From an uncultured Pseudomonadota bacterium (GTDB taxonomy: Bacteria > Pseudomonadota > Gammaproteobacteria > Burkholderiales > Methylophilaceae), in contig CAINBI010000102.1 in assembly GCA_903846555.1 (NCBI GenBank), forward strand, positions 1-44,918: DNA of 44,918 nucleotides, in the 5' to 3' direction. The notes under the pieces are model-generated. The model was not told the origin of the DNA and made no database searches. It saw only the letters and a program-made list of their open reading frames with translations. Position 1 is the first letter of the stretch. Every line of letters begins with the position of its first letter. A program made the translations under genes and the position numbers. Below are positions 1-44,918 of this stretch, piece by piece.

Positions 1-2
1 AA

Positions 3-122
3 TATGGCTACAGTTGTGTATGTTTATACGTAATCACTAATCAGGATCAGAAAAAAATCATCAAGATTATTGGCGGAAAACAGCTGCCTTTAAAAACCTG
101 CAAAGCAATAAAAAAACCGTAA
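3..122 (+). CDS. 3' end of an unidentified cassette ORF (partial)
   Basis: An open frame enters from the left edge and ends in TAA at 120-122, giving 39 residues rich in Lys and Ile (it contains KKIIKIIGGKQLP). I do not recognise the family. It stops 7 bases before the R''-type core of the attC site at 130, which is the usual spacing for the gene of an integron cassette. Its reality rests on that spacing and on the absence of stops, so confidence is modest. The start lies outside the window. Confidence 0.4.
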   Translation, partial: YGYSCVCLYVITNQDQKKIIKIIGGKQLPLKTCKAIKKP

Positions 123-129
123 TGCATAA

Positions 130-189
130 GCCTAACCCATCAGTCAAGCGGGACTCGCTAAAGCGCGCCCCTTGTGTCAAACGTTAGCC
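130..189 (+). repeat. attC-like recombination site 1
   Basis: The site begins with GCCTAAC (130-136, fits the RYYYAAC core) and ends with GTTAGCC (183-189, close to GTTRRRY). Between them lie imperfect arms, CAAGCGGG against CCCCTTG, that can fold into a stem. It shares TCAAGCGG (144-151) with the sites at 2331 and 3242. The next ORF starts 5 bases after the core, as expected for a cassette. The R' core departs from consensus at one base. Confidence 0.7.
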
Positions 190-193
190 TTAA

Positions 194-844
194 ATGGATA
201 TCACGACTGAAAAAGTATGCTCAATTTGTGGAAAGTATGTTGACTTGATAGGGGCGTTCCTATCTGCAGCGGAGAAAAATACGATCTGTTTCGACTGCTC
301 GCTTAATAAGTTGAGCGCTGAAAATCCACTTTTAAATTACATATTAACCGAGCAGGAAAAAGAACGAGAGAACCCTAGTCCTAGTCCTGACAGAATGTAT
401 TGGATAGCTCTCGTAGATAAGGTTTGTAGCGCTCCTGATGATTTTTTATGTCTGTCGCCAGAGGAGCTTACCTATTACGCTGTATCGCTCTTCGCTGGTG
501 AAATTGACAACGGGGGCATTCATCAGTTTTTTACCAACAGCTCTGGAGATATTTACTTTTTTGTTGTTAAAGGGTTACAAGAATTAAATGCTAATGTGAC
601 ACTAACGCTCCTTACGGAAGCCAAACATGTCATCTTCCCCAATTGTGATCCACCTGAAGACCGTATTCTTCGAGCTACAATGATTGATTGGCCAGATCCG
701 GATGATGATCCCTCATACCAGAAAAAATGGGCCGAAATCGAACAAATAAGCAAACAACTACAAGAAGACCCTGACAACCTTGCCTATTTAGTTCATCAGT
801 ATGCAGTTCACTATAAATTATTTCCAGATTCAAATCAGGGCTAA
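194..844 (+). CDS. zinc-ribbon plus DUF4375-type protein
   Basis: This 216-residue soluble protein has two parts. Residues 9-35 carry two CxxC pairs (C9/C12 and C32/C35), a likely small zinc ribbon. Residues 70-200 resemble the DUF4375/DMP19-like family, with the motif NGGIHQFFTNSSGD at 106-119. No enzymatic function is established for that family that I can cite. The ATG sits 5 bases after an attC core and has no good ribosome-binding site, common for cassette genes read from an upstream promoter. The stop codon overlaps an R''-like GGCTAAC at 839-845. It is most simply the cargo of an integron cassette; cargo of this kind is often accessory or defensive, but that role is inference. Confidence 0.75.
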   Translation: MDITTEKVCSICGKYVDLIGAFLSAAEKNTICFDCSLNKLSAENPLLNYILTEQEKERENPSPSPDRMYWIALVDKVCSAPDDFLCLSPEELTYYAVSLFAGEIDNGGIHQFFTNSSGDIYFFVVKGLQELNANVTLTLLTEAKHVIFPNCDPPEDRILRATMIDWPDPDDDPSYQKKWAEIEQISKQLQEDPDNLAYLVHQYAVHYKLFPDSNQG

Positions 845-1067
845 CGATTAAGAAGCTGGCGCATCAAGGCTATGCAAGATAAATAGGCGCGAAAAAGCAT
901 CATTGCCGCTATAGCGCGGGCTGCGACATGGCGGATTTGCTGGGTTATAGTGAGAACAGCCTAAAAAGTGAGAAGCCAAAAAAAGTAATAAATGAAGACG
1001 ACCGTTTGGCTTGAAAAAAATTTACCCGAAGCTGAAATGGACGGATAGAATGGGGTTTTTCAACGTC
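845..1067. other. non-coding stretch between two cassettes
   Basis: No convincing gene is seen. The stretch starts at an R''-like core and ends at a consensus R' core (1068-1074), but 236 bases is too long for an ordinary attC site. It contains the inverted repeat AAGCCAAA (about 973) against TTTGGCTT (about 1006). It may be a damaged or composite attC, or the remains of a small cassette. Confidence 0.35.
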
Positions 1068-1074
1068 GTTAGGC
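1068..1074 (+). repeat. attC R' core half-site
   Basis: GTTAGGC matches GTTRRRY exactly and lies 27 bases before the start of the metallopeptidase-pilin gene. It marks the probable left boundary of that cassette. Its R'' partner is not obvious; candidates are GGCTAAC at 839 or GCCTAAA near 960. Confidence 0.45.
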
Positions 1075-1100
1075 TTATTACTTACAGAGGGAATTGAACT

Positions 1101-2294
1101 ATGAACGAACTCGTTTATCCGCGTGAGCGCACACTCGGCACTATCACCTTAGTGCTCGGTCTTCTGGTCTGGTTAGGCTTAATCATCGGCACCTTCGGTG
1201 TCGCACTGATTGGGCTGGCCCTTGGCTTCCTGCTTTATTTGTTCGCTCAATCCGCACTGATCGCGCACATCAAAGGCAATGGTGTCGAGTTGTCAGAAGC
1301 GCAGTTCCCCGACCTGTACGCACAATTCACAGCATGTTGCGACAAGCTACAGATGAAGACGCGTCCGCAGGCATATATTCTGAATGGTAACGGTGGTCTC
1401 AATGCATTCGCCACCAAATTTCTCGGCACGCAATATGTCGTATTGATGTCGAGCGTGGTCGATGCAATGGACAAACATGTCGACGGTGTGCGCTTTTACA
1501 TTGGACACGAGCTTGGTCACTTGCGCATGAAGCATCTGAGCGGACACCTGCTACGTTGGCCTGTGCTATGGTTACCACTACTCGGCGCGGCTTATTCTCG
1601 CGCCCGCGAGAGCACATGCGACCGCCACGGACTCGCTTGTAGCGGGTCGCCAGAAGGTGCCGCGCAAGCGCTGGCCGCATTGTCTGCGGGTGCCGAACGC
1701 TGGAAACAACTCGACATAGCGGCCTACGTCAGCCAGACCATCCACGCCTCTGGCTTCTGGATGTCATTCCACGAACTGACTGCTGGCTATCCTTGGCTGA
1801 CCAAGCGCGCAGCTCGCGTAATGAACACCGAAGCACCAATGCCCCGGCGCAATGGCTTCGCCTATCTGTTGGCGGTATTCATTCCATACGCCGGGCGTTT
1901 GGGAGCGGCCTTCGGCTTTCTGATGCTGGTTTATATAATCGGTATCTTGGCCGCCGTAGCGATTCCAGGATACCAAGACTATACGGTCAAGGCAAAGGTC
2001 AGTGCCGCCATTATAGGCTCACAGAATGTACGCGAGACAATAGGCAACTACTACCAAACAAACCAGAAGGTTCCTGAATCACTAGAAATTCTCAACATCC
2101 GTTCGCAACTGGTTGATGGTAGCCAATTGTCGCTCGAACCCAATAAGATGGTACTTACCGTTAAAACAAAGCAAGGCGAACTCATCTTCACACCCACAGA
2201 AGATGCTGAAGGTCGTATCGTATGGGGCTGTTCTAACGGTAAAGGAATAAAATCAACACAGCTTCCACCGACATGCCGCAGTACTGAAAATTAA
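1101..2294 (+). CDS. M48-family metallopeptidase fused to a pilin-like C-terminal domain
   Basis: This 397-residue protein has two membrane segments near residues 13-58, then the zinc motif HELGH (136-140) inside GHELGHLRMKH and a downstream E170 in RARESTCDRHG that fits the third zinc ligand of M48 (HtpX/Ste24-type) peptidases. After a linker, residues 271-295 read FLMLVYIIGILAAVAIPGYQDY, the hydrophobic helix of type IV pilins, followed by a roughly 100-residue pilin-like globular part with two cysteines (C379 and C393 region). The Gly-Phe-Thr-Leu-Ile-Glu cleavage site of true prepilins is not preserved, so processing is doubtful. A GAGGGA ribosome-binding site precedes ATG 1101. It lies between attC-type sites at 1068 and 2331, so it is probably a cassette gene. 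The substrate is unknown. Confidence 0.85.
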   Translation: MNELVYPRERTLGTITLVLGLLVWLGLIIGTFGVALIGLALGFLLYLFAQSALIAHIKGNGVELSEAQFPDLYAQFTACCDKLQMKTRPQAYILNGNGGLNAFATKFLGTQYVVLMSSVVDAMDKHVDGVRFYIGHELGHLRMKHLSGHLLRWPVLWLPLLGAAYSRARESTCDRHGLACSGSPEGAAQALAALSAGAERWKQLDIAAYVSQTIHASGFWMSFHELTAGYPWLTKRAARVMNTEAPMPRRNGFAYLLAVFIPYAGRLGAAFGFLMLVYIIGILAAVAIPGYQDYTVKAKVSAAIIGSQNVRETIGNYYQTNQKVPESLEILNIRSQLVDGSQLSLEPNKMVLTVKTKQGELIFTPTEDAEGRIVWGCSNGKGIKSTQLPPTCRSTEN

Positions 2295-2330
2295 AATGGT
2301 AGTCACTTCGACTTATCCGTGGTTAGGTCA

Positions 2331-2384
2331 ACCCAACGTTCAAGCGGAATGCCTAACGGCACCCCTTAATTCAAAACGTTGGGC
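2331..2384 (+). repeat. attC recombination site 2
   Basis: This is the best attC in the window. The R'' core is ACCCAAC (2331-2337) and the R' core GTTGGGC (2378-2384), near-perfect complements. Internal arms AACGTT/AACGTT and GCC/GGC flank a TAAC spacer. TCAAGCGG at 2340-2347 is shared with the other two sites. The length of 54 bases is at the short end for attC sites. Confidence 0.8.
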
Positions 2385-2387
2385 ATT

Positions 2388-2846
2388 ATGAGCACACTTT
2401 CAAACATTATTCGTCTCATAGGCATATTCGGACTAGGTGCTGCGTTTGGGTATATCGCAACCAGCCAAGTACCCATGAACACCAAATTTATAACTAGTGA
2501 CACCCCTGCTGTGATGAAGGCACTTACCCGTTTATCTGAAACCAAAATCCCGCAGAACGGGCTTAACTGCGAAGTGAACGGAACATCCGCCACAATTGAC
2601 GGAATGACGTTTAATAACGACGTATTGGTTGGTGACTTTATTGCCCATTACTTGAGTTGGTCGTTTCTACACAAGAATGCTGACACACCTAGCCTGATGT
2701 GCGAAGGCAAAGACATTCAGCAGTGCACTTGGTCATTTGGAGAAAAAAAATCAGAAGAGGGATGGAATAGAATTTTACGATTCAAATACAATCAAGCGTC
2801 AAGTGCTATTGACCCTCAAAGTTTGGAGTGTATTGATGTACCTTGA
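2388..2846 (+). CDS. small membrane-anchored cassette protein of unknown function
   Basis: The ATG at 2388 lies 3 bases after the attC core and gives 152 residues; a TTG nine bases earlier lies inside the core and is less likely. Residues about 7-25 form one hydrophobic helix (signal anchor), followed by a polar domain presumably in the periplasm. Cysteines occur in LNCEVNG, LMCEGKD, QQCTW and LECID, which could form two disulfides. I do not recognise the family. The stop is 12 bases before GCCCAAC at 2859, the start of the cassette's own attC-like sequence, so this is a textbook single-gene cassette. Confidence 0.65.
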   Translation: MSTLSNIIRLIGIFGLGAAFGYIATSQVPMNTKFITSDTPAVMKALTRLSETKIPQNGLNCEVNGTSATIDGMTFNNDVLVGDFIAHYLSWSFLHKNADTPSLMCEGKDIQQCTWSFGEKKSEEGWNRILRFKYNQASSAIDPQSLECIDVP

Positions 2847-2858
2847 ATCTCTGTTTCA

Positions 2859-2910
2859 GCCCAACGAATAAGGTTAGATTGTGATCGCCGTAGCGAGCCA
2901 CAATCTTAAC
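2859..2910 (+). repeat. R''-like core plus an inverted repeat (degenerate attC?)
   Basis: GCCCAAC (2859-2865) matches the attC R'' core and directly follows the cassette gene. No matching R' core or TCAAGCGG motif follows at normal distance. Instead there is a hairpin, GTTAGATTGTG (2873-2883) against CACAATCTTAAC (2899-2910), with a small inner pairing. It is either a terminator-like structure or a scarred attC site. Confidence 0.4.
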
Positions 2911-2938
2911 TGGCGAAGTTGATGGAGGTGTTTTAACG

Positions 2939-3040
2939 GTGCGATTTACTTATCGCGCCTCAATTATTCGAATTATTGGCGCTGATTACTGGCGCAAAGG
3001 AAAGGCAATTTATGAGCGCGAAAATCAAATACACGAATGA
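2939..3040 (+). pseudogene. C-terminal fragment of a BrnT-type toxin
   Basis: A 33-residue reading frame ends in TGA at 3038-3040 and contains YRASIIRIIGADYWRKGKAI, resembling the last strand and helix of BrnT toxins (ribonuclease-like partners of BrnA). The first about 60 residues of a BrnT are absent, so it cannot encode a working toxin. It overlaps the following antitoxin start by 29 bases; overlap in this gene order is normal for brnTA operons. Assignment is from memory of family C-termini, so it is moderate. Confidence 0.5.
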
Positions 3041-3247
3041 ACCATTAGGTGACATTAAAGTCATTACAGACTTTTTACCATCACTGGCTGAATTATCATT
3101 CAATGAAGAAGCTATCAAAGTAACATTGTCACTAAGTAAAAAAGTATTGATTTTTTTAAGTCTGAAGCGACTAAGAACCATACACAATACCAGCGCATGA
3201 TTCGCCGTTTGGTTGATGCTTATGTTGAGTCACAAAGTCCGTACTAA
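3012..3247 (+). pseudogene. BrnA/CopG-type antitoxin, frameshifted
   Basis: From ATG 3012 the frame reads MSAKIKYTNEPLGDIKVITD, then VTLSLSKK, typical of BrnA-like antitoxins. At a run of six A (3138-3143) it slips, and the continuation is found in the next frame as IDFFKSEATKNHTQYQRMIR followed by RLVDAYVESQSPY and TAA at 3245-3247. Restoring one A would give a normal ribbon-helix-helix antitoxin of 78 residues. Without it the protein ends at 3200. The real stop overlaps the following attC-like site. A frameshifted pseudogene is most likely; slippage or a sequencing error in the A run is possible. Confidence 0.65.
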
Positions 3248-3300
3248 CCATCACTCAAGCGGGACGCCTAACGGCATCCTCAGTCTGGTGGAATAGCATG
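3242..3300 (+). repeat. attC-like site 3, degenerate, array boundary
   Basis: TACTAAC (3242-3248) is one base off the R'' core, followed by TCAAGCGG (3255-3262) and a GACGCC/GGCATCC arm pair around TAAC. These match sites 1 and 2. No proper GTTRRRY core is found near 3300 (GTTTGAG at 3301 is the closest). It seems to be the eroded last attC of the array, about 100 bases before the core gene lgt. Confidence 0.6.
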
Positions 3301-3407
3301 GTTTGAGGCTGGCTTAGCATTTGTCGGACTATTATTATTTCGATTAATCCTTTATCGATTAAAACTTAGGTAAAATTCAACCTTACTTAAATCGGTAATT
3401 AACACTT

Positions 3408-4190
3408 ATGTTTATTCATCCAGAATTTGACCCCATCGCAATTCATATCGGCTCCTTTGGTATTCATTGGTATGGCTTGATGTATTTAATTGGTTTTTTG
3501 GCATTTTTAGGTTTAGGAAAATGGCAGATTAACCACCGCACTTGGCACGGCTGGACTTTACCAATGCTGGATGATGCGCTGTTTTTCGGCGCATTAGGTG
3601 TCATATTAGGTGGTCGCTTAGGTTATGTGCTGTTTTATCAATTGAGCTATTTTGTGCATCACCCAGCTGAGATTTTAGCGGTTTGGCAGGGCGGCATGAG
3701 CTTTCATGGTGGATTTTTGGGCGTATTAGTCGCCATGTGGATTTTCGCGCGTAAATACCATCTTAAATGGCTGGGCATTATGGATTTTGTTGCGCCATTG
3801 GTGCCAATTGGTTTGGGTGCTGGTCGTATGGGCAACTTTATTAATGGTGAGCTTTGGGGCAGGGTTACCAATGCAGAATACGGCATGGTGTTTCCTCGAG
3901 TCGATAATTTGTTGCGCCACCCGTCTCAACTTTACGAGTTTGGTTTAGAAGGCATTGTGCTATTTTTAATGCTATGGATTTACGCGGCAAAACCGCGTGC
4001 TACTGGAGCCATTTCAGCCTTATTTTTAATCGGCTACGGTAGTTTTAGATTTTTAGCTGAATACACCCGCGAACCTGATAGCTACCTAGGCTTACTATCT
4101 ATGGGCTTTAGTATGGGTCAGTGGCTGAGCTTGCCTATGATATTGCTGGGTTTATGGCTATTTAAATTCAGTCAAAAACAACACCGCTGA
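3408..4190 (+). CDS. lgt: prolipoprotein diacylglyceryl transferase
   Basis: Lgt moves diacylglycerol from phosphatidylglycerol to the lipobox cysteine of prolipoproteins, the first step of lipoprotein maturation in the inner membrane. The 260-residue length is normal. Visible signatures are FHGGFLG (H100), the Lgt signature [14 protein letters not shown] (139-152) with its arginine, and RHPSQLYEF (170-178). Seven hydrophobic segments are evident. It is the first core gene after the cassette array and is read away from it. No strong ribosome-binding site precedes ATG 3408; upstream is an A/T-rich stretch with CGATTAA repeats. Confidence 0.97.
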
Positions 4191-4272
4191 TGAAATGTCG
4201 TCACTAATAATAGCTTCTACCTATCTCTAGATCACTAGCCGAGATTTGAAAATATTTAAATAAACTAATTAA

Positions 4273-4285
4273 AATCATATAGTTA
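4273..4285 (+). promoter_or_regulatory. possible IHF-binding site
   Basis: AATCATATAGTTA differs at one position from the IHF consensus WATCARNNNNTTR. It sits in a very A/T-rich stretch about 40 bases before the sigma-54 -24 element, where IHF often bends DNA for an enhancer-bound activator. One mismatch in A/T-rich DNA is weak evidence alone. Confidence 0.3.
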
Positions 4286-4324
4286 AATTAAATATAATTA
4301 ATTTATTACCAATGCAATCATTGT

Positions 4325-4340
4325 TGGCATGATGCTTGCA
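4325..4340 (+). promoter_or_regulatory. sigma-54 (RpoN) promoter
   Basis: TGGCATGATGCTTGCA matches the consensus TGGCACG-N4-TTGCW with a single C-to-T change; the GG and GC elements have the required spacing. Transcription would begin near 4350, leaving a leader of about 36 bases that includes the ribosome-binding site AGGGGAGA (about 4373-4380) before ATG 4387. No upstream activator palindrome was identified. Confidence 0.7.
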
Positions 4341-4386
4341 ATTATAACTTTATATAAAATGAGTTCCCACACAGGGGAGAGATATA

Positions 4387-4578
4387 ATGTTTAAGGCACT
4401 TGTAAATTCTATTTTTTCAAAAAAAGCAGCGTCAGCCAACGGTGATGTGCCTGTCTTCAAAATAACAGAAACTCCAGTCCCGAATAGTGGCTTTGAGGTC
4501 TCTGAGTTAAGTTTTGATGAGTATGAGAAATTCGTGTGTGAAGAGCGTAGAAAGACACCAAGAATACTGAATAATTAA
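4387..4578 (+). CDS. small acidic-tailed protein of unknown function, sigma-54 dependent
   Basis: This 63-residue soluble protein has no recognised family. The N-terminus is short and basic-amphipathic (MFKALVNSIFSKKAA), the middle is proline-containing, and the C-terminal half is charged with FDEYEKF and CEERRK. A strong ribosome-binding site (GGGGAGA) lies about 7 bases before ATG. With the sigma-54 promoter at 4325 it appears to be a separately regulated monocistronic gene; lgt ends 197 bases upstream and ybdD converges from the other side. The strong translation and promoter signals make it real; its function is unknown. Confidence 0.75.
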   Translation: MFKALVNSIFSKKAASANGDVPVFKITETPVPNSGFEVSELSFDEYEKFVCEERRKTPRILNN

Positions 4579-4600
4579 TTGGAAATAGTAGCGCGGATAA

Positions 4601-4801
4601 TCAGCAGCAGCGCTTTATACCCTTCCATTTTTTATCCTGCCATTCTTTAAAAAAAGCTTCACGGCTTAATGGTGGCTCGGCATTTTCTAAAACGACATGT
4701 TCCGCTTGGTGTTGCAGGTAATGTTGCAAATATTGCTCATAAGCGTCATCGCCCGATAAACGCCGGATGTTTTTCCATACCATTTTTAATTTATTTAACA
4801 T
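4601..4801 (-). CDS. YbdD/YjiX-family small protein (CstA partner)
   Basis: The 66 residues match the YbdD/DUF466 family: MLNKLKMVWKNIRRLSGDD, then YLQHYLQHQ, LSREAFFKEWQDKKWKG and a C-terminal RCC. Members are nearly always encoded directly after cstA or btsT-type transporters. In enterobacteria such small proteins are associated with pyruvate uptake by the transporter. The gene begins 25 bases after the cstA stop on the same strand, so the two form an operon. No strong ribosome-binding site is visible. It ends 22 bases from the convergent small-protein gene. Confidence 0.9.
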   Translation of the reverse strand: MLNKLKMVWKNIRRLSGDDAYEQYLQHYLQHQAEHVVLENAEPPLSREAFFKEWQDKKWKGIKRCC

Positions 4802-4826
4802 GATGTGATATAAATTGATAGCTTAG

Positions 4827-6875
4827 CTAGATTTTAACTGCCACATATGCCGTTTCAGTGAGTGGCAACAATGGTTTGCCAGCTAGGTATCTCAATGTCA
4901 CGCGCAACATATCTAAGATTACCACCCATAACACTGCCACAAAGAACATGGTTAAATAAGCATCCAACTGCTGGTTAAATATCAAATGTGGTGCGACTGC
5001 GGCTTTTTCTGGGGGAAGCATGCCTGCGGCTAGTTTTGCAGACAAATCATTGGCGGCAGCAAAAAATCCTACGCGAACATCTTCACTAAAAATCTTTTGC
5101 CATGCGGCGGTTGACGTGACTATCACCAACCAAGTCAACGGTAAGCCCGTGATCCAAGCATATTTTAATTTTCCTGATTTCACTAAAATGCCTGTTGCTA
5201 CACATAGGGCAATGGCGGCGAGCATTTGGTTTGCAATGCCAAACAGCGGCCATAAAATATTAACGCCGCCGTTGGGGTCAATTACGCCGATATATAAAAA
5301 ATAACCCCAACCAGCCACCACTAGCCCGCTGGTGAAAACGACTGAGGGCATCCAAGAAGTTTTTCCAATTTTCGGCCAAATATTGCCGAGCATATCTTGC
5401 AGCATGAAGCGGCCAACACGCGTACCCGCATCTAGTGTAGTGAGAATAAAAATCGCCTCAAACATAATGGCAAAGTGATACCACAGTGCCAACATACCTT
5501 TACCAAACGCATGACCAAAAATACTAGCCATACCCACAGCTAAACTTGGTGCGCCGCCGGTACGGGCAAATAGACTGCTTTCGCCCATATCCTTGGCGAG
5601 CTGGTTCATTTGCTCTACGGTAACAGCAAAGCCCCAGCTATTGATTTTTGCAATGGCATCCACCGCCTCCTTGCCGACCACGCCTGCTGGGCTATTGATG
5701 GCAAAGAATACGCCAGGCTCCAGCACTGTGGCCGCTATCATGGCCATAATAGCGACGAAACCTTCTAGCAGCATCGCGCCATAACCTATCATACGAATAT
5801 CACGTTCGCTAGTTAATAATTTAGGCGTGGTGCCTGATGCAATGAGTGCGTGAAAACCTGAAATTGCGCCGCAAGCAATGCTAATAAATACAAAAGGAAA
5901 CAGTTTTCCACCAAAAATTGGCCCTGTGCCATCAACAAACTGCGTCACGGCGGGCATGTGTATATGCGGCTGTAAAATAATAATGGCGACCGCTAGCAAA
6001 GTGACTGTGCCTAACTTAACAAAGGTGGATAAATAATCACGCGGTGCCAGCAATAGCCATACAGGCATTACCGCCGCCGCAAAACCATAGGCAATAATCA
6101 CCCAAGCAAGGGTTAAACCTTCATGGTCGAACAAGCCGCGTAAACTTTCGCTATGGTCTATCCAGCCGCCGCCAACCACTGCCAGTAATAGCAGAATCAC
6201 GCCCAACAATGTCGCCTCCAGCACCCTCCCCGGACGAAAGACTCGCATGTAAAATCCAACGATCATGGCGATTGGAATAGTCGCAGCGACGGTAGACGTG
6301 GCCCACGGGCTATGCTTCATGGCGTTTACCACCACTAAGCCCAATACGGCGATTAAAATAATCATGATTAAGAATGTGCCAATCAGCGCAGCCGCACCGC
6401 CAATTGGGCCAATTTCATCGCGTGCCATTTGCCCTAGGCTACGGGCATTACGCCGTGTTGAGAAAAATAGCGTCACCATATCTTGCACCGCGCCACCTAG
6501 CACCGCGCCAATTAAAATCCACAAAGTGCCTGGTAAATAACCAAATTGTGCCGCTAACGTTGGCCCAACCAATGGGCCAGGTCCCGCGATGGCAGCAAAA
6601 TGGTGGCCAAATACCACCCATTTATTGGTGGGGATGAAATCACGGCCGTTATTCAATCGTTCGGCTGGCGTGGCGCGGGTTTCATCAATGGTTAATACGG
6701 TTGCCGCAATCCAAGCCGCATAAAAGCGATACGCAATGGCGTACACACAAGCCGCCGCCGCAATAAACCACAAGGCGCTAATACTTTCGCCACGATTTAG
6801 TGCAATGGCGCTAATCGCCGCCGCGCCTAAAACCGCCATGCAAAGCCAGATAATTGTTTTAATGTTTTTATGCAT
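4827..6875 (-). CDS. cstA: CstA-family pyruvate/peptide transporter
   Basis: The protein has 682 residues and about 16-18 hydrophobic segments. It shows the CstA family N-terminal block with NNGRDFIPTNKWVVFGHHFA and IAGPGPLVGPTLAAQFGYLPG, and the AGTRVGRFMLQD segment. The family (CstA/BtsT) imports pyruvate, coupled to protons, and in some reports peptides. A C-terminal periplasmic-size loop precedes the final helix. It is transcribed ahead of ybdD and is divergent from the ABC exporter gene, with 190 bases between. For an organism living on C1 compounds, pyruvate recovery would be a plausible role, but that is inference. Confidence 0.93.
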   Translation of the reverse strand: MHKNIKTIIWLCMAVLGAAAISAIALNRGESISALWFIAAAACVYAIAYRFYAAWIAATVLTIDETRATPAERLNNGRDFIPTNKWVVFGHHFAAIAGPGPLVGPTLAAQFGYLPGTLWILIGAVLGGAVQDMVTLFFSTRRNARSLGQMARDEIGPIGGAAALIGTFLIMIILIAVLGLVVVNAMKHSPWATSTVAATIPIAMIVGFYMRVFRPGRVLEATLLGVILLLLAVVGGGWIDHSESLRGLFDHEGLTLAWVIIAYGFAAAVMPVWLLLAPRDYLSTFVKLGTVTLLAVAIIILQPHIHMPAVTQFVDGTGPIFGGKLFPFVFISIACGAISGFHALIASGTTPKLLTSERDIRMIGYGAMLLEGFVAIMAMIAATVLEPGVFFAINSPAGVVGKEAVDAIAKINSWGFAVTVEQMNQLAKDMGESSLFARTGGAPSLAVGMASIFGHAFGKGMLALWYHFAIMFEAIFILTTLDAGTRVGRFMLQDMLGNIWPKIGKTSWMPSVVFTSGLVVAGWGYFLYIGVIDPNGGVNILWPLFGIANQMLAAIALCVATGILVKSGKLKYAWITGLPLTWLVIVTSTAAWQKIFSEDVRVGFFAAANDLSAKLAAGMLPPEKAAVAPHLIFNQQLDAYLTMFFVAVLWVVILDMLRVTLRYLAGKPLLPLTETAYVAVKI

Positions 6876-7066
6876 AATGGCAGCTAGATAAAGTGATAAT
6901 TAAAATGTGTTGTCAGTATAAATCACCCCTGCACTTATGATGCAAATCAGTAAGGTAAATTTGCTGCTTTAAACTTGACGCCTCGCTTATGATTTGTCGA
7001 ATGAACCTAACATGCGCTTAGTTGCCAATGTTAGTATCACCACTTAACGTAAACGAACTCCTTAAC

Positions 7067-8884
7067 ATGCAATCTGCAAATAAAACGGCTTCCAACGCGC
7101 CTGTCAAAGCCCCTGCTAAAAAACTCTCCTCGCTAGCCAATTTGTGGCCATTTTTACGCCCTTATCAATCACGCGTATTTTTAGCATTTGTATTATTGTG
7201 CCTAGGCTCAGCCACACTACTATTGGTGCCACTGGCCTTTAGAGACTTAATTGACTTTGGTTTTGTCGGCAAGGCAGCATCTGCCCAAACGCATAAAGGC
7301 TTGATAGGCGCACTCAGTTTAAATGGTCACTTTTTAGTGATGTTTGCACTGGCTGTATTTTGGGCGCTGATGATTGCAACACGTTATTACACCGTAAGCT
7401 GGGTGGGCGAGCGCGCCACGGCAGATTTACGCAGCGCGGTGTATGCACGCGTCATGACACAATCACCGCAGTTTTTTGAGACCACGCAAACAGGCGAAGT
7501 GCTGTCGCGATTAACTGGCGACACCACACTGATTCAAACCGTGGTGGGCAGCTCAATTTCTATGGGGCTACGCAGTTTATTCCAGTTTGTCGGCGGCATG
7601 GTGATGCTGGCGGTGACTAATTTGTATTTATTTTCACTCAATATCGGGCTGATGTTATTGCTGATATTGCCCATTATTATCATCGGCCGCTCCGTTAAAA
7701 AGCTTTCGCGTGAATCGCAAGACCGCATTGCAGACAGTTCGGCGATGGCTGGCGAAATCCTTAACGCCATGCCTACGGTGCAATCGTATACCCAAGAGCA
7801 GCGCGAAATTGCGCGCTTTAGCAAAAGTGCTGATGTGAGCTTTAGCACCGCATTAAAAAGAGTGCGTGTGCGTGCCATGCTCACCATGATTATGGTTACG
7901 GCGATATTGGGCACTATTATCTTTGTACTTTGGATAGGTGCTCGCCAAGTAAGTGCTGGCACTATGACGGGCGGCGAGCTGGCATCGTTTGTGCTCTATG
8001 CTTTGATGGTGGCTGGTGCGGTTGGCACGATGGCGGAAGTTTGGGGCGATGTGATGCGTGCGGCAGGCGCTACAGAACGCTTACTCGAACTGCTACATGC
8101 AGATGCTACGATTAAAGAACCCGCCAATGCGCAGCGCCTGCTTAAGCCAACACACGCCGCGATTGAATTTAACAACGTTGTATTTTACTACCCATCACGC
8201 CCGCAAATCGCAGCCTTGGATAACGTATCACTCAGCATTGCGGCGGGTGAAACCATCGCGCTAGTCGGCCCATCTGGCGCAGGTAAAACCACATTATTTC
8301 AATGTTTACTTAGATTTTATGAAATCAATGCAGGGCAAATTACCATCAACCGCCAAAATATAAACTCGCTAAGCCTGCATGAGCTACGCAGCAATATCGC
8401 CACAGTGCCGCAAGATGCTGTGATATTTTCTGCCAACGCGCTTGAAAATATTAGATACGGCAAGCCTGATGCCACCGATGAAGAGGTGATTGCCGCCGCA
8501 AAAGCCGCGCAAGTGGACGAATTTGTACAGAAACTACCGGATGGTTATCAAACCTTTTTAGGCGAACGCGGCACCAGATTGTCTGGCGGCCAACGCCAGC
8601 GCATCGCCATCGCTCGCGCTATACTTAAAGATGCCCCGATATTGTTACTGGATGAAGCCACCAGCGCGCTGGATGCAGAATCTGAAATTCTAGTACAGCA
8701 AGGCCTAAACGCTGCCATGCAAGGCCGCACCACCTTGATGATTGCACACCGATTAAGCACCGTGCAAAAAGCCAACCGAATTATCGTGCTAGAAAATGGC
8801 AAGATTGTAGAAATCGGCAGCCCAGCACAACTGCGCGAACAAGGCGGTTTATATGCACGTCAGGCAACATTGCAGCTTGCATAA
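7067..8884 (+). CDS. ABC exporter, membrane domain fused to ATPase (MsbA-like)
   Basis: From ATG 7067 the protein has 605 residues; an in-frame TTG 7022 or ATG 7028 would add up to 15. Six membrane helices lie at about 35-320, followed by the ATPase: Walker A GPSGAGKT (401-408), signature LSGGQRQR (505-512), Walker B ILLLDE (525-530) and H-loop histidine 561 in IAHRLST. This half-transporter layout works as a homodimer exporting lipids, drugs or peptides. It is of subfamily B type, but msbA itself usually sits with lpxK, which is not here, so the substrate is open. It appears monocistronic. No good ribosome-binding site was seen before either start. Confidence 0.93.
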   Translation: MQSANKTASNAPVKAPAKKLSSLANLWPFLRPYQSRVFLAFVLLCLGSATLLLVPLAFRDLIDFGFVGKAASAQTHKGLIGALSLNGHFLVMFALAVFWALMIATRYYTVSWVGERATADLRSAVYARVMTQSPQFFETTQTGEVLSRLTGDTTLIQTVVGSSISMGLRSLFQFVGGMVMLAVTNLYLFSLNIGLMLLLILPIIIIGRSVKKLSRESQDRIADSSAMAGEILNAMPTVQSYTQEQREIARFSKSADVSFSTALKRVRVRAMLTMIMVTAILGTIIFVLWIGARQVSAGTMTGGELASFVLYALMVAGAVGTMAEVWGDVMRAAGATERLLELLHADATIKEPANAQRLLKPTHAAIEFNNVVFYYPSRPQIAALDNVSLSIAAGETIALVGPSGAGKTTLFQCLLRFYEINAGQITINRQNINSLSLHELRSNIATVPQDAVIFSANALENIRYGKPDATDEEVIAAAKAAQVDEFVQKLPDGYQTFLGERGTRLSGGQRQRIAIARAILKDAPILLLDEATSALDAESEILVQQGLNAAMQGRTTLMIAHRLSTVQKANRIIVLENGKIVEIGSPAQLREQGGLYARQATLQLA

Positions 8885-9128
8885 CTTTTTACATTAGATT
8901 TCGTCGGCATGACGGGCTTGTAATATTGTTGTTAAAATTGTGCTGCCCCCTACTTCGGGCAAAGTAGTCATATTGATGTCGGCACAAAACGAGGTGTTTG
9001 CTTGGGTGCAGCATTTTTAATGCACGGAATGCTGACGCAGAGTAAGGCTGAAGCGTGGGGTTAAAGGGCTAACCTGAGAATAGTTGAGTGGGGGGGCACA
9101 TTCATTTACTGTTAAATAAGGAACAAAA

Positions 9129-9686
9129 ATGTCTGAGTACACAAAATATTTTGCCGTTAAATCATCATCGAGCAAAGAAGTGCGCGGAAAACTCAATCAG
9201 TCCAAAATTCTATCGATAGTTGACGATGATTCGGATGATTACTTTTTTGAGAAAAAATATAAAAGGAACGGTCTAATCGCATGGGTGGCGGTTACCGCTC
9301 CGCCAGTGTCAGGATCTGATACATTTGGAAATTATTTTCAGACTGACCAATTTGAAAATTTTGAAAAACTTTTTGAAGAATATGTTTTATTTTTTCAGGA
9401 AGAAGATGCCGTCGATTGGATTTTGAAAGTAAAAAGCGGAGACAATGTAATCGAAAAATCATTTGAGGAAGCTCATAAAACCGAATTTAGCGATAAAGAT
9501 AAAGGTGTATTCTCGAAATGTTTCGAAAGGCCTTTTGGTGAAATGGAAAAGCTCCTGATTGCGGGTAAAGCTGCTGATTTTTTAAATTTCGTGGGGATAC
9601 CATATTTGGAGATGAATGATCAAGATAAATGCTGGTTGGAAGCGTCAGGTGAAAAATACTCTTTTTATGCGGAAGAAATTGATTAG
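9129..9686 (+). CDS. acidic protein of unknown function
   Basis: The protein has 185 residues, is strongly acidic and rich in Phe, Asp, Glu and Lys, with no membrane segment or signal peptide. A ribosome-binding site AAGGAA precedes ATG 9129. I do not recognise a family; composition and size recall immunity-type proteins of the SMI1 or Imm groups, but no diagnostic motif is present. Codon use is A/T-rich compared with the ABC gene upstream. It ends a few bases before the GGGGACAGACC repeat into which the IS4 element has inserted, so it lies at the edge of an accessory region. Confidence 0.65.
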   Translation: MSEYTKYFAVKSSSSKEVRGKLNQSKILSIVDDDSDDYFFEKKYKRNGLIAWVAVTAPPVSGSDTFGNYFQTDQFENFEKLFEEYVLFFQEEDAVDWILKVKSGDNVIEKSFEEAHKTEFSDKDKGVFSKCFERPFGEMEKLLIAGKAADFLNFVGIPYLEMNDQDKCWLEASGEKYSFYAEEID

Positions 9687-9695
9687 AAATAATAG

Positions 9696-9705
9696 GGGAC
9701 AGACC
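9696..9705. repeat. IS target-site duplication, left copy
   Basis: GGGACAGACC directly precedes the left IS end and is repeated exactly at 11169-11178 after the right end. Ten bases is within the usual range for IS4-family elements. Confidence 0.85.
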
Positions 9706-11168
9706 CAATGCTGTTCACTTAACAATCCTCGGCGTCCAATCCTGACGGATATTCAAAATCTCATCACCCTTGCGAGACGGAAACTGTTTTGTTCGTCTCT
9801 TCACAACGCGAGGGTTAGAGCGCCCTCTTGGGCTAGTCAGTATGCCTCTGGCGGCCTCTTTAACCAACGCCGACCACCACTTTTGGAAGTGCTCTGGGGG
9901 GAATGGCGCCGCTGGTGGGAAGTTTGCGGCGGATAAGCGTCAGGCTGTGTTTGAAACTGAGCACATCGGGCGTTCGCTGTCGTGAGAGCGCCGCTTCCAA
10001 CATCAACTTGCGCACCACATGATGCGCCAACAATAACCCCCAGAATTCCTGTCGCACCAATTCCGGCGTTTTGCTGCGCAGCACAATGTCTGCGCCTTTG
10101 AGTGTCGTTTTGACCTCGGCGAAGGTGGTCTCGATACTCCATCGCGCATGGTAAAGCGCTGCCAACTCATCTGCCGGATACTGTTCGCTATCCAGCAAGG
10201 TGGTGATCAACCGATACACCGATTCGGCATCAGCCACTCCCGGCAAATGGTCATCAATGACGCGCACTGTGATGGCTGTGGCTGCTTTATCGCCCATCTT
10301 TTTGCGCGTCGCCAGTGCGGGCATCATTTGACTCAGATACGAGCCATCCTTGAACCGTTGCAGCACGGGCAGTTTTCTGTTCTTGGGAATACGCCAGAGC
10401 AATTGTGCGCCTGTTTGGCTGGCGGCCTGCCAGAGTGGGTAGCCAGAGAAGCCTCGATCAGCCAGACACAGCATGTCGGGCTTGAGGTTCTTGACCGCTT
10501 TGTGCGCCAAGCTCACTTCCGAATCTTTATAGCCGCCCAGCGCAACACCGAAAAGGGCGTGCGTGCCGTTCTCCAGCAGTCCCACGCAGCGAATTTGCGG
10601 GTAGCCCGTTTGGCCTTTCCCAGTGCCAGGCACGCCGAAGGCTTCCTGGTTGCCGGCTTCGTCGGCCACGTCCAGCGTCGCCCCATCCACGCTGACAATC
10701 CGTAAAGCTTGATAGAACGAGCCGTTAGTTTGAGGCTCGGCCAATGGCTTCAACGCTTGCTCGGCAATATAGTGCATCACCTCGGCGCCCAAGCGTGTGC
10801 GCGATGCGCTGATGCCCGACTTGCCGACTTCGGAACGAATGGCGGCATCACCCAGATATTCCATACCTTCGGTAACGACGCGCAATACTTCTTCGGTGTT
10901 AACGCCACGGTACAGGGAGAGCGCCATGACATAGTAAGCAACCGCCTGCGCGGGTAGGGTCCGCTTGCGTTTACTGTGGCGATCATGTGCGGTGAGTGCT
11001 TCATCAACCAGCGCGGGCGGCACCAAACGAGACAGAAGCCCTATGCTCAAATAATCGGATAAACGAACCTGCCCCCCAACTCCGCTGCTTTCCCCGCCAT
11101 GATAGACCTCCGGTATGGTTTGCGTACCAGCGTAGTGTAACGGAAATTCTGTTAAGTGAACAGCATTG
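9706..11168 (-). mobile_element. IS4-family insertion sequence, 1463 bp
   Basis: The element is bounded by perfect 19-bp inverted repeats: CAATGCTGTTCACTTAACA at 9706-9724 and its complement at 11150-11168. It carries one transposase gene on the minus strand and is flanked by 10-bp direct repeats, showing a recent insertion. The target was a copy of the dispersed AATAGGGGACAGACCACG repeat, whose halves now lie on either side. The transposase is frameshifted, so this copy may depend on others for movement. Confidence 0.93.
9715..11100 (-). pseudogene. IS4-family transposase with two frameshifts
   Basis: The catalytic core is intact in one long frame (9860-11050): D122 in VSVDGATLD, D198 in LADRGFSG and E307 within the YREK signature Y300-R303-E307-K314 (YHARWSIETTFAEVK), numbered from the in-frame TTG at 11050. 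The natural start is ATG 11100 with GGAGG six bases upstream, reading MAGKAAELGG, but a run of six G on the coding strand (11072-11077) throws it out of frame before QVRLSDYLSIG. At the other end a run of six C (9896-9901) ends the protein early. The neighbouring frame continues EHFQKWWSALVKEAAR and then NPRVVKRR, a conserved IS4 tail, to TGA at 9715-9717 inside the inverted repeat. Repaired, it would be about 461 residues. Decay, slippage or homopolymer sequencing errors could explain it. Confidence 0.88.
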
Positions 11169-11220
11169 GGGACAGACCACGATTATTCTATATTGGCTAA
11201 CAGGGCATCTGTTTTATGAG
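11169..11220 (+). repeat. right half of interrupted GGGGACAGACCAC repeat joined to a partial palindromic repeat
   Basis: 11169-11178 is the right target duplication and continues ACG as in the dispersed repeat at 13833. It is followed at 11189-11220 by CTATATTGGCTAACAGGGCA and TCTGTTTTATG, which matches the right half of the palindromic repeats at 13989 and 41852. The left half of that palindrome is missing here. Confidence 0.6.
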
Positions 11221-11289
11221 GTGGTTAATTTACCCAACCGTTCGTCCTTAGCTTGTCAAAGGGTGTTTTTAACATAACTTTTTTCATGC

Positions 11290-11312
11290 GGCGCACTGCA
11301 AGCGGGTGCGCC
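11290..11312. repeat. small GC-rich palindrome
   Basis: GGCGCAC (11290-11296) pairs perfectly with GTGCGCC (11306-11312) around a 9-base loop. It resembles short dispersed palindromes in many proteobacterial genomes. It lies between the IS and the 3' end of the methyltransferase gene. No T run follows on either strand, so a terminator role is not clear. Confidence 0.5.
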
Positions 11313-11398
11313 CTACGCGGGCTGTCAAACCTACCACTTAATGAGCGTGATACTTCTGGTCACCAAGCCTTAACCTAGTTTATTTATATAATTCACAG

Positions 11399-12700
11399 TC
11401 ATGCCGCAATTTGAGTTGCGGAATGAGTGAATGGTTGTTCAGCACTTACAATCAGGTCACGAAATATTGCAGAAATCACAGGAACAGCAACCGAGTTTCC
11501 CAATTGGTGATATGCAAAAGTATCGTTTGGATGCAATACAAAATCATCAGGAAAGCCTTGCAGCCTAGCACACTCACGAGGGGTAATTCTTCGTGGCACT
11601 CCATTTTGAACAACACCTAAGCGGTTAGCATCGCTCGAAACGACGGTTATAGAAATACTTGAAGGATCAAGAAATTTAAACACTTCAAAAGACATATTGC
11701 CACAAATGGGGTTAAATTTTCCGTCTTCTTGTTTCAGGTAGCCCTTGGAAACCAGCGAATCAAGCGTTTTTTCTAGTTCGGGTTGATCCCAAAAACTCTG
11801 GATTTGTTCAAGTGTAAGTTTTTTCCCATCCTTATCTATCCCAAAATGCTTCTTTCGGCGGTTCGAAATAATCGCATCCATTAACGATTTTTCGGTGCTT
11901 GAGCAATGTCCGTTTTTTCCCATATCCCACGAATGAATTGAATTTCCGCCACGATGATCAATTAATCTTACGCCATGCAAAAATTCAAATCCCTTAGGTG
12001 TAATAGCTTCAAATAGCTGTGATACAAATTTTGGAGAACAAACGTATTTTTCATCAACTATTGGCTCTAAAATATCTGCCACGCAGCGATGAGGAACCTC
12101 AGCAGAAAAGAAATTTCCCTGAAGAGCGGCTTGCTTAAACTTATGCGAATCAGCTGCTCCTAGATCAGACCTAATAGACAAGTTCGGTTTGTGTCCCAAA
12201 GAGCATACAAGGTATATCCTCACTCTATTCTGTGGAACCCCAAAGTTAGAACTATTTAACAATACTGCGGTAACTTCATAGCCTAAATCCTTTAGTTTTG
12301 CCATAACTGTGGCAAAGGTGCGTCCCTTGTCGTGCGTTGTAAATCCCCTTACGTTTTCCAACAGCATTAGCCGTGGTTTAGATTTCGCAGCGTTGAGAAG
12401 CCGCTCAATTTCAAAGAATAACGTCCCACGAGTATCGGCAAAGCCTTGTTGTTTTCCAGCGTATGAAAAAGACTGGCATGGAAAACCTGCTAATAAAATA
12501 TCATGATTTGGAAGTGAATCAATTAGCCTTATGTCCCCTTGCGGAATTTCCCCGTAATTAAGCCTGTAGGTTTCTTGGGCTTTTGGATTAATCTCACTTG
12601 AAAATACACATTGCGATCTGATCCCACGTTCATCAAGAGCAATTTCTAGCCCTTTTCGAATTCCGCCGATCCCAGCAAATAAATCTACAAACGTCAACAT
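11399..12700 (-). CDS. DNA (cytosine-5-)-methyltransferase of a type II R-M system
   Basis: The 433-residue protein transfers methyl from S-adenosylmethionine to cytosine in DNA. All the m5C motifs are visible in order: I (DLFAGIGGIRKG, 6-17), II (E36), IV with the catalytic cysteine C75 in GFPCQSFSYAG, VI (LENVRG, 114-119), VIII (QNRVRIY, 157-163), IX (RITPRECARLQGFPD, 371-385) and X (YHQLGNSVAVPV, 397-408). The variable target-recognition region spans about 175-365 and is not readable by eye for specificity. It starts 8 bases after the stop of the nuclease gene, so both are co-transcribed. It protects host DNA from that nuclease. Confidence 0.95.
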   Translation of the reverse strand: MLTFVDLFAGIGGIRKGLEIALDERGIRSQCVFSSEINPKAQETYRLNYGEIPQGDIRLIDSLPNHDILLAGFPCQSFSYAGKQQGFADTRGTLFFEIERLLNAAKSKPRLMLLENVRGFTTHDKGRTFATVMAKLKDLGYEVTAVLLNSSNFGVPQNRVRIYLVCSLGHKPNLSIRSDLGAADSHKFKQAALQGNFFSAEVPHRCVADILEPIVDEKYVCSPKFVSQLFEAITPKGFEFLHGVRLIDHRGGNSIHSWDMGKNGHCSSTEKSLMDAIISNRRKKHFGIDKDGKKLTLEQIQSFWDQPELEKTLDSLVSKGYLKQEDGKFNPICGNMSFEVFKFLDPSSISITVVSSDANRLGVVQNGVPRRITPRECARLQGFPDDFVLHPNDTFAYHQLGNSVAVPVISAIFRDLIVSAEQPFTHSATQIAA

Positions 12701-12708
12701 ACGTTTTC

Positions 12709-13746
12709 CTATCGAATTCCCACTGATTCCATCATGAAATTAGCGAGATGAGCAATCTCAGCTTCTGACATTGCAACCGTGCAGTCACTATAGTTGCATA
12801 GATTGCTGACTGCATTCGCTCTGATGTTTATATTCCCAGCACCGTCGATGACGTAACAAATTTTATGGCCTGCATTATGAACGCTTGCCAGCATAGATTC
12901 TGCCTCACGAGACTTTCTTTCAATGACGCTATTTGTCGTCACTTGAAAGCTAACCTCAACACCAAAACACATACCTTTTGGAGACTGAGCAACAACGTCA
13001 AAGTTGGTTTCATCGCCCCCTGCTTTATGAGCTACTCCGTGCAAAGTGGAATCGCGTTTAACAATCCAGCCATTCGGCAATTCATGTTTAAGCCTTGCAA
13101 GAACGTAGTTTTGAACTTGCTGACCAAGCTCATTGGAAGTGGCTCCACTGACTTGTCGGCTTACCCGAATGTAACTTTCTTTAACGAACCGCTCTAACTC
13201 ATCGGTATTTCCCATCAATGAACCAATTACACATTTCTCTTTAACCTCTGGCGGTAGTGTGTCATTTGTTATCAATGAGCCATATAAAAGGAGCATTGCG
13301 ACGTCAACCATTTTGTCCGTCATTTCTCCACCAGCAATAATTTTTTTAGAATCTACTTTTAAGGCGGAGTTAGCGAGACTGCACTTATCTTTTATTGCCT
13401 TAAATTGGTATTTGTAAGGTTTGCCCGCCCAATCAAACTGCAAAATTCCATTTGGCACATATTTCGATAAAGGTGGGAGCTTGTTAAGTGCCTCTCCACC
13501 AAGATCAGTAAGCACCATCAAGTGTTTAAGAAATCGAGGGCCAGTTAACGAAGTATTCTGCTTCAGTGTCTCCATCCACGATAATGGAGTTTTATCAGCA
13601 ACCTTCAATACACTAATAAAGGCATCTTGAGTTTTCAACAGCAGAGGGAGTACACTAACATTCCCTGCCGCCAAAAGAATCTCATCTGGCCAATGTAAAA
13701 TAGCATTTGTTCGCAATTCGTCGAGTGTCCGCTTGTATATTTCCAT
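12709..13746 (-). CDS. probable type II restriction endonuclease
   Basis: The protein has 345 residues. The C-terminal part has a likely PD-(D/E)xK-type core: D250 in ETNFDVVAQ, then E264 in CFGVEVSFQVTTNSVIERKS, where Q267 takes the place of the usual lysine-side residue. Upstream, 205-230 (ELGQQVQNYVLARLKHELPNG) fits the helix before the core in such enzymes. The N-terminal 200 residues may contact DNA. The family is not certain; size and m5C partner would fit a BanI/HgiCI-like pair, which I cannot confirm. It is the first gene of the operon, with the methyltransferase 8 bases downstream. No controller gene is visible. Base composition is lower in GC than in neighbours, which suggests transfer. 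Confidence 0.75.
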   Translation of the reverse strand: MEIYKRTLDELRTNAILHWPDEILLAAGNVSVLPLLLKTQDAFISVLKVADKTPLSWMETLKQNTSLTGPRFLKHLMVLTDLGGEALNKLPPLSKYVPNGILQFDWAGKPYKYQFKAIKDKCSLANSALKVDSKKIIAGGEMTDKMVDVAMLLLYGSLITNDTLPPEVKEKCVIGSLMGNTDELERFVKESYIRVSRQVSGATSNELGQQVQNYVLARLKHELPNGWIVKRDSTLHGVAHKAGGDETNFDVVAQSPKGMCFGVEVSFQVTTNSVIERKSREAESMLASVHNAGHKICYVIDGAGNINIRANAVSNLCNYSDCTVAMSEAEIAHLANFMMESVGIR

Positions 13747-13832
13747 TACATCATGCCTATTTGACGAGATTGGTAATTTTAGCGCATTTTGGGGAGTTTA
13801 ATTGATTGGGTATTGTGAATTTAACTCAGAAT

Positions 13833-13920
13833 AATAATTAGGCGACAGGCCACGTTTTTCTAAGCTCAACATATCTAAATCCCATAATTAATAGTGGTCT
13901 GTCCCCTGTCCCCTATTATT
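13833..13920. repeat. inverted pair of GGGGACAGACCAC-type repeats
   Basis: The left arm (13833-13854) reads AATAATTAGGCGACAGGCCA then CG. The right arm (13894-13920) is the reverse complement of AATAATAGGGGACAGGGGAC followed by AGACCAC and contains a tandem duplication of GGGGACA. The arms can pair across a 39-base loop. The same motif, uninterrupted before the IS, stood at 9691/11183, so the restriction-modification operon lies between two copies. It resembles REP-like palindromes mobilised by RAYT-type transposases, but no such transposase is in the window. Confidence 0.65.
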
Positions 13921-13959
13921 CCCAAGCAGCGGGGGATTCAACCCGAAGATATTACAAAA

Positions 13960-14011
13960 ACAAATGCTCTGTGAGGCCCGTCCCTATTGGCTCACAGGGC
14001 CTCTGTTTTAT
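13960..14011. repeat. dispersed palindromic repeat, copy B
   Basis: Left arm CTCTGTGAGGC (13967-13977), loop CCGTCCCTATT (13978-13988) and right arm GGCTCACAGGGC continue into CTCTGTTTTAT. The loop is identical to that at 41841-41851. The central stem pair GTGAG/CTCAC replaces GGGAG/CTCCC of that copy, a compensating change. It lies between the R-M operon promoter region and the 3' end of the MgtC-type gene. Confidence 0.75.
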
Positions 14012-14078
14012 GGGTATTTTAAGGGTATTAGACCCGCTTCACTTTAACTTCACCATCCATCACGAATGCTGATCGCCC

Positions 14079-15317
14079 TTAAAACAACCACCAGCCAAGC
14101 CAAGTTGCTGAAACTTGTAGAATCAGGCCTGGAATCACTTGGCGTGAAAATGCGCTGCCGCCACTCACCATCGCCGCCACCGCTTTTGAAGTGGCGTTAA
14201 GTGAAAAAGCCACCAGAATTGGAATCACCGCGCTTGCTGCGCTTAGCTTACCTGCCGCACCTAGCGAAGCAACGGCAATGGTGGGAGCATGGACATCAGC
14301 TAAACCCGCCACGCCAGAAGCAAATACCAACCCCGCTTGACCAAACCAAAATTTCAAAGCGGCTGATGTCACCAGCGCAATGGCAATGACCGCCGCTAAA
14401 ATCAGTGCTGTTTTTACGCTAAATGATCGACTTAGTTTTTCCACATCTGCGCCATTTTGATGAAACGAACTAAGTGTCACCACTAATCCATAAATGCCCA
14501 CGGAAACGCCAGCAAAAATAAGCGGGGCTGCAAGCGCTTGTAGCGTGGGTGGGTGTATGGCGGCAAGAAGAAGTGCCAGTTGTAAAACCGTAGCCAAGCT
14601 AGACAGCATCGCGCCAGCCACGGCTGAGCCGATGAGTGCGGGCGTTTCTCGAGCGCGTTCTCCCATGGCTCCAATCGTGGCAATGCTAGAAATAAATCCT
14701 GAAACCAAGCCAACCAGTGGTAAGCCGATGCGCCCACCTAGCCAGCGCAACGCAAGGTGTCCAAGCGCACTAATAAACATCACTAAAATCACGATAAGCC
14801 AAAGGTTGCGTGGGTTAATCGCATCGAATGGGCCGATAAATTTATTGGGTACTAGGGGTAAAACAATGAGCGTTGCGGCGGCAAGAATCAGAAAATCAAT
14901 CATTTCATCTTTGGTAATTGCGGCGCGGACAAAGCCGTGAATAGGCTCTTTAGCGGCAAGGAGTATTGCCGCGCTGACAGCGAGACTTGCGGCCAGCGAT
15001 GCTTCACTTATGGCTAAGCCGCCCAAAATCACAGTAAACACCAGCGTAATTTCAGTGGTCAAGCCAGGGTCTTTATCTTTTCTGACAAAATAAGCAATGG
15101 CGGCAAAAACCGTGACGCAAAATAATGAAGCGACTAGCAGCCAAAAATCAACCAGTGCACTCACTGCGCCAAGTAGCGATGCAATGGCAAAAGTGCGAAT
15201 GCCAGCAATGGAACGCTCGCTCTCGGCCGCCTTGTTACGCTCACGTTCGGCACCTATAAGCAGACCTATACCCAAAGCGACCGCCAAGTTAAGCCAAAGC
15301 GTGTTATCGATAATCAT
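14079..15317 (-). CDS. MgtC/SapB plus DUF4010 membrane protein
   Basis: The protein has 412 residues, nearly all membrane-embedded. The N-terminal about 140 residues are MgtC/SapB-like, with LAVALGIGLLIGAERER (10-26) and the GIRTFA segment, and the rest is a DUF4010 domain containing GLVSGFISSIATIGAMGERA and a final conserved SFSLNATSK-type segment. Proteins of this architecture are common in proteobacteria; a role in magnesium or envelope stress is suggested by the MgtC name but not demonstrated. It appears monocistronic; radC ends 28 bases before its start on the same strand. Confidence 0.9.
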   Translation of the reverse strand: MIIDNTLWLNLAVALGIGLLIGAERERNKAAESERSIAGIRTFAIASLLGAVSALVDFWLLVASLFCVTVFAAIAYFVRKDKDPGLTTEITLVFTVILGGLAISEASLAASLAVSAAILLAAKEPIHGFVRAAITKDEMIDFLILAAATLIVLPLVPNKFIGPFDAINPRNLWLIVILVMFISALGHLALRWLGGRIGLPLVGLVSGFISSIATIGAMGERARETPALIGSAVAGAMLSSLATVLQLALLLAAIHPPTLQALAAPLIFAGVSVGIYGLVVTLSSFHQNGADVEKLSRSFSVKTALILAAVIAIALVTSAALKFWFGQAGLVFASGVAGLADVHAPTIAVASLGAAGKLSAASAVIPILVAFSLNATSKAVAAMVSGGSAFSRQVIPGLILQVSATWLGWWLF

Positions 15318-15344
15318 AGAACCTCCTTATTACTTGTCATTATT

Positions 15345-16019
15345 CTACAACAATCCACGCTCAGCAAAAGACAATGTCGTATTGCCCGCCACAACAAAAT
15401 GATCCAGCACGCGCACGTCCACTAGCGCCAGCGCTTGTTTTAATTGTTTAGTGATTAACTCATCGGCTTGGCTTTGCTGCGCGATACCTGATGGATGATT
15501 GTGCGCAAAAATCACACTAGCCGCATTGTAGTGCAATGCTCGCTTAACCACTTCGCGCGGGTAAACACTGGTTTGGCTTAGCGTGCCGCTGAACATTTCT
15601 TCAGTGCTGACCATTCTATTTTGTGCATCCAAAAACAATACCACAAACACTTCACGCGTTAAGTTTCCTAGCTTTAAACACAGATAATCGCGCACTTGTT
15701 GGGGTGAGTTTAGAATATCTTTCACCTGCATTTGTTCATTCAGCGCACGGCGGCTCATTTCAAAAATGGCTTGTAACTGCACGTATTTACTGCTGCCTAT
15801 ACCATGTACTTGGGTGAGCTCATTAAGCGGTGAGGCAAAAATACCGTTTAAACTGCCAAATTGCGTCAGTAGGTCTCGCGCTAAATCTACCGCACTTTTA
15901 CCTACAACCCCTACACGCAAAAATATAGCGAGCAGTTCGGCATCGGATAAAGCCTCCACACCAAGTTCCAGCAGCTTTTCACGCGGACGCTCTGCGGCGG
16001 GCCAATCGGTAATTGCCAT
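15345..16019 (-). CDS. radC: RadC-family JAB-domain protein
   Basis: The 224-residue length is normal. An N-terminal helix-hairpin-helix region ([15 protein letters not shown], 73-87) precedes the JAMM/JAB metal motif HNHPSG (173-178) followed by S183 and D186 in QSQAD. The E in the STEEMF strand completes the site. The name comes from a repair gene assignment that was later withdrawn; the biochemical activity is unknown, with a metal-dependent hydrolase fold predicted. The start ATG 16019 gives the typical [16 protein letters not shown] opening. It is 44 bases downstream of the zincin-like gene on the same strand. Confidence 0.95.
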
Positions 16020-16063
16020 TGATTATTCCTTTATAGTTTCAGCCAGACTGTCGGACACGTTGC

Positions 16064-16846
16064 TTACTTTAGCCAACCAATTTCACGCGCGGTTTTATCT
16101 CCCAATAAAGTGTACTTCAGACTTTTAGGTATTTCAGCTTTAGTTTCGCTAATTGCAACCCGCCCGCCCATCAATTCTGCATAATCTTGTGGATAAAGCG
16201 GCACTTTTTCAGGTTCAGCAAAGCCATCGGGGTAAATGGGTAAGGTGTTATTTAGATCATACTTATCGGTGGCATTAAGCGTATGTAGCAACTCATGTGC
16301 CAAAACTACTAGATTTTTTTTGTTGTAAGCACTTTCGCCAAACAAATTAACGCGGCCAATACGACCTTTATTCAACGCGGTAGAATGACTTAGTCTAGGA
16401 CTGGTGGCAGGGTCGTAGTAAAGCAAGTACAGACGAATATCTGGCTTAACATTGACGTTAGGACTGTTGCGCCAAGCAAAAACTCTGAACTTTAAACTCC
16501 AGAAAATATTGCTTAAAACATTGTTATTTATCGGCGGCGCAGGTGGAATCTCACCAACTTGTGCGCCTAGTTGCACTTCAATCGGCCTACGTAAGCCTAA
16601 ATGATAAGACGCGGCCTCTTCAGCAAAGTAATCCGCCACCGGCTCAAAGTCGTCGCGGGTTAGTGTGCGTAAGTAGGCACTCACCTTTGGGCTGCCATCA
16701 GCATTCACTGGATATACTGCAACATAGAGATTATGTTGCCAAGCTAAATCAGCTTTATCCAGCCAAGCTTGCTGCACCACGGTTGCCAGTATTAGCAATA
16801 AAGTAATGATTCGGAGTTTCTGCCACATTATTTTTACCTTTAACAT
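16064..16846 (-). CDS. membrane-anchored zincin-like protein
   Basis: The protein has 260 residues. One hydrophobic helix near 11-25 suggests a signal anchor or signal peptide with the bulk in the periplasm. Residues 180-197 read VVLAHELLHTLNATDKYD: the HExxH zinc motif (H184, E185, H188) with D194 six residues on as a plausible third ligand, close to the metzincin pattern HExxHxxGxxH/D. I do not know a named family. ATG codons at 16846 and 16828 both follow A/G-rich stretches; the first is used here. It precedes radC on the same strand and is divergent from coaBC. Enzymatic activity is inferred from the motif only. Confidence 0.7.
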   Translation of the reverse strand: MLKVKIMWQKLRIITLLLILATVVQQAWLDKADLAWQHNLYVAVYPVNADGSPKVSAYLRTLTRDDFEPVADYFAEEAASYHLGLRRPIEVQLGAQVGEIPPAPPINNNVLSNIFWSLKFRVFAWRNSPNVNVKPDIRLYLLYYDPATSPRLSHSTALNKGRIGRVNLFGESAYNKKNLVVLAHELLHTLNATDKYDLNNTLPIYPDGFAEPEKVPLYPQDYAELMGGRVAISETKAEIPKSLKYTLLGDKTAREIGWLK

Positions 16847-17009
16847 TACCTTTGTAATATGGCATAAGCTTTTGTGGGTGAAATTAAGGTTTCAATCGCA
16901 TCCAAGCAAAGCTGCATAAACCACATTCTTGCATGACCTGCATAAGGCCATGCTAAACTTAACAACATTATGAAACTTTAAACTGTCATTATTACAACAC
17001 ACAATCACC

Positions 17010-18191
17010 ATGCATTTTATACAAAACAAACATTTAGTTTTAGGCATCACTGGCGGCATCGCGGCTTATAAGGCGGCTGAGCTGCTACGCCTACTTGTTA
17101 AAGCAGGCGCTGATGTTCAAGTGGTGATGACAGCCGCCGCATGCCAATTCATCACGCCAGTCACGATGCAGGCATTGTCTGGCAAGCCAGTATTTATTGA
17201 GATGTGGGATAGTAGCATTAGCAACGGTATGCCGCATATTGAGTTGTCGCGTCGTGCCGACGCTATTTTGCTTGCCCCAGCCAGTGCAGACTTTATGGCT
17301 AAACTGGTGCAGGGTCGTGCGGATGACCTGCTCTCTACACTATGTTTAGCCAGAGATTGCCCGCTATTAGTGGCTCCTGCAATGAACAAACAAATGTGGG
17401 AAAACCCAGCAACCCAGCGCAATATTAATCAACTCAAGGCCGATGGCATCAGCATTTTAGGGCCAGATAGTGGTGAACAAGCCTGCGGTGAAATCGGCTT
17501 AGGCAGAATGCTGGAAGCTGAAGCCTTACTCGCATTAGTCAACGCCCACTTTACGCCTAAATTACTCGCTGGCAAACGCGTACTAATTACTGCCGGGGCC
17601 ACGCTAGAAATGCTAGATCCAGTGCGCGCCATGACTAATCTGAGCAGCGGAAAAATGGGTTATGCCATCGCCCAAGTGGCGGCAGATATGGGCGCAGAGG
17701 TCACATTAGTCAGTGGCGCAACTACGCTTAACACGCCTATAGGTGTGACCAAGATTAAAGCCGAAAGCGCCAACGCAATGTACGATGCGGTGATGAGCAA
17801 TATCATCCAGCAAGATATTTTTATCGCAGTGGCCGCCGTGGCAGATTACCGCCCAGTGACTCAGCAGTCCGAAAAAATCAAAAAAAACTCATCTACCCTC
17901 AGCATAGAGCTCACCCGTAATAAAGACATTCTGGCAGAAGTCGCCAGCTTACCCAATGCACCTTTCTGCGTAGGCTTTGCGGCGGAAACTGAGAACCTGC
18001 TGGAATATGCAGGGGCTAAACGTAAGGCAAAAAAATTGCCACTGATGGTGGCAAATTTAGCAGGCGAGGCCTTGGGCAGTGATGAAAATAACGTAACGCT
18101 GCTTGATGAAAATGGCGCGCATCCTTTAGAGCGCGCCCCTAAAATTGAAGTTGCCAGATTATTATTACAGCATGTGGCAGGCATGCTGTAA
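17010..18191 (+). CDS. coaBC: phosphopantothenoylcysteine decarboxylase / phosphopantothenate-cysteine ligase
   Basis: This bifunctional enzyme of coenzyme A synthesis (formerly dfp) has 393 residues. The N-terminal flavoprotein CoaC domain (1-185) starts LGITGGIAAYKAAELLR and contains the active-site block PAMNKQMWENPATQRNI. The C-terminal CoaB ligase (from about 188) starts KRVLITAGATLEMLDPVRAM and contains the nucleotide motif FVGFAAET-like CVGFAAETENL. In many betaproteobacteria coaBC is next to dut; here a TonB-dependent receptor gene stands between coaBC and dut, facing the other way. Confidence 0.97.
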   Translation: MHFIQNKHLVLGITGGIAAYKAAELLRLLVKAGADVQVVMTAAACQFITPVTMQALSGKPVFIEMWDSSISNGMPHIELSRRADAILLAPASADFMAKLVQGRADDLLSTLCLARDCPLLVAPAMNKQMWENPATQRNINQLKADGISILGPDSGEQACGEIGLGRMLEAEALLALVNAHFTPKLLAGKRVLITAGATLEMLDPVRAMTNLSSGKMGYAIAQVAADMGAEVTLVSGATTLNTPIGVTKIKAESANAMYDAVMSNIIQQDIFIAVAAVADYRPVTQQSEKIKKNSSTLSIELTRNKDILAEVASLPNAPFCVGFAAETENLLEYAGAKRKAKKLPLMVANLAGEALGSDENNVTLLDENGAHPLERAPKIEVARLLLQHVAGML

Positions 18192-18201
18192 CTTGTAAAT
18201 G

Positions 18202-20562
18202 CTATTTAAAACTATACGCAGCATTCAAACCTAGCAACCAATTACGGCCAGCGCCCGGCTCGAAATATTGCGAACTGCTATCGTTAACCTTCACGGAACT
18301 CGCATAATTTCGTTCAAACAAATTCTCAACACGCACAAACTCGCCAAAGTGCCAATTGTGGATATTCTGGGCAAAACCACCACGCCAACTGGCGATAGCG
18401 TAGCCAGGCGCTGATTCAGTCTTTTTATCATCAACGTAAACTTTGCTAGCACCACGCGCTTCAATGGCGGTAGTAAAACCAACAGGAGCATATTTCCAGC
18501 TAATTTCCGCGTAAGCAGTTTGATGATATGCGCCGGGAATGGCCTTGCCGTTAAGCACCCAAGTGCCTTTACCCGTGGAGCATGATGTTTGAGTCGCGGC
18601 AATAAAGCCAGAGCAAAATGAATCACTATATTTTGCATCCAAATATGCATAAGCCGCATACCCAGAAAAACCGTGTCCAAAATCAGAATCTACCGTAAGT
18701 TCAGCCCCTTTTCGCTCAGTACCCCCGGCATTCTGATAAGACGACCGACCATTGGTATTATCAGCAACAACAATTTCGTTTTGGGTATCTGTTTTAAAAA
18801 AAGCTAAAGTCGCCCTAGTATTGTTACCAAGAAAAGCTTTGGTGCCAACTTCGTAATTGTTGCTGGTCGCTGGTTTCAAATTAGCATTAAAGCCACCAAG
18901 GCCTCCTGGCAGGTAGGCCACCTCAACTAGTGACGGTGTTTCAAAACCTTTTCCTGCATTGGCATACAAATTCACCATCTCGTTGAGCTTAAATAGCGCA
19001 CCTATGACTGGCGTAGTCTTCGAAAAATTGGCGCTACCACTTCCATCTCCATTTATAAGGAAATTATCGTCTGTTGAAATGTGCACACTATTGTGGCGAA
19101 GACCGGCCAATAGATTCCAGCGTGAAGAAGGCGACCATTCAGCTTGTAAATATTGGTCAAAGTCCCATGCTTTCTGATCTTCATTACGACGTAACTGGCC
19201 CTTTACACCACAGGTGACCTCAGAGCCACATACATAAGCAATAGAGCTGTCTGTGTGTGGAATAAGTATGCCTGGGTTTACAATAAAATTGTCGTAGCCA
19301 GTACGCGCATCAGTCATAGTATCGAAATTCATTCCAACTGTAATGCTATACGGCCCATCCGCTAGAGTTCCTTTGTGGCTATATCGCAGATCTGCACCAC
19401 CGAAGTCGCGATTCACTTGGACAACGCCGCCAGCGTTGCCATTTTGCACCAAGTTTCCTCCACTAGTATCTTTATAGTAGAAAGCACTTGAACCTTTTAA
19501 GGTAAGCGCTGTGCCAGTTGCAAGCGTTGATATTGAACCATTAGGTCGTTTAACAACCGTAGGCGGTGGGGCAGGATAAACATTTGCCCCCACTGATTGA
19601 TATTGTAAGTTGTCGCGGACACCACCATAACCCATAAAACTTACTTTGTTATTACCATCAAAATCATGTTCTAGTTTTGCACCGATCTGAGACTGACTAC
19701 GCTCAACACGGGTATTAAAAGTATTTGTTTTTGTCACAACAGAAGTTGGATTGCTTCGGAAGTCTGAGGCATTCAACCCTTGTGGATCTTGTGCTAAAGG
19801 CTGATCCATATATGTTGCAAGAACAGTCAGACGCGTATCTTCATTAAGCTGAATACCAATCTTCGCGTTAAATAAGTCCCTACGAACGGCACTGTGATCT
19901 CGATAGCCATCACTTTCAAAATGTGAATAATCAATGTTGTAATTAAAATCACCGTTTGTACCACCAATCTTTACAGATTCACGGTTAGTACCATAACTGC
20001 CCGTCGTCAATGAGCTACTCACGGTTGGATCTTTGGGGCCATCTACGGTAAATATTTGCACCACACCACCAGAGGAATTGCCATAAAGTGCTGAGAATGG
20101 ACCGCGCATTACCTCTATGCTTTTGGCTGAACCCAAATCAAAAGTACCTGCTTGGCCCTGACCATCTGGCATAGTGAGTGGGATGCCATCAGCATAAAGA
20201 CGAATACCACGTACACCAAAAGCAGATCGTGCGCCAAAGCCACGAGTTGATATTTGTATATCTTGAGCGTAGTGGCCGCGAGCTAGCGCAACAATTCCGG
20301 GCACACGAGTCAAACTCTCTGAAATATTGACTTTTAACTGACCTTCTTGAATTTTCTCTGCATCTACCACATCAATCGACATCGGCAAATCAAAACTATT
20401 TTGCTCAATGCGCGTGCCGGTGAGCACTACTGGCGACAGCGTAATCGAGTTTTGTTCTACCGATGCAGCATCATCGGCCATCGCTTGCATTGCGGTACTC
20501 ATTAGTCCTGCTAACATTAGCTGACTTGTTAATTTTTTTATTTTAAAAACTTGATACATCAT
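18202..20562 (-). CDS. TonB-dependent outer-membrane receptor
   Basis: The protein has 786 residues. A signal peptide ends near AMA-DD (about residue 29). The plug domain follows with VVLTGTRIEQNSFDLPMSID, PGIVALARGHY and the block RGPFSALYGNSSGGVVQIFT; the rest is a 22-stranded barrel ending in LGLNAAYSFK with terminal aromatic-type sorting signal. Receptors of this class import iron chelates, cobalamin or other large ligands with TonB energy. The ligand cannot be told from sequence; the RGFGARSAFGVRGI plug resembles FecA/iron-type receptors. No Fur box or cobalamin riboswitch was recognised upstream, but a perfect 8-bp dyad lies 28 bases before the start. Confidence 0.93.
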   Translation of the reverse strand: MMYQVFKIKKLTSQLMLAGLMSTAMQAMADDAASVEQNSITLSPVVLTGTRIEQNSFDLPMSIDVVDAEKIQEGQLKVNISESLTRVPGIVALARGHYAQDIQISTRGFGARSAFGVRGIRLYADGIPLTMPDGQGQAGTFDLGSAKSIEVMRGPFSALYGNSSGGVVQIFTVDGPKDPTVSSSLTTGSYGTNRESVKIGGTNGDFNYNIDYSHFESDGYRDHSAVRRDLFNAKIGIQLNEDTRLTVLATYMDQPLAQDPQGLNASDFRSNPTSVVTKTNTFNTRVERSQSQIGAKLEHDFDGNNKVSFMGYGGVRDNLQYQSVGANVYPAPPPTVVKRPNGSISTLATGTALTLKGSSAFYYKDTSGGNLVQNGNAGGVVQVNRDFGGADLRYSHKGTLADGPYSITVGMNFDTMTDARTGYDNFIVNPGILIPHTDSSIAYVCGSEVTCGVKGQLRRNEDQKAWDFDQYLQAEWSPSSRWNLLAGLRHNSVHISTDDNFLINGDGSGSANFSKTTPVIGALFKLNEMVNLYANAGKGFETPSLVEVAYLPGGLGGFNANLKPATSNNYEVGTKAFLGNNTRATLAFFKTDTQNEIVVADNTNGRSSYQNAGGTERKGAELTVDSDFGHGFSGYAAYAYLDAKYSDSFCSGFIAATQTSCSTGKGTWVLNGKAIPGAYHQTAYAEISWKYAPVGFTTAIEARGASKVYVDDKKTESAPGYAIASWRGGFAQNIHNWHFGEFVRVENLFERNYASSVKVNDSSSQYFEPGAGRNWLLGLNAAYSFK

Positions 20563-20590
20563 AATTACGCTCCCTTTTAGTCTGGGTGGA

Positions 20591-20609
20591 TTTTACTTAC
20601 AAAGTAAAA
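20591..20609. promoter_or_regulatory. perfect dyad TTTTACTT-aca-AAGTAAAA
   Basis: An exact 8+3+8 inverted repeat lies in the divergent region between the receptor gene and dut, 28 bases upstream of the receptor start. It could be an operator half-site pair or a hairpin in the receptor leader. It does not match the Fur consensus. Confidence 0.45.
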
Positions 20610-20691
20610 GAATCGCCATAGTGATTTTCTTGATTAATTAGTGTTTAATATCGTTAAAATTATTTATCCGCACTTAATTATTGAGAACAAT

Positions 20692-21144
20692 ATGAAAATT
20701 ATCGTCGATTTAAAAATCTTAGATGATCGCTTACACCAGCAAATGCCAGCTTATGCGACCACGGGTTCCGCTGGGCTAGATCTACGGGCCTGCATCGACG
20801 CTCCGATTACCCTGCAAGCTGGTGAAACTACGTTAATTCCCACTGGCATAGCGATTCACTTGGATAACATCTATTATGCGGCGCTCATTTTACCGCGCTC
20901 TGGTTTGGGCCATAAACATGGTATTGTGCTGGGCAATTTGGTTGGGCTCATTGATTCGGATTATCAAGGCCAGCTAATGGTGTCGTGTTGGAACCGTAGC
21001 AATGCGGCATTTGAACTTAACCCGATGGAACGTATCGCCCAGCTTATTATTGTGCCGGTCGTGCAAGCAGAGTTTCATTTAGTGGATGATTTTGATACCA
21101 GTGAACGTGGCGAAGGTGGCTTTGGTAGTACTGGTAAACATTAA
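20692..21144 (+). CDS. dut: deoxyuridine triphosphatase
   Basis: dUTPase hydrolyses dUTP to dUMP, keeping uracil out of DNA and feeding thymidylate synthesis. ATG 20692 gives the standard 150-residue form starting [11 protein letters not shown]; a GTG at 20641 would add 17 untypical residues. The five trimeric dUTPase motifs are visible: [31 protein letters not shown] and the C-terminal [10 protein letters not shown] that closes over the active site. It is divergent from the receptor gene. Confidence 0.97.
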
Positions 21145-21232
21145 ATATTGCTGCTTTTAGTATGGCAACTGGCTTTATTTGCGTAATGCAGTGCATTTAG
21201 CAAATAAAGCATAAATATTATTCAGATTTACC

Positions 21233-21262
21233 TTGAGATAATATTGGCTTTCATACTATAAT
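21233..21262 (+). promoter_or_regulatory. sigma-70 promoter of rpmB-rpmG
   Basis: A TTGAGA -35 box (21233-21238) and a perfect TATAAT -10 box (21257-21262) are 18 bases apart. Start of transcription would be near 21269, about 33 bases before rpmB. Confidence 0.7.
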
Positions 21263-21301
21263 TGCGGTCTTTCGAAAAAGCAGAAGTTTGGAGATTTAAC
21301 C

Positions 21302-21538
21302 ATGGCACGTGTATGTATGGTAACTGGCAAAAAGCCAATGGTGGGTAACAATGTTTCTCACGCTAACAACAGAACAAAACGCCGTTTTTTACCTAATTTG
21401 CAAAACCGCAAATTTTGGGTTGAGAGCGAAAACCGCTGGGTAAGCATGCGTATTACTAATGCTGCTTTACGTACTATCGACAAAAACGGCATTGATGCTG
21501 TTCTTGCTGGTATGCGTGCTGACGGTCAAAAAATCTAA
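21302..21538 (+). CDS. rpmB: 50S ribosomal protein L28
   Basis: The 78 residues begin [20 protein letters not shown] and contain [14 protein letters not shown], typical of L28. A GGAG ribosome-binding site precedes the ATG. It forms an operon with rpmG, 37 bases downstream, as in most bacteria, and is expressed from the promoter at 21233. The zinc-binding cysteine pairs of some L28 forms are absent. Confidence 0.98.
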
Positions 21539-21575
21539 GCGCTAAATTTATTTAGCCAAATAAGGAATTTGAGTC

Positions 21576-21731
21576 ATGCGTGAAAAAATTAAATTAGAAT
21601 CAAGTGCTGGTACAGGCCATTTTTATACCACTACTAAAAACAAACGTACGATGCCAGGTAAAATGGAAATCAAGAAATTTGATCCAGTGGTTCGTAAACA
21701 TGTTTTATACAAAGAAACTAAACTTAAATAA
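21576..21731 (+). CDS. rpmG: 50S ribosomal protein L33
   Basis: A short gene of 51 residues, [20 protein letters not shown] followed by [17 protein letters not shown] and [14 protein letters not shown]. This is the standard proteobacterial, zinc-free form without the CxxC pairs. AAGGAA lies before the ATG, and a strong intrinsic terminator follows 20 bases after the stop. Second gene of the rpmB operon. Confidence 0.97.
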
Positions 21732-21751
21732 CATTAAGTTTAGCTTAAAAA

Positions 21752-21775
21752 AACCCGCTTCTGCGGGTTTTTTTA
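21752..21775 (+). terminator. intrinsic terminator of rpmB-rpmG
   Basis: A 7-bp GC-rich stem AACCCGC/GCGGGTT with a TTCT loop is followed by seven T. It is a textbook Rho-independent terminator. Confidence 0.92.
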
Positions 21776-21824
21776 TTTGTGCTTTTTTACGTGTCGGAAA
21801 GTTTATGTCTAATAAACAGCATAC

Positions 21825-23111
21825 TCAGGCATGGCTAGTCAGGCCAGTTAATTCACCTATGATGCGAACCTCACGTTGAGGATATGGTATGGAGATTTTG
21901 TTTGCCTGAAACGCACGCCAGACTTCCAGATAAATTTCCGATTGCAACAATGCTGAGCCCTCCTCTGGATCAGGTATCCAGATTGAAAGCATTAAATTAA
22001 TGCCGCTCTCGCCAAAGCCTTTGACGAGTACCACTGGCAACGGCTCCTCCAAAATACGAGGGTGGCGATTAGCAATATCTGATACCAACGCCATCGCTAG
22101 TTCAAGCGGGCTGTCATAGCTCACTAGAATATCCATTTGCACACGGGCTTTATGATCTGAAAATGAATGATTAATCACTGGGTTGATGATTAAGGTTTCA
22201 TTGGGGATAATGACCTGCGTTCCGTCTAGCTTACGCAACACGAGATACCGCGTGCGCAAATCGCTCACAATGCCATAGTGAGTATCTATCGTAACAACAT
22301 CACCAATTTGCATCGATTTATCCAGCAGGATAATAAAGCCGCTCACGTAATTGCTGGCGATCCGCTGCAAACCAAAACCCAAACCCACGCCGATCGCCCC
22401 ACCAAATACCGAAAGCATGGTGATGTCTAAACCAACCGCCGACAATGCAATAAGTACGGCAATGAATAATAAAAAGATGCGTAATAACTTTGAAAATACA
22501 ACACGTAAATTCATGTTCACTTGCTCGGTTTGCATCAATTTATTTTCAATGATACGGCTAATCCATAAAGCAATAAATAGCGTGGCGATGATGGTGAATA
22601 AGGCTTGCAGCACTAGCAAGAGGTTCATTGGACGCTTGCCGAGGGTAAAGGTAACATCTTCGAGCGCGTTTAGCAGCTGCGGTAGCAGTCCGCTTAAATG
22701 CAATGCCAGCACCAGCCAAATTAAACTCGAAATACTATTTTCCAGCGTTTTAAGTAAGCCACTTGGTGCCAAGATATAGCGCACGGCATAAACCACTAAG
22801 CGAATTGCTGCCATCGCAAATAACAACGTAACAGCCAGCTGTAGCAAACTGGTATGTTGCCAATGACCTAAAGCAACCTTGCCAATTTGTACGAGAATAA
22901 GTGTGGTCAGTGGAAACAAAACACGGTTAACACCACCAATGCCAATTTTCCAGTTTTCTGGGGCATTACGCATGACATAAGTGCGCAAGATGCCATTGAT
23001 TGCCAAAGCAATGGCGCAAGCACAGGCAATAATGGAAAACTGCCATAACGCTACAGGCGTAGTTAGATCGGTCAGCAGCTCCTGCCAGATTAACTGTATC
23101 TCTTGATTCAT
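21825..23111 (-). CDS. MscS-family mechanosensitive channel
   Basis: The protein has 428 residues. Several N-terminal membrane helices precede the MscS pore and beta domain: the glycine/alanine-rich pore helix GGAIGVGLGFGLQRIASNYV, then IQIGDVVTIDTHYGIVSDLR-like MQIGDVVTIDTHYGIVSDL, and IPNETLIINPVINHSF. Such channels release solutes during osmotic downshock. The extended N-terminus puts it in the larger YbdG/YjeP-like or mid-size group rather than in the minimal MscS. It converges on rpmG, with the terminator between, and appears monocistronic. Confidence 0.93.
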   Translation of the reverse strand: MNQEIQLIWQELLTDLTTPVALWQFSIIACACAIALAINGILRTYVMRNAPENWKIGIGGVNRVLFPLTTLILVQIGKVALGHWQHTSLLQLAVTLLFAMAAIRLVVYAVRYILAPSGLLKTLENSISSLIWLVLALHLSGLLPQLLNALEDVTFTLGKRPMNLLLVLQALFTIIATLFIALWISRIIENKLMQTEQVNMNLRVVFSKLLRIFLLFIAVLIALSAVGLDITMLSVFGGAIGVGLGFGLQRIASNYVSGFIILLDKSMQIGDVVTIDTHYGIVSDLRTRYLVLRKLDGTQVIIPNETLIINPVINHSFSDHKARVQMDILVSYDSPLELAMALVSDIANRHPRILEEPLPVVLVKGFGESGINLMLSIWIPDPEEGSALLQSEIYLEVWRAFQANKISIPYPQREVRIIGELTGLTSHA

Positions 23112-23327
23112 TCTAGGCCACCTCTATCACCATCTTATATAAGCATCTGAATCAGTATTCAACATGCTTCGTTTTATTTTTGACTAAAAAACCTTGATAA
23201 AAACCCTTGAGTAAAAAGTCGTACTATTCGCTTTATTTTCCCTTGCGCTAAGTGCCTACAATCACCAATAGGGGCGATTCAAGTTTTGATTGTGTTGTGA
23301 CAACATTATCATGGCATAAAAAGGCTA
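23112..23327. other. intergenic stretch upstream of the mscS-type gene
   Basis: No gene is seen. Together with the repeat at 23328-23381 it separates the mgtE stop from the channel start by 357 bases. It must contain the channel promoter on the minus strand, but no clear -35/-10 pair was found. CCAATAGGGGCG at about 23266 resembles, inverted, the loop of the neighbouring palindrome and may be a further fragment. Confidence 0.4.
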
Positions 23328-23381
23328 AAAAAAGATGCCCTAGGAAGCCCGCCCCTATTGCCTCGCAGGGCAGGTCTTTTG
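23328..23381. repeat. dispersed palindromic repeat, copy C
   Basis: Left arm AAAAGATGCCCT...GGAAGC, loop CCGCCCCTATT (23349-23359, one base from the common loop) and right arm GCCTCGCAGGGCA...TCTTTT. AAAAGA/TCTTTT and TGCCCT/AGGGCA pair perfectly although the bases differ from other copies. It lies just downstream of mgtE. Confidence 0.7.
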
Positions 23382-23468
23382 ATGCAAAATTGCTTTAATT
23401 TCATCGCTGTTATTAGATTTTTATTAAACTACACCTTCAGATGTTTCGCACAAAAATCGCGCTATCTG

Positions 23469-24905
23469 CTATAAAAGAAAGACTGTCGCTAAACCTAGAA
23501 AGATAAAAAAACCGCCGCTATCTGTGACGGCGGTAATCAATACGCTAGAACCCACCGCTGGGTCGCGTCCGAATCTAATCATGGTAAGCGGTATCATCAC
23601 CCCCATCAATGCCGCTAGTAATAGGTTGAGTGTCATAGCCGCCATCATCACCAAGCCTAATTGATAATTGCCGTACAGCGCATAAGCCACTACGGCAAGC
23701 ACACCGCCCCATACCAGACCATTTAACAGGGCTACGCCAAGCTCTTTGGTAATGAGCGCCTTCATATTGTGTGATGCCACTTGCCCTAAGGCTAAACCAC
23801 GTACTATCATAGTGGTGGTTTGATTACCTGAATTGCCGCCAATACCCGCTACGATTGGCATTAAAGCGGCTAACGCTACAATCTTTTCAATTGAGCCTTC
23901 AAACAAGCCGATGACACGCGATGCAACCAAAGCAGTCATTAAATTAAGCGCCAACCAAGCCCAACGGTTTTGTACAGACTTCCAAATAGACGCGAAAAAG
24001 TCTTCCTCTTCACGTAAACCTGCCATTGAAAGCAAATCACTTTCTGTCACGTTACGAATATAGTCCATGACCGCATCGACCGTCACACGCCCGACCAATT
24101 TATTATTTTCATCCACCACGGGCACAGTCACCAGATCGTAGCGCTCAAAAGCTTTAGCCGCTTCGTCGGCAATATCTTCAGGGTGAAACGTCACCGCATC
24201 TTCTGACATCACATCAGCCACGCTCGCGTCTAAATCACTCACAACCAAACGTTTAAGAGGCAATACGCCACGGAGTATGTTATCCCTATCGACCACAAAT
24301 AACTTATCGGTATGGTCTGGTAAACTACCTAGGCGACGCATATAACGCAAAGCGACTTCTAAGGTAATATCTTCACGAATCGTGATGATATCAAAGTCCA
24401 TAATCGCACCTACAGCGTCTTCTGAATAAGACAGTGCTGACTGCAAGCGTGCACGATTATGTGTATCTAAGTTATCTAAAAGATCTTGGAGTACATCTTT
24501 CGGCAAGTCTGGAGCTAAGTCAGCCAACTCATCAGTATCTAGTTGCTCAGCGGCCGCCAGCAACTCATCCGAGTTCATATCGGCAATCAGTGTTTGGCGA
24601 ACCGCATCGGATACTTCTAAAAGAATATCCCCATCGCGGTCGGCTTTAACTAACTCCCAAACGTCAAGACGCTGCTCTAAAGGTAGCGCCTCCAGAATGC
24701 TCGCAATGTCTGCCGAGTGTAGTACGTCTAGTTTTTTTTGCAGTTCGTAAAGATTTTGCTTATGTAAAATAGATTCAACAAGATCTTGCTTCGGCATCGC
24801 CTGTTTATGTAGGAGAGCCTCAACCAGCTTATGCTTTTCCAATAGCGAAATTACCTGTTGCAGGCTTACACTCAAACTCTCTTTAGATTCTGGAATTTCT
24901 GCCAT
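23469..24905 (-). CDS. mgtE: magnesium transporter MgtE
   Basis: MgtE is a Mg-gated cation channel/transporter of the inner membrane. From ATG 24905 (AGGT just upstream) it has 478 residues; an earlier in-frame ATG at 24956 would add 17 untypical ones. The order is the acidic N-domain (LPLEQRLDVWELV, DLAPDLPKDVLQDLLD), two CBS domains (about 195-310, with VVDENNKLVGRVTVDAVMDY), a plug helix and five membrane helices with PIVAGIGGNSGNQTTTMIVRGLALG. All regulatory acidic clusters appear present. The Mg-sensing riboswitch known upstream of mgtE in Firmicutes was not seen. Confidence 0.95.
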   Translation of the reverse strand: MAEIPESKESLSVSLQQVISLLEKHKLVEALLHKQAMPKQDLVESILHKQNLYELQKKLDVLHSADIASILEALPLEQRLDVWELVKADRDGDILLEVSDAVRQTLIADMNSDELLAAAEQLDTDELADLAPDLPKDVLQDLLDNLDTHNRARLQSALSYSEDAVGAIMDFDIITIREDITLEVALRYMRRLGSLPDHTDKLFVVDRDNILRGVLPLKRLVVSDLDASVADVMSEDAVTFHPEDIADEAAKAFERYDLVTVPVVDENNKLVGRVTVDAVMDYIRNVTESDLLSMAGLREEEDFFASIWKSVQNRWAWLALNLMTALVASRVIGLFEGSIEKIVALAALMPIVAGIGGNSGNQTTTMIVRGLALGQVASHNMKALITKELGVALLNGLVWGGVLAVVAYALYGNYQLGLVMMAAMTLNLLLAALMGVMIPLTMIRFGRDPAVGSSVLITAVTDSGGFFIFLGLATVFLL

Positions 24906-25077
24906 AATGACCTGTAAACAATGTTGGCTAACGAAGTGCTTGAACACAAAAAACAACGCTATTATGATTTACTTTTTAGCGAACTCTAAAATTTTTAGCT
25001 GACTTTTAACGTTAATTATTAATTTTAATTAAAATTCATCTTCTTAGCCTCTAATCTGGCTTGTATATATAGCAAAT

Positions 25078-25338
25078 ATGACGATACAGCTTTATTTATA
25101 CACCACTTCACACTGCCATCTGTGTGAGCATGCGGAATCCATAGTCGCAAGCTTAGCGCATCGTTACGACATGCAATGGGCGAAAGTTGAAATTGCCGAC
25201 GATGCAACATTACTCGAACTTTACGAAGTCAAAATTCCAGTTCTAAAAAGGTTAGATAGCGGCGCCGAAATTGGATGGCCTTTTAATGAAATTGATGTTG
25301 AAAATTTATTGATGCAAAAAATTAGTGGTCAGCAGTAA
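25078..25338 (+). CDS. glutaredoxin-like (DUF836) thiol protein
   Basis: The 86-residue protein has the thioredoxin fold opening MTIQLYLYTTSHCHLCEHAE with a CHLC redox pair at 13-16, and the cis-proline loop KIPVLKRL typical of glutaredoxin-like proteins. The group is often annotated as glutaredoxin family protein; the partner is not known. It starts 172 bases from mgtE, divergently, and is followed by the carAB promoter region. Confidence 0.85.
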   Translation: MTIQLYLYTTSHCHLCEHAESIVASLAHRYDMQWAKVEIADDATLLELYEVKIPVLKRLDSGAEIGWPFNEIDVENLLMQKISGQQ

Positions 25339-25438
25339 GCTGTAATAGATTATGGAATGACATTATTTACTGCTAGCCCCGCATGACAATTTTTTCTATT
25401 TCCAATTATTATCGAAAACACCTATTTGCAATGTGTCG

Positions 25439-25467
25439 TTGAAATCTCAGTCGGGTTTCGCTATAAT
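25439..25467 (+). promoter_or_regulatory. sigma-70 promoter of carAB
   Basis: TTGAAA (25439-25444) and perfect TATAAT (25462-25467) with 17-base spacing. Transcription would start near 25474, giving a leader of about 110 bases before carA. Confidence 0.8.
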
Positions 25468-25479
25468 TCGTTAATTCTG

Positions 25480-25539
25480 AAACGGGAAGAGTATAAAAAC
25501 TCATCCCGTTTTGCGTATCTGCCATCCGTTCATGATGGC
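25480..25539 (+). promoter_or_regulatory. two-hairpin leader of carAB
   Basis: The first hairpin (25480-25511) pairs AAACGGGA with TCCCGTTT and GAGT with ACTC around ATAAAA, with one internal mismatch, beginning about 6 bases after the predicted transcript start. The second (25521-25539) pairs GCCATC with GATGGC around a 7-base loop. A TTTT directly follows hairpin 1. Either a stabilising 5' structure or an attenuator for pyrimidine/arginine control is possible. Confidence 0.5.
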
Positions 25540-25583
25540 CTAAGAGCAAAAAATTAATTAACGCTGTAAAACAAGGAGTTACC

Positions 25584-26762
25584 GTGTCACAAAACCTGCC
25601 CGCCATACTCGTACTTGCAGATGGAACTGTGTTTCGTGGTACATCAATTGGTGCTGCTGGCCATGCTGCTACAGGCCAAACAGTCGGTGAGGTTGTATTT
25701 AACACCTCAATGACTGGCTACCAAGAAATACTCACTGATCCATCCTATACCAAACAAATCGTTACGCTTACTTACCCGCACATCGGCAATTACGGCGTAA
25801 ATCTTGAAGACGTAGAGTCTGGTCAAGTGTACGCTAGCGGCTTGATTATTCGTGACTTGCCACTTATCCATAGCAATTTTAGAAACACCCAATCATTAAC
25901 TGAGTATTTAGTGGCTCATAATGTGGTGGCGATTGCAGATATTGACACCCGTAAATTAACCCGTATTTTGCGCGAAAAAGGTGCGCAAGCGGGTGCCATT
26001 ATTGCAGGTGAAGCGGATGAAACTAAGGCGATTGCATTGGCGACTAGCTTGATTGCTGGCTTCCCTGGTTTGTCTGGCATGGACTTAGCTAAAGTGGTGA
26101 CTTGTGATCACGCTTACGAGTTTACTGAAGGTGAATGGGCGCTTGGTGAAGGTTTCGCAGTAGCGCCAGCAGCACAGTTTCATGTGGTCGCTTACGATTA
26201 TGGTGTAAAGCGTAATATTTTACGCATGTTGGTTTCTCGCGGTTGCAAGGTAACGGTATTACCAGCGCAAACCTCAGCCGCAGAGGCCTTAGCTTACAAG
26301 CCTGATGGCGTATTTTTATCTAACGGCCCTGGTGATCCTGCCCCTTGTGATTACGCCATTGCAGCGATTAAAACTATTGTAGAGACGGGTGTGCCGACTT
26401 TTGGTATTTGTTTAGGCCATCAATTGTTAGCTTTAGCCAGCGATGCTAAAACGCACAAAATGAAGTTTGGCCATCATGGCGCAAACCATCCTGTGCAAGA
26501 TGTTGAATCTAAACGTGTTTACATCACCAGCCAAAATCATGGCTTTGCAGTAGATGCAGCAACGCTGCCAGCCAACATCCAAACCACGCATGTGTCATTG
26601 TTTGATGGCAGCTTGCAAGGTATTGCACGCACCGATAAACCTGCGTTTAGTTTTCAGGGTCACCCTGAAGCAAGCCCAGGTCCAACTGAAATGAGTTATT
26701 TGTTTGATCGCTTCATTAGCATGATGATAGCAGCAAAATTAGAACAAGGGAAGGCAAGCTAA
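25584..26762 (+). CDS. carA: carbamoyl-phosphate synthase small subunit
   Basis: CarA is the glutaminase subunit that passes ammonia to CarB for carbamoyl phosphate, feeding pyrimidines and arginine. The start is GTG 25584 with AAGGAG seven bases upstream; length 392. The N-terminal CPSase domain is followed by the class I glutaminase with nucleophile C276 in FGICLGHQ and the catalytic His in [13 protein letters not shown]. The TAA stop overlaps the carB ATG by one base, indicating translational coupling. Confidence 0.98.
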
Positions 26763-29700
26763 TGGCTAAGCGTACAGATATTAAATCTATTCTAATTATT
26801 GGTGCAGGCCCAATCGTCATTGGTCAAGCTTGCGAGTTTGATTACTCTGGCGCGCAAGCGTGTAAAGCGCTTCGTGAAGAAGGTTATCGCGTTATTTTGG
26901 TGAACTCTAACCCAGCCACGATTATGACTGATCCTGAAATGGCTGATGCGACTTACATTGAGCCAGTCACATGGCAAGTGGTTGAAAAAATCATCGCCAA
27001 AGAGCGTCCAGAGGCTTTGCTGCCAACCATGGGCGGACAAACGGCATTGAATTGCGCGCTTGATTTAGATAAGCACGGCGTATTAGAAAAATACAATGTT
27101 GAAATGATAGGCGCGTCTAAAGATGCGATTGATAAAGCGGAAGATCGCCAAAAATTCAAAGAAGCAATGACCAAAATTGGCTTGGCTTCTGCGCGCTCAG
27201 TGATTGCACATAGCATGGAAGAAGCCTTGCAAGTGCAGCCGCAAATTGGCTATCCAGCGATTATTCGTCCATCATTTACCATGGGCGGTAGTGGCGGCGG
27301 TATTGCTTATAATCGTGAAGAATTCATGACAATTTGTGAGCGCGGCCTAGATGCTTCGCCTACTAAAGAGTTATTGATTGAAGAGTCACTACTCGGTTGG
27401 AAAGAGTATGAGATGGAAGTGGTGCGCGATTCAGCGGATAACTGCATCATCATCTGTTCAATTGAAAATTTAGACCCAATGGGCGTGCATACGGGTGACT
27501 CAATCACCGTGGCGCCAGCACAAACGCTGACTGATAAAGAATATCAAATCATGCGCAATGCTTCATTGGCAGTGTTGCGTGAAATCGGTGTGGATACAGG
27601 CGGTTCAAACGTGCAGTTTGCCATCAATCCTGTTGATGGCCGTATGATAGTCATCGAGATGAACCCGCGCGTTTCGCGTTCATCTGCACTGGCATCAAAA
27701 GCAACAGGTTTCCCGATTGCAAAAGTTGCCGCTAAATTAGCGGTAGGTTTTACTTTAGATGAGCTACGTAATGAGATTACTGGCGGTGCTACACCTGCCT
27801 CATTTGAGCCTTCTATTGATTATGTGGTGACTAAGATTCCACGCTTCGCTTTTGAAAAATTCCCACAGGCTGATTCGCGTTTAACGACGCAAATGAAGTC
27901 TGTTGGTGAAGTGATGGCGATTGGCCGTACTTTTCAAGAATCTTTCCAAAAAGCCTTGCGCGGCTTGGAAGTTGGCGTTGATGGTTTAGACGAAAAAACC
28001 ACAGATTTAGATACCATTACCAAAGAAATGGGCGTTCCAGGACCAGAGCGTATTTGGTACGTGGGCGATGCCTTTAGAATGGGGATGACGATTGCAGAAG
28101 TGTATGATATTTCTAAAATTGACACTTGGTTTTTAGTGCAAATTAAAGATATTATTGATAGAGAACAAGCGCTAAAAGGTAAGCAAATTGCTGATTTAGA
28201 TAAACCAGCAATGCTTAAATTAAAACGTAGCGGCTTTTCAGATCGCCGTTTAGCGACATTATTGAATACCGATCAACATGCGGTGCGTGCTTATCGTCAA
28301 GCTTTGCAAGTGCGCCCTGTGTATAAACGCGTAGATACTTGTGCGGCAGAGTTTTCGACCAATACCGCTTATATGTACTCTACTTATGAAGAAGAGTGCG
28401 AAGCTACGCCAACCAATAACAAAAAGATTATGATTTTGGGTGGTGGACCGAATAGAATCGGCCAAGGCATTGAGTTTGATTATTGCTGTGTACACGCGGC
28501 GTTTGCCATGCGTGAGGATGGCTATGAAACCATTATGGTGAACTGTAATCCTGAAACGGTTTCTACCGACTACGACACTTCAGACCGCTTGTATTTTGAG
28601 CCAGTGACACTTGAAGATGTATTAGAAATCGTTGCGCTTGAGAAACCAGTGGGTGTCATTGTGCAATACGGTGGTCAAACGCCACTAAAACTTGCGCGTG
28701 CTTTAGAAAAAGCGGGTGTGCCCATTATCGGCACTACACCAGATGCGATTGATAAAGCTGAAGACCGCGAGCGCTTCCAAAAAATGTTGCAAGAGCTTGG
28801 CTTAAAGCAACCGCCAAACCGTACAGCAAGAACGCCAGAAGATGCTGTACGCTTAGCTTTAGAAATTGGTTATCCACTAGTGGTACGTCCTTCTTATGTG
28901 CTTGGTGGTCGTGCGATGGAAATCGTACAAGAGCAGTCGCAACTTGAACGTTATATGCGTGAAGCAGTAAAAGTTTCTAATGAATCGCCAGTATTATTGG
29001 ATAGATTTTTGAACGACGCGCTTGAAGTCGATGTAGACGCGCTCTGTGATAACACTGGCGATGTGATTATCGGCGGCATTATGGAACACGTTGAACAAGC
29101 TGGTGTGCACTCTGGCGACTCAGCCTGCTCATTACCGCCTTATAGCTTGTCGCCTAAGTTGCAAGATGAATTGCGTGAGCAAACCAAACAAATGGCGCGT
29201 ACTTTAGGCGTAGTTGGCTTAATGAACGTGCAATTTGCAATTCAGGGCGAAACCGTATTTGTGCTTGAAGTAAACCCAAGAGCATCACGTACAGTACCGT
29301 TTGTTTCAAAAGCTTGTGGCTTACAACTGGCTAAAATTGCTGCGCGCTGCATGATAGGCATGTCACTTAAAGAGCAAGGCGTAACGCGTGAGATTATTCC
29401 TCCATTTTACTCAGTAAAAGAGGCGGTATTCCCATTTATTAAATTCCCAGGCGTAGATACTATTTTAGGCCCCGAGATGAAGTCAACTGGCGAAGTCATG
29501 GGCGTTGGCGCTACGTTTGCTGAAGCTTTCTTAAAAGCACAACTGGGCGCATCGACCAAATTACCAGAAGGCGGCAGAGCATTTATTAGCGTGCGTAAAG
29601 AAGATTATTTGAAGGCGGTTGAAATTGCAGAAGCCTTAGATCAACTAGGCTTTAGCTTGGTAGCCACGAAGGGCACAGCGGTAGCATTAAACGCTAATGG

Positions 29701-29968
29701 CCTAAAGGTAGCATCAGTGAACAAAGTGGCAGAAGGTCGTCCGCATATTGTTGACATGATTAAAAATGGCGACATTAGCTTTATTGTGAATGTGACTGAA
29801 GATAAGCGTGCGGTGGCAGATTCTTACGAAATTCGTCGTAGTGCTTTGCAAAATAAAGTGACTTACTATACAACGATTGCCGGTGCTAAAGCCGCTTGTG
29901 TTGGTATGGCGCACATGCAAGAGCTGACTGTAGAGTCGCTGCAAGACTTGCATAAAAAGCTCGCTTAA
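26762..29968 (+). CDS. carB: carbamoyl-phosphate synthase large subunit
   Basis: The full-length 1068-residue subunit has two homologous ATP-grasp halves. The first starts [20 protein letters not shown] and contains [15 protein letters not shown]; the second starts [20 protein letters not shown] and contains [13 protein letters not shown]. The C-terminal MGS-like allosteric domain (from about 935) contains ATKGTAVAL and would bind UMP or ornithine. It forms CarAB with the overlapping upstream gene. A terminator-like hairpin separates it from greA. Confidence 0.98.
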
Positions 29969-30008
29969 AATACACTTTAACAACATTAATTAATTTTAAA
30001 CTTTAAAG

Positions 30009-30038
30009 CCACACTCAGTTTGGGTGTGGTTTATTTTT
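30009..30038 (+). terminator. intrinsic terminator after carB
   Basis: CCACAC (30009-30014) pairs with GTGTGG (30024-30029), followed by TTTATTTTTT. It ends 19 bases before the greA start, so read-through into greA may be partial. Confidence 0.75.
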
Positions 30039-30057
30039 TATATCAAGGTTAGGCAAC

Positions 30058-30540
30058 ATGGCAGTTACTCAAATACCCGTTACCGTTAAAGGTGCAGCGC
30101 AATTAAGAGAAGAATTATTGCGCTTGCGTAGCGTGGATAGGCCTTACATTATTCAGGCGATTGCAGAAGCGCGTGCCCAAGGTGATTTATCTGAAAATGC
30201 TGAGTATGAAGCGGCTAAAGAGCGCCAAAGCTTTATTGAAGGTCGAATTGCGGAAATTGAAGCAAAACTTTCTAATGCCATGATTATTGACCCTACCACT
30301 TTGCATGCCGAAGGTCGCTGCGTGTTCGGATCAACGGTCAGAATCGAAGATTTAAATAGTGGCGGCATGATTACTTATCAAATTGTGGGTGATGATGAAG
30401 CCGATATTAAAAATGGTAAAATTTCCATCAGCTCACCGATTGCTCGCGGCCTGATTGGTAAGTCAGAAGGTGACGTGGCTGAGGTAATGGCACCAGGTGG
30501 TGTTAAAGAGTATGAAATACTAGATGTGCAGTACATTTAA
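30058..30540 (+). CDS. greA: transcription elongation factor GreA
   Basis: GreA rescues backtracked RNA polymerase by stimulating transcript cleavage through its coiled coil. Length 160 is typical. The N-terminal coiled coil carries [20 protein letters not shown] with the catalytic acidic tip D-x-x-E (in GDLSENAEY), and the C-terminal FKBP-like domain ends [18 protein letters not shown]. It follows carB as in many betaproteobacteria and may be read both from carAB and from its own start. Confidence 0.97.
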
Positions 30541-30592
30541 CTTAAACGACACTGTAAGTGTAAGCAAACAACATGGGTAAGAAAAGACAACT

Positions 30593-31039
30593 ATGAATCA
30601 TTGGTCAGCTAAGTTTTCGCTCATTATCATCACCATGTGGGTCGGTGCTTTGTGGACAACAGGCGCTGCCGCCTACGTACTATTTAAGACCTTACCTGAC
30701 AGCCAGTTGGCGGGCCAATTGGCTGGCAAGTTTTTTAATTACGTTTCATACTTAGGCTTGTTTTCAGCATTTTATTTACTGATACATCGCTTATTTTCTT
30801 ACGGCACATTAGCACTTAAGCAATCGTATTTTTGGGCGATATTGGTCATGTTATTACTGGTCGTTGCAGGCCATTTTGGCATTCAACCAATATTGGCGCA
30901 ATTAAAAATAGATGCAATGCCAGGCGATGTGATGCAGAGTGTATTTGCTGATCGATTTAAAACTTGGCATGGTGTAGCGAGCATTAGCTACGTGATGCAA
31001 TGCTTACTAGGTTTTGTAGTGGTATTACGCGCTAGATAG
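30593..31039 (+). CDS. DUF4149 membrane protein
   Basis: The 148-residue protein has four hydrophobic helices (about 8-30, 45-66, 78-98, 122-146). The first helix TMWVGALWTTGAAAYVLF and the RFKTWHGVASISYV segment match DUF4149 proteins, found beside greA and yhbY in betaproteobacteria. Function is unknown. It starts 52 bases after greA on the same strand and is likely co-transcribed, ending at a double hairpin. Confidence 0.85.
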   Translation: MNHWSAKFSLIIITMWVGALWTTGAAAYVLFKTLPDSQLAGQLAGKFFNYVSYLGLFSAFYLLIHRLFSYGTLALKQSYFWAILVMLLLVVAGHFGIQPILAQLKIDAMPGDVMQSVFADRFKTWHGVASISYVMQCLLGFVVVLRAR

Positions 31040-31081
31040 CCTATTTTTGGAAAAAAATAGGCGCTAAATAAATCTAGCGCC
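31040..31081. terminator. two adjacent hairpins between convergent genes
   Basis: CCTATTTTT/AAAAATAGG (31040-31061, loop GGAA) overlaps by two G a second stem GGCGCTA/TAGCGCC (31060-31081). The stretch lies between the convergent DUF4149 and yhbY genes and probably terminates transcription from both sides. Confidence 0.6.
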
Positions 31082-31112
31082 CATGCTGGCCATGCTTTTA
31101 TTCGCAATGCCT

Positions 31113-31400
31113 TTATTTTGGAATCACAATTTTTGGTTTAGTTGATTGACGATAAATCACTAATTGTTTACCAATATGGTGTACCGCAGTTGCCATAGTT
31201 TGTTGGCAAATGTCGGCAAGTAATTGTGAGCGTACCGCTTTATCATCTACCATCACTTTAATTTTAATCAGTTCATGCGCGTCTAAGCACACGTTAAGCT
31301 CTTTTAAAACGCCCTCTGATAAGCCGTTATTGCTTATCATAACGACAGGGTTTAAGTTATGAGCAAGGCTACGTAAGTAGCTAATTTGTTTTGAATTCAC
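31113..31400 (-). CDS. yhbY: YhbY-type CRM-domain RNA-binding protein
   Basis: The 95-residue protein folds as one CRM domain, which binds pre-50S ribosomal particles. LAHNLNPVVMISNNGLSEGVLKELN contains the family's GxxG-like loop position (here NNGLSE) and HELIKIKVM follows; IGKQLVIYR is the last strand. It is divergent from rlmE with about 50 bases between, a pairing conserved across proteobacteria. Confidence 0.95.
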   Translation of the reverse strand: MNSKQISYLRSLAHNLNPVVMISNNGLSEGVLKELNVCLDAHELIKIKVMVDDKAVRSQLLADICQQTMATAVHHIGKQLVIYRQSTKPKIVIPK

Positions 31401-31453
31401 TCAGATTTCTTCTTAAGTATCTTATTGATCTATATAGGCGAACAGTTTAACAG

Positions 31454-32071
31454 ATGAAACTAAAACCTTCCAGCAAAGCTTGGATACATGAACATATCAA
31501 CGATGAGTATGTTAAACGCGCGCAAAAAGAAGGGTACCGTGCGCGAGCCGCTTATAAACTCACTGAAATTGACGACAAGGATAAACTCATTAAGCCGGGC
31601 ATGACCATTGTCGACTTAGGTGCAACACCGGGTAGCTGGTCGCAAGTGGCAGTACAGCGCCTAAAAGGCCAGGGGCGGATTATCGCGTTAGATTTGCTGG
31701 ATATGGAGCCAATTAAAGGCGTGGAGTTTATTAAAGGTGACTTTCGCGAAGATGCGATATTAAAACAATTGGAAAATAGTTTAAATGGCAAGCAAGCTGA
31801 CCTTGTAATCGCAGATATGGCACCCAATATCACTGGCATCACAATTGTTGATCAAGCTGGTGCAGCGTATTTAACCGAGTTAGCATTAGAGTTTAGTAAG
31901 GAATGCTTGAAACCAAGCGGCAATTTTTTGGTCAAAGTCTTTATTGGTGAAGGTTTTGAAGATATTTTACAAAACATGCGCTCATCTTTTGATAAAGTAG
32001 TGACGCGTAAACCAAAAGCATCACGCGGTAGAAGTAATGAGGTATATTTGTTAGGACTGGGTCGCAAATAG
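31454..32071 (+). CDS. rlmE: 23S rRNA 2'-O-ribose U2552 methyltransferase
   Basis: RlmE (RrmJ/FtsJ) methylates U2552 of 23S rRNA at a late step of 50S assembly. The 205-residue protein shows SAM motif I VDLGATPGSWSQVA, motif DMAPNITGI (motif IV with D), and the catalytic K-D-K-E set (K in RARAAYKL, D of IADMAP, K in FLVKVF, E in RSNEVYLLG). It precedes ftsH, the classical ftsJ-ftsH order. Confidence 0.97.
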   Translation: MKLKPSSKAWIHEHINDEYVKRAQKEGYRARAAYKLTEIDDKDKLIKPGMTIVDLGATPGSWSQVAVQRLKGQGRIIALDLLDMEPIKGVEFIKGDFREDAILKQLENSLNGKQADLVIADMAPNITGITIVDQAGAAYLTELALEFSKECLKPSGNFLVKVFIGEGFEDILQNMRSSFDKVVTRKPKASRGRSNEVYLLGLGRK

Positions 32072-32216
32072 AAGCTCGTCACTTTACGTTTCAACTGATA
32101 ACTATAACTTTAGATTTATATTAGAGCCTTATTAATAGCGTTATTAAATGGTCAGATAACTAGTTTTAAGCATAAAATGCAAGTTAGGTTTACCCTTTTT
32201 AAAAAGGAATAAGATT

Positions 32217-34109
32217 TTGAACAACATATTTAAGAATATTGCCATTTGGTTGGCTATTGCGATGGTGTTATTGGCTATTTTCAATCTTTCTGGCGTGAAA
32301 AACGGCGCAGATAACCAAGTGGTATATTCACAATTTATTCAAGAAGTTAAAGATGGGCGTATTGCTAAAGTGCAGATTGACGGTCGGGTTTTGCATGGCA
32401 CAACGCATGATGGTAAAAAATTCAATACCTATGCACCCTCTGACCCTTGGCTAGTGTCTGATTTACTGAAGAACAATGTTTCGGTTGAAGCCAAACCCGA
32501 TGAAGAACAATCGTTCCTTATGAGCATTTTTGTTTCATGGTTTCCAATGATATTATTAATTGGTGTTTGGGTGTTTTTTATGCGCCAGATGCAAGGCGGC
32601 GGCAAAGGCGGCGGTCCATTTTCTTTTGGAAAAAGCAAAGCACGCCAATTGGATGAAAGTAATAATCAAACCACATTTGCTGATGTTGCTGGTTGCGATG
32701 AAGCTAAAGAAGAAGTTACGGAAATTGTAGAATTCTTGCGCGACCCAACTAAGTTTCAAAAATTGGGCGGTAGAATTCCACGCGGCGTATTGATGGTTGG
32801 TCCTCCAGGTACAGGAAAAACGCTCTTAGCGCGCGCCATTGCAGGTGAGGCTAAAGTGCCTTTCTTTACCATTTCAGGTTCTGATTTTGTAGAGATGTTT
32901 GTTGGTGTAGGCGCGTCCCGCGTGCGCGACATGTTTGAGCAGGCAAAGAAGAGTTCACCATGCATTATCTTCATTGATGAAATTGATGCCGTTGGTCGTA
33001 GCCGTGGATCTGGCACTGGCGGTGGCAACGATGAGCGCGAGCAAACCTTGAATCAATTATTGGTTGAGATGGATGGTTTTGAAGGTAACTCTGGCGTTAT
33101 TGTGATTGCCGCAACGAACCGGGCGGATGTGTTAGACAAAGCCTTGCTTCGCCCAGGCCGCTTTGACCGCCAAGTGATGGTGTCATTACCTGACATTAAA
33201 GGCCGTGAACAAATTTTAATGGTGCACATGCGTAAAGTGCCGATTGATGTTGATGTGAAAGCAGATATTTTAGCGCGTGGTACTCCTGGTTTCTCTGGTG
33301 CGGATTTAGCTAACTTGGTGAATGAAGCTGCGCTATTTGCCGCGCGTCGTAACAAGCGCACGGTAGATATGCAAGACTTTGAAGATGCCAAAGACAAAAT
33401 CTACATGGGTCCAGAGCGTAAATCGATGGTGATGCGTGAAGAAGAGCGTAGAAATACCGCTTATCACGAATCCGGCCATGCAGTAGTAGCTAAGTTGCTA
33501 CCGAAAGCTGACCCTGTGCATAAAGTTACAATTATGCCGCGTGGCTGGGCATTGGGTTTAACATGGCAATTGCCGGAGTTTGACCGCATCAGTAATTACA
33601 AAGATAAAATGCTAGAGGAAATTTCTATTCTATTTGGTGGTCGCATTGCTGAAGAGTTGTTTATGCACCAAATGTCTACTGGTGCATCTAATGACTTTGA
33701 ACGTGCGACTAAGCTAGCCCGCGACATGGTTACCCGTTATGGTATGTCTGATGCGCTGGGCACGATGGTATATGCTGGTAGTGAGCAAGACTCGATGTTC
33801 GGCAACATGAGCTCGAAGACGGTCTCTGAAGCTACGCAACAGAAAGTAGATGCGGAAATTAGACGCATATTAGACGAGCAATATGGTTTAGCCCGTAAAC
33901 TGCTGGAAGATAATCGTGACAAAGTAGAAGCGATGATGGCGGCCTTGATGGAATTCGAGACGATAGATGCCGATCAAATCAATGACATTATGGCGGGCAT
34001 ACCAGTGCGCCCACCTAAACCTACACAAAGTAAAGCGAGTCCACCACGCGATACTGGCTCAAGTGGACTTGGCGCTACACCAGCGCCACAGCCAACAGCT
34101 AAAACGTAA
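32217..34109 (+). CDS. ftsH: ATP-dependent zinc metalloprotease FtsH
   Basis: FtsH is a membrane-bound hexameric AAA protease that degrades membrane and regulatory proteins. Start is TTG 32217 with AAGGA upstream; length 630. Two membrane helices (about 5-25 and 103-122) enclose a periplasmic domain. The AAA module has Walker A GPPGTGKT (195-202), Walker B IIFIDE (250-255) and the SRH with RPGRFDR; the protease has HESGH (417-421). The C-terminal tail is Pro/Ser-rich, as usual. folP often follows in this group but is absent here; a terminator follows instead. Confidence 0.98.
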
Positions 34110-34160
34110 ATCATTGGACTAATGCTCAAAAGCATTAGTGCTTGACCAGCTTAAACTAAA

Positions 34161-34195
34161 AAATCCTCTAACTTTAATAAAGTCAGAGGATTTTT
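34161..34195. terminator. intrinsic terminator after ftsH
   Basis: AAATCCTCT-A-ACTTT pairs with AAAGT-C-AGAGGATTT around AAT, followed by T. The A run on the other side makes it able to act in both directions between convergent genes. Confidence 0.85.
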
Positions 34196-34250
34196 AACTT
34201 AGGCATGATGAATAATAAAATCAGGCACATATACCCGCAACTTCACCACT

Positions 34251-34302
34251 AAATATATGCTCGGTGGAGACCGTCCCTATTCGCTCACAGGGTATGTGTT
34301 TT
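34251..34302. repeat. dispersed palindromic repeat, copy D (degenerate)
   Basis: The loop CCGTCCCTATT (34271-34281) is identical to copies B and E. The right arm CGCTCACAGGGTATGTGTTT is close to copy B, but the left arm AAATATATGCTCGGTGGAGA pairs poorly with it, so the hairpin is decayed. It lies between the convergent ftsH and GIY-YIG genes. Confidence 0.6.
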
Positions 34303-34364
34303 AGCCGATTCGGGCTTATTTTATCGATTGGTTATATAACCATCAGGCAGCAGCCAAGATTTAA

Positions 34365-34607
34365 TCAAACAGCAAAGTATTGCAATTTTTTCTGTCTAGG
34401 TAAGTTTTTCAATTCCGCTTCAGCTACGCTTGCGCTAGAGCGATCAGGATATAATTTTGATGCTATGATTTTGATGGGTGGATTGGCACGCGTATAACGC
34501 GCACCTTTTCCCGCAACGTGTGCAGAAAAGCGCGCTTCTAAATTATTAGTAATGCCTGCGTAATAAGCACCGTTATTACACTCAAGTAAATATAAAACCC
34601 AAACCAT
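34365..34607 (-). CDS. GIY-YIG domain small nuclease-like protein
   Basis: The 80 residues form one GIY-YIG domain of the YhbQ/UPF0213 type: [19 protein letters not shown] carries the two motif halves (LYLL and YYAGIT), R26 follows in LEARFSAH, and E64 in VAEAELKNL is the likely metal ligand. Members are proposed structure-specific nucleases, though cellular roles are mostly untested. The gene begins 9 bases after the gloA stop on the same strand, so it probably belongs to that operon. Confidence 0.88.
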
Positions 34608-34616
34608 CCACTGAAT

Positions 34617-35006
34617 CTAGTACGTGCCAGCTTGAATAAATTCAACATTGTAACCATCTGGATCCTGAACGAACGCAATCACGGTGCTACCATGTAGCAT
34701 AGGACCAGCCTCACGCATGACTTTACCACCCGCATTTTTAACTAATTCACAGGCTTTGTAGGCATCATCCACTTCAATAGCGATATGACCATAAGCTTTA
34801 CCCATATCGTAACTTTCAACACCGTAGTTATAAGTAAGCTCAAGCACTGTGCTTTCACTTTCTGTACCGTAACCCACAAAGGCAAGCGTAAATTTGCCTT
34901 CAGGAAAATCATTCTGACGTAATATTTTCATGCCTAGCACTTCAGTATAAAATTTAATTGAGCGTTCCAAATTACCGACACGGAGCATGGTGTGTAGCAT
35001 ACGCAT
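34617..35006 (-). CDS. gloA: lactoylglutathione lyase (glyoxalase I)
   Basis: GloA isomerises the hemithioacetal of methylglyoxal and glutathione to lactoylglutathione. The 129-residue protein starts [20 protein letters not shown]; metal ligands H5, E56, H74 and E122 are all present ([29 protein letters not shown]). Length and ligands match the nickel-type bacterial enzyme. It lies between a ferredoxin gene and the GIY-YIG gene on the same strand. Confidence 0.96.
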
Positions 35007-35048
35007 TTTGAATATTCCTAAGATTTTAACGATAACATTGAATGAATG

Positions 35049-35782
<734 letters not shown>

Positions 35783-35793
<11 letters not shown>

Positions 35794-36352
35794 GCGATAA
35801 TTTTAGCAGATGATAAAAAACATTGCCCGCTTTGCTTTGCTTAATCACTTGCCATGCATCAGGCAATGCCTCATCGGAATCTAGTGCATATTCCGCTTCA
35901 ACATACACTAAAGCGTCAGCTTGCAAGTGCTCATCCAACAGCGGCAGCACCTTTGGTAGCCATTGCTGGTGGTATGGTGGATCTAAAAAAATCAGGTTAA
36001 ATTTATGGGTGTTTTGACTTAAAAACTTGAGCGCATCTTGGTGGTATATATGTGCATGCTCTGCTTTGAGTAACTGCCGATTGTCGATCAATGCTTTGTA
36101 GGCGGATAAAGACTTTTCTACCAATGTTGCGGACAAAGCTCCGCGAGAAAGTGCCTCAAAACCCATGACACCAGTACCCGCAAATAAATCTAGGCAAGTC
36201 ATCCCTGATAAATCTTGCCCTAGCCAATTAAACACCGTTTGGCGCACGCGCTCTGGCGTGGGTCTTAATCCAACCGCATCAGGAAACTTAATGACGCGGC
36301 TACGCCATTCGCCTGTGTTAATACGGACTGAGTTGAGTTTGGGTGTTGCCAT
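35783..36352 (-). CDS. rsmD: 16S rRNA (guanine-966-N2)-methyltransferase
   Basis: RsmD methylates G966 of 16S rRNA. The 189-residue protein has [15 protein letters not shown] at the start, [18 protein letters not shown] motif [21 protein letters not shown] and the catalytic DPPYHQQW. It heads the rsmD-coaD-ferredoxin run and is downstream of the two M16 peptidase genes on the same strand, an order widely kept near ftsY. Confidence 0.96.
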
Positions 36353-36420
36353 ATTGGGTATGTAACAGCTTGTTTGAAAAGACCTACATTTTACTACTTA
36401 TAAGCAACCTCACAAACAAC

Positions 36421-36446
36421 GTCATTCCAGCCTGCGTGGGAACGAC
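36421..36446. repeat. short palindromic repeat GTCATTCC...GGGAACGAC
   Basis: GTCATTCCAGCCTGCGTGGG followed by AACGAC forms an imperfect hairpin. It is related, in opposite orientation, to the copy at 37811-37834; together they flank the second M16 gene. The type resembles the widespread ATTCCCGC-based intergenic repeats of betaproteobacteria. Confidence 0.55.
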
Positions 36447-36480
36447 TAAAGTAGCACTTCAAATTGTAATGAATAAGAAT

Positions 36481-37794
36481 CTACTTAGCGCTTGGGTCAC
36501 CAACGATGATGGTTACAAAGTTTTCAGGTTTTAACCTGCGATTAAATGCTTCTTTAATCTGCGCAGTGGTAACGCTAGCGACTTTTTTGTTGTATTCATC
36601 TAAATAATTCAACGGTAACTTATAAAAACCAATCACAGATAAATAATCTAAAATTTTCCCGTTGCTATCAATTCTCATCGGGAAACCGCCTATGATATTG
36701 GCTTTGGCGGCCGTCAATTCTTTTTCGGTCACGCCATTTTTAATAAATTTATCTAACGTTTCACGTACTAACTTAAGCGCAGCATCCGCTTGGTCTTTTT
36801 TAGTTTGAAAACCTATTTGAAATGGGCCTAACTCGGCCATCGGCATAAAAAAGCTGTACACGCTATAAACAAGGCCGCGCTTTTCACGTACTTCTTCAGT
36901 TAATCGCGACACAAAACCTCCGCCGCCCAAAATATAGTTACCCACATATAGCGCAAACAAATCAGGGTCACTACGCTTTATACCTGGGTAACCTAATAAA
37001 ATGTGTGATTGTGAGGCTGGGTGAGCAATGCGCTGCTCGACAGGCTTGGTCGGATAATCAACCATCGCTATCGGCGCAATTTCAACAGCTTTCGGCATAC
37101 CATTACTAATAGTTTCAGCAATATTATGAGCTTGCTCACGGCTTAAATCGCCGATTACGGCAATTACAGCGCCTTTTGCACTATAGTATGTATTGTAAAA
37201 ATCTTGCAGATCTTCACGCTTGATTTTAGCAACCGTTTCAACCTCGCCGCTTTCGTCCAAACGATAAGGATGTTTACCATACATCGCATTCATAAAGGCT
37301 TTATTTGAGATGCTTTCTGGTTGGGTTGCCGACTCTTGCAGGCCCGAAATAATACGGGCTTTTTCGCGGCTTAACACAGCTTCAGGAAAGTCTGGTTTTT
37401 GTAAAACTTGAGTAAATACGTCTAGCGCCTGCGCTTGTTCACGCGCACTGCTCAAGGTGCGTAATTTAAAAGCGGCACGATCTACATCAAAACTACCGCC
37501 TAAAATTGCGCCGATGTCCGCCATTTTATTGGCAATCACTTCGTCGCTCATACCCGCTGCACCCAATGCCATCATATATCGGGTGATGCCAGCAACGCCT
37601 GATTTTTCAGCGCTATCGCGCGCGCTACCTGCGGCAAAATTCACGCTTAAATCGACAATCGGCAAGTCATGATTTTCTACAAAGTACACTTCGGCACCGG
37701 CGCTAGTTTGCCATTGCTGAATTTTGACTGCCGCATGGCTGTTAAAGGCCATCAAGCTACTAACTACTAGTATTAGAATCTGAATTTTTTTCAT
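36481..37794 (-). CDS. M16-family peptidase-like protein without the zinc motif
   Basis: The 437-residue protein has a signal peptide (LVVSSLMAFNSHAA, cut near 22). It has the M16 fold with paired halves, but where the catalytic HxxEH should be it reads GVAGITRYMMALGAAGMSD, so the zinc ligands are missing. Such proteins pair with an active M16 subunit, here the gene just upstream, to form the chamber of a heterodimeric periplasmic protease, as in mitochondrial-type M16B pairs. The GGGGFVSRLTEEVREKRGLVYSVYS block, which carries the R/Y substrate-binding residues, is retained. The conclusion that it is non-catalytic follows from the missing motif. Confidence 0.92.
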   Translation of the reverse strand: MKKIQILILVVSSLMAFNSHAAVKIQQWQTSAGAEVYFVENHDLPIVDLSVNFAAGSARDSAEKSGVAGITRYMMALGAAGMSDEVIANKMADIGAILGGSFDVDRAAFKLRTLSSAREQAQALDVFTQVLQKPDFPEAVLSREKARIISGLQESATQPESISNKAFMNAMYGKHPYRLDESGEVETVAKIKREDLQDFYNTYYSAKGAVIAVIGDLSREQAHNIAETISNGMPKAVEIAPIAMVDYPTKPVEQRIAHPASQSHILLGYPGIKRSDPDLFALYVGNYILGGGGFVSRLTEEVREKRGLVYSVYSFFMPMAELGPFQIGFQTKKDQADAALKLVRETLDKFIKNGVTEKELTAAKANIIGGFPMRIDSNGKILDYLSVIGFYKLPLNYLDEYNKKVASVTTAQIKEAFNRRLKPENFVTIIVGDPSAK

Positions 37795-37810
37795 CTTATT
37801 ACCTTAACTG

Positions 37811-37834
37811 GATTCCCGCTTGTGCAGGAATGAC
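37811..37834. repeat. short palindromic repeat GATTCCCGC...GGAATGAC
   Basis: GATTCCCGCTTGTGCAGGAA followed by TGAC forms a hairpin ATTCC-GC/GC-GGAAT. It lies in the spacer between the two M16 genes and pairs in type with 36421-36446. Confidence 0.55.
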
Positions 37835-37884
37835 TAACTTGAAAAATTAGTAAATTCGATCTATTTCAAACGGCTAAGCAAGAC

Positions 37885-37975
37885 TAGGCGCGCAATGTCG
37901 ACGTGTACATTAAGTACACGAGGAATTGTGCAACAACGTATTGCAACAAACGACTTTTCAAGTGCTTCAGCACTT
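37885..37975 (-). ncRNA. structured element in the M16 operon spacer
   Basis: In 223 bases between the two M16 genes there is a nested set of inverted repeats. CGTGTAC (37902-37908) pairs with GTACACG (37914-37920), and outside this GCGCAAT pairs with ATTGTGC (with a G-T pair). AAGTGC (37960-37965) pairs with GCACTT (37970-37975) around TTCA. On the operon strand this would give two stable RNA hairpins in the intercistronic region. It could be a processing or stability element, or a dispersed repeat; I do not know a named family. Confidence 0.4.
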
Positions 37976-38017
37976 AGAAAATCGGAGTGCCTGTGGTACG
38001 CAGATTGAAATTGAACC

Positions 38018-39379
38018 TTAATGTACATGCGGCTTGCCTTGCGGCTTGGCATTCGGGTCTATGGGCTGCGGGTCTAAGGTGGCTATGGTTAAATTATCTT
38101 GCAGCAAGTATTTTTTAGCCACCGCCTGCACTTGCTCTGGCGTTACCGCACGCAACTTCTTGGGATATTCGTCTAATATTTTCCAAGAGAATCCGATACT
38201 TTCTACCGTACCTATTTGCATCGCTTGATAAAACATAGAGTCGCGCTGATACACATCTGCCGCAATCACACCAGCCTTTACGCGGTCCAGCTCTTCAGTG
38301 GTTACGCCAGACTCTTTTACTTTTTCGATTTGCTGCAATAAAGCCGCTTTAAGCTCGGCAACTGTTTTGCCTTCACTAGGTGTGCCATCTAGTTCAAATA
38401 AACTTAATCGACCGCGTGACAATAATTCGTAACCAGCGCTTACATCAACCGCAAGTTGCGTTTCACGCACCAATCTTTGATTTAACCGTGCGGCTGGGTT
38501 GCCGCTGAGTACGCCCGCCAACACTTCCAGCGCATACGGCTCCCAATCGTTTGCGGGGTCATTTAAAGCTGGTACGTGATAACCCATCAACAAATAAGGC
38601 TGTTTGGCTGGCGCTTTTACAATAAGGCTACGCTCTCCAATTTGTGCTGGCTCTAATTGTGGCTTGCGTGCTGGCAGGACTTTTGGTTTAAGTTTTCCAA
38701 AATATTGGCCAGCTAATTTATAAACCTCTTTTGCATTCACATCACCCACAACTACCAAGGTTGCGTTATTTGGAGCGTACCAATTGCGATACCACTCACG
38801 CGCATCCTCATAGGTCATGTTCTCAAGATCATTCATAAAGCCAACCACGGGCCTTGAATATGGATGCGCGCGATAAACCGCACCCTGAAAAGCTTCATTC
38901 ACCATCGCTTGCGGCTTGTCATCGGTGCGCCAGCGGCGCTCTTCCATCACCACCTTAATTTCTTTATCAAACTCACTTTTAGTTAAGTTCAAATTCGCCA
39001 TGCGGTCTGCTTCCAGCTTAAAAGAGAGCGGTAAATGCGACTTTTCCAGCTGTTGAAAGTAACAAGTGTAGTCCGTGCTGGTAAAGGCGTTTTCCTTACC
39101 GCCTGCCGCCGCTACTATCCTTGAAAACTGCCCAGCAGGCACTCTTTTCGTCCCTTTAAACATCATGTGTTCTAACACATGCGCCACACCAGTTTTGCCG
39201 TTCACTTCATCAATACTACCTGCCCGATACCATACTTGCGAAACCACCACGGGTGAGCGGTGATCTTCTTGCACGATCAGCTTTAGACCATTATCAAGCT
39301 TGAATTCCTGAATTGAAACCTCGGCAAAAACCGTAATTGGCATGACTAATATAAAAATCAATAGATTCTTGATACGCAC
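38018..39379 (-). CDS. M16-family zinc peptidase, catalytic subunit
   Basis: The 453-residue protein has a signal peptide (IFILVMPITVFA-E, cut near 19). The inverted zinc motif HVLEH is at 67-71 in GVAHVLEHMMFKGT, with the downstream glutamate in the EVVMEERR region as third ligand. The second half carries the RLNQRLVRETQLA block. It is first in the operon, followed after a structured spacer by the motif-less partner. The pair is likely a periplasmic oligopeptidase. It ends in a His-rich tail (GKPHVH). Confidence 0.95.
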   Translation of the reverse strand: MRIKNLLIFILVMPITVFAEVSIQEFKLDNGLKLIVQEDHRSPVVVSQVWYRAGSIDEVNGKTGVAHVLEHMMFKGTKRVPAGQFSRIVAAAGGKENAFTSTDYTCYFQQLEKSHLPLSFKLEADRMANLNLTKSEFDKEIKVVMEERRWRTDDKPQAMVNEAFQGAVYRAHPYSRPVVGFMNDLENMTYEDAREWYRNWYAPNNATLVVVGDVNAKEVYKLAGQYFGKLKPKVLPARKPQLEPAQIGERSLIVKAPAKQPYLLMGYHVPALNDPANDWEPYALEVLAGVLSGNPAARLNQRLVRETQLAVDVSAGYELLSRGRLSLFELDGTPSEGKTVAELKAALLQQIEKVKESGVTTEELDRVKAGVIAADVYQRDSMFYQAMQIGTVESIGFSWKILDEYPKKLRAVTPEQVQAVAKKYLLQDNLTIATLDPQPIDPNAKPQGKPHVH

Positions 39380-39588
39380 GTTTCACTTCTCCACATTCTT
39401 ATTAGATATTAATTTCTTAACTGCTTATTATGTAATGGCGGTTAATACTGGTATGAATTATAACGCGACAAAGCTTATTCAGCGGCCACCTATTTACACC
39501 AAACCATGTGACACGAATACCTGTGGCTTAGTTCATGCTATTGGTCTAGCGTGGCGCAATATCACGTAACGCAAGGGGCATCATTATA
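39380..39588. other. spacer upstream of the M16 operon
   Basis: No supported gene is seen. It should contain the M16 operon promoter on the minus strand. Weak coding-like frames here overlap the M16 start and have no recognisable similarity. The stretch joins directly to the FadL-like fragment, so it may include degraded upstream parts of that gene. Confidence 0.4.
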
Positions 39589-39741
39589 TTGCCAAATAAA
39601 TCAGCGCTTTCATTTTCGTACATACACGCCTTTGAAGAATCGGTGAACGGTCGCGAATCTATTCAAGGCTTTGGTGGCGGCAATGCTAACCTAAAAATGT
39701 ATCAGGATTCAGTCGGTATTGCTTACGGCTGGCCGCTATAA
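39589..39741 (+). pseudogene. C-terminal fragment of a FadL/OmpP1-like outer-membrane protein
   Basis: One frame reads NKSALSFSYIHAFEESVNGR, then GGGNANLKMYQDSVGIAYGW and PL before TAA at 39739. This matches the last beta strands of FadL/OmpP1/TodX-type channels, which import hydrophobic compounds, but about 400 residues upstream are missing. A good intrinsic terminator follows 21 bases later, consistent with the true 3' end of a gene. The remnant suggests deletion of a fadL-type gene between the M16 and ftsY loci. Confidence 0.6.
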
Positions 39742-39762
39742 TTTAAGTTATAATCACCGCAC

Positions 39763-39795
39763 AAGGCCGCGCACATTATGTGCGTGGCTTCTTTT
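39763..39795 (+). terminator. intrinsic terminator of the lost FadL-like gene
   Basis: AAGGCCGCGCAC (39763-39774) pairs with GTGCGTGGCTT (39780-39790) with one G-T pair, loop ATTAT, then CTTTT. It stands 24 bases before the YeeE gene and would now sit in its leader. Confidence 0.7.
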
Positions 39796-39818
39796 GATTG
39801 ATATCCGTACAAATAATT

Positions 39819-40253
39819 ATGCTAATCGACTGGAACAACTTCACGCCTTGGACCGCACTGGCTGGCGGCGCACTTATCGGCGTGGCCTCATCATTATTCA
39901 TACTGCTCAACGGCCGCATTGCAGGCATCACTGGCATCGTCGGCGGTCTATTTCGTCCTATCGTACATGATGCTGGCTGGCGAATAGCGTTCATTATTGG
40001 GCTGATGATTGCGCCATTGTCATGGCAACTATTTTTTCCCCTGCCTGACATTAAAATAGAGGCGAGTTATAGTCTGCTTGCGGTAGCGGGACTAGTCGTT
40101 GGCCTTGGCGCACGCTACGGTTCAGGCTGCACTAGCGGACACGGTGTATGTGGCATTGCACGCTTATCACCACGCTCTATTATTGCTACGCTAGCCTTTA
40201 TGAGCACTGGCTTTTTGACGGTATACATCATGCGTCATCTCATTGGAGCATAA
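39819..40253 (+). CDS. YeeE/YedE-family sulfur-compound transporter half 1
   Basis: From ATG 39819 the protein has 144 residues (a more upstream ATG at 39798 adds seven). Four membrane helices and the family cysteine motif [20 protein letters not shown] (about 101-120) are seen. The YeeE/YedE family includes a thiosulfate importer, in which conserved cysteines relay the substrate. The split two-gene form is common in betaproteobacteria. The partner gene follows 4 bases after the stop. No SirA/TusA-type partner gene is nearby. Confidence 0.9.
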
Positions 40254-40257
40254 AACC

Positions 40258-40698
40258 ATGAGGAAACGTTTAGGTAATATCACCGCGCTGATTTTCGCAC
40301 TGCTATCAGGCCTCATTTTCGGACTTGGGCTTATATTAGCGGGCATGGCGAACCCTGCCAAGGTACTGGCTTTTCTTGACCTCACTGGCTTGTGGGACCC
40401 TTCAATGGCGCTAGTAATGGGCGGCGCAATCGCCGTAGGCTTAGTGGCTTTTCGTATCGCGGGCAAACGTAGTCTTAGCTTTTTGGGCTTACCTATCAAC
40501 CTGCCCACCTCACGTATTATTGATAAGCGTTTAGTATTCGGTGCGCTGGTCTTCGGCATGGGTTGGGGTTTGGTTGGCATCTGCCCTGCCCCGGCATTTG
40601 TTTTGCTTGGTACAGGCAGCATTAAAGGTATTATTTTTGTCATTGCCATGCTAATTGGCATGGGCATCTACGAGCTACTTGAAAGCCGCCGCAAATAG
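40258..40698 (+). CDS. YeeE/YedE-family (DUF6691) transporter half 2
   Basis: From ATG 40258 the protein has 146 residues (an overlapping TTG at 40243 is less likely). It has four membrane helices, FGLGLILAGMANPAKVLAFLD near the start and GMGWGLVGICPAPAF with one cysteine, as in DUF6691 partners of YeeE. Together the two halves should form one inner-membrane transporter for a sulfur compound. No operon beyond the pair; ftsY follows after 90 bases with its own context. Confidence 0.9.
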   Translation: MRKRLGNITALIFALLSGLIFGLGLILAGMANPAKVLAFLDLTGLWDPSMALVMGGAIAVGLVAFRIAGKRSLSFLGLPINLPTSRIIDKRLVFGALVFGMGWGLVGICPAPAFVLLGTGSIKGIIFVIAMLIGMGIYELLESRRK

Positions 40699-40788
40699 AA
40701 CCCTGTGCAAGTTCGTCGCAATTGATAACCGGACCTGAAAACTAAGATAAAATAGCACCTATCAATCCAGTCGGAAATTAGAGTAGCT

Positions 40789-41811
40789 ATGTTCGATTTT
40801 TTCAAAAAAGACAAACCGCCAGTTGCAGATGCCGCTAAAAATACCGTGACTACAGGAGAATCTAAAGCAGAAACTCCAGAGGCAAGCAAAAGCTGGGGCG
40901 AGCGTCTCAAGCAAAGTCTTAGCAAAACGCGCAAACAGCTAGGCAACCAACTCGCCAGCCTATTTGGTGGCGGAAAAATTGATGCAGAAGTTTACGAAGA
41001 ACTAGAAGCCATACTCATCACTTCAGATGTTGGCGTGAACGCGACCAAGAATTTATTAGCTGACATCAAAAATCGCGTTAAAGCACAAAGTTTGGATGAC
41101 ACCGTTCAGCTCAAAGCCGCCTTAAAAGAGGCTATGTCTGACTTGCTCACGCCCTTACAAAAACCGCTGAACACGCATTTAGAACAAGGCGCCAGCAGCC
41201 ACAAGCCCTTTGTTATTATGCTGGCAGGTGTCAATGGGGCGGGTAAAACCACCACCATAGGTAAGCTAGCCCATGCGTTTCAGGCCGAAGGTAAATCCGT
41301 ACTGATTGCCGCTGGCGACACCTTTAGAGCGGCCGCCCGCGAGCAATTGCAAATTTGGGGCGAGCGCAATAACGTACACGTTGTTAGTCAAACTAGCGGA
41401 GATGCAGCAGCAGTGATGTTTGATGCAATCAACTCTGCCATCGCTAAAAATATCGACATTGTGTTGGCCGATACTGCTGGCCGCCTACCCACACAAATGC
41501 ACTTAATGGAAGAAATTGCCAAAGTAAAACGCGTCATGAACAAAGCCCTACCCGGCGCACCGCATGAAGTGTTATTAGTGCTAGATGCTAACACTGGTCA
41601 AAATGCCGTTACCCAAGTTAAAACTTTTGATGATGCGCTAGGCGTGACTGGTCTAGTGCTCAGCAAATTAGACGGCACCGCAAAAGGCGGCGTGATTGCC
41701 GCAATCGCTGAAGCGCGCCCAATTCCAATTCGGTACATAGGTATCGGTGAGGCGATTGATGATTTGCGACCGTTTAATGCGAGCGAGTTTATTGACGCGA
41801 TGATAGATTGA
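40789..41811 (+). CDS. ftsY: signal recognition particle receptor FtsY
   Basis: FtsY docks SRP-ribosome complexes at the membrane. The 340-residue protein has a short charged N-terminal A domain (1-45), the N helical bundle and the G domain: GVNGAGKTTT (147-156), DTFRAAAREQL, DTAGRLPTQ, TKLDGTAKGG-like SKLDGTAKGGV and the closing GIGEAIDDLRPF. It is typical in all parts. The M16-rsmD run normally next to ftsY in this group is here separated by the YeeE pair and the FadL remnant. A perfect palindrome begins 8 bases after the stop. Confidence 0.98.
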   Translation: MFDFFKKDKPPVADAAKNTVTTGESKAETPEASKSWGERLKQSLSKTRKQLGNQLASLFGGGKIDAEVYEELEAILITSDVGVNATKNLLADIKNRVKAQSLDDTVQLKAALKEAMSDLLTPLQKPLNTHLEQGASSHKPFVIMLAGVNGAGKTTTIGKLAHAFQAEGKSVLIAAGDTFRAAAREQLQIWGERNNVHVVSQTSGDAAAVMFDAINSAIAKNIDIVLADTAGRLPTQMHLMEEIAKVKRVMNKALPGAPHEVLLVLDANTGQNAVTQVKTFDDALGVTGLVLSKLDGTAKGGVIAAIAEARPIPIRYIGIGEAIDDLRPFNASEFIDAMID

Positions 41812-41819
41812 TAGCATTA

Positions 41820-41872
41820 AAAACAGATGCTCTGGGAGGCCCGTCCCTATTGCCTCCCAGAGCATCTGTTTT
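41820..41872. repeat. dispersed palindromic repeat, copy E (perfect 21-bp hairpin)
   Basis: Arms 41820-41840 and 41852-41872 are exact reverse complements over 21 bp (starting AAAACAGATGC and ending GCATCTGTTTT), with the loop CCGTCCCTATT (41841-41851). It lies 8 bases after the ftsY stop and between convergent genes, so it may also act as a terminator. It is the best-preserved copy of the family at 11189, 13960, 23328 and 34251. Confidence 0.9.
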
Positions 41873-41914
41873 GGTCTTTATTTAGCTAGATTCACAACTT
41901 TTTTTATAAATCTA

Positions 41915-42205
41915 TCACAGAATACTTGACGCCGATTGCACTTGCTCCCGACAACTTTGAATGACCGTTTTGGGGATAAATAACAGGGCGATATAGACTA
42001 GCAGTGGAATAATCAGTACTTCATCAAGCTGACCAAGTACTGGAATAAAGTCTGGAATTAGATCAAAAGGTAGCAGTAAATAGCCAACGGCTAAGCCTAA
42101 AAAGACTTTGGCCGGCCACGGCGTTTGCGGATGTTTAAGCACCAGACGATAGACTTCAAACTCTTGCTTGAGGTGTTTGGTAAATGCCTTTAATTTTGCA
42201 ATCAC
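41915..42205 (-). CDS. DUF1232 membrane protein
   Basis: The 96-residue protein starts with GTG 42205. The DUF1232/YkvA core is clear: PWPAKVFLGLAVGYLLLPFD then LIPDFIPVLGQLDEVLIIPL, with two hydrophobic helices around the conserved PxDLIPD turn. Function is unknown. It lies downstream of purC on the same strand (59 bases), converging on ftsY. Confidence 0.9.
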   Translation of the reverse strand: MIAKLKAFTKHLKQEFEVYRLVLKHPQTPWPAKVFLGLAVGYLLLPFDLIPDFIPVLGQLDEVLIIPLLVYIALLFIPKTVIQSCREQVQSASSIL

Positions 42206-42264
42206 GCTTTTAATATATTTAGCCTAATCAACAAAACTTAATAAACAAAACTTAGGCAATAAAA

Positions 42265-43176
42265 CTAAGCAACCAGCGGATGACCAGTCAGCCGTTCAAA
42301 CGCTTCCATATATTTTTCACTCGTTTTTTGTGCAATATCGTCTGGCAATGCTGGCGCTGGCGCTGTTTTATTCCAGCCAGTACTTTCTAACCAGTCACGG
42401 ACAAACTGCTTATCGTAACTGGGCGGATTGCGACCAACCACATAACTGTCGGCAGGCCAAAAACGTGAGGAATCTGGCGTTAATACCTCATCCATCACAT
42501 GTAGCACGCCATTGCTATCTAAGCCAAATTCAAATTTAGTATCTGCAATAATAATGCCGCGCGTAATGGCATATTCAGCCGCTTGTTTGTATAGCGCAAT
42601 GGCAACCTTTGCCACCTGCTCCGCCATGTCACTACCGATTAAATCGGCGCATTGTTGCAGGCTGATGTTCTCATCATGCTCACCCACTGCCGCTTTGCTT
42701 GATGGCGTAAAAATTGGCGCTGGCAATTTTGCAGCTTCTTGCAAGCCTTCTGGCAATTGAATACCGCAGACCGTGCCTTTGGCTTTGTATTCTTTCCAAC
42801 CACTGCCGACCAAATAGCCGCGCACAATAGCCTCTATTGGCAATGCTTTCAGCTTTTTTACCACAACTGCGCGGCTTAAATTTCCAACGCCTAGCTGTGC
42901 TTGCTCTTCAGGATGACTCACCACCCTGCTTGGGTCAATACCAGTCAGATGATTCGGCACCACATTTTTAAGTTTTTCAAACCAAAAATTCGCCATCTGC
43001 GTCAGCATCGCGCCTTTGTTGGCGATGCCTGTCGGCAATATCACATCAAACGCGGATAATCTATCGGTGCTCACCAGCAACATAGTCTCGGCATCAATAT
43101 CGTAAATATCACGCACTTTACCTTGATGTATAAGCTTTAAACTTTTGATACTGGTTTCTAATAGAGGTGTGTTCAT
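42265..43176 (-). CDS. purC: phosphoribosylaminoimidazole-succinocarboxamide synthase
   Basis: PurC joins aspartate to CAIR in purine synthesis. The 303-residue, longer form starts LIHQGKVRDIYDID and contains the signatures VVKKLKALPIEAIVRGYLVGSGWKEYK (split around 80-106), GEHDENISLQQC and IIIADTKFEFG. The final LPDDIAQKTSEKYMEAFERLTG is typical of the class. It is downstream of pyk on the same strand, with a hairpin in the 108-base spacer. Confidence 0.97.
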   Translation of the reverse strand: MNTPLLETSIKSLKLIHQGKVRDIYDIDAETMLLVSTDRLSAFDVILPTGIANKGAMLTQMANFWFEKLKNVVPNHLTGIDPSRVVSHPEEQAQLGVGNLSRAVVVKKLKALPIEAIVRGYLVGSGWKEYKAKGTVCGIQLPEGLQEAAKLPAPIFTPSSKAAVGEHDENISLQQCADLIGSDMAEQVAKVAIALYKQAAEYAITRGIIIADTKFEFGLDSNGVLHVMDEVLTPDSSRFWPADSYVVGRNPPSYDKQFVRDWLESTGWNKTAPAPALPDDIAQKTSEKYMEAFERLTGHPLVA

Positions 43177-43227
43177 GGGCGTTTACTTAAGTGTGAGTTG
43201 GCTAAATTACAAGGGTTTCATTATAAA

Positions 43228-43262
43228 GGGCTGCTTGAGAATTAGCCATTTTTAAACAGCCC
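43228..43262 (-). terminator. possible terminator after pyk
   Basis: On the minus strand GGGCTG and CAGCCC pair around a 23-base loop, followed by TTTAT. The loop is large and the T run short, so it is only a candidate. Confidence 0.3.
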
Positions 43263-43284
43263 GTTAAGTGAGGTGTCCACTAAG

Positions 43285-44721
43285 CTAACCCTGCTTCACA
43301 GAGCCAATCTTAACAATTTTCAGTGTGTTCGTGCCACCAGGACTGCCAATAGGCTCGCCAAAGGTCAGTAACACCAAATCCCCTGGATTCACTACTTTTT
43401 GCTGTAGCAAAACTTGCTCCATCTCTTGTAAAACTTCATCTCTATTCTTATCATCCTGACTGATCGGATAAGGGTAAACGCCACGATGCAAAGTGAGTTT
43501 TCTGCGTGCATATTTATCGGGTGATAAGGCATAAATCGGCACTTCAGCATCCGCACGCGACAACCATTGCGCTGCGTTGCCAGATTGCGTAAGCGCAGCA
43601 ATGGCCTTGACTTTGAAGTGTTTAGCCGTGTAGATAGCCGCAGCAGCAATAGTCTCATCGGTACGAACAAACATTTCATCTAACTTTTGCGCATGATATT
43701 GGCTAAGATATTCTTTTTCGGCCTCCATCACCACACGATGCACCGCTTGTACGGTTTCTAATGGATATTGACCAGCCGCAGTTTCTGCTGATAACATCAC
43801 CGCATCGGTGCCGTCTAACACGGCATTGGCAACATCAGACACTTCCGCACGGGTTGGGATTGGGCAACTAATCATAGACTCCATCATTTGCGTGGCGGTT
43901 ATCACTAATTTATTTTGTGCGCGTGCCATGCGTATCATACGTTTTTGCAGCCCAGGCACGGCGGCATCGCCCACTTCCACACCAAGGTCGCCGCGCGCCA
44001 CCATAATGGCATCAGAAGCTTCAATAATCGCCTCCAGATTTTCAATGGCCTCGGCACGCTCAATTTTAGCGATAATACTCGCCGTGCCGCCCGCTTTTTT
44101 AACCAAGCTACGCGCAAGCTCAACATCAGCGGCGGATTTTGGAAATGAAATCGCGATATAGTCGGCTTCCAACTTAACCGCAGTCAGAATATCTTCTCGG
44201 TCTTTTTTGGTGAGCGCGTCAGCCGACAAGCCGCCGCCTTGGCGATTGATGCCTTTGTTATTGCTAAGAATGCCCCCGCTCAAAACCATGCAATGAATTT
44301 GATTGCCTTTAATTCTATCCACTTGCATGGTAATGCGACCATCGTCCAGCAATAAAACTACACCTTCTTTGACTTCTTGCGGCAGGGTTTTGTAATCTAA
44401 ACCAACATGGTCCTGAGTGCCCAATTCACAATCGGCATCAAGGATGAATAAATCGCCCATTTTCAGGCTAATTTCACCAAACTCAAATTTACCAATGCGA
44501 ATTTTAGGACCTTGCAAATCACACAACACGCCTATGGGTCGGTTTAACTTAGCGGCAATTGCACGTACTATTTCTGCGCGCTTAATATGATCATCCGCGC
44601 TGCCATGTGAAAAATTCAAACGCACAACATTCACGCCTGCAGTAATCATGCGTGCCAGCATTTCCTCACTACTTGACGAAGGCCCTAGCGTGGCAACAAT
44701 CTTGGTTTTACGTAACGTCAA
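43285..44721 (-). CDS. pyk: pyruvate kinase
   Basis: The enzyme makes pyruvate and ATP from phosphoenolpyruvate. Start is TTG 44721 with AAGGA nine bases upstream; length 478. The protein begins LRKTKIVATLGPSS and shows RLNFSHG, the active-site block IIAKIERAEAIENLEAII with the catalytic lysine, MVARGDLGVEVG, and TQMMESMI. The C-terminal allosteric domain ends with TLKIVKIGSV. It is the usual class II type; regulation cannot be told from sequence. Confidence 0.97.
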   Translation of the reverse strand: MTLRKTKIVATLGPSSSSEEMLARMITAGVNVVRLNFSHGSADDHIKRAEIVRAIAAKLNRPIGVLCDLQGPKIRIGKFEFGEISLKMGDLFILDADCELGTQDHVGLDYKTLPQEVKEGVVLLLDDGRITMQVDRIKGNQIHCMVLSGGILSNNKGINRQGGGLSADALTKKDREDILTAVKLEADYIAISFPKSAADVELARSLVKKAGGTASIIAKIERAEAIENLEAIIEASDAIMVARGDLGVEVGDAAVPGLQKRMIRMARAQNKLVITATQMMESMISCPIPTRAEVSDVANAVLDGTDAVMLSAETAAGQYPLETVQAVHRVVMEAEKEYLSQYHAQKLDEMFVRTDETIAAAAIYTAKHFKVKAIAALTQSGNAAQWLSRADAEVPIYALSPDKYARRKLTLHRGVYPYPISQDDKNRDEVLQEMEQVLLQQKVVNPGDLVLLTFGEPIGSPGGTNTLKIVKIGSVKQG

Positions 44722-44876
44722 TTTACATCCTTTTTTTTGTCAAATTTTTATAGTCGCATTGTTACTTTTGTCATATTGATACTAGTTAGTTCTCATCCAT
44801 AAACACCATAAATTATCACTGGCGATCAATTAGCATGCTCTTATGATGCGAGTTTGCTTGCCCATTCTGGTTAAAA

Positions 44877-44918
44877 TCAGCTCAACTTGGCTGCATTTAA
44901 GCAAGCAAGCGGCTTCTC
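44877..44918 (-). CDS. possible 3' end of an upstream gene (pgk?)
   Basis: The minus strand enters the window with an open frame EKPLACLNAAKLS ending in TGA at 44877-44879. A gene such as pgk upstream of pyk would fit common gene order, but 13 residues cannot prove it. Confidence 0.22.
   Translation of the reverse strand, partial: EKPLACLNAAKLS

Follow-up and report, generated by a model that had tools for sequence, protein, structure and literature searches.

Large sedentary chromosomal integrons, holding many cassettes with like attC sites and with toxin–antitoxin cassettes among them, are known from Vibrio. For Xanthomonas, the available part of one study (PMC12444791) describes a chromosomal integron beside ilvD across the genus, with attC clusters elsewhere and with intI downstream of ilvD and mostly inherited with the species. 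It also gives one case, X. arboricola, with an identity of 97.1% for ilvD and of 68.2% for intI, interpreted there as an exchange of intI; one integrase swap at a fixed site is already published. The part of PMC2426708 available for Methylobacillus flagellatus KT describes an integron that has intI and cassettes of mainly hypothetical genes; neither ilvD nor lgt is given as its context, and ilvD is nowhere mentioned. The available part of PMC10872708 reports no bona fide integrons among the small insertions of Methylopumilus and OM43. As for the spread of 'sedentary' integrons, transfer of the platform between lineages is one of several explanations given for the discord between IntI and host trees in the available text of PMC8618304. 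Our literature search, with most subscription journals outside it, returned nothing on 'chromosomal integron' in Methylotenera, nothing on worn distal integron ends, and no ilvD–lgt or prfC integron sites for the genus.

The DNA analysed here (the window, 44,918 nucleotides) is the entire contig C102 of an uncultured Methylophilaceae genome of 2.58 Mb in 170 contigs. Judged by lgt, its nearest named relatives are uncultured Methylophilaceae and Methylotenera genomes, and Methylotenera is the probable genus of the source. At the left the contig is broken off within an array: attC site 1 follows directly on a cassette tail at 1–129, and the stretch further left lies outside the assembly contig. 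Positions 1–3300 are very probably the distal end of a sedentary chromosomal integron lying between ilvD and lgt (Table 1). The finding is a real one of a known kind, an ordinary chromosomal integron.

The motif TCAAGCGG stands exactly at 144, 2340 and 3255, where a first-pass annotation made from the sequence had placed it. Alone it is weak evidence, with 118 copies in the 2.58 Mb genome and five in the window, two of them (14333 on the minus strand and 22102 on the plus strand) unrelated to the sites. We used a covariance model, R1, made with a hand-drawn attC fold from nine aligned sites, of which C147 supplied eight, C86 one and the window none. These training sites were found through the first-pass motif, so the shared motif is built into R1; the cores, spacing and stems are not built in by that choice. 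The search returned sites 1 and 2 at E=6.6e-14 and E=5e-10, site 3 being below significance by itself, and with filters off the only other window matches up to E=10 were site 2 read on its opposite strand (E=2.8) and 43443–43476 (E=4). On the bottom strand, site 1 folds with z −2.68 (2 of 200 shuffles equal or better) and site 2 with z −4.98 (equalled by 0 of 200), the fold of site 3 being unremarkable (z −1.43; 15 of 200 equal or better). Across 38 R1-aligned matches, which include weak and opposite-strand ones and were fitted to R1, so that the pairing test is biased in favour, 90.2% of cells are paired, against at most 52.5% if the alignment is slid, and 13 of 16 pairs carry changes on both sides, against a shuffled mean of 4.4. 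No Rfam family matched the sites. As whole sites, 1 and 2 are beyond chance, and the attC sites are of one type with R and L pairing, as in a sedentary chromosomal integron. The R''/R'-type cores called earlier at all three positions are present at site 1; site 2 has an imperfect core on the left, and at site 3 the R' core is gone.

Table 1. Features at the left end of the window and the evidence for each
Feature	Position	Strand	Evidence or remark
Cassette tail, clipped by contig edge	1..129	+	C102 first base; first attC directly after
attC site 1, complete; R'' GCCTAAC 130-136, R' GTTAGCC 183-189	127..192	+	R1 65.1 bits, E=6.6e-14
Cassette gene, DMP19-like protein, 216 aa, ends at R''-like core	194..844	+	PF14300 E=3.2e-18
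Insertion-sequence end remnant, breaks into cassette end	846..1074 (about)	+	six genome copies
Cassette gene, M48-type metallopeptidase, pilin-like C-terminus, 397 aa	1101..2294	+	PF01435 E=1.1e-14
attC site 2; R' GTTGGGC 2378-2384, left core imperfect	2323..2387	+	R1 49.4 bits, E=5e-10
Cassette gene without family, 152 aa	2388..2846	+	no Pfam, NCBIfam or PADLOC match
Hairpin-forming segment, after R''-like core	2859..2910	+	near-copy on C158; fold z -3.95
Decayed BrnT-type toxin-antitoxin cassette	2911..3247 (about)	+	93.7% over 331 bases vs C168:4611-4941
attC site 3, worn, R' core gone	3238..3294	+	R1 15.3 bits, E=0.15
Conserved lgt upstream region (TTAAAACTTAGGTAAAAT)	3331..3390	+	precedes lgt in genomes with and without integron there
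lgt, chromosomal gene beyond array	3408..4190	+	PF01790 E=6.4e-80

From Table 1, the cassette layout bounded by attC sites that had been proposed for this stretch is supported, the cassette genes running in one orientation between the sites with the insertion-sequence (IS) remnant as an interruption. The ORF starts, with ATG at 194 and at 2388, come 4 bases past R' of site 1 and 3 bases past R' of site 2, a spacing in line with that noted earlier, but the intervals do not hold single ORFs as then described: between sites 1 and 2 there are two, with the IS-end remnant between them, and between sites 2 and 3 there is one plus a broken toxin–antitoxin pair. The first-pass annotation had also missed the IS remnant, the decay of that pair and the recurrence of the ilvD–lgt site in the genus. 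PADLOC gave no match at E≤0.01 for the products of 194–844 and 2388–2846, the latter also having none in Pfam or NCBIfam. The pilin-like end of the metallopeptidase, translated from 1971–2291, matches PF00114 (E=7.3e-5). Copies of the IS-end remnant lie on C102, C158 (two), C80 and C47 (two), with a common right end and differing left ends, and one on C158 terminates an ORF in which a DUF772 transposase domain is recognised (E=3.3e-7). The remnant supplies an R'-like GTTAGGC at 1068–1074, which was considered as the R' half of a long attC and rejected because all six copies have the same right end, including those on C80 and C47, two contigs without an R1 match at E≤1 (150 of 230 genome candidates scored). 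That 846–1074 is an unusual attC that captured an IS is improbable. The hairpin repeat at 2859–2910, 92% identical over 52 bases to C158:1057–1107, is possibly an unusual attC. In the decayed toxin–antitoxin cassette, the toxin gene lacks its head and the partner ORF is broken over two frames. The near-copy on C168 has a whole toxin (PF04365 E=6e-21) and a partner without a Pfam match, named antitoxin from its position. A short ORF at 3299–3373 was ruled out as a gene, since it overlaps the conserved lgt upstream region; it has no Pfam match. In other contigs, the cassette arrays include a HicA/HicB-type toxin–antitoxin pair on C168 (L058 1398–1807, minus strand) and, between two attC sites on C147 (L017 142–1970, minus strand), a two-gene restriction–modification system with an Eco29kI-type endonuclease (PF09517 E=4e-71) and a C5 methylase (PF00145 E=8e-60).

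The first-pass annotation had envisaged that the array, or a cluster of attC sites without an integrase, continues to the left. This proposal is supported: the same genome contains an intI gene and further sites. An IntI-type tyrosine recombinase of 336 aa, full length, is encoded off the window's contig, on C43 (3,031 bases), and scores 471 bits with TIGR02249 against a cut-off of 265; it is the only match above the family cut-off in the genome, the other 13 falling below. On one side it adjoins a doc-type toxin gene (TIGR01550) and a small gene that we take to be abrB-like, and on the other a first cassette with a partial attC. The doc-type toxin/abrB-like pair (L009 448–1060, minus strand) also stands by intI at ilvD, at prfC and at other places in relatives, and may travel with the integrase. 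Over the genome (150 of 230 candidates scored), R1 gave at least 28 matches at E≤1 and at least 27 at E≤2.5e-4, the latter on eight contigs: at least 7 on C168, 6 on C159, 8 on C147 and 2 on C102, and at least 1 each on C86, C43, C158 and C81. Nine of the 27 are training sites of R1, and these are among the at least 25 that lie on contigs other than the window's. The sites on C86 (L036 7003–7407, plus strand) run off the contig beyond genes that are presumably pgk, gap and a tkt-like gene of central metabolism; they are either array pieces away from ilvD–lgt or a misassembly. At its left end C43 carries two copies of a 229-base repeat, which is matched at 99% by the left end of C49, 165 bases short of ilvD; no further place has that identity over more than 40 bases. 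Because the repeat is common to C43 and C49, we infer that the intI contig is linked to the ilvD contig in this genome.

Comparison with relatives gives the setting of the locus. With a cut-off of E≤1e-60, intI is present in 24 of the 37 genomes from the genus and in 10 of the 24 from elsewhere. R1 matches at E≤1e-3, with up to 86 candidates scored per genome, occur in at least 27 of the 37 and at least 3 of the 24. Among 21 relatives (a survey that leaves out the partial matches of G004 and G024 and two extra G014 copies), intI adjoins ilvD in 11 (G001, G007, G014, G016, G017, G021, G023, G025, G030, G033 and G036) and prfC in five (G003, G009, G019, G027 and G034), neither gene being seen by intI in the remaining five (G010, G011, G013, G022 and G032). 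The place beside prfC is thus a second recurrent integron site (L226, L227, L229, L237 and L241). The order ilvD–intI–attC–lgt is found on a single contig in G036, G014 and G016; ilvD, its identity confirmed with family models, faces lgt across the integron in relatives, and in 10 of 20 fetched relatives R1 matches lie upstream of lgt and on its strand, with a weak match in one of the ten. The array of G001 is long (at least 86 R1 matches at E≤1e-3), with one contig starting at ilvD–intI and another ending at lgt (C5 and C8). Twelve genomes carry ilvD and lgt on one stretch without intI between them (G003, G005, G011, G012, G013, G018, G019, G022, G027, G028, G032 and G035), the gap being about 60 bases in G005 and G028 and holding a GGDEF/EAL gene in G003, G013, G019 and G027; R1, run on seven of the twelve stretches, gave no lgt-strand match. 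The upstream regions of ilvD and lgt are conserved whether or not a genome has the integron. Docking of IntI at a GTTAGGC-like sequence before ilvD was considered and found unsupported: in an alignment of 12 filled and 11 integron-free rows both flanks of the sequence are kept in most genomes, so the boundary lies elsewhere. Outside the genus, nine intI stretches, from the ten intI genomes, had no ilvD, lgt or prfC beside intI.

The window's attC scores fall from 65.1 to 49.4 to 15.3 bits, which supports the earlier suggestion that the oldest end is here, with erosion rising towards lgt. To place this in the genus, 12 lgt loci were searched with the R1 filters off, keeping matches on the lgt strand upstream of lgt and dropping opposite-strand matches and one below 12 bits. 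In the nine arrays with at least three sites, the window array included, the score falls towards lgt (within-array permutation p=0.0016, weak 12–20 bit matches near lgt being counted), and the site nearest lgt is the lowest in seven of nine, against an expectation of 1.9. Under a 20-bit cut the seven arrays left give p=0.0076, with the nearest site lowest in five. The fall is graded over nine sites in G023 (rho 0.9) and over five in G014 (rho 1.0); the G007 array is reversed (rho −0.6) and that of G001 flat (rho 0.02), with only the site nearest lgt low (52.0 against 64.5–83.0). In G022, away from ilvD–lgt, the weak sites seem to be the ones adjoining intI. Remnants by lgt are common to pairs of genomes at matching distance (G016/G023 over 101–250 bases, G007/G033 over 224–437 bases), and the three long common cassette segments found stand at unlike distances from lgt. 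So do the other common segments, apart from matches next to intI and a 100-base match of G000/G001 about 3.1–3.3 kb from lgt, over attC 1.

The preferred reading of 1–3300 as the distal end of a chromosomal integron draws on attC sites oriented to lgt, on the presence of a full-length intI elsewhere in the genome, on the locus order in three relatives and on the score trend. New cassettes would enter by recombination at attI beside intI, older ones would be pushed towards lgt, and near lgt both attC sites and cassette genes would decay, of which the lgt-side site without a right core, the IS remnant in a cassette end and the broken last toxin–antitoxin cassette would be the signs. That the sites are chance repeats, or some repeat family other than attC, has next to no probability. 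The commonness of the motif and the lack of an Rfam family are what such repeats would have in their favour, but the E values from a model trained outside the window, the paired changes, the cassette layout and the presence of intI speak against them, and for sites 1 and 2 refute them. A second alternative is that the sites beside lgt form a CALIN, an orphan remnant without an integrase of its own, the C43 intI serving some other array. The window's contig indeed lacks intI, C43 having the only match above the cut-off; intI and the window array are on different contigs, with C147, C159 and C168 between them unordered; and attC matches also occur on C86, C158 and C81, so that some sites lie elsewhere; and in five relatives intI stands by prfC. 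Against this, the intI contig is joined to the ilvD contig by a repeat that occurs at high identity nowhere else, the integron of relatives has ilvD on one side and lgt on the other, and the cassette-bearing C147, C159 and C168 fit the missing interior. A CALIN is quite improbable here, and the C43 intI probably serves the window array.

The score fall may reflect something other than age, if terminal sites are free to decay for want of a downstream cassette that depends on them or if the joints on the lgt side stem from imprecise recombination, which we consider possible, though on the unlikely side. The trend comes largely from the single site nearest lgt, and in G001 no other site is low. 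The graded falls in G023 and G014 argue the other way, as do lgt-side remnants held at matching distances while long cassette segments stand at unlike ones. Loss of attC function would then follow age, as the preferred reading has it.

Unexpectedly, the integrase gene at these places seems to have been exchanged on several occasions. When 25 IntI proteins (21 from the genus, 4 from elsewhere) are set on a tree, the 12 that sit at ilvD–lgt, this genome being placed there by inference, require seven changes of place, at least six forced by well-supported branches, with a shuffled mean of 8.7 and values as low in 97 of 500 shuffles; the five at prfC require four. With rpoB, for which the tree has 20 genomes (G017 gave no match), there are five changes for ilvD–lgt (three forced) and three for prfC (one forced). 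Since the changes are fewer on the rpoB tree, place weakly appears to track species somewhat better than IntI does. Four sets of rpoB sisters at one site, each supported at 100/100 (G000/G033; G014/G025/G036; G016/G023; G027/G003/G019), have IntI proteins for which a single clade is rejected by AU tests (p=3.4e-7, 1.3e-4, 1.1e-20 and 1.0e-5, respectively), tests that were not blind, the sets having been chosen with the IntI tree known. In the disagreeing pairs, DNA identity is 91–96% for rpoB, 83–89% for lgt, 86–90% for ilvD and 88–89% for prfC, against 65–75% for intI; the agreeing pairs G036–G025 and G003–G019 have 92% in intI, and G016/G033, with only 84% in rpoB, have 89%. Along the locus, G014/G036 keep 85–95% through ilvD and about 130 bases of the intI 3' end and then 56–76%, identity in G016/G023 drops inside intI past its first 180 bases or so, and that in G027/G003 is mixed (59–87%). 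The conserved intI 3' end may be due to selection rather than to a breakpoint. Binning error is an unlikely source of the disagreement, because intI and its flank share one contig in the sister sets, this genome excepted.

We hold it to be evenly balanced whether the genus has a few fixed docking sites (ilvD–lgt and prfC) at which the integrase module, often with abrB–doc, is exchanged repeatedly, the site and, at least in some cases, an lgt-side remnant staying. If so, the site and the old cassettes would endure, and the integrase would be open to replacement. The recurrent sites and the integrase exchange are the part that deserves specialist attention: how sedentary integrons spread and yet stay in place becomes testable with sister species that have different integrases at the same site, and complete single-contig loci in such species permit the breakpoints to be located. 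With its attC sites ranging in order from intact ones to dead ones, the worn lgt end allows loss of recombination to be compared with decay of sequence.

Taken together, the locus resembles the Xanthomonas integron in lying at the side of ilvD across a genus, in having attC clusters elsewhere and in an exchange of intI. It differs in the position of the integrase, which is downstream of ilvD in Xanthomonas and here on the 5' side, between ilvD and lgt; intI is on the 5' side of ilvD in all 11 genomes that have these two genes on one contig. The word lgt is absent from the Xanthomonas text (PMC12444791). It also differs in inheritance, intI mostly following the species there and four sister sets disagreeing here. 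With Methylobacillus flagellatus KT it shares the presence of an integron in a related methylotroph. Like the Vibrio integrons it can hold many cassettes with like attC sites, as in G001, and toxin–antitoxin cassettes, but the arrays of the present genus are mostly smaller and have a worn end by lgt.
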